From: a virus
Length of the DNA: 64,000 nt
Direction: 5' to 3' (one strand)
IMG/VR virus record: IMGVR_UViG_3300046534_001374
Coordinates: 62,001 to 126,000 of that record
Position numbers and translations under genes: made by a program
Shown: piece by piece, positions 1-64,000 of the stretch
How the letters are laid out: the number at the start of each line of letters is the position of its first letter
Position numbering within the stretch: position 1 is the stretch's first letter
Notes under the pieces: model-generated
Told to the model about the DNA's origin: nothing
The model's input: only the letters and a program-made list of their open reading frames with translations
Databases searched by the model: none

Positions 1-31
1 AGTGTTTTGGCCAAGAAAATGAATTAGTATA

Positions 32-2188
32 ATGTTATTTAATCCGCTTACAGATTTTCCTTCTTCCGAAGAAGTTATTAAAGACACAAATTCTATCAAT
101 GCGATAAATTTAAATGGTCAACGATATCTATTTGCCGTGTGGTTGGATAATGGCAAACAAAAAATTCAAATACCAAGCAAATATCTTAATGAATTAAAAA
201 TAGTTGATACTTTGTCTGAGTTTAAAACTTCTGGATCTCTTACCTACAGAGACCCAAATTTTAGTATTTTTAGATTGTTGTCCAAATTGGTTAATATATT
301 AGATGACGGCTGTATCAAAAATACCGAAGCCGAACGACAGAAAGTTACAGATTTTGCTTTTAGAGGTTCTGGTAGTGAGAGAATACATATTAAACTGTTG
401 CCTATATCGGGTGATGGTGATGTTGATGTGTTGAAAACTCAACAAAAAATGTCTTCAGGCGGATGGACTATTAAACAAACTTTCGTTATAACTAAAATCG
501 AAAACACCCCTTCTCCGCTTTCTGCGAAAAACTACCGAATCGACTTTGAGGATGTAATAACGCACGTATTAGAGAGTTACAGAATTACGGAATTCCCATG
601 TAGTTCAATTGGGAAGAACGGAATTCCTGAAGAAATAGTTTCGGTGTCTGATTCTCAAACGGGAACGACCAAACCAGATAAACCCGCAATCGAACCGGAT
701 GGGTCGAAACAAGAAACGAGTTCGGGTGAGGGTATTTCGGGTTCCCCTACGGAAACACCTCCTTCGGAAAACTCCCCCAATACAGCCGCTCAGGAGGCTT
801 CTGGTGCTAGCGCGGACCCAGAAGAGACATCTAATGAGACATCGGGCTATCCGACACACGGAGAAGGAAAAAACTCCGTTGATGCCGCAAAAACGGGAGA
901 GGCTATTTATTGGATTATCCATAAAGCATTAACAGAATATTACGTTAAAACTGGATTTGATGTTCGGGGATACTTACCTAAGATCAAATTTAAAAATGGT
1001 GAATATGTTGTTGACGATATTGAATTAAAAGGCAAAAAGACTAACCGCATCAAGACCAAAACAGGTATGGTGAAGACGGTGCTTGACAAGAATCCTGAAG
1101 ATGTGTGGGATTTCGGACCTAATGATAGTTTGTTATTAGCCACTCTAAATGGAGTGGGTGGCACCCATTTACTGTTAGACAAATTTCTAAAGATTCATGT
1201 TTCGGGCGTTGAACACGAAAAATCTGAATTCCTAGATCCCGAAAATAAATCACTCTCAAATCTTAACTGGGAACCTTGCTTATTACATAAAACTAGACCC
1301 GCCAACGAAAACGATAGCCTCACAATAACACTAAGACCCATCTCCTCATGGATGAATAACTTTGGATCTCTTGATGGGGATATTGGCGATGAATATATGG
1401 ACTCTTTCACCTTCAAAAACGAAGAGGATTTTATAAACAAAAGCCTCGGAACTATTAAAGGGTTTATAAACAATTTAACCTTTTGTGAAAATATTGATGC
1501 TAAGGCAAAAAACGTAGCCACACCTATTGATAGGTTTGTTTACGATCCTTTAAGTCCTGAAGACTCTGTTAAATTTATTGTTCCTCATATTGCAGAGCAC
1601 AATGGCCCTAGAAAAGCATACATAGCTGAAGTTGAAGGTGGTTTTGAATATTGTAAAAAATATGTGTCCGAACTATATATTAAAGCTTTCGCACCTAAAA
1701 AAGATTCAAAACACAGACACGGTATGGTCAATATTGATGACGACCAGAATCTAAAGAATCAAGATGCCAATGTTAAAATTAGAATCCAAAATAGAATACC
1801 AACTAAAACTTCTTTGGTTGCTTTGGGTAGAAATCGTCTGATTAAAAATATCATATTCTTTAATGATCTTTTAAGCTTTAGAATAGAAGGCTCTACCCAT
1901 AGACAAAGTGGCAACTTCTTTAGTGTTGACCTAGCTGGCGGAACGGACCCCTTTGACGAAAATCTAAATAGATTGCTCGGTGTTTGGTGGTGCGCGCAGG
2001 TAACTCACGAAATCGATTTTCGAGATAACACATATATGAACGAGATCACTGGAGTTAAATTCCATAGATACAACTCAGATATTGAAAGCCTACCTACGGA
2101 TAACTCCGAAGATTTAGATATAGGTATTCCTAGACCTTCTGATGGGCTAACATTACCTAGTGGTATTGGCGATACTGTAATTTCTTAA
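32..2188 (+). CDS. Putative baseplate hub-type virion protein
   Basis: 718 aa. It has three parts: an N-terminal folded region (about 1-200), a low-complexity linker (about 205-280) rich in Ser, Thr, Pro, Glu and Gly, and a C-terminal region of about 430 residues. The last 130 residues include the pattern GNFFSVDL...RLLGVWWCAQVTHEIDF, which resembles the ends of gp27-like hub proteins that seat a spike. This is a weak family-level impression, not a firm match. It is the only large plus-strand gene among minus-strand virion genes, and its stop codon overlaps the stop of the convergent gene at 2185. A general virion structural protein is the fallback call. Confidence 0.45.
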   Translation: MLFNPLTDFPSSEEVIKDTNSINAINLNGQRYLFAVWLDNGKQKIQIPSKYLNELKIVDTLSEFKTSGSLTYRDPNFSIFRLLSKLVNILDDGCIKNTEAERQKVTDFAFRGSGSERIHIKLLPISGDGDVDVLKTQQKMSSGGWTIKQTFVITKIENTPSPLSAKNYRIDFEDVITHVLESYRITEFPCSSIGKNGIPEEIVSVSDSQTGTTKPDKPAIEPDGSKQETSSGEGISGSPTETPPSENSPNTAAQEASGASADPEETSNETSGYPTHGEGKNSVDAAKTGEAIYWIIHKALTEYYVKTGFDVRGYLPKIKFKNGEYVVDDIELKGKKTNRIKTKTGMVKTVLDKNPEDVWDFGPNDSLLLATLNGVGGTHLLLDKFLKIHVSGVEHEKSEFLDPENKSLSNLNWEPCLLHKTRPANENDSLTITLRPISSWMNNFGSLDGDIGDEYMDSFTFKNEEDFINKSLGTIKGFINNLTFCENIDAKAKNVATPIDRFVYDPLSPEDSVKFIVPHIAEHNGPRKAYIAEVEGGFEYCKKYVSELYIKAFAPKKDSKHRHGMVNIDDDQNLKNQDANVKIRIQNRIPTKTSLVALGRNRLIKNIIFFNDLLSFRIEGSTHRQSGNFFSVDLAGGTDPFDENLNRLLGVWWCAQVTHEIDFRDNTYMNEITGVKFHRYNSDIESLPTDNSEDLDIGIPRPSDGLTLPSGIGDTVIS

Positions 2189-4197
2189 TAGGTGGGTATA
2201 TTGTAGTTTTGAACGTAATGGGTGTGTCGTAAACTCTTAGTAGTTTCATTTGATGAACCGCCATTGAAAATATTTGTATCGCCTCTGTCTGGAGCGTCAT
2301 TACTAGCTAGTGTGGCCGCAGTGATTGCTTGTGCATTTTCTTTATTGGCTGCTAACATTTCTAAATGTCTTTTATTACTCAGTTCCGTTTCTTCTCTTGC
2401 ACGATCTTTTAGTGCTTTTTGTTCTTTTTCGTATTTCTTTTTAGCTACCCGTTCACCAGACTCCTTAGCAAGGGCATCAGATTCTACCAACGCTTCATAC
2501 AATGCCTTCTCTATACCAACTGTATCGATTGTATCAACACCAGCTTTATCGAGATCAAACCCGTCAAGTCCAAGAACACCTAGAGCCTGTTGTGTAGCCC
2601 ATGGTAATTTTTTTATTACCGCATTAGCTGCCGTCTGTATTGCTAGTGGAATGGTGTTAATGAATTCTGTGATAGAATTCACAGCGTAAGAGAAGCGGAG
2701 TTTAAACCTTAAGATTGATTTTGTAAATGTATTTTTAATTTCTCTAAAGAAAAGACTTTGTGCGAATATATCCCAGATGTTCTTCATGCCATCTAAAACA
2801 GCACCCCAGAATTTCTTAAATAACCCAAAATACCATACCCCAAAATTCTTAATAACATCAACGCTCTTGCTGGCGAATTTCAAACCACCTCCATTTCTAA
2901 AGAAATCAAACGTGGCAATGACCCACCCAATGGCTGGCCCAAATAACATTTCACCACCTTCTTTTAATAGATCAATCGCGTCATCAACATCCCCGCCATT
3001 TTTAGCAGTGAACAACCCGAAAACCCCTTTGAATAGATTTGTGATTCCTTTGAAGAACTTGTTATTCATGAACCATGCCTTAATACCTGCGAAAAATCCC
3101 TTGCCTTGATTTTGTCTTTGGTCCCTAGTGGTTGTTAAATCCCTATAAGCAGAGAATAAATCTATACCTAAAGCCACTGCGTTTCCGATTACAGGAATTA
3201 TCGGCGCAATACCCGCTGCAATATCAAGCATACCCCCTACCACGTCACCATCTTTAAATCTAGAATAGGCAAAGCCAAACGAGATAATAGACCCCAATCC
3301 GGGAATTGCACTAAATGCAATTCTCGCACCCTTGCCCGCAAATTTACCCAATTTACCCAATTTACCCAAACCTACTTTTAATAAACCTATGACGTTTTTA
3401 AACATACCCTTTGCGGGTAACTTGCCTGTCACAAAATTAAAAATACCTTTTAAGCCACCACCCACCTTTTTGAGTATGGGCTTAAAAACGTTATCCATCA
3501 AGTTAGTTAAAATACCAGCCCCGAATTTAAAAATAGATGTTCCGATCATTTTTAAAGTTCCCTTCAACCTACCATCGGTCATAAAACCTTCAAAAAGTAA
3601 AGCGGCACCAACAGCTAAGGCACCAACAGCTACGCCAGCCATGGCTAACCATTTTAAAATTCCACCCAATTTACCTTTGGGTTTTTCCGAATCTCTACCC
3701 GATAATGAAACATTAGTTGCTGATACCGAACCCAATTTTTCTAATAAACCTTCTTGAACACTTGCGATATGCACGGGCATAGCTTTTCCTGTTCTTTCGG
3801 TTGTGAAATCATCGGGCAACGGTGGTGGTGTAGCTACACCCATGTTTAAACTTTTAAGAACTCTAGGAAGAATATGTGCAAGAACAACTTCTTTGGGTGG
3901 GTCTTTTGGGTTTTCGGTTGTAAACTTGTTATCGCTTGCGACTGTTTGGAGATTAACTTTATTTTCAAAGTTATCTATAAAAGTGTTTAATGCCTTTTCG
4001 TATCTCTTTTTGAAATTAGTAAACTTACTACTATTAATCTGAAATATATCAGACATAGCAAATGGTTTATTGTCAGTGGAAATACTTTTAAGCTTATCGA
4101 AAAATGGCACAAATGCACTCGAAAGCTGATCTTCGAAATAGCCATTCCCTTTCGCTGCATCCAATACGGATGCTATTTCTGCTAAATTCAGTTCCAT
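2185..4197 (-). CDS. Virion protein with hydrophobic segments, tape-measure-like
   Basis: 670 aa. The N-terminal ~170 residues are soluble. Hydrophobic and glycine-rich stretches follow near residues 180-215 (LAMAGVAVGALAVGAALL) and 290-350 (a GLGSIISFGFAYSRFKDGD-type segment). The C-terminus is charged and coiled-coil-like (about 590-640, rich in Lys, Glu and Ala). Alternating hydrophobic segments and coiled coil fit a tail tape measure or a tail-internal protein injected through the membrane; T4 gp29 is of similar length. A 9-bp unit (AATTTACCC) repeats three times near 3342-3371, encoding a repeated LGK. Start ATG at 4197 has a TAATTA start signal 6 nt upstream, and the upstream gene on this strand ends 9 bp away. 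Confidence 0.45.
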   Translation of the reverse strand: MELNLAEIASVLDAAKGNGYFEDQLSSAFVPFFDKLKSISTDNKPFAMSDIFQINSSKFTNFKKRYEKALNTFIDNFENKVNLQTVASDNKFTTENPKDPPKEVVLAHILPRVLKSLNMGVATPPPLPDDFTTERTGKAMPVHIASVQEGLLEKLGSVSATNVSLSGRDSEKPKGKLGGILKWLAMAGVAVGALAVGAALLFEGFMTDGRLKGTLKMIGTSIFKFGAGILTNLMDNVFKPILKKVGGGLKGIFNFVTGKLPAKGMFKNVIGLLKVGLGKLGKLGKFAGKGARIAFSAIPGLGSIISFGFAYSRFKDGDVVGGMLDIAAGIAPIIPVIGNAVALGIDLFSAYRDLTTTRDQRQNQGKGFFAGIKAWFMNNKFFKGITNLFKGVFGLFTAKNGGDVDDAIDLLKEGGEMLFGPAIGWVIATFDFFRNGGGLKFASKSVDVIKNFGVWYFGLFKKFWGAVLDGMKNIWDIFAQSLFFREIKNTFTKSILRFKLRFSYAVNSITEFINTIPLAIQTAANAVIKKLPWATQQALGVLGLDGFDLDKAGVDTIDTVGIEKALYEALVESDALAKESGERVAKKKYEKEQKALKDRAREETELSNKRHLEMLAANKENAQAITAATLASNDAPDRGDTNIFNGGSSNETTKSLRHTHYVQNYNIPTY

Positions 4198-4206
4198 CTA
4201 ATTTAA

Positions 4207-5823
4207 TTAGTAAACATAGAAGGGTGTGCTCATACCTCCTTCTGATTTTGTCTTCTTAAGCCAATCGGAGAGTTCTTTTCTCTCCTCAAGACCTTGTGCC
4301 AAAAGATCATTACCGTTGATTTGCAATCCGCCAATAGTCGATCCGCCAAATTTGGTTAATGTATTACCCATAATAATTTTGGTCAATGCTGTAGAATAAT
4401 CTTGAACCCAAGTTTCGGAAATCATTTGTGATATAGATCTCTCTAAGTTAATACCTAACAGGTAACACCCATTTCGGTAAATCCCGCCACTTCTATTTTT
4501 AAAGATCTTCAGTCTCTGGGTAGTGGGGTTAAAATCAAAACTAGTTTTATTACCACCACCAAATCGCTCACGCATCATCTCCATCATCGACATGCTTAGT
4601 TCATGCGTTACTATGTCGTATCCGTATCTGTTGAAATTTCTACCACCAGAGCCATTATACCCGAAAGTTTGTTGTGCTATGATATACTCAAAGCTGAATA
4701 ACCCAATTCCGAAATTGTTCGAAGACATAGGGGCAACCTCAAATACACCAGATATTTTTCGACTCTCGCCTCTGTCGTGATCTTGGTAAATATCAAAAGG
4801 CTCAACTCTAGTATCATACACCAAGGTTGTTACGTTTTTATTAAACTCTACATTTGCCGAAATGGGGTTGGCCGTATCTGGGACTGTATTATTATCGGTA
4901 ACCAATTTGAAACCAGTATTCTTGTCGATATCAAAAGTCCCTACTAATCCTTCGGGTAATGCGAAGTCGTTAACAAATTCAATACTAGCAGTAATATAAC
5001 CACAAGTGTCTAGCTTGCGATCTAAGACGTTGAAGGTTCCCCCTTTGCCTGTATTCAATATTATGGTCTGTAACCCCTCCACGGTGCAGTTAGGGACACT
5101 TGTTACCACAAGGTGTGTTGCTAATGATGGGTCGAAATCGGGATATAACGTTTCATCCACACCCCACCATTCCCAAGCAGAAATACACGGATCTTTATCC
5201 TCCCAACTAATCGGATAGAATTCGGCGATACCGTTTTCAACTTTGACCCAAACATCCAGAACAGGGGAAAGGGATTCTTGAGGAGGATAAGACTCTAAAG
5301 GGGTTATCGTTACCGAGTTAGCATCACAAACTTCAAAAGACCAAGGGTCGGTTGGTTCATAAGTTATTGCAATCGACCCCGTAGTTTCTGTGGCCGAAAC
5401 CGTGAGGCCAGAATCAATCAGCGAGACGCCATTTCCGATAAGGGTAGTCTCTACGGTTTCTCCCGAAACATATTCAGTCTCGATAACATCGCCTGTAAGC
5501 GCAGGGTTTGCGTCTACTCCTGTCTGGCATTGACAGTTGGTGACTATTTCATCCAATCTAATTGAACAACCATCATCTAATGCATCGTCGCAAAATAAAA
5601 CATATTCACGATCATAACCAGCATACCTTGAATATAAATCAATTGCCTCGTCTATGTTATTTGCAATTGCTTCATCTGTAGCATTAATCTTGGACAAAGG
5701 TGCCCCGAGACGGATTTTGATTCTATTAGCAAGGTCTTCGTAAGACTTGATGGAAGAATTCCTATAAGTGGAACCACTCCAGTTATCTGGTAGAACGTTA
5801 TTGGTTGTAATTTCAGAAGCCAT
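4207..5823 (-). CDS. T4-like neck/tail-completion type virion protein
   Basis: 538 aa. Residues 25-75 carry the pattern 'LANRIKIRLGAP...AIANNIDEAIDLYSRY', typical of a family of T4-like virion proteins (often annotated neck or collar proteins) that begin with a helical 'LGAP...D..I...ID.A...Y' block and end in an aromatic PFYVY-like tail. The middle (about 90-340) is Asp/Thr-rich beta sequence and may be an inserted decoration domain. The gene sits next to tape-measure-like and hub-assembly genes. ATG at 5823 has a TAATTA start signal 6 nt upstream. The 76-bp inverted repeat element at 5859-5934 separates it from the divergent gene at 5977. Confidence 0.5.
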   Translation of the reverse strand: MASEITTNNVLPDNWSGSTYRNSSIKSYEDLANRIKIRLGAPLSKINATDEAIANNIDEAIDLYSRYAGYDREYVLFCDDALDDGCSIRLDEIVTNCQCQTGVDANPALTGDVIETEYVSGETVETTLIGNGVSLIDSGLTVSATETTGSIAITYEPTDPWSFEVCDANSVTITPLESYPPQESLSPVLDVWVKVENGIAEFYPISWEDKDPCISAWEWWGVDETLYPDFDPSLATHLVVTSVPNCTVEGLQTIILNTGKGGTFNVLDRKLDTCGYITASIEFVNDFALPEGLVGTFDIDKNTGFKLVTDNNTVPDTANPISANVEFNKNVTTLVYDTRVEPFDIYQDHDRGESRKISGVFEVAPMSSNNFGIGLFSFEYIIAQQTFGYNGSGGRNFNRYGYDIVTHELSMSMMEMMRERFGGGNKTSFDFNPTTQRLKIFKNRSGGIYRNGCYLLGINLERSISQMISETWVQDYSTALTKIIMGNTLTKFGGSTIGGLQINGNDLLAQGLEERKELSDWLKKTKSEGGMSTPFYVY

Positions 5824-5858
5824 TACCTTTAATTAGGCTTTTGGTATTGTATCAATCC

Positions 5859-5934
5859 AACAAGACGTGAGAGAGCGACGATCTGCCGCTAGTAAAGTTT
5901 ATGGTTATATTAGATCGCGTTTTAATTCTGCGTT
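5859..5934 (-). repeat. Shortened, inverted copy of the cassette repeat (R0)
   Basis: On the minus strand this 76-bp block matches the 49.6-52.4 kb repeat over TTAAAACGCGATCTAATATAA, TAGCGG, AGATCGTCGCTCTCTCACG and the terminal CTTGTT. It lacks about 35 bp, including one CGCGATCTAA copy and the CCGAAC/GTTCGG hairpin. Its TTTATGAACG end matches the left end of copy R1 at 49563-49572. It lies between two divergent genes, as the full copies do. Confidence 0.85.
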
Positions 5935-5976
5935 CATAAACATTGATTAAACCCAACCTAAACCTTAATTACAATT

Positions 5977-6801
5977 ATGGCAAAAAAAGAATCTGAAAAG
6001 TTCACCTCAATTATTGAATCACTTAAAAAGATTAACGATTCTAAGAGAATTAGTTTTAAACTACCGTCCTCTAAGATCGAGGTTGAATTAAATCCACTAC
6101 AAGCAAAGCACATTTCACAAATCAACAGTTCGTTTATGGCTGGTGGTAGTGACGGAACCTTTGCGGCTAGCTTTATCGGTTTATTGAAGAGGTTACTAAC
6201 TGATGTATTGATTCTTCCTGAAGGAAATACCTTCAAAGATTTTGATACTATTGATATGCATTATATCTTGTTCAAAATGAGAGAACTGATCGATCCGATT
6301 TTTAATATAAAATCTGGTGATGGTGAAAATGATATTGCAATCGATATTAAAAACCATATTAAAAATCTTGATAAACTTAAAAACATCAAAAAAGAAATCA
6401 CTTTCGGTAATACTTCTTGTAAAGTTACATTACAGTTACCTAGCTTCGAACATTACGCCAAGTATAGTAAATTCATCGAGATAGCCCACAAAAGCGCCAG
6501 AGATCAAAAAAAACCTAATTTTGAGAATCTTACCAAGGATGTCTTCTCTTTTAGTATATTAACGTATATCTATAAATTGTCGGTTATTGTCGATAAGGAA
6601 GAACATGAATTTATTTTCTCTGAAGAGACACCAGCGAACCAATCAGAAATTCTTGATCACATACCTAAAGACGAATACTCGGAAATCTTCAAATCTATTT
6701 CCAAATTAACAGAACCTATCCAAAAATGTCTAGAAACAGATGTCGAAGATGTTTCTATTCCTATCGACCATACATTTCTGATTCAGAACATGGATAGTTA
6801 A
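5977..6801 (+). CDS. gp26-like baseplate hub assembly protein (T4_baseplate family)
   Basis: 274 aa. Residues 24-45 (ISFKLPSSKIEVELNPLQAK) follow the opening of T4 gp26-type proteins, in which a short beta strand with polar ends leads into a helix. A second beta segment near 145-165 (CKVTLQLPSFEHYAKY) and a helical C-terminus ending in 'ISKLTEPIQKCLETDVEDVS' follow the same plan. In T4 such proteins help assemble the baseplate hub, and some are not in the finished virion. ATG at 5977 has a TAATTA start signal 5 nt upstream. Its 3' end overlaps the convergent propeller gene by 4 bp. Confidence 0.55.
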   Translation: MAKKESEKFTSIIESLKKINDSKRISFKLPSSKIEVELNPLQAKHISQINSSFMAGGSDGTFAASFIGLLKRLLTDVLILPEGNTFKDFDTIDMHYILFKMRELIDPIFNIKSGDGENDIAIDIKNHIKNLDKLKNIKKEITFGNTSCKVTLQLPSFEHYAKYSKFIEIAHKSARDQKKPNFENLTKDVFSFSILTYIYKLSVIVDKEEHEFIFSEETPANQSEILDHIPKDEYSEIFKSISKLTEPIQKCLETDVEDVSIPIDHTFLIQNMDS

Positions 6802-8861
6802 AATTCAACCTTTAATATTTTAGTTGCACTACCCGCAGCAAAATATATACTATTTCCTACAGTTACCGCATATGTGAACCAATTGCCACTTGCTCCGAAA
6901 TCATCCTTTATGTCCTCAAGACTGACCCATCCGATTTCATCAGTTGCAGGATTAATCCAAAATAAATATGGCATCTGCCACGGAGTCGAATAAATTAAAC
7001 CATTCGGACCCTCCACTGTGGAAAAACTTTTTGACAGTGTTGCTGAATATAGTTCGGTCGGCAGGGGAATCTCTTCGGCCATTTCAGTATCTGGATTTAT
7101 TTTAAGTATCGCGTTTGCGTGTCTAGGCATCGCATAGATACACTGATTTACACTTGAAAGAGCACCCCCGCTATATTTAGCTGTATAAGCTCCGTTGTTA
7201 AAATCTATTGGTTGTCCTATTGGTGGAATTTCGGCATTACCGTCTAATGTATCCAAACCTTGTTTTGCGGTCATCGTAAACGGATCAATTATACTGATCC
7301 TATCGCTAGTGAATGGAATTCCGAAGACTTTTCCATTATTAGCAGTTACCGCACCCCAATATCTATCAAAGGTATAATCCGCATACGATTCCCAGTCGGT
7401 TCTAATACTATAAAAAGGCCCAGAACGATCTATATCAAAAAGTATATTTGTGTTTATTTGTGTTTCTAAATCATGAATAAATACTCTGTTAGTTGTCCCC
7501 GAGAATGTTGTTAAAAACAGTTTACCTTGTGATTCGGCAATCCCTCTAGTCTGCCATGCAGAACCACTAGTATCTAGGGTTAGTGTTTCCCCTGAAGCAT
7601 CTATGATTAGAATACCCCCAGCGGCATGTGGTGCTGCATATATCAATCCGTTTGAGGCTACTAAAGAACTTACCCACTTTTGGCTGCTCGAAGTAATCCC
7701 CGATACAGAAGGCCCAAAACTCACGGTATCCGTTTCGGGGTCGATTATCATTATTTCGCTAGCTGCGTATGGTGCGGCAATCAACCTCCCGTCCTCCGCT
7801 TGAGAAATGGACCTCCATTTAATAGAAGTCCCTTTGCTGGTGAGGTCACCAAACGTGCTAATGTTCTTTATTTCTGCGGGTATTGTTTCTGCGGATATTG
7901 TAGGGCCGTATTCGATATATAAATCCCCCTCCTTTTGGCAATCGATTTGGTCTACCTCTGCGCTTGCGGGTAATTCAATTGTATAGCACGACCCCCCAAC
8001 ATAGTTGGGGTATGTTAACTGCTCGAAGAATACAGACCATTTACCATCTTTAGAATACCCCCCTAACAACTCATATGGAAAATCTAACAATTCAATACCA
8101 TCCCAAACTTTTTCTGATAGATCGTATTCATAAATTCTCAAATTCTGAGCTATATCCGAATCAGTTAGAAATAATTCAATTCTACCTTCTTTGGTATTTA
8201 AAACCGCAGAGGTTATGGTTGCTGTTAGATTGGTGGATATTGTTTTGATATTTTCGCCATCAAAGATTCTCAAATTAAATTCTCCTAAAATTTGATCAAT
8301 AATAAATAGTGGATTTTCGTTTTCATCTGAAATTACATTAAAGTAAGACATATACCCCAACGAGAATGTTTCAAAGCTTTTACATGTAGTAAACCAAACT
8401 TGACTTTCCCCCACTAGGACAATCTTATCATAAAAAACATTTACATTTACCAGTTCCAATTCTTCAACTACCAAGCTATCAATGGTTAGAACCGGATTTC
8501 TATCAGAATCAAAAATGAACAGTTTGCCTACGAAGTTTTTCTTGCTGGTTATATTATTCTCGTTTTCAATATCCTTGAATAGGAGATATGCATTACCACA
8601 AACATCCTCAACACATTTAAACAACCTATCTTCCACGATAGATGCATCAACGCATTGCTGGCTGGCTTTGTTAACTAGAGCACTCAGATCCTCAACGGAA
8701 GAGGAGTATGCGGTGTAATTTTGAAAGTCTTGGCTTGCCGCATTCCTTGAATCACAATAGACCCCATTCGTTAACTCGAAAGGTGTCCTGTTTTTTTGAA
8801 CTGTTCGCTCATTAATAAAACTATTAGGATCTCTTACTACTGTTGGGTTATTTTCACTCAC
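6798..8861 (-). CDS. Beta-propeller-like tail-associated protein
   Basis: 687 aa, with several repeats of about 50-60 residues in the second half following the pattern 'G.IYA.P..A..I.IIDP.T', for example GLIYAAPHAAGGILIIDASG and GKVFGIPFTSDRISIIDPFT. This is the look of a beta-propeller of the kelch/SMP-30 style. The N-terminal ~330 residues are beta-rich and Asn/Asp-rich. It directly follows the metallophosphoesterase gene (1 bp gap), so the two are probably co-expressed as surface-exposed tail components. The start is GTG (VSENNP). Receptor or glycan binding is inferred from position and fold only. Confidence 0.5.
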   Translation of the reverse strand: MSENNPTVVRDPNSFINERTVQKNRTPFELTNGVYCDSRNAASQDFQNYTAYSSSVEDLSALVNKASQQCVDASIVEDRLFKCVEDVCGNAYLLFKDIENENNITSKKNFVGKLFIFDSDRNPVLTIDSLVVEELELVNVNVFYDKIVLVGESQVWFTTCKSFETFSLGYMSYFNVISDENENPLFIIDQILGEFNLRIFDGENIKTISTNLTATITSAVLNTKEGRIELFLTDSDIAQNLRIYEYDLSEKVWDGIELLDFPYELLGGYSKDGKWSVFFEQLTYPNYVGGSCYTIELPASAEVDQIDCQKEGDLYIEYGPTISAETIPAEIKNISTFGDLTSKGTSIKWRSISQAEDGRLIAAPYAASEIMIIDPETDTVSFGPSVSGITSSSQKWVSSLVASNGLIYAAPHAAGGILIIDASGETLTLDTSGSAWQTRGIAESQGKLFLTTFSGTTNRVFIHDLETQINTNILFDIDRSGPFYSIRTDWESYADYTFDRYWGAVTANNGKVFGIPFTSDRISIIDPFTMTAKQGLDTLDGNAEIPPIGQPIDFNNGAYTAKYSGGALSSVNQCIYAMPRHANAILKINPDTEMAEEIPLPTELYSATLSKSFSTVEGPNGLIYSTPWQMPYLFWINPATDEIGWVSLEDIKDDFGASGNWFTYAVTVGNSIYFAAGSATKILKVEF

Positions 8862-8862
8862 G

Positions 8863-10722
8863 TTAAATTACAAATGTTGCATCGTTAGAATTGCCAGAAC
8901 CGTCTGTTAATATATTACCAACTAAACCTTCTGCTTCAAAAATAATATCGAATGCATTTTCTTCACTGCATTCTTCGACAACCTCCTCCGAGTTTCTATT
9001 ATTCTTAATATTGAAACTATAGATACCCTCGCCCGTGGTCGTATCAAACACACATATATCCATACTACAGGTAGTAACTGTTATAGACGCTATTGCAGGA
9101 CCGCCAGACTCACAGGGTATAGCGTCAGCCCACACCAACTCAACACCCTCGTTTGAACCATATAAAGACTCAGAACAAGACATATCTCTAGCATCTCTAA
9201 CGGTCGCGGATATGTCTAGTATGTCTAAATTATTATGCCTTAGGTGTTGGTTTGTATGTGTATGGCCATTTAGTATTAGGTCAACAGGTAAATCGTCAAA
9301 CCCCCAGTCCATCTCAGTGACTACCTTATTTGTTGCCGACGACATACCACTAACATATGGGTGGTGGAACATTACAACCCTATACTTTGCAGTTGAAGCC
9401 CCTAATGCCCCTATGAACCATTGATACTGAAGACTACCCACCGTATTACCATCAGGCTCAACCATACTACCATTAGACTTAACGCCACTATTAAGAACAA
9501 ACAATTCTAAACTAGCATCTTCAAACATTACGTTATAGTATCTTTTGTTATTAGGGAGATAATCGAACTTATCGGTTTGTGGGTTCGCCAAATCGAAATT
9601 CTCTATATCGTGATTGCCGATAGCCGGAAATACTTTCTCGATCTGGACATAAGGGTCGAACAAATCCCAATTTGCTTCGATGGTTTCGTAGTCCCCATTT
9701 TCGTAGTTGTTATCTCCACCGAAGAATACCCCGTCCAACTCACCCATTCTATAGAGAATATCGGCAGCATCTGTTTGTTTACTATTAACTTGACCCGCAT
9801 CTGACATGAAACCGAATACACCATAATATTCTGGTGAATCTTTTTTACAAACTTCGGTAAGGACGTTTAAGTTTTTATTGGATAAAGGTCTTTTGTATGT
9901 GTATACCTCACCCGCGCTCAACACCGTTTGTGATGGATTTATATCTTCAAACAAAACACTCTCCAGTTCTGGAGAATCGGATAAACATGTCTCACCAACT
10001 AACCCATAATACCTATCAACCCACACCGACTCACAATCATCACCCTTAAGCCAAGACTCAACACCGTTCGCTATTATATGGTCGGCTTCTTCAGGGCATG
10101 AGCCAGCAAGAGCGCCAAAACAAGAGAAATCAAGATCTACTAAATTTATAGGGTCTGAAAGATCGGGTAATTTAAATGTAAACTCACTTGTATCGAATGT
10201 TTGAGTTATGGTGTTGGTAGTAAAAAGAATAGATGGTTTGAATGTATCAAGTTGATGCTCACCAAAGTTAAAATAACTATAGTTTCTATAACAAGATCCA
10301 CATGTTACGGTTTCTTTTTCGGAGAAATTATTCTTTAAAGGTATAATACTACCCCTAAACAAATACGAATCCGAATCCGCCTCTATCGTAGAAGTCTTAG
10401 GGAAGCTGGTCCAGTAGTTAAAACAGGGTTCTGGTGATTCCTCGGCCATTATAGGAACTTCTTCAGTGAATACGGAGAGGACAGGGGTAGTCATACCCTC
10501 GGAAAATTTAGTTCTTACGTTGGTGAGAAAATTAACACTATTGAAGTTCTGGCTGAAGTCCCAAACTTCACTCAACTCTAATTGTATCCGGTCCCCGTCC
10601 CCTCCTATAAATCCTGCGGGTAGTGTTTCCATAAAACCATCAAAAAAACTCCTATTTGGGTTCAAATAACCAAACTTAATAGGGGTTTTTTTAATATATT
10701 CTGATGGCACAGGTATTAACAT
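8863..10722 (-). CDS. Tail-associated calcineurin-like metallophosphoesterase
   Basis: 619 aa. A central domain (about 310-530) carries metallophosphoesterase metal-site motifs in order: FMSDAG (first Asp), FFGGDNNYENG, IGNHD, MFHHPY and NGHTHTNQ. The spacing and the 'GGDNNY' form resemble the tartrate-resistant/purple acid phosphatase branch. N-terminal ~300 residues and ~90 C-terminal residues surround it, probably for virion attachment. Metal-dependent hydrolysis of a phosphomono- or phosphodiester is expected; a cell-surface polymer is an inferred substrate. I use ATG at 10722, with a TAATTA start signal 6 nt upstream, rather than the preceding in-frame TTG. Confidence 0.75.
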   Translation of the reverse strand: MLIPVPSEYIKKTPIKFGYLNPNRSFFDGFMETLPAGFIGGDGDRIQLELSEVWDFSQNFNSVNFLTNVRTKFSEGMTTPVLSVFTEEVPIMAEESPEPCFNYWTSFPKTSTIEADSDSYLFRGSIIPLKNNFSEKETVTCGSCYRNYSYFNFGEHQLDTFKPSILFTTNTITQTFDTSEFTFKLPDLSDPINLVDLDFSCFGALAGSCPEEADHIIANGVESWLKGDDCESVWVDRYYGLVGETCLSDSPELESVLFEDINPSQTVLSAGEVYTYKRPLSNKNLNVLTEVCKKDSPEYYGVFGFMSDAGQVNSKQTDAADILYRMGELDGVFFGGDNNYENGDYETIEANWDLFDPYVQIEKVFPAIGNHDIENFDLANPQTDKFDYLPNNKRYYNVMFEDASLELFVLNSGVKSNGSMVEPDGNTVGSLQYQWFIGALGASTAKYRVVMFHHPYVSGMSSATNKVVTEMDWGFDDLPVDLILNGHTHTNQHLRHNNLDILDISATVRDARDMSCSESLYGSNEGVELVWADAIPCESGGPAIASITVTTCSMDICVFDTTTGEGIYSFNIKNNRNSEEVVEECSEENAFDIIFEAEGLVGNILTDGSGNSNDATFVI

Positions 10723-10764
10723 CAATTCTAATTATAGGTTTTCACACTATTAAACAAAGGATGG

Positions 10765-11535
10765 TTAAAAACTAGCATAAGCGGGTGGGGTTTTACGGGT
10801 TCTTTCGTTATACTCTCTCTCCATTTCCTCAAAATCCTCAAATTTCTTAACAATAAATTTGACGATTTCGGATCTCACGATATCGTCGGAGGTTAATTGG
10901 AAGAAATTAATGCCCTTATCCACACATTCGGGTGTATCGAAAATTTGTTTGGCTGTCTCTAGGCCCGACCCTTTAATGTCGGACTGTTGGCTATCGCCAC
11001 ACATGATCAATTTCGAACCCTTACCGATACGAGTCATAAGGGTTTTCACTTCATCTATACTGAAATTTTGGATTTCATCAGCAATTACATAATGATCTAC
11101 CCAATTTTGGCCTCTTAGGAAATTTATAGGAGCCGCCTTCAACGGAAGTCCAGACCTAGACCCTACCTCAACTATCTCTTCTACCTTAGAGTCTAGGATA
11201 GCCTTATAATTGGAAAACTTGGCATTTTCGTCACCAGCTAAATATCCCATAGATTTAGACGCACTTTCAATGACCGTTCGTAGATATAAAATATCTTTAA
11301 AATCTTGTTCTTGGTATGCTTTCAGTGCTGCATAGACCGATAGATAACTTTTCCCTACTCCGGCTGGGCCGTCAATTATTACAATTTTAACAGTGTCGTC
11401 CAACATAGCATGTAAAATTTCTCGTTGGTTTTTCGAAAACTTAAAATCCCTTTTATTGAAGGCTATCTTTGTTACCGATGAATTTTTAGATAAAGCTTGA
11501 TTAATATCCGTTACGGATAAGTTATTATTTGACAT
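10765..11535 (-). CDS. phoH: PhoH-like P-loop ATPase
   Basis: 256 aa. Walker A GPAGVGKS at about 56-63, the family block 'YLRTVIESASKSMGYLAGDENAKF', Walker B 'HYVIADEIQNFS', and 'MCGDSQQSDI' downstream are characteristic of PhoH-family ATPases, which are common in T4-like and marine phages. Members have been linked to RNA metabolism and phosphate stress; their role in phage is unsettled. Length fits the family. ATG at 11535 has a TAATTA start signal 7 nt upstream. It is a single gene between virion genes and a homing endonuclease. Confidence 0.9.
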   Translation of the reverse strand: MSNNNLSVTDINQALSKNSSVTKIAFNKRDFKFSKNQREILHAMLDDTVKIVIIDGPAGVGKSYLSVYAALKAYQEQDFKDILYLRTVIESASKSMGYLAGDENAKFSNYKAILDSKVEEIVEVGSRSGLPLKAAPINFLRGQNWVDHYVIADEIQNFSIDEVKTLMTRIGKGSKLIMCGDSQQSDIKGSGLETAKQIFDTPECVDKGINFFQLTSDDIVRSEIVKFIVKKFEDFEEMEREYNERTRKTPPAYASF

Positions 11536-11627
11536 CTAAATTTAATTATACCTCACAAACATAAATTCAATCAAACCTATTAAATTAATTTGGGTTGCAA
11601 TAAATTGATTAGTTCATAATTAAATAT

Positions 11628-12776
11628 ATGAAGCAAAAATATACTAAAGAAGTGATAAAATCTATAGCCGGAAAATACACATCGAAAAAGGAATTTATAG
11701 CTAATGATCCTAATGTTTATGGATATATGCGGCGTAAAGGTGAAGATTTTTCTAAAGAAGCTTGTGCTCATATGACACAGCTTAGAAGGAAACATACTGA
11801 CGAATCATTGAAAGATATAGCCAAAGAATTTATGTCCCGAACAGAATTACAAAGGGGTGATGCCTCGGCTTACAGTTGTATTAGAAAAAAAGGTAAACAA
11901 TTCATGAACGAGGCATGTGAACATATGATTCAAGGTAGATTTTCTATAGCACAACTAATGTGTAAAAAGATATTTGAAAATATACTTGATAGTGTTTGTG
12001 TGTATGATACCCGAAAAGTTATTACTCCCTATGAAATTGATATATGGTTTAAAGAGTTTAATTTGGCAATAGAGTATAATGGAAAATTTTGGCATGCCAA
12101 AGAATGTGCAATAAGAAGAGATGCTATTAAAAAGAAAATTTGTGAAGATAGAGGTATACACTTAATAACCATATACGAAGGGGTCAAAGATTACGAGACC
12201 GAAGTTAGGCATAAAATAATAGAAATATTACCACTTATTAATAATATTACCAAAAAACAAATAACTACACAAAATGTTTTAGATGTCGATTGTTCGACAA
12301 TATGGGATGATATACTGAAGAGTAATAGTATTGACGAAATCAATAAGAAAATAAAAAAATGTAAAAACATAAAAGAATTCAAAGAAAAACATTATACCAA
12401 TTATAAATATATCCACAAAAGTGGAAATACAGATATGTTAGACTGTATCAGAGAAAAAGAAAATGAAAATTTGAGTGATGTAGAACTTATGCGGAAATGT
12501 TCAGAAATAACCCATTATGCTAAATTTATAACAGATCATAAAAATTTATACACAATTACCCACAGACGGGGATTATTAGATTCTGTAGCCAAAAATATGA
12601 TTCTCACCAATAGAAGATATAGATTTCATAAACATGAAGATATTATTAATCTGGCGGGAGAATATAAAAATAAGTCTTCTATTGAAAAGGGTGACTGTGC
12701 TTTGTTTAAAGAAATTAACAAAAGAGAAGATATTTCTTGGAGTGACATCTTATTTTTAGCGAAAAGAAAATTCTAA
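11628..12776 (+). CDS. Putative EDxHD (Vsr-like) homing endonuclease with repeat DNA-binding modules
   Basis: 382 aa. The nuclease core is at about 118-200: 'YEIDIWFKEFNLAIEYNGKFWHAKE...' provides the E, D and H pattern of Vsr-like/EDxHD endonucleases such as homing enzymes of the I-Bth0305I type. Either side are repeats of about 45 residues with the pattern 'I...Y..R.E....D...Y....G....E..HM' (residues 8-50, 55-95 and at least three in the C-terminal half), which probably read DNA. No intron boundary was seen, so it looks free-standing. ATG has a TAATTA start signal 5 nt upstream. It is very Lys-rich and AT-rich compared with its neighbours, which suggests acquisition. Confidence 0.7.
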   Translation: MKQKYTKEVIKSIAGKYTSKKEFIANDPNVYGYMRRKGEDFSKEACAHMTQLRRKHTDESLKDIAKEFMSRTELQRGDASAYSCIRKKGKQFMNEACEHMIQGRFSIAQLMCKKIFENILDSVCVYDTRKVITPYEIDIWFKEFNLAIEYNGKFWHAKECAIRRDAIKKKICEDRGIHLITIYEGVKDYETEVRHKIIEILPLINNITKKQITTQNVLDVDCSTIWDDILKSNSIDEINKKIKKCKNIKEFKEKHYTNYKYIHKSGNTDMLDCIREKENENLSDVELMRKCSEITHYAKFITDHKNLYTITHRRGLLDSVAKNMILTNRRYRFHKHEDIINLAGEYKNKSSIEKGDCALFKEINKREDISWSDILFLAKRKF

Positions 12777-12784
12777 TTATATTT

Positions 12785-13006
12785 ATGAGTTCTTTTACAA
12801 AGGTTCCCTGTGCAGAATGCGGGACAATGACTATCGCTAAAAATGGAGACACAGATCCACAATATTGTGATTCTTTCTGTCAAGCTAGGAGTAGAGTAAA
12901 CAACCGAAGGAACGGTGGAACTATACCCTCCGCTTCAAACACCAACCTCAAGAGCAGGGTCGTCCGTGGTAGAACCTGCGGGAGCTGCAACTCCAAGAAG
13001 ATTTAA
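12785..13006 (+). CDS. Small Cys-rich (zinc-ribbon-like) protein
   Basis: 73 aa with Cys pairs CAEC (about 9-12), CDSFC (about 28-32) and CGSC near the C-terminus, so it probably binds zinc. Function is unknown. The start is supported by a TAATTA start signal 5 nt before ATG, 5 bp after the endonuclease stop region. Its last 72 bp lie antisense to the end of the DUF1810-like gene, so the two overlap convergently. Confidence 0.5.
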   Translation: MSSFTKVPCAECGTMTIAKNGDTDPQYCDSFCQARSRVNNRRNGGTIPSASNTNLKSRVVRGRTCGSCNSKKI

Positions 13007-13429
13007 AGTAATCTCACATTCTTCACCGTCAAAGAAGGCGTCTAACACTCTTTTGAAGACATCATACTCGCCTAGAGTCGGAACCCCTTCTATATTAGAA
13101 CCCCTATTAAAAAGGGTCATGCTAGATTTAAGCTTCAGTGCATCGATTTCGCCTAATATGTCTACAATATCCTTTGTATCATGTTGGAGTAATTGTAAAC
13201 AATTACAGCACAATCGATGAGCGAGATCATAATTTTTAGTATAATCAATAGCCTCTTGTAAATCTTTTACTCCGAAAAAACGAGATCTGGGGCTTTTGCT
13301 TAACCCCAATAATTGGGGAAAAACAAACCACATCCAGTGAGTTTGTTTTTCCCCCCTATTCAATTCTGCGCTTATTTTGTCCCACCCGAAACTATTCTGC
13401 GCTAACCCAAATTTTTCTAATGTTTCCAT
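12935..13429 (-). CDS. DUF1810 family protein
   Basis: 164 aa. The block 'ISAELNRGEKQTHWMWFVFPQLLGLSKSPRSRFFGV', followed by 'DLQEAIDYTKNYDLAHRL', is the DUF1810 signature (E-L-x-x-G-x-K-x-HWMWF-x-FPQ). The family's function is not established. The last ~20 residues (Ala/Thr/Pro-rich) extend past the usual end and are antisense to the zinc-ribbon gene. The start ATG at 13429 lacks both a TAATTA signal and a clear Shine-Dalgarno. Confidence 0.75.
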   Translation of the reverse strand: METLEKFGLAQNSFGWDKISAELNRGEKQTHWMWFVFPQLLGLSKSPRSRFFGVKDLQEAIDYTKNYDLAHRLCCNCLQLLQHDTKDIVDILGEIDALKLKSSMTLFNRGSNIEGVPTLGEYDVFKRVLDAFFDGEECEITLNLLGVAAPAGSTTDDPALEVGV

Positions 13430-13451
13430 GTTTACTTAGAAGAAGAATTGG

Positions 13452-13721
13452 TTATAGATTTATGATCTGACCTTTAATTCTACCGCCCTCTTCGATTATC
13501 CATTCAAGCGGGTATTCGCTTTTGTTATAGGAATAAACGGTCATAGACTCTGCGGTTGGATTATAACGTTCGAGGTAAATAACTTCAGATTTCTCATCCT
13601 TGATCATCGACACATTAATGCCGCTCTCACCAGAACCAATTGTGGTTCTGGTGTATTTTACCCACCCCAAATCAAAAAGATGTTCCAGTGCGTCGATATC
13701 TTCGTATTCAGTAATTTTCAT
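13452..13721 (-). CDS. Hypothetical protein
   Basis: 89 aa, not recognised. It is an alpha/beta small protein with acidic N-terminus (EYEDIDALEHLFDLG) and no Cys or membrane segment. It lies in the same minus-strand run as the gene ending at 13731, with a 9 bp gap, so it is probably co-transcribed. Confidence 0.5.
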   Translation of the reverse strand: MKITEYEDIDALEHLFDLGWVKYTRTTIGSGESGINVSMIKDEKSEVIYLERYNPTAESMTVYSYNKSEYPLEWIIEEGGRIKGQIINL

Positions 13722-13730
13722 ATTAAAGTC

Positions 13731-14327
13731 CTATTGGATTACGATACCTCTTCCGCAATCAGAGACACTAGCTTCTGTGAGTTGGTCAAGCTTGAATTGT
13801 GCAATCGATCCAGTTTTGAGGTAATTCCTCTTGATGAAGTTTTTGGCTCTAACAGGTGCGCCGCTATTTACAGGCTTCTTCGGTGGCCCTTCCTTGATCA
13901 CCACTCGCTCCACCAGAAGACCTTTTAGATGGACCGACCCAGTTGCAATATGCTCCTTCGTCGCTGGCCCTACCCGCCTGTAGGCGTCAAGTTGTCCATT
14001 GGAACGGTTCTTCGACTCGGTAGTTTCTTTCCTAAGACCCTTGATAAGGGCATCTTTAGCCTCCTCCAAGATGTCTTTGGGGGTTTTTGTATCGTGGTGT
14101 TTGTCGAACTTTGTTAGGATATCGGCGAATTCCAAAACATCTCCTTTGGTTGGGGTCCATTTATCGAGGAATTCCAAATCAGCATTAACACCGTCTTCGT
14201 ATGACATTCCGGCGTTAATTACATAATCGGACACTTCCCCCTTCGCGTTGGTATACCCCTTCACTTTAACGAAGAGGCAGTCTGTTTCGGGGATTTGGCT
14301 TAGTTGGTCTGCAAGTTTTGTTGACAT
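13731..14327 (-). CDS. Hypothetical protein, basic C-terminal domain
   Basis: 198 aa, not recognised. Residues 1-80 are acidic and alpha/beta ('SDYVINAGMSYEDGVNADLEFLDKW'). Residues 95-125 are Lys/Glu-rich and helical. Residues 130-195 are beta-like and basic ('KGLLVERVVIKEGPPKKP'). This could be a small SH3-like barrel, but I cannot support a family name. It sits 9 bp downstream of the P-loop kinase gene. Confidence 0.55.
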   Translation of the reverse strand: MSTKLADQLSQIPETDCLFVKVKGYTNAKGEVSDYVINAGMSYEDGVNADLEFLDKWTPTKGDVLEFADILTKFDKHHDTKTPKDILEEAKDALIKGLRKETTESKNRSNGQLDAYRRVGPATKEHIATGSVHLKGLLVERVVIKEGPPKKPVNSGAPVRAKNFIKRNYLKTGSIAQFKLDQLTEASVSDCGRGIVIQ

Positions 14328-14336
14328 GTCGTTATA

Positions 14337-15113
14337 CTAAAGGTTTTTTTGAATGTTGTCAAGGGATTTTTCATCCACGATCAGATTTTTTGTCTGGAAT
14401 CCAAAATCCCCAAGGTCAAATTCTTGATCCTCTGAGTATGCTGGCATCCCGTCAGCACCCACAATAGCACCTAATGCGCTACCGTCAAGAGAATCTTCAG
14501 ATTCTCCACCTTTTTGATCTCCATTTTCGTCTAGAATCTCGCTAACATAATCAATTCTAGCTTCCCTTGAACCTGTCACCTCGTCAATGAATGCGCATTT
14601 AGATGTAGGGTAGAGTGTTTCGGCTAATGGTCCTCCAGTTGCATATTCCATATAAAAAGTATTCAGGAGATTGTCAAAACCTCTTCTGAAGTCATCGTTG
14701 ATTTCTTCTGGAACTTCGATCCCGTCTTTGTCGTCGATAGGGATGAAATAAATCATATGATAGTATTCCATAGACCTTTTAGTAATTTCAATACTTTCAG
14801 CCAAAAATCCATCAGAAATCTTATCGGCCCCTAGAGAATAAAGAAACATAGTTACCGCTAGATTGTCAAGTAAAGTCCTGTCCATAATGACTCGCCTGTT
14901 CGTGTCTCTTTTCTGCCACAAGCCTTGTGCTTGTTTAAACATGAAATCTCGAATCAATCTCTGACTTTCTTCTGTTCCATTTTCATAAAGATCCAAATTA
15001 GGGATATCCCTATAAGATTCTGCTGGTTGTCCGTATCTAGGAAACTTCTTAACGAAGTCTTTAATAAATGTAGACTTCCCCGTTTTTGTTGCGCCTGTTG
15101 TCCCTATAATCAT
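14337..15113 (-). CDS. P-loop nucleoside/nucleotide kinase-like protein (NadR/AAA_28-like)
   Basis: 258 aa. Walker A GATKTGKST is at about 7-15, and 'RVIMDRTLLDNLAVTMFL' at about 75-95 supplies the DR/ExR-type substrate segment seen in NadR-like nicotinamide riboside kinases and thymidylate-kinase-like proteins. 'YYHMIYFIPID' is the following beta strand. The C-terminal ~60 residues are acidic and probably outside the fold. Substrate cannot be decided. ATG at 15113 is preceded by a TATAAG element 3 nt away. Confidence 0.6.
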   Translation of the reverse strand: MIIGTTGATKTGKSTFIKDFVKKFPRYGQPAESYRDIPNLDLYENGTEESQRLIRDFMFKQAQGLWQKRDTNRRVIMDRTLLDNLAVTMFLYSLGADKISDGFLAESIEITKRSMEYYHMIYFIPIDDKDGIEVPEEINDDFRRGFDNLLNTFYMEYATGGPLAETLYPTSKCAFIDEVTGSREARIDYVSEILDENGDQKGGESEDSLDGSALGAIVGADGMPAYSEDQEFDLGDFGFQTKNLIVDEKSLDNIQKNL

Positions 15114-15117
15114 TTTC

Positions 15118-15399
15118 TTATAACCAATTAAAATTTACAATAGTGCTAATGCCTAGCCTACCCGATACCGAATCGTCGTCAGATATAGTATCTACTATAT
15201 ACCCTAGAGCTTCTAGTTCGTTGGTATAATACGCCCTTTCTTGTAATGAATTACATACAAATTGGCTACAACCAATACCCTTTCTAGAATCTTCTGCAAC
15301 ATCGTCCAAAAGTTCTACTAAGTTTTCTTTCCAATATTTTAGCTGTGAATCTACATAGTTATTGTAGTTTTCCATAGCTGCTTTAGCGGTGATTTTCAT
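15118..15399 (-). CDS. Hypothetical protein
   Basis: 93 aa, not recognised. The helical N-terminus (MENYNNYVDSQLKYWKENL) is followed by a short region with two Cys (GCSQFVC) and an alternating strand/helix end. It lies 4 bp upstream of the kinase start on the same strand. Confidence 0.5.
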   Translation of the reverse strand: MKITAKAAMENYNNYVDSQLKYWKENLVELLDDVAEDSRKGIGCSQFVCNSLQERAYYTNELEALGYIVDTISDDDSVSGRLGISTIVNFNWL

Positions 15400-15403
15400 A
15401 TTT

Positions 15404-15736
15404 CTAAATTCCTGCTCTACTTAGGATTGAATCATTAGAACAAAAAACTGATTCTAGAACAAAAATTACAGATCTAATCTCGTCCGCTACAGGAACTAGC
15501 TTTTCCACTGGAGGTTCGTCATCACATGACGCAGGGCGCGGATAATCCTCTCTCAATACAGGTTTAAATTGATTTTCTAAATCCACAGACTGGTCTCTCA
15601 GCATCGCGGCAATAGTATTCAATTGCTCTATATATTGTTCAACTTCTGTCAAGCTTCTTGGACAGGCACTACTCACATCATTACTCGTTACGTTATTAAT
15701 ATTCATAAATTTATTTTGTTTCTTGTTTTTCGACAT
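15404..15736 (-). CDS. Hypothetical helical protein
   Basis: 110 aa, not recognised. Residues 28-55 form a predicted helix (LTEVEQYIEQLNTIAAMLRD), and the tail has a helix ending in a Cys. It begins 26 bp inside the 3' end of the GroES-like gene, implying translational coupling. Confidence 0.5.
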   Translation of the reverse strand: MSKNKKQNKFMNINNVTSNDVSSACPRSLTEVEQYIEQLNTIAAMLRDQSVDLENQFKPVLREDYPRPASCDDEPPVEKLVPVADEIRSVIFVLESVFCSNDSILSRAGI

Positions 15737-16166
15737 ACATAAACACCTGCTTCTCTCTTGCGAAGATGTATTTAGATCCCGCGAAGGTAACAGGGATACC
15801 TGCCTTCTGCTCTAGAACAACGGTATATCCTTGTTTGGTGTATTTAACATTGTCACCAACCATTACCACTTTACATGCCTTGAAAACATTACCACCTTGT
15901 TGATCTCTAAAAGCTTCCTCGGAGAAGACTAGACCATTTTTAATAATCAAACCATCGTCGGTTCTTTCTTCATTATCCAAAACGATATCTTCCAAAAGAA
16001 TAACATCGTCGGGAACACCTGTTACTACGAAACCATCCAGAGGTAATTCGTGACACAATTCTTCATCCCACAATTCTTCACCTGTAGAAGTTCCTGCGTC
16101 ATTACTTTCGAGTTTTGGTTCAAATACCAATTTTTGTTCTGCCCTTTCAGTTCTAGCCATAAACAT
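15711..16166 (-). CDS. GroES-like co-chaperonin
   Basis: 151 aa. Residues 45-147 follow the Cpn10 plan: 'GVPDDVILLEDI' (first strand), a mobile-loop-like segment around 'DGLIIKNGLVF', 'NVFKACKVVMVGDNVKYTKQG', 'VVLEQKAGIPVTFAGSKYIFAREKQVFMYVE'. The order V-x-x-V-G-D-x-V...G-x-x-Y-x-x-x-R-E-x-x-V-x-x-x-V-E is a Cpn10 hallmark. The first ~40 residues are an acidic extension. T4 gp31 plays the corresponding role, replacing GroES for capsid folding. A second ATG two codons in, at 16160, is an equally good start. Confidence 0.6.
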   Translation of the reverse strand: MFMARTERAEQKLVFEPKLESNDAGTSTGEELWDEELCHELPLDGFVVTGVPDDVILLEDIVLDNEERTDDGLIIKNGLVFSEEAFRDQQGGNVFKACKVVMVGDNVKYTKQGYTVVLEQKAGIPVTFAGSKYIFAREKQVFMYVEKQETK

Positions 16167-16208
16167 ACATTACCAGCAGTTTCCAACTATTCAAGTTACG
16201 GGACAAAC

Positions 16209-16628
16209 TTATTTAACAAAAACATCCATATACATAGGATTGTTATCTCTCATATTCCTATACTTCCCTGTTGTGGACACATATACGTCAAACACATAAG
16301 ACTTTCCTTTAGAAGCCCTTTTCTTAGTTACAGCACTACCTCTATCCTGCACTTTGAATTTACCGTCACCGACGATACCTTTTAAGTCTGGGATGTAAAT
16401 TTCAGTTCCAAAACCAAAATTAGGATGAGCAGCTACAGTGATACCTTCTTTAGCCCTTTTTGTTTTCGGGTCGGCAACTTGCGAACCCCATTTATCCTGA
16501 TTTGGATTATAGTATGTGATACGACAATGTATCTTCTTATTATACCCTATCATTTGTTTGAGGGGCAATTCTTTTGGTGCTGCTATAGTGGTTGTTAGTA
16601 ATGTGATTAATAGTAATATAGTTTTCAT
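16209..16628 (-). CDS. Secreted double-psi beta-barrel (3D/RlpA-like) protein, possible lysis factor
   Basis: 139 aa. The signal peptide is at residues 1-17 (MKTILLLITLLTTTIAA). The mature part has 'ITYYNPNQDKWGSQVA', 'EGITVAAHPNFGFGTEIYIP' and 'KFKVQDRGSAV...YVFDVYV', the layout of 3D/RlpA-like double-psi barrels with their D-R-G. Such domains cleave or bind peptidoglycan, so a periplasmic role in lysis is inferred. It is divergent from the gene at 16639 with a 10 bp gap. Confidence 0.65.
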   Translation of the reverse strand: MKTILLLITLLTTTIAAPKELPLKQMIGYNKKIHCRITYYNPNQDKWGSQVADPKTKRAKEGITVAAHPNFGFGTEIYIPDLKGIVGDGKFKVQDRGSAVTKKRASKGKSYVFDVYVSTTGKYRNMRDNNPMYMDVFVK

Positions 16629-16638
16629 AAATAGATGT

Positions 16639-17217
16639 ATGACTCGTTTTGAAGAATTGGCAAAAGCCTACTCCCTTGAATATTTTGGCAAACCTTTGAT
16701 GGAAGCTGGTGTGGAGGGTATTGATGTTTTAGACGATGATCAAACCAGCGCAATACCAGAAACTGAAGAAAGTGGTTCGTCGGACATTGGTAAGTTATTA
16801 CTCCTAACAAACATCCTTTTGAAAGCTGCTAAATTCAAGCCTAGTGATGAAGTGGTTGCATATTTAAATATGCCGCGTTTTAAGACACTATCCCCATTTT
16901 CAAAATTAACAGCAGTAAGAAATCTTATTTCCGATCATCCTGAAATGATTGTTCAAGAAGCCGAGGGGGACGAAGGTGCTGAATTGGAAGATGGTGAAAA
17001 TGATATGGAGCCTCCTATGGAAGGTGAGGTTGAAGACTTCGGTGAAGCTGAACTAGAACTAGACGAAGCAAGCGAAGAGGAGATTCTTAATTTAACATTA
17101 AGAGTTCTTGAAATGGACCCATATAGTCTCCCGTCTACTCTTAGAACACTTCCGTCAAGAGCGACCGAGGAGAATTATGAGGAGATCATTACCGCATTAG
17201 AGTCTATCCTTGTTTAA
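16639..17217 (+). CDS. Acidic hypothetical protein
   Basis: 192 aa from ATG at 16639; an upstream in-frame extension would run into the divergent secreted-protein gene. Not recognised. The helical N-terminus (RFEELAKAYSLEYFGKPL) and middle helices (LLLLTNILLKAAKF) precede a very acidic stretch at about 110-145 (EAEGDEGAELEDGENDMEPP) and a helical C-terminus. It overlaps the convergent gene at 17204 by 14 bp. Confidence 0.55.
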   Translation: MTRFEELAKAYSLEYFGKPLMEAGVEGIDVLDDDQTSAIPETEESGSSDIGKLLLLTNILLKAAKFKPSDEVVAYLNMPRFKTLSPFSKLTAVRNLISDHPEMIVQEAEGDEGAELEDGENDMEPPMEGEVEDFGEAELELDEASEEEILNLTLRVLEMDPYSLPSTLRTLPSRATEENYEEIITALESILV

Positions 17218-17425
17218 GGGCTTTCATTAAATTTCCCTCAAGTGCTGCTTTAGACGGGAATCCTTTATCGAAAAAGGGTGCGATTCGTTCATCCACAACG
17301 GTATCATACCCTTTGATGGATGGCTGTAAAAAGAACTTTTGATCTTTGGCCACTATATACCCTACGGTTCTTTCTCCGTATTGCACGACATATTCATTGT
17401 CATTTTTAAGCGGCTTGTAACTCAA
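17204..17425 (-). CDS. Small hypothetical protein
   Basis: 73 aa, not recognised; rich in Lys and aromatic residues. The start appears to be TTG at 17425 with AGGAG just upstream, one of the few Shine-Dalgarno-like sites in the window. It follows the prohead-core-like small gene in a run that starts with the tube-like gene at 18227, so it is probably a virion or assembly gene. Confidence 0.45.
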   Translation of the reverse strand: MSYKPLKNDNEYVVQYGERTVGYIVAKDQKFFLQPSIKGYDTVVDERIAPFFDKGFPSKAALEGNLMKALKQG

Positions 17426-17440
17426 GCTCTCCTGAGCACC

Positions 17441-17593
17441 TCAAGCCTCCTCCAAGGCTTTTCTAGATGAGGTATAACGATCTTGGAGTTTGTCATCCAA
17501 GATAGTCTGTAGTATGGCAGAGGCTTTCTCGATGTCTTTACCTTGTGTTGCAGCTACAAACTCTTTAGTTTTTTCGTGTGGTTTATTTTTCAT
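17441..17593 (-). CDS. Small prohead-core-like protein
   Basis: 50 aa from ATG at 17593. The single helix 'TKEFVAATQGKDIEKASAILQTILDDKL' resembles short T4-like prohead core/scaffold proteins (gp67/gp68-style: repeated 'D..KA...F...L..K'). This is a pattern resemblance only. TAATTA occurs 8 nt upstream and includes the stop of the preceding gene, 7 bp away. A longer in-frame start inside that gene is less likely. Confidence 0.4.
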   Translation of the reverse strand: MKNKPHEKTKEFVAATQGKDIEKASAILQTILDDKLQDRYTSSRKALEEA

Positions 17594-17600
17594 TTCTACT

Positions 17601-18227
17601 TTAATTATCGATATCGGTTCGTAAATCAAAAGTCATCCTATCGTAGGCGAAAGAAAAGTCAATGTAAATAACGTCACCTTCCGTATTATTGTCTAGCGGA
17701 TAACCGCCTAGCTTAGTGGGGACCACTCCATGAAAAGTATAAAGACCGATAGGTTTCTTATATTGCCCTAACAAAAATACACTGTAAGTTGTTGAGTAAT
17801 GGTCCTTTTCAAAACCACCGACCACACCCTTTTCGATATCAACTAACATCTGCATCCATTTATAAATCGACCAATAGTTAGACATATTATCATCCATTTT
17901 AAATTGTATGTCAATATCAGGAAAATCATCGTATTTCGTTCCTGCTTCGGTATGGCTACCCACACCGTAAGCAACCTTAGTTGCAGGTATGGAGATGTCG
18001 GGGATTGTTATAGATCTAACACTTAATTCTAGTTTCTCAAGAGAGATCTCTTTGTCTGTGTCTCTGTTGACTCTGTTAAACTTCCTTAAGCATGTCGGTA
18101 AATCTAAGATAGTATCAAACTTGTCGTTATACAAATTATTCAGCTCACTAGTCCCGCCAGCAGATCCAAAAATCTTTGGCGGAAGTGCCTCTGGAGGACA
18201 GGTGGTATTTTTAACAACATCAGACAT
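17601..18227 (-). CDS. gp19-like tail tube or tube-related protein
   Basis: 208 aa. The N-terminal Cys/Pro segment is followed by an alternating beta fold: 'SLEKLELSVRSITIPDISIP', 'DIDIQFKMDDNMSNYWSIYKWM', 'STTYSVFLLGQYKKPIGLYTFHGVVPTKLGG', 'VIYIDFSFAYDRM'. This 'central W helix, then late G-V-x-P-x-x-L-G-x strand' plan is that of gp19/gp54-type tube proteins. A second tube-like gene lies beside the sheath at 55075, so this one may be a tube terminator, a paralogue or a baseplate-tube connector. Confidence 0.5.
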   Translation of the reverse strand: MSDVVKNTTCPPEALPPKIFGSAGGTSELNNLYNDKFDTILDLPTCLRKFNRVNRDTDKEISLEKLELSVRSITIPDISIPATKVAYGVGSHTEAGTKYDDFPDIDIQFKMDDNMSNYWSIYKWMQMLVDIEKGVVGGFEKDHYSTTYSVFLLGQYKKPIGLYTFHGVVPTKLGGYPLDNNTEGDVIYIDFSFAYDRMTFDLRTDIDN

Positions 18228-18267
18228 CGTAATTAATATTTAGTGTAGTGTGTAAATAATTACAGTT

Positions 18268-18930
18268 ATGCGAGACTCCGATATAATGAATGATGCCAAA
18301 GGACGATTCGATAAGTGGTCCGAAATCCATTTACAATATCATGATTTTTTGGATGAGGGATTTGAAGCTACTGATAGCGGTTATGGCAACACAAGTTATG
18401 ATCCATCTATAACGGAATACTATCATACTGGCTGGTATGAGTTGAGCTTCACACTAGAAAAACCTATCCAAAAATTTACTAAAATATTATGGGAATATTT
18501 TCCTTTGGATGAGTCTTACAAAAAAGACAATACGGCGGGTTCCGTGGATTGGTCTCATGATGAAAATACTATAGTGGTGGGTATTTCCTATTTTTCATTC
18601 TCATCTTTTTATACACACAATGATGAAGAAAATGAATTTCAAATTTTCTATAATGTCGCTAAAAATGAAGACTTGGGGGTTATAGCAGATATGCCGGATC
18701 ATATCGTATGGGACAAGGATTCAACCGAAGGTGATATATATTTTGTTAAAAATGACATTGTAGAGTTAAAAACATTTCTTAACGTTTTTAACTCTACTTT
18801 AGAGTTTGGTAATATAGACAGTGGTAAAATCGAGGAATGGGTTGAGGAGGAATATTCTGAAATTGTCCAATTAACTAACTCAAAAGATATCTTGGAAAAC
18901 TTTGGATATTGGGAGGAAGAAAACTATTAA
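18268..18930 (+). CDS. Acidic hypothetical protein
   Basis: 220 aa, not recognised. It is strongly acidic and rich in Tyr/Trp/Phe (WYELSFTLEKPI; YFSFSSFYTHNDEEN), with a final helical, acidic segment. The start at 18268 has a TAATTA start signal 5 nt upstream. It is divergent from the tube-like gene, and the membrane protein at 18939 follows 8 bp after its stop. Confidence 0.5.
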   Translation: MRDSDIMNDAKGRFDKWSEIHLQYHDFLDEGFEATDSGYGNTSYDPSITEYYHTGWYELSFTLEKPIQKFTKILWEYFPLDESYKKDNTAGSVDWSHDENTIVVGISYFSFSSFYTHNDEENEFQIFYNVAKNEDLGVIADMPDHIVWDKDSTEGDIYFVKNDIVELKTFLNVFNSTLEFGNIDSGKIEEWVEEEYSEIVQLTNSKDILENFGYWEEENY

Positions 18931-18938
18931 TTACTAAT

Positions 18939-19268
18939 ATGATTGTTTTGGAATTGTTTGTTTTGTTTCTTTCTTCTCTGGGTATGATAAATATTTTGAT
19001 TTATAGCCCATTGACTGAAGGTATTAGATCTTTCCTTATCAAGATATTCTCTAAATTTGGTAAGGAAAAAGTGGGACACTATTTATCACAGTGTCCCACT
19101 TGTATGGGTTTTTGGGTAGGAGTTATCATGCTCCTTGTGTGGCTGTCCGGTTTAGTGTGGTTTACACTACCATTTTCAATCAGCTTTCTAGGCTATCTTG
19201 GCGGGCTGTATCTGTTTCCGCTACCTGAAAGGCTTGCTCCGAAACAGTTTCAGAAAAACCAGCCTTGA
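18939..19268 (+). CDS. Small membrane protein with Cys pair (DUF1360-like)
   Basis: 109 aa from ATG at 18939. A TAATTA start signal 5 nt upstream supports this start, whereas the longer in-frame start would lie inside the previous gene. There are two hydrophobic stretches (about 1-25 and 60-95), separated by 'VGHYLSQCPTCMGFWVGV', similar to the C-x-x-C-x-x-x-W-G core of DUF1360-like phage membrane proteins. Function unknown. The 3' end overlaps the convergent gene at 19180 by 89 bp. Confidence 0.55.
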   Translation: MIVLELFVLFLSSLGMINILIYSPLTEGIRSFLIKIFSKFGKEKVGHYLSQCPTCMGFWVGVIMLLVWLSGLVWFTLPFSISFLGYLGGLYLFPLPERLAPKQFQKNQP

Positions 19269-19479
19269 TAATATCGACAAACTCTATTTTTTCACCGCCC
19301 TCCAAGTCCATCACAGAAGCACCCACTGCGATATTCATGATATGGATTAGTAATGTAGCTCTAAGAGCTACATCTTCGATCTCCATCAAATTGGATCTAA
19401 CAGAAACACCCATACCATCAAATTCGCCAGTTTCGTCGTCGGTATCCACATTGGCTGATAATAGCGTAAAATTAATCAT
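19180..19479 (-). CDS. Hypothetical protein
   Basis: 99 aa from ATG at 19479, which overlaps the stop of the upstream 59-aa gene (ATGATTAA), so translation is probably coupled. Not recognised. The centre (VALRATLLIHIMNIAVGASV) is hydrophobic but too short and mixed to call a membrane segment. It is third in a minus-strand series starting with gp46. Confidence 0.5.
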   Translation of the reverse strand: MINFTLLSANVDTDDETGEFDGMGVSVRSNLMEIEDVALRATLLIHIMNIAVGASVMDLEGGEKIEFVDIIKAGFSETVSEQAFQVAETDTARQDSLES

Positions 19480-19651
19480 GGTCTTCAGCTTTAGGGATTG
19501 CGACAACCACTTCTTGGATGTCCTTCTTTTCTAAACCAATCTTTTCCCAGTTGATATCACTGATATTGTTTGCGCTTTTTAACACATCCAAACCAGATTC
19601 TCCGACTTGTTTCGTGATCTGCTCTTGTATTCTTTTTACATCTTCTGTCAT
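19472..19651 (-). CDS. Short hypothetical protein downstream of gp46
   Basis: 59 aa. It begins MTEDVKRIQEQITKQVG and ends KAEDHD. Its ATG overlaps the gp46 stop as TAATG, and its own stop overlaps the start of the next gene, giving a tightly coupled three-gene unit. The N-terminal half is amphipathic helix. Function unknown. Confidence 0.55.
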   Translation of the reverse strand: MTEDVKRIQEQITKQVGESGLDVLKSANNISDINWEKIGLEKKDIQEVVVAIPKAEDHD

Positions 19652-21492
19652 TATAGTATTCTACTTTGTCCTTTTTCTTTTACCACGTTAATAATTTTAG
19701 CATCGGGAATATCAAATTGTGTTTTGTGTGTAATGATATACGGGTTCTCTCCGTGCTCTTTTTGCCTTTCGACTAGGATTGCTGATATAGCATCTAAACC
19801 TGATTGGTCAACAGCATAATCAAAAGACTCGTCAATCAGTTTAATATTGAAACTAATCTGATTCTGAATTCTGAGGATATCAGAGAAAGTTAGGAATAAG
19901 GCCATATTGATTCTCCACTTCTCACCGCCCGAGAATGACTCATACTGCATCTCAAGACCTCCTAACGTCTTCATGGAGTATTCCATATGCTCATCAAACA
20001 AAACCTCGCAAGGAGCACCAAGACGCATTAGATACGCATTAAGGCTAGTATTAAACAAGGTGATCAGTTTCGAGAGGATTGAACTTCTCAAACCCTTCTC
20101 GCTGAATACGATTTTTACGTGGTGTAAAACTTCGAGTTCTGTTTCTAGTGTTTCTAATTCGGTTTTAAAGATTTTAATCTTCTTTTCGGTCTCCGAATAA
20201 TCCCTCATCAAGGTTTTCAAAATAGAACTGTCTTCCGGCTTCTTGATATCTTCCAGAGCATTTTTCCTATCCTTCTTAAGGATCTCGATTTCCCTAATCT
20301 TCTTTTCGTAATCAGAAATTTCTTTCTGATTCTTGAAAGCTTTGCTTGTTAGATCCGATCTAGCGTTTTGAACTTTAAATTCTTTCTGTTCGAGTAATTT
20401 GATCTCTTCGTTGAGTTCTTTATAATTCACTCGTTGATCAACGATCAATTCCAAAAGAGTTTCATTCTCATTAACCATTCTTTTACAATCAGCATCGATA
20501 ACATCTCTATCATCTTTGTCAATATCTTTACCACATTCGCCGCAAACCTTAGCTTTAGTCTTTCGTTCTACTTCTCTCTTATTAGTTTCGATAGTTGATA
20601 GGTTAATATCGGCTTCATATTTTATGGTAGAGCGTGATTCTTTCTTTACAGAAACCTTTGTTTGAATCTTAGTTAGTAACTGGGAATATTTATCAGTCTC
20701 CAACGCTAGATCTATCGCCTCGGGCTTATCACCGATAAAAGATTCCATTCTCGAAATTTCTATTTCAAGTCTTCCAAGCTGTTCTTGTTTCTTTTTGGTT
20801 GCATTTTCAAATTCAACCTTAACCGTTTTGATTTGATTCTTGATAATGGGGAGGTGTGGTTCGGAAGAGCTAATTTCGGTCTGCTTCTTACTAACCTTTT
20901 TGCTGACTGTGTTGAATTCTTCTCTTGCCAGTTTCTCGGCTTCTTTGATATATGTGAAATCAAAAATAGTTCCAATGAACTTCTCCCTTTCAGTTTTCAT
21001 CATACTAAAGAAAGAACCTGAGTCTGCTTTGGTTGCCATAGACTGCATGAAGACTTCCTTTTTGATACCTTTCAGTAGAGTGTCGGCAATGTATGCTTGT
21101 GTCGCAGGTGAATTACTTTGGGTTTTATTATCACCGTCTACAGTCAAAGTAAGCTTCGATGGATTAATTGTCCTGTTAATAACGACTGGGATAATTGTGT
21201 CATCTTCCGCAATATCCAACTTCAATTCTACGATACATTTCTTCTTACCTCCACGATTGAATGGGATTGAGTCTTTGGGGAATTTCTTTCTAGAGGTCTC
21301 TCCATACAAAGCATAAACTAAACTGTCAAAGAAGATGGCAGTCTTACCAACTCCATTATTCTGGTCCTCTTGCCCTACAGTTCGGTTTTCACCTCTGATG
21401 AAATAAATACCGTCTTCGAATGTATAACTTACCTTCTCACCACAAGAAAGGAAGTATGAAAGGTCGATTGATTTAAATTTAATTCGTCTCAT
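19651..21492 (-). CDS. 46: gp46-like recombination endonuclease subunit (SbcC/Rad50-type ATPase)
   Basis: 613 aa. It has the SMC/Rad50 layout: Walker A GVGKT at about 47-51, a long coiled coil (about 180-470) interrupted by a zinc-hook CGEC at 317-320, the ABC signature FSGGEKW near 535, and Walker B 'LIDESFDYA'. T4 gp46 forms a nuclease complex with gp47 that resects double-strand ends for recombination-dependent replication. The gp47 homologue is 5 kb away on the other strand, at 26584. The start overlaps the upstream 94-aa gene by 14 bp. Confidence 0.92.
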   Translation of the reverse strand: MRRIKFKSIDLSYFLSCGEKVSYTFEDGIYFIRGENRTVGQEDQNNGVGKTAIFFDSLVYALYGETSRKKFPKDSIPFNRGGKKKCIVELKLDIAEDDTIIPVVINRTINPSKLTLTVDGDNKTQSNSPATQAYIADTLLKGIKKEVFMQSMATKADSGSFFSMMKTEREKFIGTIFDFTYIKEAEKLAREEFNTVSKKVSKKQTEISSSEPHLPIIKNQIKTVKVEFENATKKKQEQLGRLEIEISRMESFIGDKPEAIDLALETDKYSQLLTKIQTKVSVKKESRSTIKYEADINLSTIETNKREVERKTKAKVCGECGKDIDKDDRDVIDADCKRMVNENETLLELIVDQRVNYKELNEEIKLLEQKEFKVQNARSDLTSKAFKNQKEISDYEKKIREIEILKKDRKNALEDIKKPEDSSILKTLMRDYSETEKKIKIFKTELETLETELEVLHHVKIVFSEKGLRSSILSKLITLFNTSLNAYLMRLGAPCEVLFDEHMEYSMKTLGGLEMQYESFSGGEKWRINMALFLTFSDILRIQNQISFNIKLIDESFDYAVDQSGLDAISAILVERQKEHGENPYIITHKTQFDIPDAKIINVVKEKGQSRIL

Positions 21493-21763
21493 ATGATTTA
21501 AAAAATTGGTTAAGTCTTTCGATCTTTGCCTTGGCCTTTCTTCTGAGATATCGATCTAGGGGTTCGAAAATTTCCTCCTCACCATTATCTCTATACTCTC
21601 TCATGTCAGTGTCGGAATCCCATATAGAGTATCCCATAAACATAACAAGGTCAACCATACCGCCAGTTCGGTATTCAAAACATTGATAGTCATCATCATT
21701 GAAGAAATCCATCATGTCGTAATTTAGAGTATGGACCAATTCAATTATTTTTTTAGTTTTCAT
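21479..21763 (-). CDS. Hypothetical protein upstream of gp46
   Basis: 94 aa, not recognised. It is alpha/beta, with acidic aromatic content (MMDFFNDDDYQCFEYR) and a basic helical end (RRKAKAKIERLNQFF). It overlaps gp46 by 14 bp and follows the DUF4406-like gene with a 1 bp gap, so it belongs to the same transcript. Confidence 0.55.
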   Translation of the reverse strand: MKTKKIIELVHTLNYDMMDFFNDDDYQCFEYRTGGMVDLVMFMGYSIWDSDTDMREYRDNGEEEIFEPLDRYLRRKAKAKIERLNQFFKSYETN

Positions 21764-21764
21764 A

Positions 21765-22493
21765 TTATTTTAAATCTTTAAATTTATCAGTTATAGCCTT
21801 TGTGTCTGCCATCAATCTTAAGACACTTTCCCTATCCCAAACTTTTGAATCTTCGAAGTTTCCAATCCCATTCTTCATATCAATACACATCTGATATGTA
21901 TTGAGATATCCAGCAGCATCAACAATATTGTCTCTTTTCACTGAGTGTGTTTCTCTAGCAACTTTCAAAAGGGTCATCATTAGAGCCACGTCTTCGGGGG
22001 TGAGTTTAGAATCGGTTTTGTATTTCATATCGATATACCAATTCCATCCATCTGCAATGTTCTTGAAGTTTTCAGAAGGGTGGCCGTATGCAGATTGTCT
22101 AGCTCCATTGGTAAGCTCTTCAGCTTCGTCCAAGATACTTTTATTTTCCTTTTTTGGGGTCTGTAACGAATTCAAATCTTCGTCTAGAATCTGCATTCCA
22201 AATTCTTTCGCAAGAGCGCGTTCAATTGGCGCACCTCTGGAATTTTCCCAACCTTTCATCATGACTATACAATTACACTTCATTAGTTTTGCAATATCAT
22301 TTTTCATATAATCCTCCCATGAAGGATTCTCGAAATCTAAATCCAACTTGGAAGGGTTGATGATCTCGTATGTAACATTGGGATATTCACTTTTTAGAGT
22401 TTCTGTTACATCCTTTTCTAACTGCAAAAAAGCTTCTTTGTTGTGATTTGGGATACCTGTCATTGGTCCCGAGATATAGTAAACGTTATGCAT
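21765..22493 (-). CDS. DUF4406 plus DUF6378-like nucleotide-metabolism protein
   Basis: 242 aa. Residues 1-105 begin 'VYYISGPMTGIPNHNKEAF' and include 'WENSRGAPIERALAKEFGM', the signature of DUF4406, a nucleoside-deoxyribosyltransferase-like fold. Residues 120-220 begin 'ARQSAYGHPSENFKNIADGW' and continue 'LTPEDVALMMTLLKVARETH', the DUF6378 pattern. This two-domain fusion is frequent in phages; a role in the nucleotide pool is inferred. It lies between the gene at 22494 and the gp46 operon. Confidence 0.7.
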   Translation of the reverse strand: MHNVYYISGPMTGIPNHNKEAFLQLEKDVTETLKSEYPNVTYEIINPSKLDLDFENPSWEDYMKNDIAKLMKCNCIVMMKGWENSRGAPIERALAKEFGMQILDEDLNSLQTPKKENKSILDEAEELTNGARQSAYGHPSENFKNIADGWNWYIDMKYKTDSKLTPEDVALMMTLLKVARETHSVKRDNIVDAAGYLNTYQMCIDMKNGIGNFEDSKVWDRESVLRLMADTKAITDKFKDLK

Positions 22494-22979
22494 CTATCGA
22501 GTTTCGTAAACTTTAGTGAAATCGGTATTGGGCATAAACCATGTATCCTTTACGTCAACCTCGCCATCTTCCTCTAGATTCCACAGAACCCAACCATCGT
22601 TATTAGGGTTGGCGTATTCCATAGGTCCATCCAAAGTGCCCAGTTCAACAGGATTAATTCCAACTTGCTCTGCTTTGATTGGGTTCTTAGTCCAAAGATT
22701 AGAGGACCATTCATCGGGCATGAGACCTTCAAAAGGATTGTGTGAAGTCCATCCTACGGGATTGTGTTCATCGCCAGCAACTAGATGTGCGACTGTGTCT
22801 TTATCGTTAATCTGAACCCAACATCCTTTAAGATGTTCTTGTTTATTTCCTTCTCCCCAAGAAGTTGATTTGTCTAAGGAAATAGGGTCTGCGCACCAAA
22901 ACATCATTTTTGGTTCGTCTGTTTTTTTGTAGTAGGTTTTCATTTTTAGTTCTTCTGGTTTTCTGTAGTAGGTCTCCAT
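22494..22979 (-). CDS. Hypothetical protein with N-terminal peptide duplication
   Basis: 161 aa from ATG at 22979. The first 24 residues are a near-duplicate pair (METYYRKPEELK / MKTYYKKTDEPK), matching a short DNA duplication. The rest is Trp/Asn/Asp-rich and beta-like, with no recognised motif. It is the first gene of the minus-strand series leading to gp46. It starts next to the 345-bp divergent intergenic region. Confidence 0.5.
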   Translation of the reverse strand: METYYRKPEELKMKTYYKKTDEPKMMFWCADPISLDKSTSWGEGNKQEHLKGCWVQINDKDTVAHLVAGDEHNPVGWTSHNPFEGLMPDEWSSNLWTKNPIKAEQVGINPVELGTLDGPMEYANPNNDGWVLWNLEEDGEVDVKDTWFMPNTDFTKVYETR

Positions 22980-23324
22980 AAATTTGAAGTTACCATACGA
23001 ATTCCTCAAAACAACCCCTAAAATGAAAATAATCGAAAATGTGGAAAACCTCAAAATTTCCCCGCACCTAAATATAATATATGTTTTATATAAGATTAAT
23101 ACGGTTTTAAATGAAGTTGTTATAGTATTATGTGTTCCGCCAGAGGCGGTTATATTATTAATATTATATTAAAACCGTTTTTATTCTTTATTTAATCCAG
23201 ATTCTAAGAATATTTAATATCTAGGTAAAAATTTTTCAAGCCATAAAATGAAAAAAGATGAAAAAAGATTTTTATTTGCTTTGAAAAGTTGAATTCGCTT
23301 AGGCATTATGCTATAATCCTTCAT
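22980..23324 (+). other. Divergent intergenic region with inverted repeat
   Basis: 345 bp, very AT-rich, between the minus-strand gp46 series and the plus-strand replication block. It contains a 10-bp inverted repeat (ACGGTTTTAA at 23101-23110 with TTAAAACCGT at 23169-23178) that encloses a GC hairpin CCGCC-AGA-GGCGG (23137-23149). The right stem is followed by a T-rich tract. The right edge holds a sigma70-like promoter. A possible 49-codon ORF inside is unsupported. An origin, operator or terminator role is open. Confidence 0.5.
23289..23317 (+). promoter_or_regulatory. Sigma70-like promoter, apparently leaderless
   Basis: TTGAAT, a 17-bp spacer, and a perfect TATAAT at 23312-23317. ATG follows 7 nt after the -10 element, where transcription should begin. 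It drives the first gene of the plus-strand replication block. Confidence 0.7.
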
Positions 23325-23816
23325 ATGAGTGAGGGTCAATACGATGTTTTTGATAAAATGATTACAAAAATCAAAAGCCGCAATGCTAAAAAAATAGCAC
23401 AGGATTATTTTGATGATTGGGAACGGGATGCATCGGTAGACCAGCTAACATTAATGGTTAAATTAGAGGAGGTTTCTTTGATTGCACATAAATGGTCAAA
23501 GAGAAATTTTGACCAAAAAATGTATTTGTATGAACTTGGTAGAATGAGAGAAACTGTTTTTCAAAAACTTAAAAAAATCAAACAACATTCAGGAGATATT
23601 TTAGATAAAAGTAGATTTGGAACACTGTCAGAGGATGCTCCAGCTTGGGGTTATGCGTTAAAGAAGGAACAACCTCTTATAGATATTGATAATAGCATTG
23701 CAGAGAATGTGTTGTTGTCTGAGTTTATTCAGGAATATGTAAACTTTGCAAAATTCACATTGATGAAGTCTTGTAGTAGTATTGTTGAACTTAAAAAAGT
23801 CGAAGCCCTAACATAA
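23325..23816 (+). CDS. Hypothetical helical protein at head of replication block
   Basis: 163 aa from ATG at 23325; an upstream non-ATG start would lie within the promoter. Not recognised. Mostly helical, Lys/Glu-rich, with a central 'EVSLIAHKWSKRNFDQKMYLYELGRMRETVF'. It ends with TAATG overlapping the UvsW start, so the two are translated together. Confidence 0.55.
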   Translation: MSEGQYDVFDKMITKIKSRNAKKIAQDYFDDWERDASVDQLTLMVKLEEVSLIAHKWSKRNFDQKMYLYELGRMRETVFQKLKKIKQHSGDILDKSRFGTLSEDAPAWGYALKKEQPLIDIDNSIAENVLLSEFIQEYVNFAKFTLMKSCSSIVELKKVEALT

Positions 23817-25309
23817 TGCTGGAATTTCAAATAAATATTGATCTTGATGAAGAAGGCAACGGTGTTCTTGAAAGCACTCATTTCGAAATCATTAGGAATA
23901 AATTTTCATGGGCAAACCCAGAGTATAGATTTGCTCCGAAATGGAGAAAGAATCAGCTTATGAAAAAATGTTATGCAATCGACACAAACGGAAAATTCCC
24001 AATCGGATTACTGAATGAGATTTATGATTTCACAAAAGCATTCATACCACACCTAAACAAAAATCAATTTATTGTTAGCTCCAGAGCTAGGTATTTTTAT
24101 GAACCCTCGTTCTTATTACCAACGAAATACGAACTCCACCAATTTGATGGTTGGGAATATCGCGATATCCAGTTGAAAGCTTTAGATCGAGTATTCGTAA
24201 GAGGTAGAGGTATCGTTAAGGTTGGAACTAGTGGAGGGAAAGGGTTAATCATGGCTTCCATTTGTAGGACTATTTTGAACTACAACCCTTGCCAGACTAT
24301 TGCCATTTTGGTTCCGACACATTTGGTTGGGAAAACCTACGATGAATTTATTGACGAATTTAAATTCACCACGGAGCAAGTTTCCCAATGGACCGCTAAA
24401 GGGAAAGAAGATTTCACTACACCGATAATCATTGTTGGATCAAATCTTTCAGTTGCCCGTGCAGAGAAGTTTCACCAACACATCGGAAACCGAAATCTTT
24501 TTTTAATTGATGAATGTCACATAATAAAGGATTCCAGTAAAATAACGCAACTGGTTAAATCGGTCAAGACTAACAATATTATTGGGTTTACCGGAACTCT
24601 ACCACCAGAACCACAAGACCTTTATTCTGTTTTAGGAAATATTGGTAAAGTTGTTTGCAACGTAGAGTCCTCTGAACTCAGGGATAAAGGTTTGAAGGCA
24701 CGTTCCAAGGTTTACTCTACATGTTTCACAGGGTGCTCCTACAAGCCCGTAAAGGAGTATGTAGATGAAGAAGGTAGCGAGAAGATTTACACAGACACTC
24801 AAATGTTCACGAATGAGATGGAATACCTTTTGAGATCTCCAGAAAGAACAGATTATATTTGTCGCTGGGTTTTAAAAGTATGCACCGGAAATACCATGAT
24901 TCCGGTTGATCGTGATTTTCATGAAGAGATTTTAAAAGAAAGGCTTGAAAATTGCGGAAGAAAGGTTATCGTCATAAATGGAGACACCCCAGAAGAAGAA
25001 AGAACCAAGGCATACTCCGATATGGAGAATGAGGAAGGGACTATTCTAATTGTCAAAACAGGAGTAATGAGAGAAGGAATTTCAATTAAGAATTTGAGCT
25101 TTATGGTTGGGTTCTTTGCGCAGAAATCATTTATCAGGATAATCCAACTACTCGGTCGAATCGAAAGATTAGGCGGAAATGAGGTTCCGATCTTTTTTGA
25201 TTTCTATGACACCACATATTTCAGTAAGAAACACTACACCGAGAGGAAGTCTTTCTATAAAAAGGACAAAACACCAGTTGTCGAAAAAAGGGTGAAACTT
25301 AACTATTAA
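23816..25309 (+). CDS. uvsW: UvsW-like DNA/RNA helicase
   Basis: 497 aa. Superfamily 2 motifs: motif I GTSGGKG at 137-143, DECH box at 232-235, motif III 'GFTGTLPP', and motif VI 'QLLGRIERLG' near 445. T4 UvsW (503 aa) unwinds R-loops and branched recombination intermediates and ends origin-dependent replication. Unusually, the residue after the motif I lysine is Gly (codons GGA GGG AAA GGG) rather than Ser/Thr. Next comes the gp55-like sigma factor, 4 bp away. Confidence 0.85.
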   Translation: MLEFQINIDLDEEGNGVLESTHFEIIRNKFSWANPEYRFAPKWRKNQLMKKCYAIDTNGKFPIGLLNEIYDFTKAFIPHLNKNQFIVSSRARYFYEPSFLLPTKYELHQFDGWEYRDIQLKALDRVFVRGRGIVKVGTSGGKGLIMASICRTILNYNPCQTIAILVPTHLVGKTYDEFIDEFKFTTEQVSQWTAKGKEDFTTPIIIVGSNLSVARAEKFHQHIGNRNLFLIDECHIIKDSSKITQLVKSVKTNNIIGFTGTLPPEPQDLYSVLGNIGKVVCNVESSELRDKGLKARSKVYSTCFTGCSYKPVKEYVDEEGSEKIYTDTQMFTNEMEYLLRSPERTDYICRWVLKVCTGNTMIPVDRDFHEEILKERLENCGRKVIVINGDTPEEERTKAYSDMENEEGTILIVKTGVMREGISIKNLSFMVGFFAQKSFIRIIQLLGRIERLGGNEVPIFFDFYDTTYFSKKHYTERKSFYKKDKTPVVEKRVKLNY

Positions 25310-25313
25310 TTTT

Positions 25314-26159
25314 ATGAGTAAGAAAAACGAGAAACATTATGTAATCAAGGAAGACCTTTGGCAGGAGATTAAGGAATTTTATGATTCCGAAGGGGCTATG
25401 GGCAACACATTAGGTGTTGTGATTGACAATATTGCCAACAAAATTATGACTAGTCAAAACTTCAGCGGATATCCTTATAAGCAAGAGATGATCAGTGATG
25501 CTGTTTTGAGGATGGTTACAACGTTATCAGAACGTAAATTTAAACTATGGAGTGACGCCAAATGTAAGAAAATCCAATATAGGTCTTTCGTAGGCTACAA
25601 GGTTGACGGTGAGGTTGATCTTGAAAAGGGCGAGGTTTTACAAGTTAATTCTTTTAATATCTTCGAAAATATTGAATCCCATGAACCTAAAAATAAGGTT
25701 GCGAAAAAAATTAAAGATGTATCAATATTTGATATTGACGCCGAACATTTTTTCCATGAAGATATTAAAGGAGTTGTCAAGAAAACCCCTTGTTGGAAAA
25801 AGAATAGAGTCGCAAAGGGGGTTAGTATTGTTAAAACTGGCGATCCTAATGATTTTTTGGAAATCCACACATATATCGAATCTGACAAGAAAGTTAATGG
25901 CCGAAACCTTTACGTTGTCGGTGACATGTATGATAAAGGAGGTAAGGTAGTTAGGCAGAAAAGTAATGCCTTTGGTTATCTATCTCAAATTGCGAAACAC
26001 GAAGCAGTCACTAGAATTAAAAAAGAAAAGAAAAACACCGACGCAATTCGAACACACCAAGAAGATGAAATGGTTTCGTTTCAGTCTGAGAATTGCGAGA
26101 TGACTCCGCAAAGAATTTTTGACGACAGTTACGAAAGTTACGATAGCAACAATGAGTAA
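25314..26159 (+). CDS. 55: gp55-like late sigma factor with internal insertion
   Basis: 281 aa; T4 gp55 is 185 aa. Residues 38-75 ('NIANKIMTSQNFSGYPYKQEMISDAVLRM') and 217-242 ('KSNAFGYLSQIAKHEAVTRIKKEKK') correspond to the two halves of the sigma region 2-like domain that recognises the late -10 element. About 140 residues are inserted between them, including a Gly/Lys-rich beta segment. gp55 works with the sliding clamp to transcribe late genes. The C-terminus is acidic. The next gene starts inside its 3' end (ATGAGTAA). Confidence 0.7.
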   Translation: MSKKNEKHYVIKEDLWQEIKEFYDSEGAMGNTLGVVIDNIANKIMTSQNFSGYPYKQEMISDAVLRMVTTLSERKFKLWSDAKCKKIQYRSFVGYKVDGEVDLEKGEVLQVNSFNIFENIESHEPKNKVAKKIKDVSIFDIDAEHFFHEDIKGVVKKTPCWKKNRVAKGVSIVKTGDPNDFLEIHTYIESDKKVNGRNLYVVGDMYDKGGKVVRQKSNAFGYLSQIAKHEAVTRIKKEKKNTDAIRTHQEDEMVSFQSENCEMTPQRIFDDSYESYDSNNE

Positions 26160-26391
26160 TATTAATATGTTTTATTTAATTGAAGACCACGAATATTGTA
26201 GCGATGTCGATGAGATCTACTGGCACCACAAAACAGTCCTATTCGAAAACGCTAATAAAAAAGTAGTTGAATTCGAACTTGGGAAATGTCATGATCACTC
26301 ATATGAGGTTTCGGGTTATCACATGGATTATTTGAAACATTTTATAGTGGATGAAGAAACACTAGAAACACTAGAACTACGGGGTTTATAA
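26152..26391 (+). CDS. Small hypothetical protein
   Basis: 79 aa from ATG at 26152, overlapping the gp55 stop. Not recognised. Rich in His, Tyr and acidic residues (EDHEYCSDVDEIYWHHK...CHDHSYEVSGYHMDY), so metal binding is possible but unproven. Its stop overlaps the next start as TAATG. Confidence 0.5.
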   Translation: MSNINMFYLIEDHEYCSDVDEIYWHHKTVLFENANKKVVEFELGKCHDHSYEVSGYHMDYLKHFIVDEETLETLELRGL

Positions 26392-26582
26392 TGACACAAT
26401 TAGAAGGAACCTACGCAGAGGATGACGAGGAATTTGAATATGTATGTCGGGTATTTTGGTGGGGAAAGGGTTCCGATATAGAATGGGTTAATGGATCGGG
26501 GGAGGCTGTAGATGTAAGCCACGGCGATGTTTTGAGAATGTTTGGTAATGGCACATGGTGCGCACTGTATAGAAAAAAATAG
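26391..26582 (+). CDS. Small hypothetical protein
   Basis: 63 aa, not recognised. Acidic N-terminus, then a Trp/Gly-rich beta section (VFWWGKGSDIEWVNGSG). It is coupled to its neighbours: the start overlaps the previous stop, and gp47 begins 1 bp after its end. Confidence 0.5.
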   Translation: MTQLEGTYAEDDEEFEYVCRVFWWGKGSDIEWVNGSGEAVDVSHGDVLRMFGNGTWCALYRKK

Positions 26583-26583
26583 T

Positions 26584-27651
26584 ATGAAAATTAAAGGTAA
26601 ACAAATAGGTATTATAGGAGATCTACACTTAGGTTCTAAGAACGGAACCCATGCAGATAAATGGGAGAAGGTTTATGACGATGTCCTAGAATGGATTGAA
26701 GAATCATTCTTAAACAGGGTTGAAACTATCATGTTCCTCGGAGATATCTTCGATGGGAGATTTAGCAAGACTAGTGAGAAAGCTATGTCTTTCAGGACAC
26801 TTAACTATGCCGATAAATTCTTTGAGCGTTTGGCTCAGAACTTTGAAGTTATTGCCTTCAGTGGTAACCATGATGTTTACTATAAAGATAGTTGTGAGGT
26901 TAGTGCTTTGACTCTGTTAGAAAACAAACCAAACATAAGAGTTGTATCTAAGCCAACGCCTTTTGAGGTTGATGATAGGGTTTATAAAATACTACCTTGG
27001 GCTTGCTGCCCATTTACCGGACATCAGAAGGGTGAGGTTTATGATGCAATCTTCGCTCACTTGGATATCCAAACATTTAAGATGAACGCTCACAAGGTCT
27101 CTGAGCACGGGTATACACCAAAAGCCTTATTCGAGATCTGCGATGTTGTTTATACCGGACATTATCACGGAAGACAACAGAGGGAATACCAGAAGGGTAA
27201 GAAGGGGATCTACTACGTAGGGACACCCCTACAGTTGGATTGGAATGAAGCAGGTAAGGACAGTTTCATTTACATTCTGGATCTATCTAAAAATAAAATG
27301 GTAGAAGAGTTTGAAAATGACTTTTCACCGAAACATATTAAAATGGATGCTAGTTCCATTATCAAAAATAAAGGAAAAGATATTGGTCATAATATTGTAG
27401 AGGTTTTGTGGGATATATCACCAGAGGAAAATCTAACAAAGATGGAAGGAGTTCTAGAAGGAATTCAAACCTTCTCACATAAAATGAACTTCGAAAAAAC
27501 CATCACCGTTGATGTCAATGAATTGAAACTTATAACCGAAGCTATTGAACCGACAGAACAAGCGGAGGAATATATCAATCAAATGGATTGGCCTAATACA
27601 GATAAAGTAGTTGAAAAATCAGTATCCTTCATTAACATCGTAAAAGTATGA
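26584..27651 (+). CDS. 47: gp47-like recombination endonuclease subunit (SbcD/Mre11-type)
   Basis: 355 aa from ATG at 26584; longer in-frame starts lie in the previous gene. It carries the Mre11-type phosphoesterase motifs in order: GDLHLG (about 10), FLGDIFDG (about 53), SGNHDVY (about 92), 'IFAHLD' and 'VYTGHYHGR'. T4 gp47 is 339 aa. It is the nuclease partner of gp46, here encoded separately at 19651 on the minus strand. It ends as ATGA, overlapping the AAA ATPase start. Confidence 0.9.
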   Translation: MKIKGKQIGIIGDLHLGSKNGTHADKWEKVYDDVLEWIEESFLNRVETIMFLGDIFDGRFSKTSEKAMSFRTLNYADKFFERLAQNFEVIAFSGNHDVYYKDSCEVSALTLLENKPNIRVVSKPTPFEVDDRVYKILPWACCPFTGHQKGEVYDAIFAHLDIQTFKMNAHKVSEHGYTPKALFEICDVVYTGHYHGRQQREYQKGKKGIYYVGTPLQLDWNEAGKDSFIYILDLSKNKMVEEFENDFSPKHIKMDASSIIKNKGKDIGHNIVEVLWDISPEENLTKMEGVLEGIQTFSHKMNFEKTITVDVNELKLITEAIEPTEQAEEYINQMDWPNTDKVVEKSVSFINIVKV

Positions 27652-28844
27652 GGAGTATCATTAGAGAGAAAAAAGACAGGGTTAATATAGGAGATCTTGA
27701 GTCTATGGGTATGGACAATCGCGGCGGGTTCCACCCTTCGGTATTTTTTGCTAAAAGGACAGGACATTCTGGGTTGGTTTATAATTACGTAGAACCTGCT
27801 TTATTTAAGACGTTATGGACTAAACCAACAACAAACGGAATCATTTACCGAAATGACCTGATTGATATGTTGAACGAACACCCCGACTATATGGTTGTAT
27901 CGCTACATCAAAATACCGTAGATATGAGATCCCTACTAGATGACGAAGAGTTAGGGTATTATGGATCAATTAGAGAATATAATCAGATTTGGTTTTATGA
28001 CACCCTAAACCGGATGGTTTTAGGTCTTGTATATAACGATAAGGGTTGTTCCCATACTACATTTTTTTGTTTAAAATCTGAAACTCATGTGGATTATATA
28101 AAAACGGTTGAAGACTACAAGTTGAGCGAAGAGGAATTTGTAAAGGACCAAATCCCTAAAGTATTTATATTAGAGAGTAATCAGTTAGAAGGTCTTTTCA
28201 AAACCCCTTTCGGGTTATCCGAGATAGATGTAGACCTTGATATGAACTATAATGAGGATATCCTCGATATGGACAACAATATGGAAAGGTTCATCAATAA
28301 TAAAGAAACCGGAAATGGCCTGTGTTTGTTACACGGCGACCCGTCAGGGGGTAAGACGAGTTACATTAAGCATTTGATACAGACATACCCAGCAACACCC
28401 TTTGTGTTTATAGCACCGTCTATGGTGACCGCATTCGCATCTCCTGAATTTACCTCGTTTTTGAGATCTAATAAGGGTGCTATTATGATTATTGAAGATG
28501 CTGAATCTATTCTTAGAAAGAGGGAGGACGGTGAGCGTAATGATTGTGTTGCCAACTTACTACAAATGACTGATGGTTTACTTTCGGATGCATATAATTT
28601 AAAGATCATAGCTACATTCAATACCGGATTGAAGCATATTGACGAGGCTCTTACAAGAAAGGGCAGGTTGCATGTAGAGTATAAATTCGGAAAGTTGTCA
28701 CTGTCCAAGTCTAAACTGAAAGCAAAGGAACTAGGTATAGACGAGGATCTAATCACAGATCCAATGATGTTAGGGGAAATTTATAACTTTCTTAAAGAAA
28801 ATGGTGTGAAAAAGGTGGAAAAAAGAAAAATTGGGTTTAATTAA
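27648..28844 (+). CDS. AAA-family ATPase
   Basis: 398 aa. The N-terminal ~220 residues are a phage-specific region. The AAA core starts with Walker A HGDPSGGKT (about 229-237), followed by Walker B 'GAIMIIEDAE', sensor 1 'KIIATFNTG' and 'DEALTRKGRLHVEYKF' (arginine-finger region), the BCS1/FtsH-like style. It is not the clamp loader gp44. Such ATPases recur in large T4-like phages without an assigned role. Overlap with gp47 suggests a replication or DNA-processing job. Confidence 0.75.
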   Translation: MRSIIREKKDRVNIGDLESMGMDNRGGFHPSVFFAKRTGHSGLVYNYVEPALFKTLWTKPTTNGIIYRNDLIDMLNEHPDYMVVSLHQNTVDMRSLLDDEELGYYGSIREYNQIWFYDTLNRMVLGLVYNDKGCSHTTFFCLKSETHVDYIKTVEDYKLSEEEFVKDQIPKVFILESNQLEGLFKTPFGLSEIDVDLDMNYNEDILDMDNNMERFINNKETGNGLCLLHGDPSGGKTSYIKHLIQTYPATPFVFIAPSMVTAFASPEFTSFLRSNKGAIMIIEDAESILRKREDGERNDCVANLLQMTDGLLSDAYNLKIIATFNTGLKHIDEALTRKGRLHVEYKFGKLSLSKSKLKAKELGIDEDLITDPMMLGEIYNFLKENGVKKVEKRKIGFN

Positions 28845-28849
28845 AGTTT

Positions 28850-29476
28850 ATGGCTAATAAGAAGACAGCAAAAACTAAGACAGCAACTGTAAAGAAAGAG
28901 GTTGCAACTACAGATATCGCAAATGTGTTTAAGGATGAAATTCCCCAAGCCAAAAAAAATTGGGCACCCAGTCAGGGTGTCGGCGAAGGGGGGGTGGTCG
29001 AAAGCTTTTCTGATGTTGAAGTTTCAGAGAATCAGTTTTCACCCGAAACTGATTTAAAAGGAGGAGTCCGACCCAACGTGGAATTGCAGTTGGCGGCTAT
29101 GCAAAATTCTATTGCGGAATTAGCTAAAATTCAAAGAGAATCCTTACAACTACAGGCTTCCGAACCTGCTGGAACTCCCCGTGGTCATGATATTGAACAA
29201 AATAATAGAAAAACTGCATTGACATCGGCTCAGAAGACTTCAACTTCAGTGAAATTGTCAGAACCACAACGCAGTCCAGCATATGTCGGAGGAAATCCAG
29301 AAGGACTTGAAGAGCGAGTTCGTAGATTTATTGCGGAGTTGGCGTCATACGAAACGAAAGCTCGCTCACTCAGTAAAGAAATGGTTCGGGATATTGATAT
29401 GAAGCGACAGGATTCGGCAAATGCCGATAACTTCAAATGGTTTCAAGATCGGTTGAACGACATTATTAAAGGATAA
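28850..29476 (+). CDS. Hypothetical protein, Lys/Thr-rich N-terminus
   Basis: 208 aa, not recognised. Residues 1-25 are Lys/Thr/Ala-rich and basic, the middle is low-complexity, and residues 75-100 and 150-205 are helical. This suggests a flexible linker protein with an oligomerising end. ATG has a TAATTA start signal 6 nt upstream. Confidence 0.5.
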   Translation: MANKKTAKTKTATVKKEVATTDIANVFKDEIPQAKKNWAPSQGVGEGGVVESFSDVEVSENQFSPETDLKGGVRPNVELQLAAMQNSIAELAKIQRESLQLQASEPAGTPRGHDIEQNNRKTALTSAQKTSTSVKLSEPQRSPAYVGGNPEGLEERVRRFIAELASYETKARSLSKEMVRDIDMKRQDSANADNFKWFQDRLNDIIKG

Positions 29477-29480
29477 AATT

Positions 29481-29711
29481 ATGAACGAAGAAACTAGAGA
29501 AACATACGAAGAGGAACTATTAAGGCTTCAAGTTGAAAATCAAAGGATACAAAACGCAATTTTATTGTCAAATCACACATCAGTGTCCTTACTATATCTC
29601 TTGAAGAGAGATATAGGTTGGACTGATGATGAATTGAAAGAAAACGAAGCATGGTTAATGAGGGAGTTTAAAGTTTCATTTGCTAACAATCAGACTTTAG
29701 CGTGTGGTTAG
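29481..29711 (+). CDS. Small helical protein
   Basis: 76 aa, not recognised. Residues 1-35 form a coiled coil (ETYEEELLRLQVENQRIQNAI), followed by an alpha-helical end with 'WTDDELKENEAWLMREF'. It is in the plus-strand replication operon, 4 bp after the previous gene and 3 bp before the macro-domain gene. Confidence 0.5.
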   Translation: MNEETRETYEEELLRLQVENQRIQNAILLSNHTSVSLLYLLKRDIGWTDDELKENEAWLMREFKVSFANNQTLACG

Positions 29712-29714
29712 GGT

Positions 29715-30194
29715 ATGAAAATTATTGAAGGTAATTTATTAGACTTCCCCGAAGATATAGACTTCGCTTATCACAACGCGAATTGTAGAGCTTGTATGGG
29801 ATCTGGAATAGCTCTGGAGGTCAGAAAAAGATTTCCAGAGGTATTCCAATCTGATAAAGATTATTCGATTCAAGTAGGTCCGAGGAGACTAGGGAATTAT
29901 TCTTTTTCCAAATTGAAGAAAGCCCCCGATAAAAGAGTCTACAATTTGTATGGACAAGATTTGGGTGGCGAAGTTCCATTTAGGATTAAGTCTTATATGT
30001 CTGCTCTCCTCAAATCACTTAAACATATCAGGAATGAATGTAGCGTCAATAAAACCAAACTACCTATTCTAGGATTCCCTTGGTTAGTTGGTGCGGGATT
30101 AGGTGGCGGATATTTTCCATACATTAAAGATGTTACCGAATGGATGTTGGATCAAAATGGATTTGAAGGGGTGTGGGTAAAATTTAATGAATGA
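29715..30194 (+). CDS. Macro-domain protein (ADP-ribose binding or hydrolysing)
   Basis: 159 aa, the length of a lone macro domain. 'IIEGNLLD' starts the fold, 'NANCRACMGSGIALEVRKRFPEVF' is the first ligand loop, 'RVYNLYGQDLGG' is central, and 'LGFPWLVGAGLGGGYFP' is the second ligand loop. Macro domains bind ADP-ribose and some hydrolyse its esters. In a phage this could reverse ADP-ribosylation or interfere with NAD-based defence, which is inference. AGGG sits just before ATG. Confidence 0.8.
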   Translation: MKIIEGNLLDFPEDIDFAYHNANCRACMGSGIALEVRKRFPEVFQSDKDYSIQVGPRRLGNYSFSKLKKAPDKRVYNLYGQDLGGEVPFRIKSYMSALLKSLKHIRNECSVNKTKLPILGFPWLVGAGLGGGYFPYIKDVTEWMLDQNGFEGVWVKFNE

Positions 30195-30450
30195 TAAAGA
30201 TTTCCATTTGTTAGGCGAAGAAAGCGAAATCCAACACACACTCTGCATTGACATGGGTTTAGAGGAGCTTTATGGTTTGGATGTAGTCATAGACCGAGAA
30301 ATCGTAGACCAGCACCTAAGGACGTTTATATGTCCATTAAAGGGTGTTACATGGGTCTATTATGATGAACATCCCTTGGTCGTTACGTGGACAGAAGAAT
30401 TCGAAGGGACTACAACAACCTTCACTAGATTATTATTTGAGAGTTTATAG
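30187..30450 (+). CDS. Small hypothetical protein
   Basis: 87 aa, not recognised. Acidic, beta-rich, without Cys pairs or a membrane segment. It starts 8 bp inside the macro-domain gene, suggesting coupled translation. Confidence 0.45.
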   Translation: MNDKDFHLLGEESEIQHTLCIDMGLEELYGLDVVIDREIVDQHLRTFICPLKGVTWVYYDEHPLVVTWTEEFEGTTTTFTRLLFESL

Positions 30451-30485
30451 CTTGACCCGAAGAAAAAATAGCCCACCATCACCGT

Positions 30486-30935
30486 ATGGACCTAGCCGAT
30501 AAACCCTACGAGATTGGAGATGTAATCCAATCTATAGAAACCCACACATCACCCTCTATCGAGGAATGTATTGAAACCCCTGCCGATCATTGGTGGGTTC
30601 GTTTTGTCAAAATAGTTGTAGCAGAAACCGAAGACGACGTAGATATTGTTTACGGAAAATACACCTTGAATAACGAAAGTTGTATTTGTAGTTGTAGAGA
30701 TTGGGCGGGTATTTGGGATTTTGGAAATTATAGCTATAAACACCACTATAATTGTGAGCACTATGATGACACTATTATCGAAGTGGTCAGGGTCTCTTTA
30801 GATGGGAATTGTTATTACGAAAAGAGTATGTCGGAAGCATTAGAACATAAGAATGAAAACGACTCGGTTAAGTTTGAGTATATGTTTATGGAGAAATCCA
30901 ACTACGAAGAGCTACCTGAATTTGAAGGATTTTAA
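30486..30935 (+). CDS. Hypothetical acidic protein
   Basis: 149 aa, not recognised. Very acidic, with a Cys cluster in the centre (ESCICSCRDWAGIWDFGNYSY) and several His/Tyr after it, so a metal site is possible. It lies in the operon between the macro-domain unit and DNA polymerase. Confidence 0.5.
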   Translation: MDLADKPYEIGDVIQSIETHTSPSIEECIETPADHWWVRFVKIVVAETEDDVDIVYGKYTLNNESCICSCRDWAGIWDFGNYSYKHHYNCEHYDDTIIEVVRVSLDGNCYYEKSMSEALEHKNENDSVKFEYMFMEKSNYEELPEFEGF

Positions 30936-30937
30936 TT

Positions 30938-31384
30938 ATGAAAGAAATGAAAGAAGAATATAGTGTATCATATGATAGTTTTACAGATCGTTTTCATATT
31001 TATAAAACCGATGAACCAAACCCTTTAAAGCGCGGTATATCCGATGAAGATTTGACCGAAGAAAATAAACCCTTTTTTCAAAAACTAATCAATCAATACG
31101 CTGAAGAGAATAAGGATATTATCTATCAAAAGAAAGAATATAATAAAGTAAGCTCTTTGTTCGAAAACAATCGAAAAAAAGCTACAGTAGAGGGTGTTAA
31201 GATTATTTTACCTGATGATTTTAACCCTGATTTTGATGATTGGGAAAAATTTATCAAACATAAAACCAATACCGATTCTGTGTTTATTTATGATGATATT
31301 AGATTTCTCAGCGGAACTGCTGGATTTATGATTAAGGACAAACAAGGGAAAGTAAAAAAACAGTTAGTTATTTGGAGAAGTTAA
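30938..31384 (+). CDS. Hypothetical protein upstream of DNA polymerase
   Basis: 148 aa, not recognised. Charged throughout (Lys/Asp/Glu); residues 40-75 are helical, and the C-terminus alternates strand-like segments. The 90 bp between its stop and the polymerase start hold no clear signal. Confidence 0.5.
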   Translation: MKEMKEEYSVSYDSFTDRFHIYKTDEPNPLKRGISDEDLTEENKPFFQKLINQYAEENKDIIYQKKEYNKVSSLFENNRKKATVEGVKIILPDDFNPDFDDWEKFIKHKTNTDSVFIYDDIRFLSGTAGFMIKDKQGKVKKQLVIWRS

Positions 31385-31474
31385 ATTTATAGTTGTGAGA
31401 TCAACTTTAAAAAACTCAATTATATTAGTTGCCTTGGAAGCACTGAAAACATCACCTACGACAAAGAAAAAAAT

Positions 31475-34126
31475 ATGTATAGACACGTTTATTACGACAA
31501 GAAAAGTTCCCAGATCCATGAAAACACATGGGATACCGAGGGAGAGAGAATTACAAAGGTTACCGATTTTAAACCTTTCCTGTTCACAGAGACAGACAAG
31601 AAAACCAAATACAAATCCATTTTTGGAACGTATCTAGAACCGCATCTATTTGATAATGATAGTAAGCGTTACTGGTTTGTTGAGAATAAGGATGAGAAGA
31701 TTTTCTACAATCTTCCACCAGAGCAGCAATACCTAATTGCAAACTATCGAAAGGTTCCGCAGGAGGAATTTTCGGTAAATCCAATCAGAACTTTCTTTCT
31801 GGATATTGAAGCACCAGCCAAATCTGAATTTCCTGCACCGAAAGATGCCAAGTATGAAATCGATCTTATGTCCATCTATGATTCCCTGACAGGGAAGTAT
31901 TATATGTGGGGTAAGAAAGCTTGGGATAGAAGTGGAGTTGAAGAGACCCTAGATAAACTCAACAAGGAAAAGGGTGAGGAAGGAAAACTACTCCCTATTT
32001 CTATTGATGATATTGTGTATTATGAGATAGAAGATGAGAAGGAACGACTTACCCATATGCTCAATTTTTGGGTTAAGAATTATCCCGATATTTACACAGG
32101 CTGGAACTGTAATGGTTTCGATACAGTCTATATCATTAATAGATTGAAGCTTGTATTGGGTGGAAAACACTACCAGAAGCTTTCACCTTACGGTAAGGTT
32201 ACAGCCAAAGAAGGTTTCGATAAATTCGGAAACCCCGAAATTCGTTATAATATCCACGGCATTAACGTTATGGATTATATGGATGTGTTTTCTACTTTCA
32301 CCTTTAAGGCTGAGAGAGAAAGTTGGTCTCTGGATGCAGTTGCTAGCGATATCCTAGAATGCGGTAAGGTCGATGCTGGGATGTCTCTCTACGATCTATC
32401 CATAAAAGATTGGCCCAAATACAGCCTCTATAACTTGGTTGACGTAGCTCTTCTAGTTTCTATGGATGCCGAGTTGGAATTCCTTGAAACGTCTCGCCAG
32501 ACGGCATATGAGGGGTTCTCCAACTATGTCGAGAGCTTGGGTAAGATCAAGGTTATTAATGGATCTATTGCGGCAAGTGCTGTTAACAAAGGTGTGTTTG
32601 TTCCTTCGGCTAAAAGATCGCAACCAGTATCCTTTGAGGGTGGGTTTGTTAAAGAACCAACTGTGGGGCTGACAACAAATCTATTTTCTTACGATATCAC
32701 ATCACTATATCCAACGAATATGATTTCATTGAACACTTCATTGGAAACCAAAGTTGGATCTGTCCAAGGTCAAGACGGCGAGTTTATCATTTACACCGAC
32801 TACGGAACTTCCTGTAAAGTCAGGGAAGATCGATTCCTAGATGAGATGAGAGAAAAGGGCTATTGTGTTTCAAAAGCTGATGTTATTTTTGACTTGAACA
32901 AATCAGGTATTGTTATCGAATTTATTCAAAAGCAGTTTGATAACAAAAGCCTGTATACGAAAAAAGCCGACCAATGTCTCTCAAAAGATGATTTTGAGGG
33001 TGCTAAATACTGGCAGAGAAAAGCGAAGATCACCAAGATTTTTCTTAATAGTTGTTATGGGATGATTTCAGCAGCAGCTTCACCTCTTTATGATTTGGAT
33101 ATTGCCCGTTCAATTACTTTAACTGGACAAGGTGTTACTAAGAATGCGATTGATGAGATACAAAAGTTGTTTAAAAAAAGTTATGGTTGTGAAGAAGATC
33201 CGGTTGTGGGCGGGGACACGGATAGTGTTATGGTTACGTTCGATTCCGTAGTTAAACACTACGGTAAAGAATTCTTTGAAAATGAAGCACTAACCCCTTT
33301 CGGTAAAATCTATTCTGATAAGATTGGTGATTTTCTTAATAAGATCACTAATGATTGGGCTAGAGATACGATGGCTTGCACCAAACCTACGTATAACTTT
33401 GGTAGGGAAAAAGCAGCACCAACCGCTTTGTTCTTTGCTAAAAAGCAATATGCATACTACGTCCTAGATAACGAAGGCTTTCCTCTCCCCGAAAAGAAGA
33501 GGATGAAATACACTGGGTTGAAGGTTATCAAATCCGAATATTCGCCTATGGTGAAGGGTTTGTTCAACGAGCTGTATTTTGAAACTCTCGCCAAATATCT
33601 GGAGATGGGTCATAAGTTTAATAGGATTCATTTATGTAAAATTTTAGCGAAACATAAGGAGCAGTTTTTCAAGGCAAGTTTTTCAGACGTGTCTAAAAGA
33701 CAGAGAGCAAACAACCTGTCCCTATACGAGAATGGTGGTTCTAGAGTTAATAAAGAAGGATCGACTGTTATTACCGAAGGTTTTAGAGAACGTTATGTCG
33801 CAGGGAGTCGTTGTCCTGCCCAAGTCAAGTCTTGTGTATTTCATAATAGGATCGTCGAAGACTTGGGACTAAAAGGGAAGTATCAATTACATCAAGGAGG
33901 TGTTAAAGCTCTGTGGTGTTATATTAAACCTAATGAATATGGTATCGAGTCTATCGCGGGCAGTAATCAGAAACTACCTGAAGAGTTTGGTTTGGAGATA
34001 GATTACGAAAAGCAATGGGAAAAAATGTATCTAACCGTGGCCAAACAATTGTTCGATACGGTTGGTTGGATCTTCCCCAATCTGAAGCATGATGAAGAAG
34101 TCGATTTCGAAGAGCTTTTTGGATAA
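31475..34126 (+). CDS. 43: T4-type family B DNA polymerase
   Basis: 883 aa (T4 gp43 is 898). The 3'-5' exonuclease motifs are intact: Exo I D110-x-E112, Exo II around D216 (GWNCNGFD), Exo III Y319...D323. Polymerase motif A has D407 in 'YDITSLYPT', motif B 'KITKIFLNSCYG' ends near 529, and motif C has GDTDS with DTD at 581-583. It is the replicative polymerase with proofreading, expected to work with the clamp, helicase and SSB encoded downstream. The ATG at 31475 fits the family N-terminus. Confidence 0.97.
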   Translation: MYRHVYYDKKSSQIHENTWDTEGERITKVTDFKPFLFTETDKKTKYKSIFGTYLEPHLFDNDSKRYWFVENKDEKIFYNLPPEQQYLIANYRKVPQEEFSVNPIRTFFLDIEAPAKSEFPAPKDAKYEIDLMSIYDSLTGKYYMWGKKAWDRSGVEETLDKLNKEKGEEGKLLPISIDDIVYYEIEDEKERLTHMLNFWVKNYPDIYTGWNCNGFDTVYIINRLKLVLGGKHYQKLSPYGKVTAKEGFDKFGNPEIRYNIHGINVMDYMDVFSTFTFKAERESWSLDAVASDILECGKVDAGMSLYDLSIKDWPKYSLYNLVDVALLVSMDAELEFLETSRQTAYEGFSNYVESLGKIKVINGSIAASAVNKGVFVPSAKRSQPVSFEGGFVKEPTVGLTTNLFSYDITSLYPTNMISLNTSLETKVGSVQGQDGEFIIYTDYGTSCKVREDRFLDEMREKGYCVSKADVIFDLNKSGIVIEFIQKQFDNKSLYTKKADQCLSKDDFEGAKYWQRKAKITKIFLNSCYGMISAAASPLYDLDIARSITLTGQGVTKNAIDEIQKLFKKSYGCEEDPVVGGDTDSVMVTFDSVVKHYGKEFFENEALTPFGKIYSDKIGDFLNKITNDWARDTMACTKPTYNFGREKAAPTALFFAKKQYAYYVLDNEGFPLPEKKRMKYTGLKVIKSEYSPMVKGLFNELYFETLAKYLEMGHKFNRIHLCKILAKHKEQFFKASFSDVSKRQRANNLSLYENGGSRVNKEGSTVITEGFRERYVAGSRCPAQVKSCVFHNRIVEDLGLKGKYQLHQGGVKALWCYIKPNEYGIESIAGSNQKLPEEFGLEIDYEKQWEKMYLTVAKQLFDTVGWIFPNLKHDEEVDFEELFG

Positions 34127-34134
34127 TTAATATT

Positions 34135-34413
34135 ATGGCTAACAAATTAAGACTTGAGCAAGAAGATGGCAGTGTTTATAGACTGACTAAAGTTGATGGA
34201 ACTATTTTCCAAATTGAGGTAGAAAAACCTGACGGAGAAAAGTTTATCCAAAAATATGATGTAACAAAAGAAAAGGGTTCGCAGCTAATCAAACCTAAAA
34301 AGAAAAAGGTTGTTAAAGAACTTGAACCTGCTATTGAAGAGGTTGTTAAAGAACCTACCAAAACTAAAAAGAAAAAGGTTGTTAAAGAAGAACCAAAAGC
34401 CACCGAAGAGTAA
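34135..34413 (+). CDS. Small Lys/Glu-rich protein with repeated tail
   Basis: 92 aa, not recognised. Residues 1-45 form a small beta domain ('EDGSVYRLTKVDGTIFQIEVEKPDG'). The tail repeats 'KKKKVVKE' twice, encoded by a ~30-nt direct repeat (around 34291-34320 and 34360-34389). ATG has a TAATTA start signal 5 nt upstream. A terminator follows. Confidence 0.55.
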   Translation: MANKLRLEQEDGSVYRLTKVDGTIFQIEVEKPDGEKFIQKYDVTKEKGSQLIKPKKKKVVKELEPAIEEVVKEPTKTKKKKVVKEEPKATEE

Positions 34414-34433
34414 AACATTTTTTAAGCTTTCAA

Positions 34434-34478
34434 AATACCATAGGTTATTTCACCATAACTTATGGTATTTTTTTTATT
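34434..34478 (+). terminator. Intrinsic terminator after polymerase unit
   Basis: Stem AATACCATAGGTTAT / ATAACTTATGGTATT with a 6-nt loop and one mismatch, followed by a run of T. It closes the transcript carrying DNA polymerase. Confidence 0.8.
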
Positions 34479-34485
34479 TACTCAC

Positions 34486-34514
34486 TTGAAAAAGTTTTAA
34501 CAGTCTGTTATGAT
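34486..34514 (+). promoter_or_regulatory. Sigma70-like promoter
   Basis: TTGAAA, 17-bp spacer, TATGAT. ATG of the next gene follows 9 nt after the -10 element, leaving at most a few nucleotides of leader. It restarts transcription after the terminator. Confidence 0.7.
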
Positions 34515-34523
34515 GAAACCGTA

Positions 34524-34868
34524 ATGGAAATTAACGTATTTGAAAAAGAAGGTGCTATCATCGTAGCACAAGTGATGTATAGTAATGAAGATGGCTGGGG
34601 TGTTAAGAATCCCAAATTGGTCCAAGCCTATCCCCATAGGAACGAACAAACCCAAAAAGCCGAACTCAATATTCAGTTGCTACCGCTTGTGTATGAAGCT
34701 CTACTCGAAGACCCAGCCCGAGGTTTCAGAGTGGCCTACAAAGTAGGCACATATCAAGATGTGACCAGTCAGTTTAGCAACAGCATCCCCGATCTATATT
34801 CTACATTAGAGGAATCTAAAGAGAAGAAGAATGAAGCTGATACCGAATCCCAAATTGTAACTAGCTAA
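34524..34868 (+). CDS. Hypothetical protein upstream of UvsX
   Basis: 114 aa, not recognised. A beta-rich N-terminal half (INVFEKEGAIIVAQVMYSNEDGWGV) and an acidic helical C-terminus. It is first in the UvsX transcript, with a 4 bp gap to uvsX. Confidence 0.5.
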   Translation: MEINVFEKEGAIIVAQVMYSNEDGWGVKNPKLVQAYPHRNEQTQKAELNIQLLPLVYEALLEDPARGFRVAYKVGTYQDVTSQFSNSIPDLYSTLEESKEKKNEADTESQIVTS

Positions 34869-34872
34869 AGTA

Positions 34873-35910
34873 ATGAACGAACTACTAAAAAAGCTCAAAA
34901 AGAGCAACACAATTGAAGGTGCGGATACAATCAAAAACTCTAAGTTTTTTGTTGAGGAGTTCTATACGACAGGGGTTCCAGCTTTGGATATTGCTCTATC
35001 GGCTAGAGTAAAAGGTGGTGGATTCTCAAGAGGATCTTTGGTTATTGCGGGTAACTCCAAGACATTCAAAACATTGTTTATGCTAATCTTGGCCAAAGAA
35101 TATATGGATTCTTGTCCCGAATCCATCTTCATCTTTTTTGATGCAGAGTATGGTTGTAGTAGCGATACAATGGAGTCTGTGGGGATTGATACTTCGAGAG
35201 TATATCACAAGCCTATTATGTCCATCGAAGACCTTAAATTGGATATAGCAAAAACCCTTAAAGATCTTACCGAAGAAGATAAAGTATTCATCGGAATTGA
35301 TTCTTTAGGTCAGATTGCATCCAAAAAAGAAATGACTGATGCGGAAGACGGAAATGTTAAAGTGGATATGACCAGAGCAAAAGAGATTGGCTCTTTCTGG
35401 AGAATTATTAACCCGCACCTAAACGTTAAGAAAATCCCTCTAGTTGCTATCGCCAAAACTTATGAGACTCAGGAGTTGTATTCTAAGACCGTTATCGCAG
35501 GAGGTAAAGGTATGGAGCTTACACCGAACAACATTTGGGTAATCGGAAAGCAACAAGAAAAAGACGGAAAAGAATTCGTCGGGAGTAACTTCATAGTTAA
35601 CGTTCACAAAAGTCGCCTAACTAAAGAGAAATCAAAGTTTCCAATCAAAGTTACCTTTGAAGGTGGTCTGGATAAATATTCTTCGCTATTAGACATTGCA
35701 AGGGCAACTGGTCATGTTACTGTCCCGACACAGGGTTGGTATTCCAAAGATGGCGGTGAGACTAAACTAAGGAATAAGGATACCAATACTGCTGAATTCT
35801 GGGGTTCTATCATCGACGATGTAACATTCCAAAAAGCAGTCAAAGATCGTTATTCTTTGGGCAGTCTTAAAGGAGAACCTGTAGAGATTGAAGTAGAACA
35901 AGATGTGTAG
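34873..35910 (+). CDS. uvsX: UvsX, RecA-like recombinase
   Basis: 345 aa. Walker A GNSKTFKT at 60-67 has the 'S-K-x-F-K' form typical of T4 UvsX. Further hallmarks are 'FIFFDAEYG' (Walker-type Glu region), 'VFIGIDSLGQI' (Walker B) and a DNA-binding-loop region near 'TYETQELYSKTVIAGGKGMELTPN'. It forms filaments on single-stranded DNA for strand exchange and recombination-dependent replication. The next gene starts 8 bp inside its end. Confidence 0.92.
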   Translation: MNELLKKLKKSNTIEGADTIKNSKFFVEEFYTTGVPALDIALSARVKGGGFSRGSLVIAGNSKTFKTLFMLILAKEYMDSCPESIFIFFDAEYGCSSDTMESVGIDTSRVYHKPIMSIEDLKLDIAKTLKDLTEEDKVFIGIDSLGQIASKKEMTDAEDGNVKVDMTRAKEIGSFWRIINPHLNVKKIPLVAIAKTYETQELYSKTVIAGGKGMELTPNNIWVIGKQQEKDGKEFVGSNFIVNVHKSRLTKEKSKFPIKVTFEGGLDKYSSLLDIARATGHVTVPTQGWYSKDGGETKLRNKDTNTAEFWGSIIDDVTFQKAVKDRYSLGSLKGEPVEIEVEQDV

Positions 35911-36163
35911 TAAAGATGACAAATCTCTGGGGATTGATGTAGAAAATATTCAATCCCCAGAATCAAAACGTATGGAAGAACTTTCAGAGAAGCAAGAAGC
36001 TTTCCGAATAAAGTTTGAAAAGGCTAGGACCGATGGCGTGTTCCTTGATAGGGAATGTGATGAAGCAAAACCCAATACTGTCATAGATAGATTTGAAGAA
36101 GAGTGTCGTAAAAAGATAGAAATACTAGAAGAATATGAAAGACAGAAAAGAGAAAGAAATTAA
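35903..36163 (+). CDS. Small charged helical protein
   Basis: 86 aa, not recognised. From residue 22 it is almost all charged helix (EELSEKQEAFRIKFEKAR; EECRKKIEILEEYERQKRE). Its start overlaps uvsX, so it is likely co-translated. Confidence 0.5.
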   Translation: MCSKDDKSLGIDVENIQSPESKRMEELSEKQEAFRIKFEKARTDGVFLDRECDEAKPNTVIDRFEEECRKKIEILEEYERQKRERN

Positions 36164-36167
36164 CAAA

Positions 36168-37058
36168 ATGTTTGAACAGGTGTGTTTGGAATCGGGGGTG
36201 GTTGAGAAAGCACTGAAACCTGCTATTAAAATTACAGGAGGTCTGTTTCCGGTTCCGTTATCGGAGATATTAGGCATGGAGAGTTTTGAGTTTAAAATAT
36301 CGGAAAGTGATTACGAAGCTGATGTAAAACTAAAAGATATCATCAAAGATAATATGGTAAAAATGGAATTAACAGGGGGCGATTTTTTACCATACAACAT
36401 ATGCATACAGCCTGACACAATGATTGAAATGGGAGACCCAAATTCCGAGGAAACTGATGAATTAGGATTTTTCACGCACACACTTTCTACCAACATGAAC
36501 GTTGTTATTCGTGGTTGTAAATTAGCTAAGGGCTGGCGTGTTGACAATACGGAAGATGATTACACTATGCTACTTGTCAACACAGGCGAAAAACGAAGCG
36601 TTGAAAACTACTATAATGAGTATAACTGCCAAAAAAAGAACCACATAGAATCTATAGAAAATGTAAGATTTTTGGGTAAAGTTAAAAACTGGTTTGTTAA
36701 AACCTTTAGGAAAAATGTATGGACAAAAAAATTACATTTTCCCAAACCATATACACCACATATGGTAATATTGGATAGCATCAAAATGGATATTCATGAA
36801 GTGGAGGCAACCCTAGGCACTTTGGTTCTGAGGAAAAATACGAATGAAAACTCGGTTCATATTAATATGATTATGAATAATCCCGAAAAAAATAAAGCTA
36901 TAGAAACCGATGTCTTAGATGGTGTTTTTAATGAAGTCAACAAAGAGACGGATAGGCGTATTGCAGATGCGACCCAATTAATTGTTAATGCAAGAAAACG
37001 TCGGAATATTATCCATAATAGCTCCGAACATTTATATCAAAACTTAGTTGTATCGTAA
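36168..37058 (+). CDS. Hypothetical protein
   Basis: 296 aa from ATG at 36168; an ATG at 36135 would overlap the previous gene by 29 bp and remains possible. Not recognised. Residues 40-140 are beta-rich and acidic, residues 150-200 basic ('KKNHIESIENVRFLGKVKNWFVKTFRKN'), and the C-terminus helical. It lies between the UvsX group and the helicase. Confidence 0.5.
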   Translation: MFEQVCLESGVVEKALKPAIKITGGLFPVPLSEILGMESFEFKISESDYEADVKLKDIIKDNMVKMELTGGDFLPYNICIQPDTMIEMGDPNSEETDELGFFTHTLSTNMNVVIRGCKLAKGWRVDNTEDDYTMLLVNTGEKRSVENYYNEYNCQKKNHIESIENVRFLGKVKNWFVKTFRKNVWTKKLHFPKPYTPHMVILDSIKMDIHEVEATLGTLVLRKNTNENSVHINMIMNNPEKNKAIETDVLDGVFNEVNKETDRRIADATQLIVNARKRRNIIHNSSEHLYQNLVVS

Positions 37059-37075
37059 AAACAGAGGGGTATAAT
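37048..37075 (+). promoter_or_regulatory. Sigma70-like promoter, apparently leaderless
   Basis: TTGTAT, 16-bp spacer and TATAAT at 37070-37075. ATG of the helicase follows 7 nt later. The promoter overlaps the end of the upstream gene. Confidence 0.6.
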
Positions 37076-37082
37076 CATATTA

Positions 37083-38456
37083 ATGGAAGAGCTTAATTTA
37101 GGATACATAGAAAAGGCATTAGCATATTCGTCGATTTTCGGTAAGGACCGTGAGATTTTCTGTCCTGCTATTATCGAATTCGTCTCCAAAAAAACAATCA
37201 TTGATGAGAATAACTTTCTTGCACTAAACATAGCAAAGGAGTTTTTTCTAAAACATAACCAAGTTCCAAGTCCTGCGGAGATTAAACAATATCTCAAAAC
37301 GGAGGAGCAAAGGGATAGTTTCAGAGTTTTCTTGAAAGGGTATAAATCTTTTCAGAAGTCAAAATTTGATACAAAGATTTTATTAAATTCTGCTGAAGAG
37401 TTTTTCAGGCAGAGAATTATTCAAGGATTAATTGATGATGGATTCGCTAAAGGTATGGCGGGTGAACCTCTTGATATTGGAGAGGTTTACGGAGAGATGG
37501 AAAAGGCCATGTCAATCTATATGGTTGACGATCTTGGTCTACGATTGTTTGAGAAGACTGGTCGAGAAGACTACATTAGAGAGCTTAACGACGAAACTAA
37601 CCGCCTTCCAACAGGCTTTGCTTGGTTGGATCAGCAAATTGGAGGTGGGCTACTGGCAAAGGGTTCTGCGATGTATAACATTTGTGCTGCATCTAATATC
37701 GGTAAGTCCAACTTCATCAAGTCTCTTGCTTGCAACCTTTCAAAACAAGGTAAGAACTGCTTGGTTGTATCATTGGAGATGCCTCGTTATATTTACGCCG
37801 ATAGATTCGTAGCCGAATTGGCAGATGTGGCAATCTTTAATCTTAAAAGTGAATCTGAAAAGATTGGGCAGTTTCTAACTTCTGCTACCGATAAGGGTTA
37901 CGGGGATATTCTGATCAAAGACTTTGCAACTGGATCGCTAACACCCCAAGGATTGTCGGCATTCATCAAACGGGCCGAAAATCATTTAGGGATTAAGTTT
38001 GACTGTGTTTTTGTTGATTACCCTGAACTACTCAAACCAAGTAAGACATATACACAACACCATTTGTTGGTATCAAGCCTGTATGTTGAGACCCGAGCAC
38101 TATCATTCAACCACGGAATTCCCTTCGTTGTCGTATCACAGCTTAACAGAGCCGGATACGACACCGAAAAACCTAGCATGTCTAATCTAGGTAGCTCAAT
38201 TGGTATCGCCACTTGTTCCGATTTCTGTGGTTTCCTCTACGCAACTGATGACATGAAGGAGATTAACCAGTTTGGTTTCATTGTAGGTAAGAGCAGATTC
38301 GGTCCTGTAAATAAAGTTCACAGATTTAACACTGACCCCTTGACTTTAAAAATTTCCGAGTCTAGAATGCAGGAAGGAGATAGCATGTCTATCGAGCCTT
38401 TAGAGGATGAAACCGAAGAGGCGGAAGATTTCTTCGAGGATCTAATGAAAGACTAA
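37083..38456 (+). CDS. 41: gp41-like replicative DNA helicase (DnaB family)
   Basis: 457 aa (T4 gp41 is 475). N-terminal helical domain to about 150; RecA-like core from about 175 ('TGFAWLDQQIGGGL') with Walker A ASNIGKSN at 203-210, 'VVSLEMPRYIYADR', Walker B 'DCVFVDYPELL' and 'FVVVSQLNRAGYDTEKP'. The C-terminus is acidic. It unwinds the fork 5'-3' as a hexamer with primase. Confidence 0.92.
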   Translation: MEELNLGYIEKALAYSSIFGKDREIFCPAIIEFVSKKTIIDENNFLALNIAKEFFLKHNQVPSPAEIKQYLKTEEQRDSFRVFLKGYKSFQKSKFDTKILLNSAEEFFRQRIIQGLIDDGFAKGMAGEPLDIGEVYGEMEKAMSIYMVDDLGLRLFEKTGREDYIRELNDETNRLPTGFAWLDQQIGGGLLAKGSAMYNICAASNIGKSNFIKSLACNLSKQGKNCLVVSLEMPRYIYADRFVAELADVAIFNLKSESEKIGQFLTSATDKGYGDILIKDFATGSLTPQGLSAFIKRAENHLGIKFDCVFVDYPELLKPSKTYTQHHLLVSSLYVETRALSFNHGIPFVVVSQLNRAGYDTEKPSMSNLGSSIGIATCSDFCGFLYATDDMKEINQFGFIVGKSRFGPVNKVHRFNTDPLTLKISESRMQEGDSMSIEPLEDETEEAEDFFEDLMKD

Positions 38457-38457
38457 T

Positions 38458-39132
38458 ATGACTAATATGACTAATATGACTAATATGACAAAATTTTTTA
38501 ACCAAGGAAAAATTAGAGGCGGTAAGATGGACCACTATTATACCGATAACTTTAAGTTTGGTAAATTACCTGTAGACCTCGCAGGGCAATCACAAGAGGT
38601 TTTTCACAATCTAGTTGATGCAGAAATTGTCAAGAAAATGGTAGATGTAGTGGAAAGAGATAGAATCGACGCAACAATTTTATCACTACATAATGCAGAA
38701 TTATTAAACGAAAAAGATATGAACCAATACGAAAAACAGACAAAAACGATAGAACTCAATAAAGAGGATTTTGATAAAAAGATTGAACTGTATACGGCTC
38801 TTCTTGAGGAAGAACTAGATGACCAGACCAAGTTTTTCACAGAGACTCTGGAAGATAAACCAGACTCAACAAATTTTACTTTAGGTAAAAAGTTCCAGTA
38901 TTTGGACAACGAGTTTATTATAATTTCTGTGACGCACACAAGCGAATACATCTACCCTAGCGAAGAATTTAAAACTAAGGTTGTTTCTGAGATTGGTTTA
39001 GATCAATATAATCTTCTACAAATAGGCCGAAACTACAGATACGAGTATGCCGTTATTGCTGAATATTTTTTCGGCGGATTCCGAACAAAGACATTTAGTT
39101 TTGATCTGTTAGATGCCTTGGGTATTTACTAG
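38458..39132 (+). CDS. Hypothetical protein with tandem start codons
   Basis: 224 aa, not recognised. The 5' end is a 9-bp unit (ATGACTAAT) repeated three times and then ATGACAAAA, giving MTNMTNMTNMTK with four in-frame ATGs. The rest is helical and acidic (about 60-145), then beta-rich with 'FIIISVTHTSEYIYPSEEF'. It follows helicase by 1 bp. Confidence 0.5.
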   Translation: MTNMTNMTNMTKFFNQGKIRGGKMDHYYTDNFKFGKLPVDLAGQSQEVFHNLVDAEIVKKMVDVVERDRIDATILSLHNAELLNEKDMNQYEKQTKTIELNKEDFDKKIELYTALLEEELDDQTKFFTETLEDKPDSTNFTLGKKFQYLDNEFIIISVTHTSEYIYPSEEFKTKVVSEIGLDQYNLLQIGRNYRYEYAVIAEYFFGGFRTKTFSFDLLDALGIY

Positions 39133-39160
39133 TTGAAAAAATAAGTTATTCTAATAAATA
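39133..39160 (+). promoter_or_regulatory. Sigma70-like promoter, apparently leaderless
   Basis: TTGAAA, 16-bp spacer, TAAATA; ATG of the next gene is 5 nt after the -10 element. It begins right after the upstream stop codon. Confidence 0.5.
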
Positions 39161-39165
39161 TCTGA

Positions 39166-39456
39166 ATGAACTTATTCGATCAACACGATTCCCTTAGAAA
39201 CTCACATGAAAAAATTTCTGATAGGGAGAACAACAAGAACTTCATTCACATGGTCACCCTTACGTCTCTTTTGAATAAAGTTTTCTATTCTCCCGTTTCG
39301 TTCTTGATTGAATATATTGAAAATGCTAATCTTCAATTGTTGATTGAACAACACACGGGGTATAATAGATATAATTTTATCATTCAATTCATTAGGAATT
39401 TTCCAAATGTGTCTAAATCTAGAAGACTAAAGAAAGTAGTAGACAACAACAAATAA
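39166..39456 (+). CDS. Hypothetical protein
   Basis: 96 aa, not recognised. Mostly helical, with basic C-terminus (SKSRRLKKVVDNNK). It begins a small unit of genes between helicase and SSB; the 1 bp gap to the next gene suggests an operon. Confidence 0.45.
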   Translation: MNLFDQHDSLRNSHEKISDRENNKNFIHMVTLTSLLNKVFYSPVSFLIEYIENANLQLLIEQHTGYNRYNFIIQFIRNFPNVSKSRRLKKVVDNNK

Positions 39457-39457
39457 T

Positions 39458-39748
39458 ATGAAAAAACAAACCCCCTTATTGACAATCGATGCGGTAGAAA
39501 TACCCGAGGCACATGGCCAATTTGCAAAGGCGATTGCAGCATTAGCAGACAACTATGGTATGGATAGTTTTACTATGACATACAGACCTAATTTTGAAAA
39601 TAGGCTAGGGTATGATGTTAGTGGTGATTTAAAGATTTATTATTCATCGGTTGACGGTAGAGGTAGACCCGAAAGAACTCTAAAAATAGAATGCGACACC
39701 AAAACAACATCATCGATTATCTCAGAAAGAGGTGTTTATAGCCAATAA
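39458..39748 (+). CDS. Hypothetical protein
   Basis: 96 aa, not recognised. A helix (GQFAKAIAALADNYG) is followed by beta strands with 'SGDLKIYYSSVDGRGRPERTL'. In the T4 layout this interval holds accessory replication genes, but no family match is claimed. Confidence 0.45.
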   Translation: MKKQTPLLTIDAVEIPEAHGQFAKAIAALADNYGMDSFTMTYRPNFENRLGYDVSGDLKIYYSSVDGRGRPERTLKIECDTKTTSSIISERGVYSQ

Positions 39749-39755
39749 ACAAAAC

Positions 39756-40424
39756 ATGGATAACGTTTCAACGGAAGTAAAAGAGTTGTATAACTTACAT
39801 CTCCATACATCACGGACATTCAGAAGAAAGCCATTCAGGGCTAGGAAGAAGTTTGAGGACTTTGAAGAAGATCCAAGATATCCACACTACCTTTTTCTAA
39901 CGAAGTGGTTCAGGAAGCATTCTGACATCAACAGGCAGATGTTCTTCGAGGCTACTCTGTATTTCCACAAGGAAGAAGAGTTTATCCATATCAAAGAGTA
40001 TGCAACCAAGTCACAGGCACTAACAAACTACGTACAGTATTGTAAAATTATAGATGGTTTAGATCTTGACAATCCTAAGTCTTTAAGGTTCTGTATGGAG
40101 TCGTATAAGTTTATCAGGAAATTCTGCAAAGAGAAGGGGGTTAAACTATCGGAGTATTTAGAGTATCGCGAAGCGGGTTGCCAACCTCATTTCTGGATTC
40201 ATATAAAAGGACATAATATTTGTAGATATTCGTTGTTTCCATTTCCAGACTATGATACAAAATTGAAGAGGTTATACCGAGAGCAAGAGTTGTGGGGAAT
40301 GTATTTAGGTAGTGGAGATTTCTCACCCTTCTTTTTCAAACAAAGATATGATGCGTCAAAAAAGTATAAGAAACTATCAAAAGAAATCAAATTAAAAGTT
40401 GAAAACACACCACCCACAAGCTAG
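39756..40424 (+). CDS. Basic helical protein between helicase and SSB, possible replication accessory factor
   Basis: 222 aa from ATG at 39756; the longer GTG start would overlap the previous gene. Basic, aromatic and helical throughout ('HYLFLTKWFRKHSDINRQMFF', 'SLRFCMESYKFIRKFCKEKG'). Size and charge resemble the T4 helicase loader gp59 (217 aa), which lies next to gp32 in T4, but I see no decisive sequence match. The call rests on position and composition. Confidence 0.45.
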   Translation: MDNVSTEVKELYNLHLHTSRTFRRKPFRARKKFEDFEEDPRYPHYLFLTKWFRKHSDINRQMFFEATLYFHKEEEFIHIKEYATKSQALTNYVQYCKIIDGLDLDNPKSLRFCMESYKFIRKFCKEKGVKLSEYLEYREAGCQPHFWIHIKGHNICRYSLFPFPDYDTKLKRLYREQELWGMYLGSGDFSPFFFKQRYDASKKYKKLSKEIKLKVENTPPTS

Positions 40425-40427
40425 TAT
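40399..40427 (+). promoter_or_regulatory. Sigma70-like promoter, apparently leaderless
   Basis: TTGAAA, 17-bp spacer, TAGTAT; ATG at 40434 is 6 nt after the -10 element. It overlaps the 3' end of the upstream gene. Confidence 0.55.
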
Positions 40428-40433
40428 AAAGAT

Positions 40434-40796
40434 ATGAACGAAGACACATACATCGAATCAGAATGGTTCCCAAACTCCACTGAAAATAGTGATGAAATTT
40501 CAGCTTATAAGACCTTTAATTTAATAATTAAAGGTCAGCAATTTGAACTAACTGAAGACGAGGTCGAAACCTTGATTCAAGAACTTCAAAATGCGGTATC
40601 GAGAAATAAACCCGAAGAAGAAAAGCCCGAAATTGACATCGAAACTTTATTCGAGCCGTTTATTAAAACGGCCAAAGAAGCTAGACATAACCAAGATAAA
40701 GCGAAAGATATCTGGCAGGACTTCCCTACCAATATTCCTGAATTTTGGTGTGGGGTAGGGACTAAAACAAAACAAAACAAAACAAAACAAAACTAA
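40434..40796 (+). CDS. Hypothetical protein ending in a microsatellite-encoded tail
   Basis: 120 aa, not recognised. Acidic helical body (residues 25-105). The last 11 residues (TKTKQNKTKQN) come from a 5-bp repeat at 40765-40794. It lies directly upstream of the SSB gene. Confidence 0.5.
   Translation: MNEDTYIESEWFPNSTENSDEISAYKTFNLIIKGQQFELTEDEVETLIQELQNAVSRNKPEEEKPEIDIETLFEPFIKTAKEARHNQDKAKDIWQDFPTNIPEFWCGVGTKTKQNKTKQN
40765..40794 (+). repeat. Six tandem AAAAC units
   Basis: 30 bp made of AAAAC x6 at the end of the upstream coding region, followed by a stop codon. The unit length is not a multiple of three, so a change in copy number would shift the reading frame. Confidence 0.95.
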
Positions 40797-40802
40797 ATTA
40801 AT

Positions 40803-41768
40803 ATGAAAAAAGACGAACTAGACGCATTATTTGCGGAAGCAGAAGCAAAAACCGACAAGATTGATGATCAATCGAAAAGTAAAAAATCTCGCGATGTGAG
40901 ATTACTTGACTGTAATAAACCCAAAACGGTTCTATTCAGAATGTTTATGGATACCAAAGGTAAGGTTCTGAACCTTCCCTACAATTTCAACTCTTTCAAG
41001 TCACCTATTGATGGTAAGAATGTTCCTCTCGGAATTTCTAGAACTCTCTGGGATGGTGAGCCGGATTATATCAAAAAGTTTCAGACTGAACTATGGGGCA
41101 ACGGGCAGAACGACCTAGCGAAACTCCTTTACCCAAAAGAGAGAAGTAGAGTTAATATTTTCTGTCTTAGTGATTCCTCAGACGAGGCAGCAGAAAAGAC
41201 TTTCAAGGTTTGGGAATACAGCAATAAACCGGTAGATGCCGAAAGACCAAGAACGGGTTCTCCCTTTAATAAGTTCCTTAAAGAAATCTTTGACGATCCC
41301 GAAAACGAGGTCACCAAACGTCAACTATTTTCACTAGATTTTTCTGGAGTTACTATTAAAATGGTTATCACCAAAGGGGACGATCCTTGGCCCGAGTTCA
41401 AATTCTCTATATATACAGGAAAGAAGGACGACTTCTTTAAGAAGATTACACCAGAAAAGGCAGGTATTCTTCAAAAAGAGAAGGGTTCCGATCTTCTGTC
41501 TATGTTGGAACAGCCCAAGATTGATGCAGAGCTGGATAAGATTCTTAAGACAAGGCTTCTCGGTGTTTCGGTAGGTGCCCAAACTTCAGCCAGAACAGAA
41601 GCTCCTGTAGGTTTCGATGATGACGAGGATGATGATGACATCCCGATGTCCCACGGCTCGTCGGAAGACACAGTGAGCGAATCGTCCGAAACTTCTTCGA
41701 AGGGTAATGAATCTGATGATGCAGAATTCGATAATCTGATGAAAGAATTCGATATGGAGGATGAATAA
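40803..41768 (+). CDS. 32: gp32-like single-stranded DNA-binding protein
   Basis: 321 aa (T4 gp32 is 301). Basic N-terminus with 'KSKKSRDVRLLD', a core with 'FNSFKSPIDGKNVPLGISRTLWDG' and 'SRVNIFCLSDSSDEAAEKTFKVWEYSN' as in gp32 family OB folds, and a long Asp/Glu/Ser C-terminal tail (about 265-321) for protein contacts. The His/Cys zinc cluster of T4 gp32 is not visible; only two Cys are present. It coats single-stranded DNA at the fork. Confidence 0.85.
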   Translation: MKKDELDALFAEAEAKTDKIDDQSKSKKSRDVRLLDCNKPKTVLFRMFMDTKGKVLNLPYNFNSFKSPIDGKNVPLGISRTLWDGEPDYIKKFQTELWGNGQNDLAKLLYPKERSRVNIFCLSDSSDEAAEKTFKVWEYSNKPVDAERPRTGSPFNKFLKEIFDDPENEVTKRQLFSLDFSGVTIKMVITKGDDPWPEFKFSIYTGKKDDFFKKITPEKAGILQKEKGSDLLSMLEQPKIDAELDKILKTRLLGVSVGAQTSARTEAPVGFDDDEDDDDIPMSHGSSEDTVSESSETSSKGNESDDAEFDNLMKEFDMEDE

Positions 41769-41776
41769 TTAGGGCT

Positions 41777-42217
41777 ATGTCACAAACACCTGAAGAATTA
41801 GAAATTTTGGCGGGGATGGTCGATCATATTAATATATTCGACAATCAATTAAATCGTCAAATGGAAAAAGCGCCAACCGTTGACAGTCGAGTTGAATCAA
41901 ATCGAATTGATAAGAGACAAGCTCTAACCCAGCTTGCTCGACATGGTAGACCTGATGCCCACAGTGAAGGAAGTGGTGATAAGGTTCCGCTATATCAACC
42001 AAATGCCAATGATGGTTTTGGTGATATGGCAGAATTTCCTGCAACTACACACCAAGCCCAACAAATACGGAAACAACACCCTTCACAGCAACAGTTTGTT
42101 GAATCTACATCTCTATTACCTCCGAGTATTTTAACTAGTATTTTGAGGAAATTGATTTCGATTGAAACTTCTGTTAACAAATTAGTTGAAAAACAAAAAA
42201 CTACTGATAACATTTAA
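41777..42217 (+). CDS. Hypothetical protein between SSB and clamp
   Basis: 146 aa, not recognised. Helical ends flank a polar, Gln/His-rich middle (QQIRKQHPSQQQF), and the C-terminus is a helix (ILRKLISIETSVNKLVEK). ATG has a TAATTA start signal 5 nt upstream. Confidence 0.5.
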   Translation: MSQTPEELEILAGMVDHINIFDNQLNRQMEKAPTVDSRVESNRIDKRQALTQLARHGRPDAHSEGSGDKVPLYQPNANDGFGDMAEFPATTHQAQQIRKQHPSQQQFVESTSLLPPSILTSILRKLISIETSVNKLVEKQKTTDNI

Positions 42218-42220
42218 TAC

Positions 42221-42961
42221 ATGAGTAAAAAGATTATGGTCAATCGAAAAGAATTCGAAAAGAATTTTTTAGAAGCCATAAAGTCTTTTGTTCCCAAGTG
42301 CGAGTTCTTCCCCATCTATATGATTAGGGGAAAACTCGTTACTTTTTGTGCCAATAGGCAAGAAAACGGGACACTGGCTTTATATTTAGAACACACACCA
42401 CTTCACCACAATTTGGATGAGGGTGACGTAATTTACATCAAAGACCCTCAGAAGCTACTCAGTGCGGTTAAAATGCTAAGTGACGAACGTATCCTGCTTA
42501 AGATTATAGATCACCAGATTGTATGTAAAACTGATGATTTTCAGTTCACATTCACTTTATATGATCCTATTCTAGCCAAGAGAGATAAAACTTTCTGGAA
42601 ACCTGAGAAGTTTAATAGTATTAAAAAATCATTTAAGGTAGGAGTTCTTTTGGAAAAGGATTTGATTGCTAAGATTAAGACTGCTTGCAACGTGGTTGAT
42701 ATCGATACAGTTACTATCGAAAACAAAGATGATGAAATGTTATTAACCGTAGGGAGCAGTAAGGCTAACTCGGTGAGCACCAAACTCCCCTATATCGATC
42801 ACTTCTCAGAACATAGTAAGTTCATCAAGAATATTTTCCATTATGTTGGTAAGTCTGATGCAACCCTTTATGAAACTGAAGACGAGAAAGTAATTGGATT
42901 CAGAGAAGAGAATGAAACTAATGTAAAATATTACATCGTAACCAAAACTAAGAATGCATAA
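42221..42961 (+). CDS. 45: Probable sliding clamp (gp45-like)
   Basis: 246 aa (T4 gp45 is 228). Two similar-length halves, each helix then strands. 'YIKDPQKLLSAVKMLSDERILLKIIDHQIVCK' matches the pattern of clamp proteins, where a helix leads into paired strands. The position next to SSB and in the polymerase block fits. The clamp tethers polymerase and, with gp55, activates late transcription. Sequence similarity is weak, so this is a fold- and context-based call. Confidence 0.55.
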   Translation: MSKKIMVNRKEFEKNFLEAIKSFVPKCEFFPIYMIRGKLVTFCANRQENGTLALYLEHTPLHHNLDEGDVIYIKDPQKLLSAVKMLSDERILLKIIDHQIVCKTDDFQFTFTLYDPILAKRDKTFWKPEKFNSIKKSFKVGVLLEKDLIAKIKTACNVVDIDTVTIENKDDEMLLTVGSSKANSVSTKLPYIDHFSEHSKFIKNIFHYVGKSDATLYETEDEKVIGFREENETNVKYYIVTKTKNA

Positions 42962-43220
42962 TTTGGAAAAAGAAATATTGGAATTTGCCACAAACAACTG
43001 GGGTGAAAAAGATCTATGTGGTATCGGTCTGAAGCTAGGTGAGGAATGCGGAGAAATCCAAGGTGCTATAGTTAAGATTCCTGAAGGTAGAGCAACAGAA
43101 CAAGATCTCAAAGATGAGATTGGTGATTCTTTGATTGTGCTTTCACAACTAGCAGCCAAGATGGACACTACTTTGGATGAATTGAGATTTGGTCGTTTGA
43201 AAACTATAGTGGAACGTTAA
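42954..43220 (+). CDS. MazG-like nucleotide pyrophosphohydrolase
   Basis: 88 aa. 'GLKLGEECGEIQGAI' provides the E-x-x-E pair and 'DLKDEIGDSLIVLSQLA' the E-x-x-D of the MazG-like four-helix fold. Such enzymes hydrolyse NTPs or alarmone-like substrates to the monophosphate. The start overlaps the clamp gene by 8 bp. Confidence 0.75.
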   Translation: MHNLEKEILEFATNNWGEKDLCGIGLKLGEECGEIQGAIVKIPEGRATEQDLKDEIGDSLIVLSQLAAKMDTTLDELRFGRLKTIVER

Positions 43221-43224
43221 AGTA

Positions 43225-43728
43225 ATGGGTAAAATCGAATCAAACATCACCCGACTTTCTTATATGTTAAAACGTTTAAGGGGTTCTGGATACAAAGCAG
43301 ATAAACTTATAGGTAACAGTGACCCAAGAAGCTTGGAGATTGATTTCGAAAAGTTTTTGGATAAGGTCTTTCCTGAAGAGAGGCCGTTCTATAATAAAGA
43401 TATTAAAACCGTTCTAAAAGAGTTTAGAACTGAATTTCTTAGATATACTTATTTGACAAATAGCTATACCGAATTTGATTCTAGGAAGTGGACGATCATT
43501 ATCGATGGTGGTAGAGGGAATGTTTTTTTAACTTTCTTCGAAAATTCAAAAGATGTAGACGAAAAGTATGAAAGCTTTGGTAGTGATTACTTTGAGATAT
43601 ATGACGGCGATCAATATGTCAAACCTATCAGAAAAAAGTTAAACACTCATTCATTTGAAGTAATAGTTAAGGAATTAAATGCACTTGGTATCCTAAATAA
43701 ATTCGCTAACTATAGTAATGGAGAATGA
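43225..43728 (+). CDS. Hypothetical protein
   Basis: 167 aa, not recognised. Basic N-terminus, then alpha/beta with 'KWTIIIDGGRGNVFLTFFENS' and a helical C-terminus. The last gene of the block starts 11 bp inside its 3' end. Confidence 0.5.
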   Translation: MGKIESNITRLSYMLKRLRGSGYKADKLIGNSDPRSLEIDFEKFLDKVFPEERPFYNKDIKTVLKEFRTEFLRYTYLTNSYTEFDSRKWTIIIDGGRGNVFLTFFENSKDVDEKYESFGSDYFEIYDGDQYVKPIRKKLNTHSFEVIVKELNALGILNKFANYSNGE

Positions 43729-44137
43729 AGATCAGAACATAATCGACCAGCTCGATCTTAATACCGAAGAACAAAAGGGTGTTGAGAAGTTTTTAGAGGC
43801 GGTAGATTTTAAATCTAAAGATTTCCGCGCAGTATCAGAAGCACTGGAGGAAAAATACTATATTCCATTAGATGCCGAAAAGAAAACCCTTGAACAGAAA
43901 ACAGTTCTATTTAATATTCTTCAAGAATTCTTCAGTTGTTTTGTTGTATTTGGGTATGATATGTCAGGCAATGATATGTATTACCACTTTGCCCCTAACT
44001 CACTAACGCATACCGCGTTGGATAAAAAGTTCCAAGAATTAAGTCAGCAGAGAGCTATTCAAGAATCGGGCCTATTCCAAATCTTAAATCAAGCATCCGA
44101 TGAAGATCCGGAAGATTATGAAGATGATGAAGAGTAG
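43718..44137 (+). CDS. Hypothetical acidic protein, end of replication block
   Basis: 139 aa, not recognised. Helical, with very acidic ends (DEDPEDYEDDEE) and a hydrophobic core segment (FNILQEFFSCFVVFGYDM). It faces the giant hub gene convergently across 6 bp, with no terminator hairpin in between. Confidence 0.5.
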   Translation: MENEDQNIIDQLDLNTEEQKGVEKFLEAVDFKSKDFRAVSEALEEKYYIPLDAEKKTLEQKTVLFNILQEFFSCFVVFGYDMSGNDMYYHFAPNSLTHTALDKKFQELSQQRAIQESGLFQILNQASDEDPEDYEDDEE

Positions 44138-44143
44138 TTAGAT

Positions 44144-47100
44144 CTACTCACAGGGAATACAATTAGAGTTCTTTGTCACTGAAAGTTCGCTGTCGGAAGC
44201 TCTAGTAAGAAGTTCCATAATGTCGTCTATATCTGTATTAGGATCTGCGATAAGATCGGTAATCTTATCGAAGTTGGAACTGTTTTCATTGCAGTCTTCA
44301 AATAACTTGAAAAGATTGGGATCTTGATATCTGATAGGGGTTTGTTTGCCCCTCAGTCTTGATTTTTTATGGACAACCTCTGGGGCTAAAATAGGTTCCG
44401 CACCAGCCGCCGCAGCACCACATTGACGGACATCATCATTAGTATCCAATAATGTAGAAGATATAGTAGCAACTGTATGCGAATGGGATGAATTGGTTAA
44501 ACTGGACACTGCAACAGACACCACATCACCACCCATAGAATCTTTACCCATAATAATACCTGCGGGTAGATCGCTATAGCTTATAGTGGTTTCGGTTTCC
44601 GAGTATTGTAGAGGCGCTGTAATATGTTGAGTAGTCATACCACCTTCGTTGTGGATTCCACCCTTAACCACCATATTAGAGCTAATTGCTACACTAGAAT
44701 CTAGTGCTACCGTTTTATACGACTCCCCGCCGATTAGATTGACTCTAGGTTTGATGGTAATGACATCAGCGGTAAGTTCCAGAGACTTACCACCATCAAG
44801 CACCACCTCATTGTTAGAAGATATATTAACTTGATCAGCCGAGATAGTCATGATTCTACCTTGTAGCTCAAACATACCAAGAGTCTTCTGACTAATACCA
44901 TTCGCACCCACAAATAAAGCATATTTGTTTGATACCATCATAGAGTAATCACCGCCAGACAAACTATTAGTGGCGACGGGCTCAACGTGTGGAGTTGGGA
45001 CATACATCGGGAATACACCTTTGCCAGACTTGGAAGGCATCTGACCCATAAGCTTCCTCTTCCCCACAGGATCGACTCTGATAGAATTCAAATCATTCAT
45101 ATTAGAACCTACAAAGATTGTATGGGATCTAGAGATGTAGTCTGTTACATTACCACCTTTACTCAAACGATTTTCGAGTTCTGACATCTTATCAGAATTC
45201 GCATTGATCATATCAGGGATCTCTTTTTTCCTAGGATCTCTTTTAAAGACACCTTCGGCAGACCAAGGAACTTTACCGCTACCTTGGCAGTTGAAACAAT
45301 TCTCACGAGCTTCACTTGTTTCCGAAACAGTAGATTTACCAGCGGATAAACTTTCGGAAATACCGCCAGCACCATTAGGCATAGCGGGAGTGAATGTAGA
45401 CGGTGTAGTTGTCCTAGTTGGGAATTTGTTTTTTCCGTTGCATACAGGACAATCCGTAGTGTCCCCATCCTGCGTCTGTAGAGGCGAGGTATCCAATTCA
45501 TGACCAGAACCAGCCCTTTGTAAATCAAAGAGTTGTTGCGTATCATGGATGGGTTGGTGTAGTTCTTTAATTCTTTTTGATATGTCGGCATCACCTTTAA
45601 CATTACCGAATTTATTATAAACATCACCCTTAACTATAAGCTCCTTATCACCTTGAATAAAGAATGAGCCATCACCCCTAACAGTTGAGAATTCATCACC
45701 TTTAATCAAACGAGTTTTACCGCCAACCGCAAATTCGGTAGTCCCCATTTGATTCATCTCATAGGAACCGCCATGAGCAGAGCCAATTTTATATCTTTCA
45801 CGGCCAGTGGTATCGACTATTTCCGCATATCCACCCCTACCATTTATTACGGTTTTACCCCTATATATATTTGATTCATCACCTTCCATTGGTTCGGGAT
45901 TATCTGGAGATGGCGAACTAATATCATAAACCCCCGCATAGTCTTGGGGTTTAGGATTGTTTGCAAAAACGACAGGGTAATCTATATCTCCACCTTCGAA
46001 GAAAACCCACACATTAGCCCCCACATCGGGTGTTGAAAAAGAGCCACGGGAAACGTTATTGTAAGGGGTATGCGCAATAGAGTTCGAAGCAGGATTTACT
46101 TTATTGTTTTCAGGTTTATCGGTGTAGTCTTTATTGTTGTTTGAGATGTATGTATCCAGTTTAGCTTGCGCTTCTGCCTTTTTCTCGGTATCGGATTCGT
46201 CAATCTCTAAATTAGCCCAGAACAAATCTCTCTCCTCTCGAAGTGAATTTGCCGCCTCGACATTTTCGGTCGTTGGTTTGGTTCTTGCCAACTCGGAAGC
46301 TTCATAGATCTTTTTACCAAAATCCACAGTTTTTTTAATATCAGTATCGGAGATATCTATACTACTCAGAAAAGCCTCATCACGAGTTTCTTCGGGGTGT
46401 TTGTTACCGACAGCACCAAAAGCATCTCTGGTGGTTACAACCTTACCGCTAGCCAAAGGTCTGATAATATACCTCATGGCAAATTCCCTTTCGCCAATAG
46501 TTTCGCCATTATACCTCAATACAGCACCCGTTCTATCACCACCGACATTGGTTGAGATGCTAGTATTTTCATGCGGAGCCATCAAAACAGCACCTTGGAT
46601 TTGCCCTAAAGTCTCAAGAAGAATCTTATTATATTCTCCTATGTTTTGAACAACACAATTGATAGCCGCCACATCTTTATTAAAGAAGGGTTCTGTGAAT
46701 ATTACAGGATTACTAGAAGGGAAGTTTTTCCTCTTGACACCTCGGTTTTTCCTCGGAACTCCGTGACTAGCGAAGAACTGCCCCAACCTTTGCAGGTATT
46801 GGGTGGCTCTATTTTCTTCATCCGAAGAAGCACCCGAGGGTATCAAGACTTCAAACCCTTTGGCGCTTGCACTAGCGGCATTGAAGTCTAATGAAATCTT
46901 TCGATCACCAACTCTGGATTCAAATTTACCCATCTTGGCTTTGATATCATTCCTAGAGCCACAGAAGATTCTTACACCAGAATTAACAGAAAATCCCCCA
47001 TCACAAGATCCTGAAGAAAATGCATTCGCAGCAGATTGTGTTGGCTTCGATATAGTTGGCTGCGGTGTCGAAGCGGGAACGGGCGGTGGTTTGACATCAC

Positions 47101-47842
47101 CCCTTCTAAGCGGACCCCAGTAACGAGATAAGCCCCTAGTCCGACCACCCGCGATAATATTATCATCACTAAGTAATTTTTCTGCAATGCTAATAGTTTG
47201 ATCAATATTAAATTGGGGGTCATAAAGTTGCTCCAATGTATACGCTTCCCCTGAAGGGTTGTAGCCTTTATTCTGCCCATCTTCCGGAGACAGTTGATAT
47301 AGTCCATGTGATCCACTAGGTATGTCGGCACGGCCTTGATCGCCAACAGTCCCTGTTTTGAAGCTTGATTCCTTATATCCTAAAGTGACGAAGAAATTAG
47401 CCCAACTTTCAGGGGAACCGTCAATATTAAACTGAGCAGCATCCGAAGGAATCTTTCCATTAAGTTGTGAGTTCCTAATAGCTCCTATGAAATAAGACCT
47501 AACCTCTTCGGGATCAACTCTACCTTCATCATCTGCGGAAACCGAACCATCAAATCCAGTGTAGCCATCCCCAAAAGTTTCAACCCCACCGTAACCATAA
47601 GACGATCCACCACCAGCCATCACTGGTTGTGCAACTTCAGCCCAAGGCAAATTTTTAGAAACAGTATCGACTAATTTTTTACTATAACCATCAACCAATC
47701 CCTTTTCACTACCTCCATTAGCATCTATATCTTGTTGATATATTTCTTTATGGACCGCAGGAACCCAAACCTTCACTTTACCCGCACGACTAGGATCGGC
47801 TCTCTTAAAAACGATCCCTCTAAAATTTCCTAAATGTTGCAT
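44144..47842 (-). CDS. 5: Giant gp5-like baseplate hub/spike with transglycosylase domain
   Basis: 1232 aa; T4 gp5 is 575. Order: an N-terminal OB-like strand set (about 1-80); an SLT-type lytic domain (about 110-250) with 'LGYKESSF' (catalytic Glu) and 'GSHGLYQLSPEDG'; Ser/Ala-rich middle; a gp5/VgrG OB segment near 580-640 ('VGANVWVFFEGGDIDYPVVFAN'); Gly-rich beta repeats ('GGSYEMNQMGTTEFAVGGKTR'); and four cysteines in two pairs (CPVC, CFNCQGSGK) like a DnaJ zinc module near 810-880. Beta-helical repeats follow. It should puncture the envelope and cut peptidoglycan. Confidence 0.75.
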   Translation of the reverse strand: MQHLGNFRGIVFKRADPSRAGKVKVWVPAVHKEIYQQDIDANGGSEKGLVDGYSKKLVDTVSKNLPWAEVAQPVMAGGGSSYGYGGVETFGDGYTGFDGSVSADDEGRVDPEEVRSYFIGAIRNSQLNGKIPSDAAQFNIDGSPESWANFFVTLGYKESSFKTGTVGDQGRADIPSGSHGLYQLSPEDGQNKGYNPSGEAYTLEQLYDPQFNIDQTISIAEKLLSDDNIIAGGRTRGLSRYWGPLRRGDVKPPPVPASTPQPTISKPTQSAANAFSSGSCDGGFSVNSGVRIFCGSRNDIKAKMGKFESRVGDRKISLDFNAASASAKGFEVLIPSGASSDEENRATQYLQRLGQFFASHGVPRKNRGVKRKNFPSSNPVIFTEPFFNKDVAAINCVVQNIGEYNKILLETLGQIQGAVLMAPHENTSISTNVGGDRTGAVLRYNGETIGEREFAMRYIIRPLASGKVVTTRDAFGAVGNKHPEETRDEAFLSSIDISDTDIKKTVDFGKKIYEASELARTKPTTENVEAANSLREERDLFWANLEIDESDTEKKAEAQAKLDTYISNNNKDYTDKPENNKVNPASNSIAHTPYNNVSRGSFSTPDVGANVWVFFEGGDIDYPVVFANNPKPQDYAGVYDISSPSPDNPEPMEGDESNIYRGKTVINGRGGYAEIVDTTGRERYKIGSAHGGSYEMNQMGTTEFAVGGKTRLIKGDEFSTVRGDGSFFIQGDKELIVKGDVYNKFGNVKGDADISKRIKELHQPIHDTQQLFDLQRAGSGHELDTSPLQTQDGDTTDCPVCNGKNKFPTRTTTPSTFTPAMPNGAGGISESLSAGKSTVSETSEARENCFNCQGSGKVPWSAEGVFKRDPRKKEIPDMINANSDKMSELENRLSKGGNVTDYISRSHTIFVGSNMNDLNSIRVDPVGKRKLMGQMPSKSGKGVFPMYVPTPHVEPVATNSLSGGDYSMMVSNKYALFVGANGISQKTLGMFELQGRIMTISADQVNISSNNEVVLDGGKSLELTADVITIKPRVNLIGGESYKTVALDSSVAISSNMVVKGGIHNEGGMTTQHITAPLQYSETETTISYSDLPAGIIMGKDSMGGDVVSVAVSSLTNSSHSHTVATISSTLLDTNDDVRQCGAAAAGAEPILAPEVVHKKSRLRGKQTPIRYQDPNLFKLFEDCNENSSNFDKITDLIADPNTDIDDIMELLTRASDSELSVTKNSNCIPCE

Positions 47843-47846
47843 AATA

Positions 47847-48947
47847 TTAAGTTATTGGTGTTTCCAATCTGGTGTCTAAATCGGCAATAGCTGCATCTAG
47901 TTGTTTAGCCCACGCCTTTTCAGCAGCAATGATATTAGTCGTATCACTAGACCCACCGGATAACGGAGGTTTTGAATTGTTGCTTGCATTGTTCTCGGTT
48001 TTATTGATCTTGTCTCCGAGTATATCAACAAATGCGGTTTCTCGACCGATAGAAATATTTAAAGGTTCGTTGGAAACGCTATATTCATGACACATAGGAT
48101 ATAGATTGTTAATCTTTTTAACCAGATCCCCGTATTGTTGGAATAGAATTCCTAGATATTTTTTTCTGTTATCCAAAACATCCAAGAAGCTAAAAGTATC
48201 TTGTGCTAAATTATATAGATGCGCCAAAGGTTCGTCCATAATATTAAATATTTTACCATATGTGCATTTAGGTAAAACTCTCGAACCTAGTCTTTGGAAT
48301 AGTCTGATATTGTCGTGGAAGTTTTCAGCATATTCAGGTAGCATACGAATCCATGTGTGTTGTCCTAGAACACTACTAAGTCCTGTGCTGTCCAATACAT
48401 TACCTATAATACCGTCAACCATATTTATTGCATTGTCAGGAATTATGATGTTAGAATAGATCGTTCCTAGAGCTTCTGAAACTTCCGTAAACAACGGCAT
48501 CTTATTCAGACTAGAGGTTATAGCCGTTCTAACACCATCAGGTAGGAGTATATCTACATTTTTAAGGTAACCACGCAAAAGAGTTGCAGACACATCCTGA
48601 AGAGTAATGTCCCCGATAAGATCGCCCAGCTCACTCACATCCTTTACAATACGCTGTATACCTATAACCGTATTTTCAATCTCCAAAATTGAGGATCTAA
48701 ATCCCTCATCTCTACCGAATAGGTTTTTAGTGAATGATACTAATTCTGTGCTTGGACCCCTATAAGGCCCGTGCAGCTTCGCAACTTTGGCTACAGAATC
48801 CTCAACACTACCAACGGATTGATTTATGAGAGAAATGTTATCAAAAACTTTACGTGTTTTGTAACCATCTCGACTCGGCATTTGGGACTCTAAATATTCG
48901 CGACCAACAATCTCTGCTGCGGCGATGGGGTTACAAATATTACTCAC
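47847..48947 (-). CDS. Virion/baseplate structural protein upstream of spike
   Basis: 366 aa, not matched to a named family. Predominantly helical, with 'IIGNVLDSTGLSSVLGQHTWIRMLPEY' in the centre and a low-complexity C-terminal tail (about 315-345). The start appears to be GTG at 48947. The 4 bp gap to the spike gene implies co-expression, so a baseplate or hub component is likely. Confidence 0.5.
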   Translation of the reverse strand: MSNICNPIAAAEIVGREYLESQMPSRDGYKTRKVFDNISLINQSVGSVEDSVAKVAKLHGPYRGPSTELVSFTKNLFGRDEGFRSSILEIENTVIGIQRIVKDVSELGDLIGDITLQDVSATLLRGYLKNVDILLPDGVRTAITSSLNKMPLFTEVSEALGTIYSNIIIPDNAINMVDGIIGNVLDSTGLSSVLGQHTWIRMLPEYAENFHDNIRLFQRLGSRVLPKCTYGKIFNIMDEPLAHLYNLAQDTFSFLDVLDNRKKYLGILFQQYGDLVKKINNLYPMCHEYSVSNEPLNISIGRETAFVDILGDKINKTENNASNNSKPPLSGGSSDTTNIIAAEKAWAKQLDAAIADLDTRLETPIT

Positions 48948-48991
48948 TGAATTTACTTATGTTGTGGGTTTGTTATTACTAAGTATAACAT

Positions 48992-49249
48992 ATGAAAACA
49001 ACGATTGCGGCTATTTTTGTTAACCTGCTAAAATTCCTAGCTGCTCGCGAATTAAATTCGAACGTTAGAACAATCATAGAACTCTATAATGAAGAAGAAA
49101 AACTTATATCAAAAATTAGCGAAGCTCACGGGTCTCTCGATTTTAGCCCTGATGGTTCTTACATCTTGCAACTCAAGCATAGGCTTGAAGCCAATAGAAA
49201 CATCATCAAACTTCTCGAAGCCAAAACGCTTCCAAGTTCCAGCGAATAG
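48992..49249 (+). CDS. Possible inner-membrane spanin (Rz-like)
   Basis: 85 aa. A short hydrophobic N-terminus (TIAAIFVNLLKFLAA) is followed by charged, coiled-coil-like sequence (IIELYNEEEKLISKISEA; LKHRLEANRNIIKLLEAK). A lipoprotein gene lies inside it in another frame, at 49089. That nested arrangement is the hallmark of Rz/Rz1. The membrane anchor is short and the protein small for Rz, so this is tentative. TATAAC lies 2 nt before ATG. Confidence 0.4.
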   Translation: MKTTIAAIFVNLLKFLAARELNSNVRTIIELYNEEEKLISKISEAHGSLDFSPDGSYILQLKHRLEANRNIIKLLEAKTLPSSSE

Positions 49250-49352
49250 TAAAGTGGTATTTAAAGGGAAGGTATTCACATTACCCGAAGATACCGATGT
49301 TGTTACTTTGGAACAACACAAAGAAGAGGTAACTAGATTACTAATAGATTAA
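49089..49352 (+). CDS. Small lipoprotein, possible outer-membrane spanin (Rz1-like)
   Basis: 87 aa. Basic N-terminus, hydrophobic stretch and lipobox 'LMVLTSC' with Cys near residue 27, so it should be lipidated. It overlaps the preceding gene by 161 bp in a different frame. It ends with a 4 bp convergent overlap with the next minus-strand gene. A spanin role is inferred from the nesting; a stand-alone phage lipoprotein (for example superinfection exclusion) is the alternative. Confidence 0.5.
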   Translation: MKKKNLYQKLAKLTGLSILALMVLTSCNSSIGLKPIETSSNFSKPKRFQVPANSKVVFKGKVFTLPEDTDVVTLEQHKEEVTRLLID

Positions 49353-49525
49353 CCTTCTAGTAATTGCTTTTCTCCATCCGGTTCGATGCTTTCTTCTATT
49401 TTTAGTTGGTCCAAGTTTTTGAGAATTAAGATAGGGTATTCAACCCATCTATGAGGGGCATCATTGAGAAGATCGATTAATTGGGTTAATTTAGATTCCT
49501 CAATAACAAATAATTTTTCATCCAT
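49349..49525 (-). CDS. Small hypothetical protein beside repeat R1
   Basis: 58 aa from ATG at 49525. The longer in-frame start lies upstream of a good promoter, so I reject it. Acidic, helical, not recognised. It reads leftward from R1. Confidence 0.55.
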   Translation of the reverse strand: MDEKLFVIEESKLTQLIDLLNDAPHRWVEYPILILKNLDQLKIEESIEPDGEKQLLEG

Positions 49526-49530
49526 ATTTT

Positions 49531-49558
49531 TAATTATCGGGAGATTGGTTTTAAACAA
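49531..49558 (-). promoter_or_regulatory. Promoter for leftward gene at R1, apparently leaderless
   Basis: Minus strand: TTGTTT, 16-bp spacer, TAATTA; ATG at 49525 is 5 nt downstream of the -10 element. Confidence 0.5.
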
Positions 49559-49568
49559 TTATTTTATG

Positions 49569-49679
49569 AACGTCAAAGTGGAGGCGCGATCTAAACCGAA
49601 CTCCGTTCGGGATTAAAACGCGATCTAATATAAAACTCAACTAAGTTAGCGGTAGATCGTCGCTCTCCCACGCCTTGTT
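49569..49679 (+). repeat. Cassette repeat R1 (111 bp)
   Basis: Begins AACGTCAAAGTGGAGG and ends CACGCCTTGTT. Inside are two direct CGCGATCTAA copies, a hairpin CCGAAC-TCC-GTTCGG, AT-rich TATAAAACTCAACTAAG, and an inverted TAGATCGTCG. The two ends are imperfectly complementary. It sits between a leftward gene (49525) and a rightward gene (49731). Confidence 0.95.
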
Positions 49680-49696
49680 GTCTCTTCAAGTAAAAC

Positions 49697-49724
49697 TTGA
49701 ACTATTGATTTCGACATCTAATTA
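49697..49724 (+). promoter_or_regulatory. Promoter for first cassette gene, apparently leaderless
   Basis: TTGAAC, 16-bp spacer, TAATTA; ATG at 49731 is 6 nt after the -10 element. Confidence 0.5.
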
Positions 49725-49730
49725 AATGTG

Positions 49731-49928
49731 ATGAAAAGTAAAATCAAAGCATGGTGGGAAACATTTTGGTTCAAATATGTCCCTGCTTCTACAAGTCAAG
49801 TGTTGTCGTGGCAGAGTAAACAGCGCGAGGAGCTGAATCGTCGGGATGCGGAGCGATATTACAATCGTCAAAATATGAAGAATAATCAACAAAAGCAGAA
49901 AGACGGTCCTGAAAATCACGAAGGATAG
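49731..49928 (+). CDS. Cassette A rightward ORF, small basic protein
   Basis: 65 aa from ATG at 49731; a preceding GTG is possible. Trp-rich start (KAWWETFWFKYVP), then Arg/Asn/Gln-rich polar helix. Not recognised. It overlaps the convergent minus-strand ORF by 140 bp, so one of the two may be non-coding over that part; the clear promoter favours this one. Confidence 0.45.
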   Translation: MKSKIKAWWETFWFKYVPASTSQVLSWQSKQREELNRRDAERYYNRQNMKNNQQKQKDGPENHEG

Positions 49929-50106
49929 CCTCCAATTCACCACTAATAAAAGATTCTTCTATTACTTCTCCGTTTGGTTGAAAAGTTTTTCCACTGAATT
50001 TCTCATCATACGATTCATCTGAGAGTTTCTCCTTGATCACAATCCTAACGGATGATAAGTTGGAAAACGTGTAATCTAATTCGTGGTGTTTTGAGAATCT
50101 ATTCAT
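49789..50106 (-). CDS. Cassette A leftward ORF
   Basis: 105 aa, not recognised. Beta-like N-terminal half (ELDYTFSNLSSVRIVIKEKL), then a helix and an acidic, low-complexity end antisense to the rightward gene. It reads leftward from the degenerate repeat at 50114. Confidence 0.4.
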   Translation of the reverse strand: MNRFSKHHELDYTFSNLSSVRIVIKEKLSDESYDEKFSGKTFQPNGEVIEESFISGELEAILRDFQDRLSAFVDYSSYFDDCNIAPHPDDSAPRAVYSATTTLDL

Positions 50107-50113
50107 GATTTTC

Positions 50114-50150
50114 TAAGACAACGATGGAGCATATCTAATCAATACCAATT
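50114..50150 (+). repeat. Degenerate/truncated cassette repeat (R1b)
   Basis: AAGACAACGATGGAG...ATATCTAAT...TACC aligns loosely with the first 35 bp of R1-R5 (AACGTCAATGTGGAG...CGATCTAA...ACC); the rest is missing. The AGACAAC arm (50116-50122) is the reverse complement of the right arm of R1 (GTTGTCT, 49677-49683). It separates two convergent gene pairs as the full repeats do. Confidence 0.5.
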
Positions 50151-50155
50151 TCAAT

Positions 50156-50515
50156 ATGAATACAAAAAATAATAAACAAACAACTAATGACTCCTCCAAA
50201 ACCAACCAAGGTAGCGGTAGTGAGTTAGATACTGCGCCTTGTTCACCTCTCCGTCTTTTTGATCTGACTAAGACAACACCAGAAATGGTTGAACAAGAAT
50301 CAAATTACGAATCCCCTACTTTGAAGCAGAAACAACTAGCTCTGAAAAAAGAGGTATATCCAGATCAATCCCCGCAAGCTCTATCAAAGAGTTATCAAGA
50401 CGCTCTTGAGCTTGGTTACGTGAAACCTCAGAATCCCAATTTTGATTGGGAACCTTATAAAGATTTGGTTTGTAGATTGGTAAATTCCGAAGATCAGATT
50501 TCAGCTTCGGTATAA
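50156..50515 (+). CDS. Cassette B rightward ORF
   Basis: 119 aa, not recognised. Polar, low-complexity first 30 residues (Asn/Lys/Ser/Thr), then helical 'LKQKQLALKKEVYPDQSPQALSK...YQDALELGYV'. It overlaps the convergent minus-strand ORF by 200 bp; both have plausible composition. Confidence 0.5.
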   Translation: MNTKNNKQTTNDSSKTNQGSGSELDTAPCSPLRLFDLTKTTPEMVEQESNYESPTLKQKQLALKKEVYPDQSPQALSKSYQDALELGYVKPQNPNFDWEPYKDLVCRLVNSEDQISASV

Positions 50516-50591
50516 TATATTGAAGCTGTTTCTTCCTGTGGTGTAATGATTCTAGTATTTCTAGGCATTGTGCTTTTGTTGGATCGGGCAT
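50316..50591 (-). CDS. Cassette B leftward ORF, coiled-coil-like
   Basis: 91 aa, not recognised. Residues 5-37 form an amphipathic helix (CLEILESLHHRKKQLQYIIPK). It starts 17 bp left of R2. Large antisense overlap with the rightward ORF leaves the true extent uncertain. Confidence 0.45.
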   Translation of the reverse strand: MPDPTKAQCLEILESLHHRKKQLQYIIPKLKSDLRNLPIYKPNLYKVPNQNWDSEVSRNQAQERLDNSLIELAGIDLDIPLFSELVVSASK

Positions 50592-50607
50592 GTCCTATTT
50601 CTAGGTG

Positions 50608-50718
50608 AACGTCAATGTGGAGGCGCGATCTAAACCGAACTCCGTTCGGGATTAAAACGCGATCTAATATAAAAATAAACTAAGTTAGCGGTAGATCGTC
50701 GCTCTCTCACGTCTTGTT
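50608..50718 (+). repeat. Cassette repeat R2 (111 bp)
   Basis: Near-identical to R1, R4 and R5, with AACGTCAATGTGGAGG at the left end, CCGAAC-TCC-GTTCGG, TATAAAAATAAACTAAG, TAGATCGTCGCTCTCTCACG and final CTTGTT. The right arm GTTAGCCC (50716-50723) is the reverse complement of the left arm of R3. Confidence 0.97.
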
Positions 50719-50752
50719 AGCCCTTCAAATGGTTTTAGGGATAAATATAAGC

Positions 50753-50947
50753 ATGAGAAAACCAAACAGCCCACTAAGAACAATGGATAAGCTCCTTAAG
50801 CCATACATGCAGGAAATAAAAAATCCCGATAGCTGTGATGATCTACTAAATTATTTTGCAGATTGTATGGATGAATGGTGGAATAATCTAGATGCACGAA
50901 ATAAAGAATGCCCCCTTCCCCGAAAAGCTAATCTAGAGAAAATATAG
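50753..50947 (+). CDS. Cassette C rightward ORF
   Basis: 64 aa from ATG at 50753. Helical, with Trp/Cys/Asp-rich centre (NYFADCMDEWWNNLDARNKEC). Not recognised. Only 20 bp convergent overlap with the facing gene, so both are credible. Confidence 0.55.
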   Translation: MRKPNSPLRTMDKLLKPYMQEIKNPDSCDDLLNYFADCMDEWWNNLDARNKECPLPRKANLEKI

Positions 50948-51164
50948 TTCCGTCAGTTTCAATTCGTTTGGCAAAATCTTGTATCTTATCTTTATCTTTC
51001 AGTGAATTTAGAGCTACTTCAATCTGAGAAGCCGTTAGATTCCCTTTTTCTTGTTCAGTGATATGCCATTCTCCAAAATCTTCAGAGTTTATTTTCTTTA
51101 AGATTTCGGTTTCCAGTTCTCTTTTTGGGTTTAGTCTAAGATTATAGTTATTTGGTTCTGACAT
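50928..51164 (-). CDS. Cassette C leftward ORF
   Basis: 78 aa, not recognised. Charged helical protein: 'NPKRELETEILKKINSEDFGEWHITEQEKG...TASQIEVALNSLKDKDKI'. The second half is reminiscent of a small winged-helix, which is an unproven impression. It starts 21 bp left of R3. Confidence 0.55.
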   Translation of the reverse strand: MSEPNNYNLRLNPKRELETEILKKINSEDFGEWHITEQEKGNLTASQIEVALNSLKDKDKIQDFAKRIETDGTIFSLD

Positions 51165-51185
51165 GATTTCTTAGATTCTCGGGCT

Positions 51186-51295
51186 AACGTCAATGTGGAG
51201 GCGCGATCTAAACCGAACTCCGTTCGGAATTAAAACGCGATAATACATAAACATAACTAAGCTAGCGGTAGATCGTCGCCCTCTCACGCCTTGTT
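51186..51295 (+). repeat. Cassette repeat R3 (110 bp)
   Basis: Same architecture as R2, with a changed second box (CGCGATAATACATAAACATAA). The left arm GGGCTAAC (51181-51188) matches the right arm of R2 inverted. The right arm GTTCTGC (51293-51299) matches the left arm of R4 inverted. Confidence 0.96.
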
Positions 51296-51313
51296 CTGCA
51301 TCTGGGCCTAAGT

Positions 51314-51670
51314 ATGAATATGACCTATGAACAAGAACGAATCCTAATAAACCAAACAATCCAAGATTACCTAAATTCATGGCATCATCGCATCTGGACC
51401 CAAGCGATCACTCAACTTGACCTGTCAGTTCCAAATACCCCCTTTCGTCTTGTGAGATTTGAACTAGGGCGACTTCTTCTTGTTTTATCTCACCTTGTGT
51501 TTGTCGGTTCCCATCTAAAAGACAGAGTGCTTCAAACATTCGGTGCTGGGGAAAAATTTGACACCTTACAAGGTCCAGTGGCAACATTAGGTTTTCGAGA
51601 TCAGTTCTCAGACTATACCAAAATCTACCGACATAAGATCCACCACGAAGATCAAAATCGTTGCAAATGA
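51314..51670 (+). CDS. Cassette D rightward ORF
   Basis: 118 aa, not recognised. The first 45 residues look coding (NMTYEQERILINQTIQDYLN...WTQAITQLDL). The remainder is antisense to the facing ORF for 263 bp and has an unusual composition, so the gene may in reality be shorter or non-functional. An alternative ATG lies at 51320. Confidence 0.35.
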   Translation: MNMTYEQERILINQTIQDYLNSWHHRIWTQAITQLDLSVPNTPFRLVRFELGRLLLVLSHLVFVGSHLKDRVLQTFGAGEKFDTLQGPVATLGFRDQFSDYTKIYRHKIHHEDQNRCK

Positions 51671-51782
51671 AAATAATCCTTTCGGAGCTTTGATATACCA
51701 TTTTCGCATCAAGAAAATTACTTAGATCAAGTTCTTCGTCGGGATCACTATAATACAGTCTAAAATATGTAGGTTTACTCAT
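51408..51782 (-). CDS. Cassette D leftward ORF
   Basis: 124 aa, not recognised. The N-terminal ~95 residues read as a compact alpha/beta protein ('SKPTYFRLYYSDPDEELDLSN', 'RIIFICNDFDLRGGSYVGRFWY'). The C-terminal ~30 are polar. It begins 20 bp left of R4. Favoured over the overlapping rightward ORF. Confidence 0.5.
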   Translation of the reverse strand: MSKPTYFRLYYSDPDEELDLSNFLDAKMVYQSSERIIFICNDFDLRGGSYVGRFWYSLRTDLENLMLPLDLVRCQIFPQHRMFEALCLLDGNRQTQGEIKQEEVALVQISQDERGYLELTGQVE

Positions 51783-51802
51783 GGATTCTTAGTTTCTAGC
51801 AG

Positions 51803-51913
51803 AACGTCAATGTGGAGGCGCGATCTAAACCGAACGTAGTTCGGGATTAAAACGCGATCTAATATAAAAATAAACTAAGTTAGCGGTAGATCGTCGTCCT
51901 CCCACGTCTTGTT
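51803..51913 (+). repeat. Cassette repeat R4 (111 bp), variant hairpin loop
   Basis: Identical to R2 over most of its length, but the hairpin loop is GTA instead of TCC (CCGAAC-GTA-GTTCGG) while the stem is kept. Both outer arms are GCAGAAC/GTTCTGC, so this copy is palindromic to its tips. Right flank GTTCTGCATCTGG equals that of R3. Confidence 0.97.
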
Positions 51914-51925
51914 CTGCATCTGGAT

Positions 51926-51953
51926 TTGAAAAGTTTGATGTGATTACTAATTA
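51926..51953 (+). promoter_or_regulatory. Promoter for cassette E rightward gene, apparently leaderless
   Basis: TTGAAA, 16-bp spacer, TAATTA; ATG at 51959 is 5 nt after the -10 element. Confidence 0.55.
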
Positions 51954-51958
51954 AAGTA

Positions 51959-52108
51959 ATGAACGAACAAAAAACTTTGGTGTATGATGGTGAACTAACT
52001 CTAGACGAAGCCAGAAACAAAATCAGAAACAAAGATGGTTCAAAACTTACGGATGCGGAGTTTGTTGAATTATTCCAACCCTTTACCAAGGAAGCTTCTC
52101 GTCCCTAA
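51959..52108 (+). CDS. Cassette E rightward ORF
   Basis: 49 aa: starts MNEQKTLVYDGELTLDEARN and ends EASRP. Small charged protein with two short helices, not recognised. It has a promoter with TAATTA 5 nt before ATG and overlaps its convergent partner by 26 bp. Confidence 0.55.
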   Translation: MNEQKTLVYDGELTLDEARNKIRNKDGSKLTDAEFVELFQPFTKEASRP

Positions 52109-52271
52109 TTTCAATATTGTTTAAAATCACAAGCGGTAACCCCTCATTTGTTCGTTTAGTAATTTTAGATTGTTTCTCACACCACTCCATTTCTGATTGA
52201 TTTGGTGTTTGGAATGACCAAATATAATATTCTGGTCCTTGTGAGTTGGTTACGGTGTATTGCTGGATCAT
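52083..52271 (-). CDS. Cassette E leftward ORF
   Basis: 62 aa, not recognised. 'EYYIWSFQTPNQSEMEWCEKQSKI' (helix), then strands. It begins 27 bp left of R5 and has a good promoter whose -35 lies in R5. Confidence 0.5.
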   Translation of the reverse strand: MIQQYTVTNSQGPEYYIWSFQTPNQSEMEWCEKQSKITKRTNEGLPLVILNNIEIRDEKLPW

Positions 52272-52277
52272 AATTAT

Positions 52278-52306
52278 CTAGTAGGTAATTTATTGCAGAA
52301 CGTCAA
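52278..52306 (-). promoter_or_regulatory. Promoter partly inside R5
   Basis: Minus strand: TTGACG (from the conserved left end of the repeat), 17-bp spacer, TACTAG; ATG at 52271 follows 6 nt later. TTGACG is conserved in all five full repeats, but the other copies lack a -10 at this spacing. Confidence 0.5.
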
Positions 52307-52409
52307 TGTGGAGGCGCGATCTAAACCGAACTCCGTTCGGAATTGAAACGCGATCTGATATAAAAATAAACTAAGCTAGCGGTAGAACGTCACTCTCTCA
52401 CGTCTTATT
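52299..52409 (+). repeat. Cassette repeat R5 (111 bp), most diverged full copy
   Basis: Same layout as R2, with changes in the third box (TAGAACGTCAC for TAGATCGTCGC) and the end (CTTATT for CTTGTT). The left arm GCAGAAC (52295-52301) is the reverse complement of the right arm of R4. It is the last copy before the RNase H gene. Confidence 0.95.
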
Positions 52410-52422
52410 AATAATATAAAAC

Positions 52423-52450
52423 TTGAAAAGAGGAATTTTTATAGTAATCT
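52423..52450 (+). promoter_or_regulatory. Promoter of RNase H gene, apparently leaderless
   Basis: TTGAAA, 16-bp spacer, TAATCT; ATG at 52457 lies 6 nt after the -10 element. Confidence 0.5.
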
Positions 52451-52456
52451 CATCTT

Positions 52457-53359
52457 ATGAAGAACATCCTAATAGATGCCAACAATATGCTACACAGGAG
52501 CATAGGCAACACCGAGAAGTATCTAGAAAAAAATTCGAGAGCAACTAGAAAGCTGGACAATAAAGGAAACGATGTCACTGCTTTGCAGAAGTTTTTTTCG
52601 GATATATACTATACCTCCTCAGATTTTCTTGATGCAGACACAGAAATTTATATGGTGTGGGATAGGAAGATCGACCCAGAAGCGATCAACTGGAGAACCA
52701 CAGTTAACCCACTTTATAAAGCAAACAGAGGATCTATAGATACTAATGGTCCGAAGAAGCAAGTGTATAGCCTATGTAAACATGCCAAATATATAGCAGA
52801 TGCCTACGGGTTTCATTCAGTATTTCCCCTCTGCTCCGAAGCAGACGACCTAATACATTATCTCAATAAAAACCTAGAAGGCGGTAGTTTGATTATTTCT
52901 TCCGACCATGACTTCTTCCAATGTATATCTGAGGATTGCAGTATTTATAACCCCCAGAAAAGAATGCTTCTGGAACTTGATAACTGGGATGAATATGCCC
53001 CAGTATCTAAAGAACACTATGTTTTATGGAAATCAATTAAGGGCGACCCCTCTGATAACATCAAAGGGTTGTTCCGTTATGGTGAGAAGAAAGCTAAAAA
53101 GCTGGTCGAGAACTGGGACGAGCTTTCACCTAAACTGACAGAGGAGCAAATAGATATTATTGAGGAAACTAAAAGTTTAATTGATCTTAATTTTAAACCT
53201 TTATCTGATAAAGAGGTGTGCTTCATTAAGAGGCAGATCGAGCCTAAAGAAAAAAAGAAAGATTGGGAATTGACTCGGATTCTGGACAACTACCATGTCA
53301 CCTACAAGACCAGAGAGATGTGGGATAACTTCAACACCCTAAAAGAGTTATATCTATAA
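52457..53359 (+). CDS. rnh: T4 RNase H-like 5'-3' exonuclease (FEN1 family)
   Basis: 300 aa (T4 RNase H is 305). Metal-site motifs: 'LIDANNMLHR' near the start, 'EADDLIHY', 'SSDHDFFQCI' and 'SIKGDPSDNIKG'; the helix-hairpin-helix region follows. It removes RNA primers and flaps during lagging-strand maturation. A TAATG overlap couples it to the next gene. Confidence 0.9.
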   Translation: MKNILIDANNMLHRSIGNTEKYLEKNSRATRKLDNKGNDVTALQKFFSDIYYTSSDFLDADTEIYMVWDRKIDPEAINWRTTVNPLYKANRGSIDTNGPKKQVYSLCKHAKYIADAYGFHSVFPLCSEADDLIHYLNKNLEGGSLIISSDHDFFQCISEDCSIYNPQKRMLLELDNWDEYAPVSKEHYVLWKSIKGDPSDNIKGLFRYGEKKAKKLVENWDELSPKLTEEQIDIIEETKSLIDLNFKPLSDKEVCFIKRQIEPKEKKKDWELTRILDNYHVTYKTREMWDNFNTLKELYL

Positions 53360-53802
53360 TGGAACCGAAACAAATATTGAATAAAACGAAAGCATGGCTT
53401 GTTGGTGGGGTTGTGTTAAGTCTTTTGGTGTTTTATGTGGTTGGATTGGTGGCGAAGCTTTCGATCTTGGCCTTATTATTAACTGTAATTTCGGTTTTGA
53501 TTTATAACATAAAACTAAGTAATAAAATATTTCAAGAAGAAGCAATAACTAGTAACACTAAGTTTCGGGAAGAAACCAGACGAGCTGAGATAGACCACCA
53601 GAAACAAATACACCAAAGGATTTCAGATAGAATCTGGGACATTCCAATTGAGATGCGTTGTAGGCATTGTTCATCTATTGAGGAAATAGATTTTGGATTA
53701 GAGGTCCAAGGATTTAAATGTAAGAAATGTAATGGCTACAACAAGCTATTCATACATTTCACAGCAATAGGAGAAACCGAAAACTCAAAAAGCAATGGAT
53801 AG
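53359..53802 (+). CDS. Membrane protein with C-terminal zinc ribbon
   Basis: 147 aa. Two adjacent hydrophobic segments (about 14-30 and 33-50), a charged helix, then a CRHC...CKKC ribbon at about 100-125. Inner-membrane location with a cytoplasmic ribbon is probable; function unknown. Overlaps the RNase H stop and the next start. Confidence 0.6.
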   Translation: MEPKQILNKTKAWLVGGVVLSLLVFYVVGLVAKLSILALLLTVISVLIYNIKLSNKIFQEEAITSNTKFREETRRAEIDHQKQIHQRISDRIWDIPIEMRCRHCSSIEEIDFGLEVQGFKCKKCNGYNKLFIHFTAIGETENSKSNG

Positions 53803-54181
53803 CGATTTAGATAAAGCAATTAAAGGTAATGATTTAGGGATACCTAGAGGTATAAAGGGAATAACTACATACCAAGGGCCAAACACGGTCGGTCCTATTC
53901 CGGTGGAGCTTATGGCCGAACCAGCGGCAAATCCTTTCAGACCATGCTTAGATGACGTTTTAAATAGGCTACCTTCGGCAGACCAGCATCTAGTTAGGCA
54001 GCATATATCCATTCTTTCCGGTGAACGGTTCCCCAAGTCTTCGGGGATACTGGCTGAAAGGTTGGATAGAATGGTTGGAAAAATCAAACATAGACAAGAG
54101 CTTGAGCCTGAAGGTGATAATAAAAAAGAACTTTTGGAGTTGTTCGCAATCTTCGCGACACACTATATTCACTATATTTAA
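53795..54181 (+). CDS. Hypothetical protein
   Basis: 128 aa, not recognised. Pro/Gly-rich first 45 residues, then helical ('CLDDVLNRLPSADQHLVRQHIS', 'AERLDRMVGKIKHRQEL'). Start overlaps the previous gene by 8 bp. Confidence 0.5.
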   Translation: MDSDLDKAIKGNDLGIPRGIKGITTYQGPNTVGPIPVELMAEPAANPFRPCLDDVLNRLPSADQHLVRQHISILSGERFPKSSGILAERLDRMVGKIKHRQELEPEGDNKKELLELFAIFATHYIHYI

Positions 54182-54183
54182 GA

Positions 54184-54618
54184 ATGCCCAACAGACATAT
54201 ACCTTGTATAGACTGTGGTGAGGCTAAGTGGCTCTCTCAAAATCAATTTAGGGTTAAGGTGGCGGAAGAGGGTAGCCCCAAAAAAGTAAAGAGAAGATTC
54301 CGGTGTAAGAAATGTAAGAAATTGGAGAGAGAAGATCCATTAATATACCAATTACAGTATGGAAAACATATCAAGCGCATCAAAGCCGATGTTCGAAGGG
54401 AGTTGTCTGCGTTTTACACAACAAACGACGTAAATAAGCTTCGAAAAGGTGTGGATACTATTTTTATTAAAAACGGTATTGACCCGATGAAGATACTGTT
54501 CCATAAGAGTGTAAGCGGGAACGGAAAATTGATAGGAATTACCGTAACCGAGTTCCCATTTATCGGTGAATTGTATATCGCAATATACACCGAGAGGAAA
54601 ATAGACAAACACACCTAA
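54184..54618 (+). CDS. Zinc-ribbon protein
   Basis: 144 aa. Cys pairs CIDC (about 8-11) and CKKC (about 41-44) form a probable zinc ribbon with very basic surroundings (VKRRFRCKKCKKLERE), suggesting nucleic-acid binding. The C-terminal half is alpha/beta. Function unknown. Confidence 0.55.
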   Translation: MPNRHIPCIDCGEAKWLSQNQFRVKVAEEGSPKKVKRRFRCKKCKKLEREDPLIYQLQYGKHIKRIKADVRRELSAFYTTNDVNKLRKGVDTIFIKNGIDPMKILFHKSVSGNGKLIGITVTEFPFIGELYIAIYTERKIDKHT

Positions 54619-54625
54619 ATTTAAA

Positions 54626-55078
54626 ATGAAGAAAACTAAAGAAGATTATATTGATGAAGTCCACACAGAAATTTGGAAAACTGTTCACTTAGAATACCCT
54701 ACGGAGGTTATCTGGGATTCTGAAATGAATTGTTTTTTATGCGAAAATGAAACTGGGGCGTATTATGTAGATTACGCAGACTTTTTCAAAAAACATGTAA
54801 TCAAGTCAAATGTTAGGGGTTGGGGTAGTAGCAAAAACAATAACAAAAAGCATCTAGCTAGTTGGCTATGCCTTATTAATGGGCATAATATGTGGGAGGA
54901 TTGTTTAGAAGCGAATACAGAAAAGATTTCTCGCATGAAGGCGAAAAACGAAAAACCCTCGAACGAAAGGAATAATCTAATAGAATATATCGCAGATCGT
55001 TACGAGGATGCTCTATTCTCTATGGAGAATGCAACTTCTCCAGAATGGCTGGAAGCCTATATCTTCGAAAGACATTAA
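54626..55078 (+). CDS. Hypothetical protein
   Basis: 150 aa, not recognised. Acidic and aromatic N-terminal half, then 'HLASWLCLINGHNMWEDCLEANTEKI' and a helical C-terminus. Overlaps the tube gene convergently by 4 bp. Confidence 0.5.
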   Translation: MKKTKEDYIDEVHTEIWKTVHLEYPTEVIWDSEMNCFLCENETGAYYVDYADFFKKHVIKSNVRGWGSSKNNNKKHLASWLCLINGHNMWEDCLEANTEKISRMKAKNEKPSNERNNLIEYIADRYEDALFSMENATSPEWLEAYIFERH

Positions 55079-55743
55079 CAGTCAATAGATGATTTAGAAT
55101 CTCTGGTTGCAATCAAAGCTTCATACTCGTCATATATCACCGATTGGTTGGTCTGTGCTGAGTCCGAATCATTAGCATTATTGCCGAAGGAATCTAAGTC
55201 AATACCTTCAAGAGGAATTGGTTGCCAGTAGTTATAGGTGAACGTAACATCAAAGTTTGTGATATCGTCACTCATATTATCATAAGCAATTTCACCAACA
55301 CTACTAGGGAATACGCCGATAAACTCAACACCTCTCACAACTCTATTAGACTTGTCAGTGACGACATATTGAATGGTGGAATCATCACCAACACAATATT
55401 TAGATGAACCATCAAGAGGGTTTCCTAATTCGGTTGACCATTGCAGGAGTGAGTTATATGCGAGAAAGTTTGCAGGAGTTCTAAAACCGATAGTGGTTTC
55501 ATTGCCAAATTGCAATTGACCCATCTCCTTAAGCATACTGCCTTGGTAAGGCACATCTTTAGCATCTCTAGTGAGAGCAGGTAGAGCGGCGGTGCTGATA
55601 TAATGTAGACCTCTTAAGATCTGCGAGCTGAAAGGTTCTGGACCAATCTTCACTGGTTTCAGAAAGTTTTGACGGGAAAATCCGTGCTTTCTGAATTGTC
55701 TTTCACCTTCACGAAGATTATAAGTGTTTGAAATCTCATTCAT
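55075..55743 (-). CDS. 19: Tail tube protein (gp19-like)
   Basis: 222 aa from ATG at 55743, which has a TAATTA start signal 6 nt upstream; an ATG two codons earlier is possible. Tube-type layout: 'AALPALTRDAKDVPYQGSMLKEMGQLQFGNETTIGFRTPANFLAYNSLLQWS' (the P-x-Y-x-G, FR, W-helix block), followed by 'VRGVEFIGVFPSSVGEIAYD' and 'ITNFDVTFTYNYWQP'. It lies back to back with the sheath gene, in agreement with gp18/gp19 pairing, although T4 has both on one strand. Confidence 0.7.
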   Translation of the reverse strand: MNEISNTYNLREGERQFRKHGFSRQNFLKPVKIGPEPFSSQILRGLHYISTAALPALTRDAKDVPYQGSMLKEMGQLQFGNETTIGFRTPANFLAYNSLLQWSTELGNPLDGSSKYCVGDDSTIQYVVTDKSNRVVRGVEFIGVFPSSVGEIAYDNMSDDITNFDVTFTYNYWQPIPLEGIDLDSFGNNANDSDSAQTNQSVIYDEYEALIATRDSKSSIDC

Positions 55744-55768
55744 ATACATTAATTAGTCTCCGACCTCA

Positions 55769-55797
55769 TTTAAAAATCATATAGGAGTTGCTATAAT
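55769..55797 (+). promoter_or_regulatory. Promoter of tail sheath gene, apparently leaderless
   Basis: TTTAAA, 17-bp spacer, TATAAT at 55792-55797; ATG at 55805 follows 7 nt later. Confidence 0.6.
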
Positions 55798-55804
55798 TAC
55801 TATC

Positions 55805-58768
55805 ATGTCACAGCCAATCTCACCAGCGATTATCATCAATGAGAATTTTGATGCTAGACCTTTAATCCCAGAAGGATATAATGTGCTATGTTTAGGTTTC
55901 ACATCCGAAGGTGTAGCGAACGAGCCATTTATCCTAAGAAGCTTACCCGAGTTTATTACTCTCTTTGGTGAGCCAGATCCGTCACGAACCGAACAGATCT
56001 ACTCATTCGAGTCTGCTAAAAGGATTATTGAGTCTGGAGCCAACTTAGTTTTTGTTAAACTTCCATATGGACCTGAAGAAGGTTTCGATGTTGGTGATGA
56101 ATACTCAGCCCTCCTTTACCCAGCACTTGAGGACACAGTCTCCGAGTCGGTTATTTTAAATTACAAGGCTACTCAAGATATTACTCCAGAAGAATTCGGA
56201 GATCTCAAAACGGTCAAACCGTTTGATACTGGTTTGGCTGAAGGTGGATTACTGAGTGCGTATGAGTATACTCAGATCATTGCAGCAACTACCACATTTG
56301 ATCCAGCGATCACTATTGATGACTTTGTATATAATTCTAATTCGGGTGGTCTTAAAACTGAATACACATACGTAGTAACAAGCGGCGACTTAAATGCCAC
56401 TAACGGAGTTCAGTTGACTGGACTGGAATCCGCAATCCAATCAGCATTTTCGGTAAACGATTCTGGTTATATTGGAGCGGTAGGGGCCGGTTCCGAACGT
56501 GTTCCTATCAGTGATTATCAATATAAGTTAATGGTCGAGGAAAATCCATTAGAAGCAGATAAATTTAAAGCCGTTATCCCCCGTAGCGGGGCAACTGCCG
56601 AGTGGGTTTATGTTGGGGCTTCATACCCTGCTATTGTGGATCTAGGGGCTTATGAATTATATGATGGTGTGGGCGTTTCAGCCGGAACTATAGATTTGGA
56701 AGTTGTATTTGTTTCGGGGCTTGTAGCCAACCAAGAATTAACCACAACAGAGTATCTCGCAATGCTCCTAATTATGGATGATAGTTCGTTCGAACCATCA
56801 CTCCTTACGGAAGTGTTTACAGTAACCGACAGTGTAGGCTATGTTCTCGGACAACCTGTTCGTATCGATCTTGATGAAAATGGCTACGATAAGATCCAAT
56901 GCGGCCTTATTGACTGGTCAACCAGTTACACTATTTTTGATGATACTATTACTACGTTTGACCCTGTCGAGTTTGGTAAGGTAGGTCTTATTGTATTAGA
57001 TAGCGGTCGCTCCAAAACCAAGGATGCTCGCGAAGGTTACTATATCACCGTAACAGACAATACCGATGGCGACCCAGCGTCTGATTGGGATTCTATCACT
57101 AATATCAAGACCAGCACATCCACTACGGGTGAAGTTATTTGGGACGACCTGTCAACAGACACTTACGACTTTAATTTGAAAGCTCCTTTCGGAGAACCTG
57201 TCCCCAGTATATCGCAAGCAGTTTCTGCTCTTTCCGAACAGCATATCAATGGATCATGGTCAGACCCAGATCATAGAAACTTCTTGAATGTTACCCTATG
57301 GAGACTTCGTAAAGATGTTCAAAATGGTTCTAATCAACTAATTCCCAGTGTTGTTGAATCCCACACTGGTTCTATTTCTGAAATCGAGAAGACTATCACC
57401 GAAGGTGGCTTCCAACAAAATATCTTTTTGGAGAGTAAAGTTGAAGGCGATTCAAGTAGACTGACGGTATTAGTAAATCCCAATATCGCAGATGATAGTT
57501 ACGTAGGCACTGATGGACAGAAAATCAAGAATGTTAGAATGTGGAGAGGTAACACTAATGGTTTAGGGTCTAGCTTCCTTTCTCTTTCAGAAGCTAACTT
57601 TAAGGGGTATTCCAACGGGATGTATTCCGTTAGTCAGTATGTAGCGAAACAACCAGAAAAAGCTTGTGACGTGGGTAATATTCCGGCTAAACTGAGAAAC
57701 GCTCTTTGCACCGTTGATAATCCCGAGCGTGTAAGCCTCGACCTTTCGATTGAAGCGGGTTTAGGAACCATCTGGAACACGGTTAAGGAAGACCGAGATC
57801 AATGGCTCACAAGCACACAGGCGGACAACTCTTTCTGCTTCAATGATAAAGTATTCCTTAATGTCGTTGAAGATCTTGGTAGAACAGTTCCCGAAGGTTC
57901 TGAAACAGGAAACATGAGAACTAACTGGAGACAGATCTACGACACTTTCCTCACTTTCACCGAATCGACTAGAGTGGTTAACGGCGGTATACATCACTTA
58001 CATATTGCAGATAACCTCAGACATTCTCTGGTTAATGGTAGGGATTGTAAAGTTTATGATTCGAAGACCAAATGTAAAAATGCTGGAGTTTTCCAGACCG
58101 AAGTTTACTGGCCCTTGAAAAACCTTACTAAAGGATTGAGCAACACTATCACGACTATCGATGCCCAATGGTATAAGTCGAGCAACGTTTATAGTTCTTC
58201 TCCAGTTTGGATTCCGAGTTCACCTGTTACTGCGGCACTGTTCGCACAAACAGACTTCCCTTGGTTGGCTGCTGCTGGTGTTCAAAGAGGTTTGATCCGA
58301 AATGTTGTTGATGCAGCAATCGATCCGGTTCTTCGCGACCGAGATTACTTGTTCAAGATCCAGCAAAACGCGGTATTCTTCGACAAGAACTACGACGGTT
58401 TCCTTCGTTTCGCAGATAGAACAATGCTTAAGAATGATAACCACCAACTAAAAGAAAACTCTGCGAGAAGACTACTTATTTGGCTTGAAGGAAATCTTCA
58501 GTCCGCGCTTAGACCGTTCTTATTTGAGCAGAATAACCTTCAGACCAGAATTCGTTTCAAGAATAACATTGAACTCTACTTGAACACCCTGCTTCAAAAT
58601 GGGGCGATTGAAGATTTCAATGTAAGTTTGAAAAAGAATACTCTAGCCACACAACAGGACGGTTGCTTAGTTGCTGATATCGGCATCACCATTACCGGAA
58701 TCGTTAATCAGATCAAACTTAACCTTAACCTCCTTAGGTTGGATCAAAACTTCCAAGAAGTTTTTTAA
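55805..58768 (+). CDS. 18: Contractile tail sheath protein (gp18-like), oversized
   Basis: 987 aa; T4 gp18 is 659. The C-terminal ~200 residues carry the family block: 'VQRGLIRNVVDAAIDPVLRD', 'IQQNAVFFDKNYDGFLRFADRTM', 'ARRLLIWLEGNLQSALRPFLFEQN', ending in a beta strand with 'ADIGITITGIVNQIKLNL'. The N-terminal 'NFDARPLIPEGYNVLCLGFTSEG' start is also sheath-like. About 300 extra beta-rich residues (roughly 130-480) are probably surface domains. A terminator follows. Confidence 0.9.
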   Translation: MSQPISPAIIINENFDARPLIPEGYNVLCLGFTSEGVANEPFILRSLPEFITLFGEPDPSRTEQIYSFESAKRIIESGANLVFVKLPYGPEEGFDVGDEYSALLYPALEDTVSESVILNYKATQDITPEEFGDLKTVKPFDTGLAEGGLLSAYEYTQIIAATTTFDPAITIDDFVYNSNSGGLKTEYTYVVTSGDLNATNGVQLTGLESAIQSAFSVNDSGYIGAVGAGSERVPISDYQYKLMVEENPLEADKFKAVIPRSGATAEWVYVGASYPAIVDLGAYELYDGVGVSAGTIDLEVVFVSGLVANQELTTTEYLAMLLIMDDSSFEPSLLTEVFTVTDSVGYVLGQPVRIDLDENGYDKIQCGLIDWSTSYTIFDDTITTFDPVEFGKVGLIVLDSGRSKTKDAREGYYITVTDNTDGDPASDWDSITNIKTSTSTTGEVIWDDLSTDTYDFNLKAPFGEPVPSISQAVSALSEQHINGSWSDPDHRNFLNVTLWRLRKDVQNGSNQLIPSVVESHTGSISEIEKTITEGGFQQNIFLESKVEGDSSRLTVLVNPNIADDSYVGTDGQKIKNVRMWRGNTNGLGSSFLSLSEANFKGYSNGMYSVSQYVAKQPEKACDVGNIPAKLRNALCTVDNPERVSLDLSIEAGLGTIWNTVKEDRDQWLTSTQADNSFCFNDKVFLNVVEDLGRTVPEGSETGNMRTNWRQIYDTFLTFTESTRVVNGGIHHLHIADNLRHSLVNGRDCKVYDSKTKCKNAGVFQTEVYWPLKNLTKGLSNTITTIDAQWYKSSNVYSSSPVWIPSSPVTAALFAQTDFPWLAAAGVQRGLIRNVVDAAIDPVLRDRDYLFKIQQNAVFFDKNYDGFLRFADRTMLKNDNHQLKENSARRLLIWLEGNLQSALRPFLFEQNNLQTRIRFKNNIELYLNTLLQNGAIEDFNVSLKKNTLATQQDGCLVADIGITITGIVNQIKLNLNLLRLDQNFQEVF

Positions 58769-58790
58769 GATTAGATCCTAGTTAAAATTC

Positions 58791-58829
58791 AACAAAACCC
58801 TCCTTAAAAATTAAGGAGGGTTTTTTGTT
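58791..58829 (+). terminator. Strong intrinsic terminator after sheath
   Basis: Near-perfect stem AACAAAACCCTCCTTAA / TTAAGGAGGGTTTTTTGTT with a short A loop; the 3' arm holds the T run. Confidence 0.9.
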
Positions 58830-58856
58830 GACAAAAATTCAAAATTCGGTAAGAAT
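58828..58856 (+). promoter_or_regulatory. Sigma70-like promoter upstream of leader peptide
   Basis: TTGACA, 16-17 bp spacer, TAAGAAT. It begins at the end of the terminator hairpin. ATG of an 11-codon ORF lies 6 nt after the -10 element. Confidence 0.6.
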
Positions 58857-58862
58857 CTTGGT

Positions 58863-58898
58863 ATGGCCGACTACAGGTTATCCAAAATTCTAATATGA
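58863..58898 (+). CDS. Possible 11-aa leader peptide, coupled to next gene
   Basis: ATG GCC ... ATA TGA encodes MADYRLSKILI. The ATG is at the expected transcription start, and its stop overlaps the next start codon as ATGA (58895-58898). The geometry suggests a leaderless upstream ORF delivering ribosomes to the downstream gene. It could also be chance. Confidence 0.4.
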   Translation: MADYRLSKILI

Positions 58899-59269
58899 AC
58901 AAATACCTAGAAGAAGAAACAAATAAATTATTGCAAGAAATAGAATCAATCACAGACTTGAACGAGAAATCCGTGATTGTTTCCCATATATGGTGGCATA
59001 ACTTTTCTCGTGATACCCACCCTAGATGCGTTGAACTTATGCGACTTAAACGAGAATTACCATACCCAAAAAAAGGGGTCTCTATTGAACGGATTGAAGA
59101 ACTTGTTCGCAATTTCCCACCTCGGTTTGTCCAGAACCTAGGTGCGTATATTAAACCCCAATTTGAAGGAACGCCTTCAAAGTATGGTGAACATAAAAAG
59201 AATCGGAGTTATAAGGTCGAAATCGTTCATTCTGTTTCAAGTGAAATTTGGTCAAGGGCAATTTCTTAA
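58895..59269 (+). CDS. Hypothetical protein upstream of thymidylate synthase
   Basis: 124 aa, not recognised. Helical N-terminus, then 'VSHIWWHNFSRDTHPRCVELMRLKREL' and a basic, Pro-containing end. It ends 1 bp before thyA. Confidence 0.5.
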   Translation: MNKYLEEETNKLLQEIESITDLNEKSVIVSHIWWHNFSRDTHPRCVELMRLKRELPYPKKGVSIERIEELVRNFPPRFVQNLGAYIKPQFEGTPSKYGEHKKNRSYKVEIVHSVSSEIWSRAIS

Positions 59270-59270
59270 T

Positions 59271-60185
59271 ATGAAACATAATTTCGAAAATCAATATCTG
59301 GATATCCTTGGAGAACTTGTCGATTATGGAGTTCTAAAAGAAAATAGAACAGGCACCAATACATATGCCTTGTTCGATAGATCTATTAGGCATGATATGT
59401 CTCTAGGTTTTCCTGCCCTGACCACTAAGAGAATCGCGTTCAAAACTCTGAAGGTTGAGCTAGAAGGCTTTATCAAAGGTATCACATCTAAAGGATGGTA
59501 TCAGGAAAGAGGTTGTCATATCTGGGATGAGTGGTGCAATCCACAGAAAGTCCCCTATGGAACTGACGAAGAAACCAAAGCTAAAATGTTGGCTGAAGAT
59601 GATCTTGGCCCCTGTATCTATGGTGCTTCGTGGCGAGGCTTTCATGATCCACAGGTTGAGTTGTCTTGGGGTATAGATGAATCAGGTAAAGAGCTTTTGA
59701 TTGATAATGGTGAATCCGTAGATCAATTTAAAAATATTGTTGACACTCTAAAAACCAATCCAGACGATAGGCGGATGGTTTGTTTAGCATGGAATCCACT
59801 AGGCTTGAAACACACAGCACTTCCCGCATGCCATCTCTGTTTTATTGTCAATGCGTTGGGCGGTAAATTAAATCTAACATGGTTACAACGCAGCGCAGAT
59901 TGGTTCTTAGGGGTTCCTCTAAATGCAGCTTTCTACGGTATGCTCTTACATCTGTTGGCCAAAGAAGCTGGGCTAGAAGAGGGTGAGCTGGTAGGTCATT
60001 TTGTAGATGTTCACTTGTATGACAATCACATCGATCAAGCAAAGATTCAACTAGAACGACATATTGATAAGACCACCCCCCAACTCGAAACAGAGAGTGG
60101 TGGAATTTTTGATTGGGATCATACCAAATCAAGCTTGTTTAATTATAAACCCCAACCTTCGATTAAAGCACCCGTAGCGGTATAA
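59271..60185 (+). CDS. thyA: Thymidylate synthase (ThyA type)
   Basis: 304 aa from ATG at 59271; longer in-frame starts lie inside the previous gene. Motifs: 'RTGTNTYALFDRSIRHDMS' (phosphate-binding Arg), 'IWDEWC', 'PCIYGASWRGF', catalytic Cys187 in 'LPACHLCF', 'LNLTWLQRSADWFLGVPLNAAFYGMLLHLLA' and 'VDVHLYDNHIDQ'. It makes dTMP from dUMP with methylene-tetrahydrofolate. Confidence 0.95.
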   Translation: MKHNFENQYLDILGELVDYGVLKENRTGTNTYALFDRSIRHDMSLGFPALTTKRIAFKTLKVELEGFIKGITSKGWYQERGCHIWDEWCNPQKVPYGTDEETKAKMLAEDDLGPCIYGASWRGFHDPQVELSWGIDESGKELLIDNGESVDQFKNIVDTLKTNPDDRRMVCLAWNPLGLKHTALPACHLCFIVNALGGKLNLTWLQRSADWFLGVPLNAAFYGMLLHLLAKEAGLEEGELVGHFVDVHLYDNHIDQAKIQLERHIDKTTPQLETESGGIFDWDHTKSSLFNYKPQPSIKAPVAV

Positions 60186-60191
60186 AAATTC

Positions 60192-60220
60192 TTGACATCT
60201 ACAAATAAGTAAGGTAGCAT
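60192..60220 (+). promoter_or_regulatory. Sigma70-like promoter of HNH gene
   Basis: TTGACA, 17-bp spacer, TAGCAT; ATG is 11 nt downstream of the -10 element, so a leader of only about 4 nt is expected. Confidence 0.6.
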
Positions 60221-60231
60221 GCATCATCATT

Positions 60232-60825
60232 ATGATCCTAAAATTAAACAAAAACTATATACCTTGTGGTATGTGTTATTGGCAAGACGCTATGCACGGC
60301 CTTTTCAAGGGTAGTTTCACGGCATTTGATATAAACCTAGAGCCAGACGGGTCTACATCGGGGTTGGGTAGAATGGATTGGTCTCAATGGATCATGAAAC
60401 CTGTCGCGAACAACAGAGAAGCTAAATACATAGGAACTGTTGATCGTAGTATAGAAATACCACAAATTATAGTAGCTGAGAATTACAAGAAAACTGTAGT
60501 AAAAACACCTACGTTAACCAAGTCTCGTATATGGGAAAGGGACAACCATACATGCGTTTACACCGGAGTTAAACTTAAAAAAAGTGAGTTGTCTGTTGAT
60601 CATATAATTCCGATATCCCGTAATGGAAAAACCTCTTGGACCAATCTCGTCACCACATCTAGAAAAATAAACTCCCTGAAATCCGATTGGCTCTTGGGTG
60701 AAATTCCTAAGAGTATTCTGGATAAAATGGGTGTTATTGAATTGGGTTTATTATATAAGCCTTATAAACCAAAATCGGGATTTGTGTTCCCAAACCCCAC
60801 ACCAGAGCAATCCATGTTCCTATAG
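60232..60825 (+). CDS. HNH endonuclease
   Basis: 197 aa. The N-terminal 'ILKLNKNYIPCGMCYWQDAMHGLFKGSFTAFDI' is the usual lead of this HNH class. The nuclease core at about 90-150 has 'IWERDNHTCVYTGVKLKKSELSVDHIIPISRNGKTSWTNLVTTSRKIN', with the D-H-I and N of HNH. It is a likely homing-type nuclease beside the terminase locus. Only one Cys of the usual zinc pairs is visible in the core. Confidence 0.8.
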   Translation: MILKLNKNYIPCGMCYWQDAMHGLFKGSFTAFDINLEPDGSTSGLGRMDWSQWIMKPVANNREAKYIGTVDRSIEIPQIIVAENYKKTVVKTPTLTKSRIWERDNHTCVYTGVKLKKSELSVDHIIPISRNGKTSWTNLVTTSRKINSLKSDWLLGEIPKSILDKMGVIELGLLYKPYKPKSGFVFPNPTPEQSMFL

Positions 60826-60867
60826 AATATCTTCTTGTTTTTATAAAAATGGCTCATAATTAATTTT

Positions 60868-61581
60868 ATGGGCCATTCTTATGAGTTAGATGAAATCGAG
60901 GAGTATGTGAAATGTAGAGATGATATATTTTATTTCTCCGAGAAATAATTGAAAATAAAACTAACTCCGAATCAGGAAAGTATCGTTGACTCATACCAGA
61001 ACCACGCCAGAGTTTTGGTTGAATGCCCTCGAAGAAGAGGTAAGTCCACCGTTAATATGGTCTGGATGATTTGGAATTTAATTTTCCAAATGAACCACAA
61101 CACAGGGTTTGTGGGTCATAATAGTCATATAAACCACTTGCTATTTAATAATATCAGGAATGTGATAGGGGAACTTCCATCGTTCCTAAAATCAAGCATC
61201 GTGTTTGTTGGAGAGAAATTAATAGAAACCAAAGATAGATCTCGATTAATACTATTCACACCAAATACAAACTCGGTTAGAGGTCTTTCTTTGGATAACT
61301 TAATTTGGGAAGAGTATGATCACATAGAATGTGAGTCTACCTACACAGAAATCCTACAAAACATAACCCCCGCTGTTACTCATAGTGGTGGTAGTATATT
61401 TATGGTCGGTGGTTATATTAAACATCACCCTGCATTATTAAAATCGGAGGGGTGGCATCAATGTAAAGTTCCACTATTCAAAGGTAACGTATCCACCTTT
61501 TCCGAAGGAAGTAAAGTTGTGAATGAACGTATTCTACAACTGGGTGGCTTGAATACATTCCTTAGAGTTGAGTTGGGGTAA
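60868..61581 (+). pseudogene. Broken terminase-large-like paralogue (ATPase half, in-frame TAA)
   Basis: A 27-codon start segment (MGHSYELDEIEEYVKCRDD...FSEK), with a TAATTA start signal 5 nt before its ATG at 60868, stops at TAA (60946-60948). The frame continues from TTG at 60949 for 210 codons. The lead resembles the intact terminase 'HILEYKRCRESIEYFAENYY', and the rest has a matching ATPase: Walker A PRRRGKST, Walker B 'LDNLIWEEYDH', 'GGSIFMVGGYI'. The nuclease half is absent. Alternatively the TTG-initiated half is a functional small ATPase, or TAA is read through. Confidence 0.6.
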
Positions 61582-61627
61582 ATAGTATAGTTTTTAAAAA
61601 AAACTATAAATTCCATATATAATTTAT

Positions 61628-63517
61628 ATGGAAGATGATAGACTGTGGGGAAAAAGCCAGATACCCGATGCCAAAATTATAACACAAAATAATTATCTAG
61701 GTAACGAAAAGTTGCTACAGAAAGGTTCGGTGATGGAGTTATTACCCGAACATATTTTGGAGTATAAGCGATGTAGAGAGTCCATTGAATACTTCGCGGA
61801 GAACTATTATACCATCCTTGTAAAGGGCACACAGAAGGAACTCATGCAGCTTTGGCCTATCCAAAGAGAGGCACTACAATTCTTCCAAGACCACAACAGG
61901 GTGGTTCTCAATGCGTCTAGGCAGACATCTAAAACTACAATGGTTGTCCTATTCATTTTATGGAAATTGATATTCTCTGACGGTATCCAACAGATCGGAT
62001 TGTTGGGAAACAAGTATGAATTGGCAAAACTAAACCTTAAAAAGGTTCAAGAAAGTTTCGAAGATCTACCGTATTTCCTTAAACCTTTCGTTGAGAAATG
62101 TAACGAAAGTGTTATTATATTGGATAACAAATGTCTATGCCGAATTACCTCTACTTCTTCTACTGCATTTCGAGGATCTACTATCACTAGTCTTATTATT
62201 GATGAAGCGGCATTCATTAATGCAAATGGACAATCGGGTCTTGATGAGGAGATTATGCAATCACTAACGCCTACATTGGAAGCAGCAGGAGATGATTCTT
62301 TTTGTATTCTAATATCAACACCCTTTGGTATGAATAATGTTTTTGCTAGATACTTCTTCAAAGCCAAGAAATATCAAAAACTTTTGCGAGACAAACCCGA
62401 TGCAACGGATGAAGACAAGAAGGGTATAAAAACAAAATACAAACCCTTTGAGATTTTATGGAGTGACCACCCAAAACGAGACCAAGACTGGTATGATGAC
62501 AGGATTATTGAGATGGGTTCGGAGCAAGCATTTTTTGTTGAATTCGGCGGCTCGTTCGATCTCGGTAGTAATCAAAAGAAGCTCTATGATAATGACTTTA
62601 AGAAAGAGGTGGAGTCTGATAAAGAAGATCCGATGTTCACCCAAACTAAAGATCTATCAGATGTAAATGACCCTAGAGATAAATCATTAAAGGTATGGGA
62701 ATATGCGGAACCAAACCACATTTACTCTGCGGGTGTTGATGTGGCAGAAGGTGTTGGCGGATGTTCTTCTACTATATGCATCACCGACATCACCGACCTA
62801 TATGACACCAAGCAAGTTGCGGAGTATGCTTGTGATTCTATTTTGGTCGAAGACTTCGCACTAGTATGTATTGATATTTTCAACAGATATAACCAATGCT
62901 ATGCCACTGTAGAGAACAACGGTAAAGGTGGTGGTGAGTTGATCACACTGCTGAAGAAGTTCCACCAGTATCCTAAATTGATATGCTACCATCATGATGA
63001 AAAAGCGAGAGATGCCATGAATAAAAACGGACAAGTTGGTATTACCAATCACCATAACACTAAAAAGAAAGTTATATCCAATGTTCGCCACTTCATTAAT
63101 AGCCGAAAACGAGGAGGTATCAGGGTAAAAACTATTACTATCAGATCCGAAAAACTTCTAGAAGAAATGGATACTTTCATCAGGCACGAAGGTTCTGGTT
63201 CGGGTAATGGTAATTGGAAACGAGAATCCCAAAGTGTTTATGACGATAGGGTTGATGCGTTTTGTTATTCGTTATTCCCACTACATCACGATATTGTGGA
63301 AAGATATTTCAATTTATCGGAACCGAAATTTGACGATGCTATGAAACCGTTTCATATTGTTTCCGAAAAGATGAAGGGTAACGGCGATACACGGAGGGAA
63401 CAAATGGCTTTACCTGCAAATAATACTACAGTCAATGTATCAATTTATTTTGGCTCTTCAAACACGCCTATAAATAACCCCGAAGATTCGGATTTAGACT
63501 GGTTGCGGAACTTTTAA
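61628..63517 (+). CDS. 17: Large terminase subunit (gp17-like)
   Basis: 629 aa (T4 gp17 is 610). ATPase: Walker A ASRQTSKT at 96-103, Walker B with DE at 192-193 ('SLIIDEAAFI'), motif III 'CILISTPFG' near 226-234. Nuclease: D371 ('AGVDVAEG'), E429 ('ATVENNGKGGGEL'), D543 ('DDRVDAF'). It packages and cuts concatemeric DNA. No Shine-Dalgarno is seen; TATAAT lies 4 nt before ATG. A terminator follows. Confidence 0.95.
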   Translation: MEDDRLWGKSQIPDAKIITQNNYLGNEKLLQKGSVMELLPEHILEYKRCRESIEYFAENYYTILVKGTQKELMQLWPIQREALQFFQDHNRVVLNASRQTSKTTMVVLFILWKLIFSDGIQQIGLLGNKYELAKLNLKKVQESFEDLPYFLKPFVEKCNESVIILDNKCLCRITSTSSTAFRGSTITSLIIDEAAFINANGQSGLDEEIMQSLTPTLEAAGDDSFCILISTPFGMNNVFARYFFKAKKYQKLLRDKPDATDEDKKGIKTKYKPFEILWSDHPKRDQDWYDDRIIEMGSEQAFFVEFGGSFDLGSNQKKLYDNDFKKEVESDKEDPMFTQTKDLSDVNDPRDKSLKVWEYAEPNHIYSAGVDVAEGVGGCSSTICITDITDLYDTKQVAEYACDSILVEDFALVCIDIFNRYNQCYATVENNGKGGGELITLLKKFHQYPKLICYHHDEKARDAMNKNGQVGITNHHNTKKKVISNVRHFINSRKRGGIRVKTITIRSEKLLEEMDTFIRHEGSGSGNGNWKRESQSVYDDRVDAFCYSLFPLHHDIVERYFNLSEPKFDDAMKPFHIVSEKMKGNGDTRREQMALPANNTTVNVSIYFGSSNTPINNPEDSDLDWLRNF

Positions 63518-63555
63518 GTTGAAAATTAAAAACCTTGCTTATTCTTAAATTCCCT

Positions 63556-63591
63556 AAAGCTCTAAAGGTTAGTCCCTTTAGAGCTTTTTTT
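63556..63591 (+). terminator. Bidirectional terminator after terminase
   Basis: Stem AAAGCTCTAAAGG / CCCTTTAGAGCTTTTTTT with a 5-nt loop. A-runs precede and T-runs follow, so it can serve the terminase from the left and the minus-strand gene ending at 63562 from the right. Confidence 0.85.
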
Positions 63592-63804
63592 GACTTCGAA
63601 GTCTAGGGATTTTAATATGTGTGAAATTGTGATTGTTTCGTCAAGTGATTGGAGTCTTTTGAGTTCTTCGCCTAAACAATCAATAAACTTGGGATCAAAT
63701 CCTCCAGCCTTTTTAATCTTTCGAGGATAGAAAACTCGTTTCTTTTCTACCCTGCTTTCTTCTTCGAGAACTTCTTTTTTAAAAATATCTTCAAACTGAC
63801 TCAT
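63562..63804 (-). CDS. Small basic hypothetical protein
   Basis: 80 aa, not recognised. Charged helical start (EDIFKKEVLEEESRVEKKRVFY), basic centre, helical end. The ATG at 63804 has TAATTA (63811-63816) 6 nt upstream, and the same palindrome serves the divergent gene at 63822. Confidence 0.55.
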   Translation of the reverse strand: MSQFEDIFKKEVLEEESRVEKKRVFYPRKIKKAGGFDPKFIDCLGEELKRLQSLDETITISHILKSLDFEVKKSSKGTNL

Positions 63805-63810
63805 GTTAAG

Positions 63811-63816
63811 TAATTA
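63811..63816. promoter_or_regulatory. Shared palindromic TAATTA between divergent starts
   Basis: One TAATTA lies 6 nt from the leftward ATG (63804) and 5 nt from the rightward GTG (63822). Because the hexamer is its own reverse complement, it can act as the start signal for both genes. Confidence 0.5.
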
Positions 63817-63821
63817 TCCTT

Positions 63822-64000
63822 GTGAAGGAGAAACAAAAAGATTTACCACAATTACCAAACCTCAGTAATAACAATTTAGAGACCTTGTTTTATGTTGATC
63901 AAGATGAAGAGGGTAACTATTTCTACGATCTTTCGGATACCATCTATGTTGAAACGGAGGGGATGAACCCGACCTATTACGTTGAGTATGATGTTCAATC
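63822..64000 (+). CDS. Partial gene, cut by window end
   Basis: At least 59 codons from a GTG start (VKEKQKDLPQLPNL...). The visible part is acidic with 'LFYVDQDEEGNYFYDLSDTIYVE', which looks like the N-terminal region of a phage structural protein, but the family is not identifiable. TAATTA lies 5 nt before GTG. Confidence 0.5.
   Translation, partial: MKEKQKDLPQLPNLSNNNLETLFYVDQDEEGNYFYDLSDTIYVETEGMNPTYYVEYDVQ

What the first reader, a model, noticed from the sequence alone, without database searches (positions are those of the whole stretch)
49569..52409. Array of small-gene cassettes delimited by a 111-bp palindromic repeat
Five near-identical ~111-bp elements (49569, 50608, 51186, 51803, 52299) plus one degenerate remnant (50114) partition 2.8 kb into five cassettes. 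Each cassette holds one rightward and one leftward small ORF converging in the middle, so every repeat lies between divergent genes. The element has two direct CGCGATCTAA boxes, one inverted TAGATCG box, a CCGAAC/GTTCGG hairpin and imperfectly complementary ends. T4-type phages are known to carry mobile promoter/stem-loop (PeSL) elements in gene-swapping regions; this is a larger, distinct element acting as cassette border. It may be a recombination site, divergent regulatory region or structured RNA.
Basis: partly seen in the sequence, partly recalled or inferred. Interest (0 to 1): 0.88.

Follow-up and report, generated by a model that had tools for sequence, protein, structure and literature searches.

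The report
Integron gene-cassette array in a phage
The repeats are integron recombination sites (attC) carried by a T4-like virus that has no tyrosine-family integrase gene in its 139.6-kb record, so the virus probably relies on the integrase of its bacterial host, likely a Verrucomicrobiota bacterium, to swap small gene cassettes.

Summary
They are integron attC sites, and the region is a cluster of attC sites lacking an integrase (CALIN) in a T4-like phage.

Key evidence:
- The letters just outside the AAC...GTT repeat are complementary between the two ends of the same cassette in 7 of 7 phage cassettes, which is the integron R'/R'' signature.
- The repeat pairs into an attC-type hairpin with three extrahelical bases on one arm.
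- A covariance model built only from attC sites of other DNA finds exactly the seven full sites in 139.6 kb (E 6e-9 to 1e-5), all on the predicted strand.
- That attC type occurs in 81 of 145 genomes of one Akkermansiaceae family, 13 of 241 across the phylum and 0 of 238 Bacteroidota; some of these bacteria have integron integrases.
- Three other phages carry the same type.

The 'degenerate remnant' is a second attC type. The phage has a second, three-site array and a lone truncated site. It has no tyrosine recombinase, so shuffling probably depends on the host enzyme.

Phage CALINs are already known (Qi et al. 2023). Unusual here are the Verrucomicrobiota-type sites in several phage lineages and two convergent genes in every cassette. 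Cassette turnover was not observed: the only close relatives found are identical.

The parts
49569..49679 (-). attC site R1 (type A), AAC...GTT; canonical top strand is the minus strand
   Evidence: model R1 hit E 4.3e-8
   Evidence: R'/R'' complementary to both neighbours (by eye); 119/125 identical to B2; model R2 hit E 0.001
50608..50718 (-). attC site R2 (type A)
   Evidence: model R1 hit E 6e-9
51186..51295 (-). attC site R3 (type A)
   Evidence: model R1 hit E 5.4e-8
51803..51913 (-). attC site R4 (type A)
   Evidence: model R1 hit E 9.5e-9; ssDNA fold of the + strand z -5.1
52299..52409 (-). attC site R5 (type A), first site of the array in canonical order; AAC of R'' changed to AAT
   Evidence: model R1 hit E 9.6e-6; folds poorly
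5859..5934 (+). lone truncated attC site Y between two divergent genes
   Evidence: model R2 hit E 5.6e-12
52083..52271 (-). cassette 1 (R5 to R4) sense ORF, 62 aa
51959..52108 (+). cassette 1 antisense ORF, 49 aa, with TAATTA box before ATG
51408..51782 (-). cassette 2 (R4 to R3) sense ORF, 124 aa
51314..51670 (+). cassette 2 antisense ORF, 118 aa; weakest coding signal, overlaps the sense ORF
50928..51164 (-). cassette 3 (R3 to R2) sense ORF, 78 aa
50732..50947 (+). cassette 3 antisense ORF, about 64-72 aa
50316..50591 (-). cassette 4 (R2 to B1) sense ORF, 91 aa
50156..50515 (+). cassette 4 antisense ORF, 119 aa; starts inside attC B1
49789..50106 (-). cassette 5 (B1 to R1) sense ORF, 105 aa
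49728..49928 (+). cassette 5 antisense ORF, 65-66 aa, TAATTA upstream

Best explanation
The region is an integron cassette array without its own integrase (a CALIN) in a T4-like phage. Each repeat is an attC site whose canonical top strand is the minus strand; the + strand, as single-stranded DNA, folds into the recombinogenic hairpin (AAC/GTT boxes, unpaired spacer, stem with three extrahelical bases, variable tip). A host integron integrase acting in trans would cut between G and TT of R', excise the unit between two sites as a circle and reinsert it at another attC, in the phage or in the host's integron. Shown: site anatomy, complementarity of the two ends of every cassette, kinship to Akkermansiaceae-type attC sites, lack of a tyrosine recombinase match in the phage record, two small convergent ORFs per cassette. 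Inferred: that the host is a Verrucomicrobiota bacterium, that its integrase acts on phage DNA, and that the cassettes are exchanged accessory genes.
For: R'/R'' letters complementary for at least 4 nt beyond GTT in 7 of 7 phage cassettes (one pair read by eye); in phage plus reference arrays 36 of 44 pairs against a shuffled mean of 5.8, maximum 14. Stem with three extrahelical bases. Model R1, built from ten sites of other DNA with stem covariation, finds exactly the seven full sites in 139.6 kb, E 6e-9 to 1e-5, all on the predicted strand. Same site type in 81/145 genomes of the family, 13/241 of the phylum, 0/238 Bacteroidota; integron integrases over the cut-off in two of three Verrucomicrobiota bins. 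Same type in three other phages with terminase or tail genes. No PF00589 match in this phage or in those three. Precedent: attC sites of isolated virulent phages recombine with attI1 by IntI1 (PMC9892861).
Against: No cassette gain or loss seen: the other two records of this phage are 100% identical over the array. Cassette proteins have no known relatives, also not in 231 Verrucomicrobiota genomes, so exchange with the host is not shown. Two convergent ORFs per cassette and array-end sites at core genes are not the classic integron layout. R' boxes do not follow the strict GTTRRRY consensus. The reference sites were first found with a pattern that fixed the spacer letters, so agreement there is partly by choice.
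Confidence: 0.9

Rival explanations
1. Former attC sites now kept as divergent regulatory spacers (promoter regions for the two genes that start on either side) and no longer recombined.
For: All type-A sites and B1 lie between divergent gene starts, also the lone site Y between core genes. Phage-type TAATTA boxes precede several of these genes. Three records of the phage are identical over the array. R5 and Y are damaged.
Against: R'/R'' complementarity is intact in every cassette and stems are kept in six of seven full sites. Promoter boxes lie outside the repeat, next to the ATG, so the repeat is not needed for them.
Confidence: 0.2
2. A new phage-specific repeat unrelated to integrons (PeSL-like mobile stem-loop).
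For: Stem-loops between small genes of a T4-like phage.
Against: Per-cassette end complementarity, attC anatomy and matches of an independent attC model.
Confidence: 0.03
3. A structured RNA.
For: RNA fold of the + strand of R2 has z -2.5.
Against: No Rfam match at the gathering score in the window, chance-level hits only over the array. Each site has genes starting on both sides in opposite directions. The stem is explained by attC folding.
Confidence: 0.02

Closest known systems
CALINs in virulent phages (TJE1, P12002L, PH101; Qi et al. 2023, PMC9892861)
   Same: attC arrays with small ORFs and no integrase gene in a lytic-type phage
   Different: Here ten sites at three places in a T4-like phage, attC of a Verrucomicrobiota type, and two convergent ORFs in every cassette; no recombination assay done
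Chromosomal integrons of Akkermansiaceae-type Verrucomicrobiota (G004-G006)
   Same: Same AAC-AAGRC-GTG stem start and CAC-WTTGAC-GTT end, same layout of three extrahelical bases, same R'/R'' rule
   Different: The phage has no integrase, an own variable tip (CGATCTA stem and CCGAAC hairpin) and convergent cassettes
Class 1 integron cassettes
   Same: General attC anatomy and cassette logic (from general knowledge)
   Different: R' boxes are not GTTRRRY; not filed as class 1
PeSL elements of T4-type phages
   Same: Repeated stem-loops between small genes (recalled from memory)
   Different: PeSL are not known to have the R'/R'' rule or integron-type arms; not tested here against a PeSL set

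Membership tests
Integron attC site | AAC / GTT triplets at the two ends | tested here: met
   All sites except R5, which has AAT
Integron attC site | R' at the start of a cassette is complementary to R'' at its end | tested here: met
   7 of 7 phage cassettes
Integron attC site | Imperfect stem with extrahelical bases on one arm and an unpaired spacer | tested here: met
   97.7% of cells pair; extra bases at columns 16, 20 and 24 of the 5' arm
Integron attC site | Matches a model of attC sites from other DNA | tested here: met
   Seven hits, E 6e-9 to 1e-5, no others; type-B sites and Y are not found by this model, only by the phage's own
Integron attC site | Recombined by an integron integrase at G|TT | not testable with these tools
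   Needs an assay
CALIN | At least two attC sites close together without an integron integrase | tested here: met
   Six sites in 2.8 kb and three in 1.2 kb; no PF00589 match in the record
Complete integron | intI gene and attI site | tested here: not met
   No tyrosine recombinase match; attI not looked for
Class 1 integron cassette | R' box GTTRRRY | tested here: not met
   GTTCTGC, GTTAGCC, GTTCACC, GTTGTCT, GTTCGCT
PeSL element of T4-type phages | Short hairpin with an early promoter | not tested
   Known from memory only; attC features explain the repeat

The most novel reading that the evidence does not exclude
Phages of Verrucomicrobiota use the host's integron machinery as a shared gene-swapping platform: here each cassette is a two-gene convergent unit, often with the antisense gene behind a phage-type promoter box, and host integrase rearranges phage accessory genes during infection, when single-stranded replication DNA lets attC hairpins form.
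Probability: 0.35. Interest if true: 0.8.

Novelty: new member of a known kind. Interest (0 to 1): 0.58.

Why it matters
Integrons are studied mainly as bacterial gene banks. The same attC lineage in several different phages and in more than half of the sampled genomes of one Verrucomicrobiota family suggests that lytic-type phages draw on that bank. It gives a concrete phage and candidate hosts in which phage-host cassette exchange, and the origin of cassettes with two convergent genes, can be tested.

Tried and rejected
Rfam over the window and the array: nothing meaningful. Array DNA against phages and plasmids, one site against E. coli: no match. Relatives by exonuclease and terminase: the same phage in two other records, otherwise remote. 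Cassette proteins against Pfam, PHROGs, PADLOC and in part NCBIfam, phages and 231 Verrucomicrobiota genomes: nothing reliable. Idea that type-B sites shuffle protein N-termini: dropped, since ORF start and body lie on the same cassette and G|TT recombination would not separate them. A -35 box inside attC (TTGACG): spacing to a -10 box not regular. The four non-Verrucomicrobiota genome hits of the spacer pattern (titles Campylobacter, Polyangia, Bacteroides, Chlamydiae) are chance: no model match in those genomes at E 0.01. Type-B pattern in viral contigs: only this phage.

Full report
Observation. The unit is AAC...GTT, 110-111 bp. The record is a 139,595-bp virus contig with the window at 62001-126000; it is T4-like by terminase and tail sheath. 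Two more full copies lie on the other strand at 9.04-9.66 kb beside a second copy of the divergent type, and one truncated copy lies alone at window 5859-5934.

What the repeats are. Just outside each repeat, about four letters differ from copy to copy. The letters at the right end of one repeat are the reverse complement of those at the left end of the next: GTTGTCT/AGACAAC, GTTCACC/GGTGAAC, GTTAGCC/GGCTAAC, GTTCTGC/GCAGAAC (twice), and in the second array GTTCGCT/AGCGAAC and GTTGTCT/AGACAAC. That is the R'/R'' rule of integron cassettes, whose attC site is joined from the two ends of one cassette in the circular form (established knowledge). The 'degenerate remnant' obeys the rule with both neighbours, so it is a site of the series, not a ruin.

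Hairpin. Read on the minus strand the stem is GTG-x-GAG-x-GCG-x-CGATCTA against TAGATCG-CGC-CTC-CAC, with three unpaired bases on one arm and unpaired spacers AAGRC and WTTGAC next to AAC and GTT. In known attC sites the extra bases are on the L'' arm (my knowledge), which makes the minus strand the canonical top strand in the main array. As single-stranded DNA the + strand has a lower energy than the minus strand at all six sites folded (five type A and B1), z -5.1 for R4; R5 folds poorly on both strands. The phage's own copies are too alike to show covariation; the reference set does show it.

Independent test. A spacer-only pattern found sites in three viral contigs unrelated in sequence and in seven genome contigs, three of them Verrucomicrobiota. 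Ten sites from six of these records gave an alignment with strong stem covariation and a covariance model; none is from this phage. The model finds exactly the seven full type-A sites in the whole 139.6 kb, on the predicted strands, E 6e-9 to 1e-5, and nothing else up to E 10 in the two pieces that hold them. Caveat: the pattern fixed the spacer letters, so the agreement there is partly by choice. The stems were not chosen so, nor were the further sites the model found: in all 45, 54 and 7 in the three bacterial bins and 2, 18 and 5 in the three viral records. A model from the phage's own sites adds the lone site Y (5.6e-12) and the type-B sites B1 (0.001) and, weakly, B2 (0.06).

Where this site type lives. 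With the independent model, 81 of 145 genomes of the family of G005 (a bin titled Akkermansiaceae) have a site at E <= 1e-4, against 13 of 241 spread over its phylum and 0 of 238 in the phylum of a Bacteroides genome. Integron integrases pass the family cut-off in G005 and G006; in G004 a broken one lies on the same contig as three sites. Sites in these arrays and in the viral ones obey the R'/R'' rule: with the phage, 36 of 44 pairs match for four or more letters, against a shuffled mean of 5.8 and maximum of 14 for three or more. The three viral records have phage genes: terminase- and portal-like ORFs in the first (by eye), terminase and tape measure in the second, terminase, sheath and rIIA in the third. 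The third is a remote relative of this phage (33% in terminase, 30% in sheath). Neither this phage nor these three has a PF00589 match.

Cassettes. In canonical orientation each phage cassette has a sense ORF starting 4-31 nt after R' and an antisense ORF that converges on it. By codon usage 12 of 14 ORFs score above at least 98% of non-coding frames; the two weaker ones are in cassettes 2 and 4. Reference arrays do not show this regular pairing. No function could be assigned. Type-B sites contain the start of their antisense ORF; both copies read MNTKNNKQTTND and so on into different bodies.

How it most likely works. The phage has sites but no tyrosine recombinase, so a host integron integrase would act on folded single-stranded phage DNA formed in replication or repair, excise cassettes and insert them at other sites. 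Sites from isolated virulent phages recombine with attI1 by IntI1 in E. coli (PMC9892861). That it happens here is inferred: the other two records of the phage are identical over the array, so no turnover was seen. The rival, relic sites kept as spacers between divergent genes, is not excluded. The host is inferred from the site type alone.

Novelty. Phage CALINs are known, and Verrucomicrobiota are listed among integron-bearing phyla (PMC8618304). As far as the papers searched show, this attC lineage in several phages and the regular convergent two-gene cassettes have not been described; the library holds only part of the literature. I therefore file it as a new member of a known kind with unusual cassettes.

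Noticed in passing
whole phage genome; e.g. before window 55805, 5823, 51959: TAATTA lies 11-12 nt before the ATG of 25 of 154 ORFs, before sheath and other structural genes: it looks like the -10 box of a phage promoter giving leaderless mRNAs.
   Followed up: partly
L011 9037-10206: Second array of the same phage: sites X2, X1 (type A) and B2 (type B) on the + strand, two cassettes, same R'/R'' rule.
   Followed up: yes
L079 546-5990: Viral contig with seven attC sites of this type, a 321-aa protein whose best match is the integron integrase family (194 bits, below the cut-off of 265), a separate tyrosine recombinase, a DNA methyltransferase-like and a PAPS-reductase-like ORF: perhaps a complete integron in a temperate phage.
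   Followed up: partly
L048, L049 (viral record G002): Eighteen attC sites of this type in a 166-kb phage record, in two arrays.
   Followed up: partly
L011 about 8980-9020: Inverted repeat CGTCAGCCATAA / TTATGGCTGACG spans the start codon of the 570-aa gene beside site X2.
   Followed up: no
L011 18291-19868, L012 6951-19825: Twenty-six tRNA genes of the phage, all on the minus strand.
   Followed up: no
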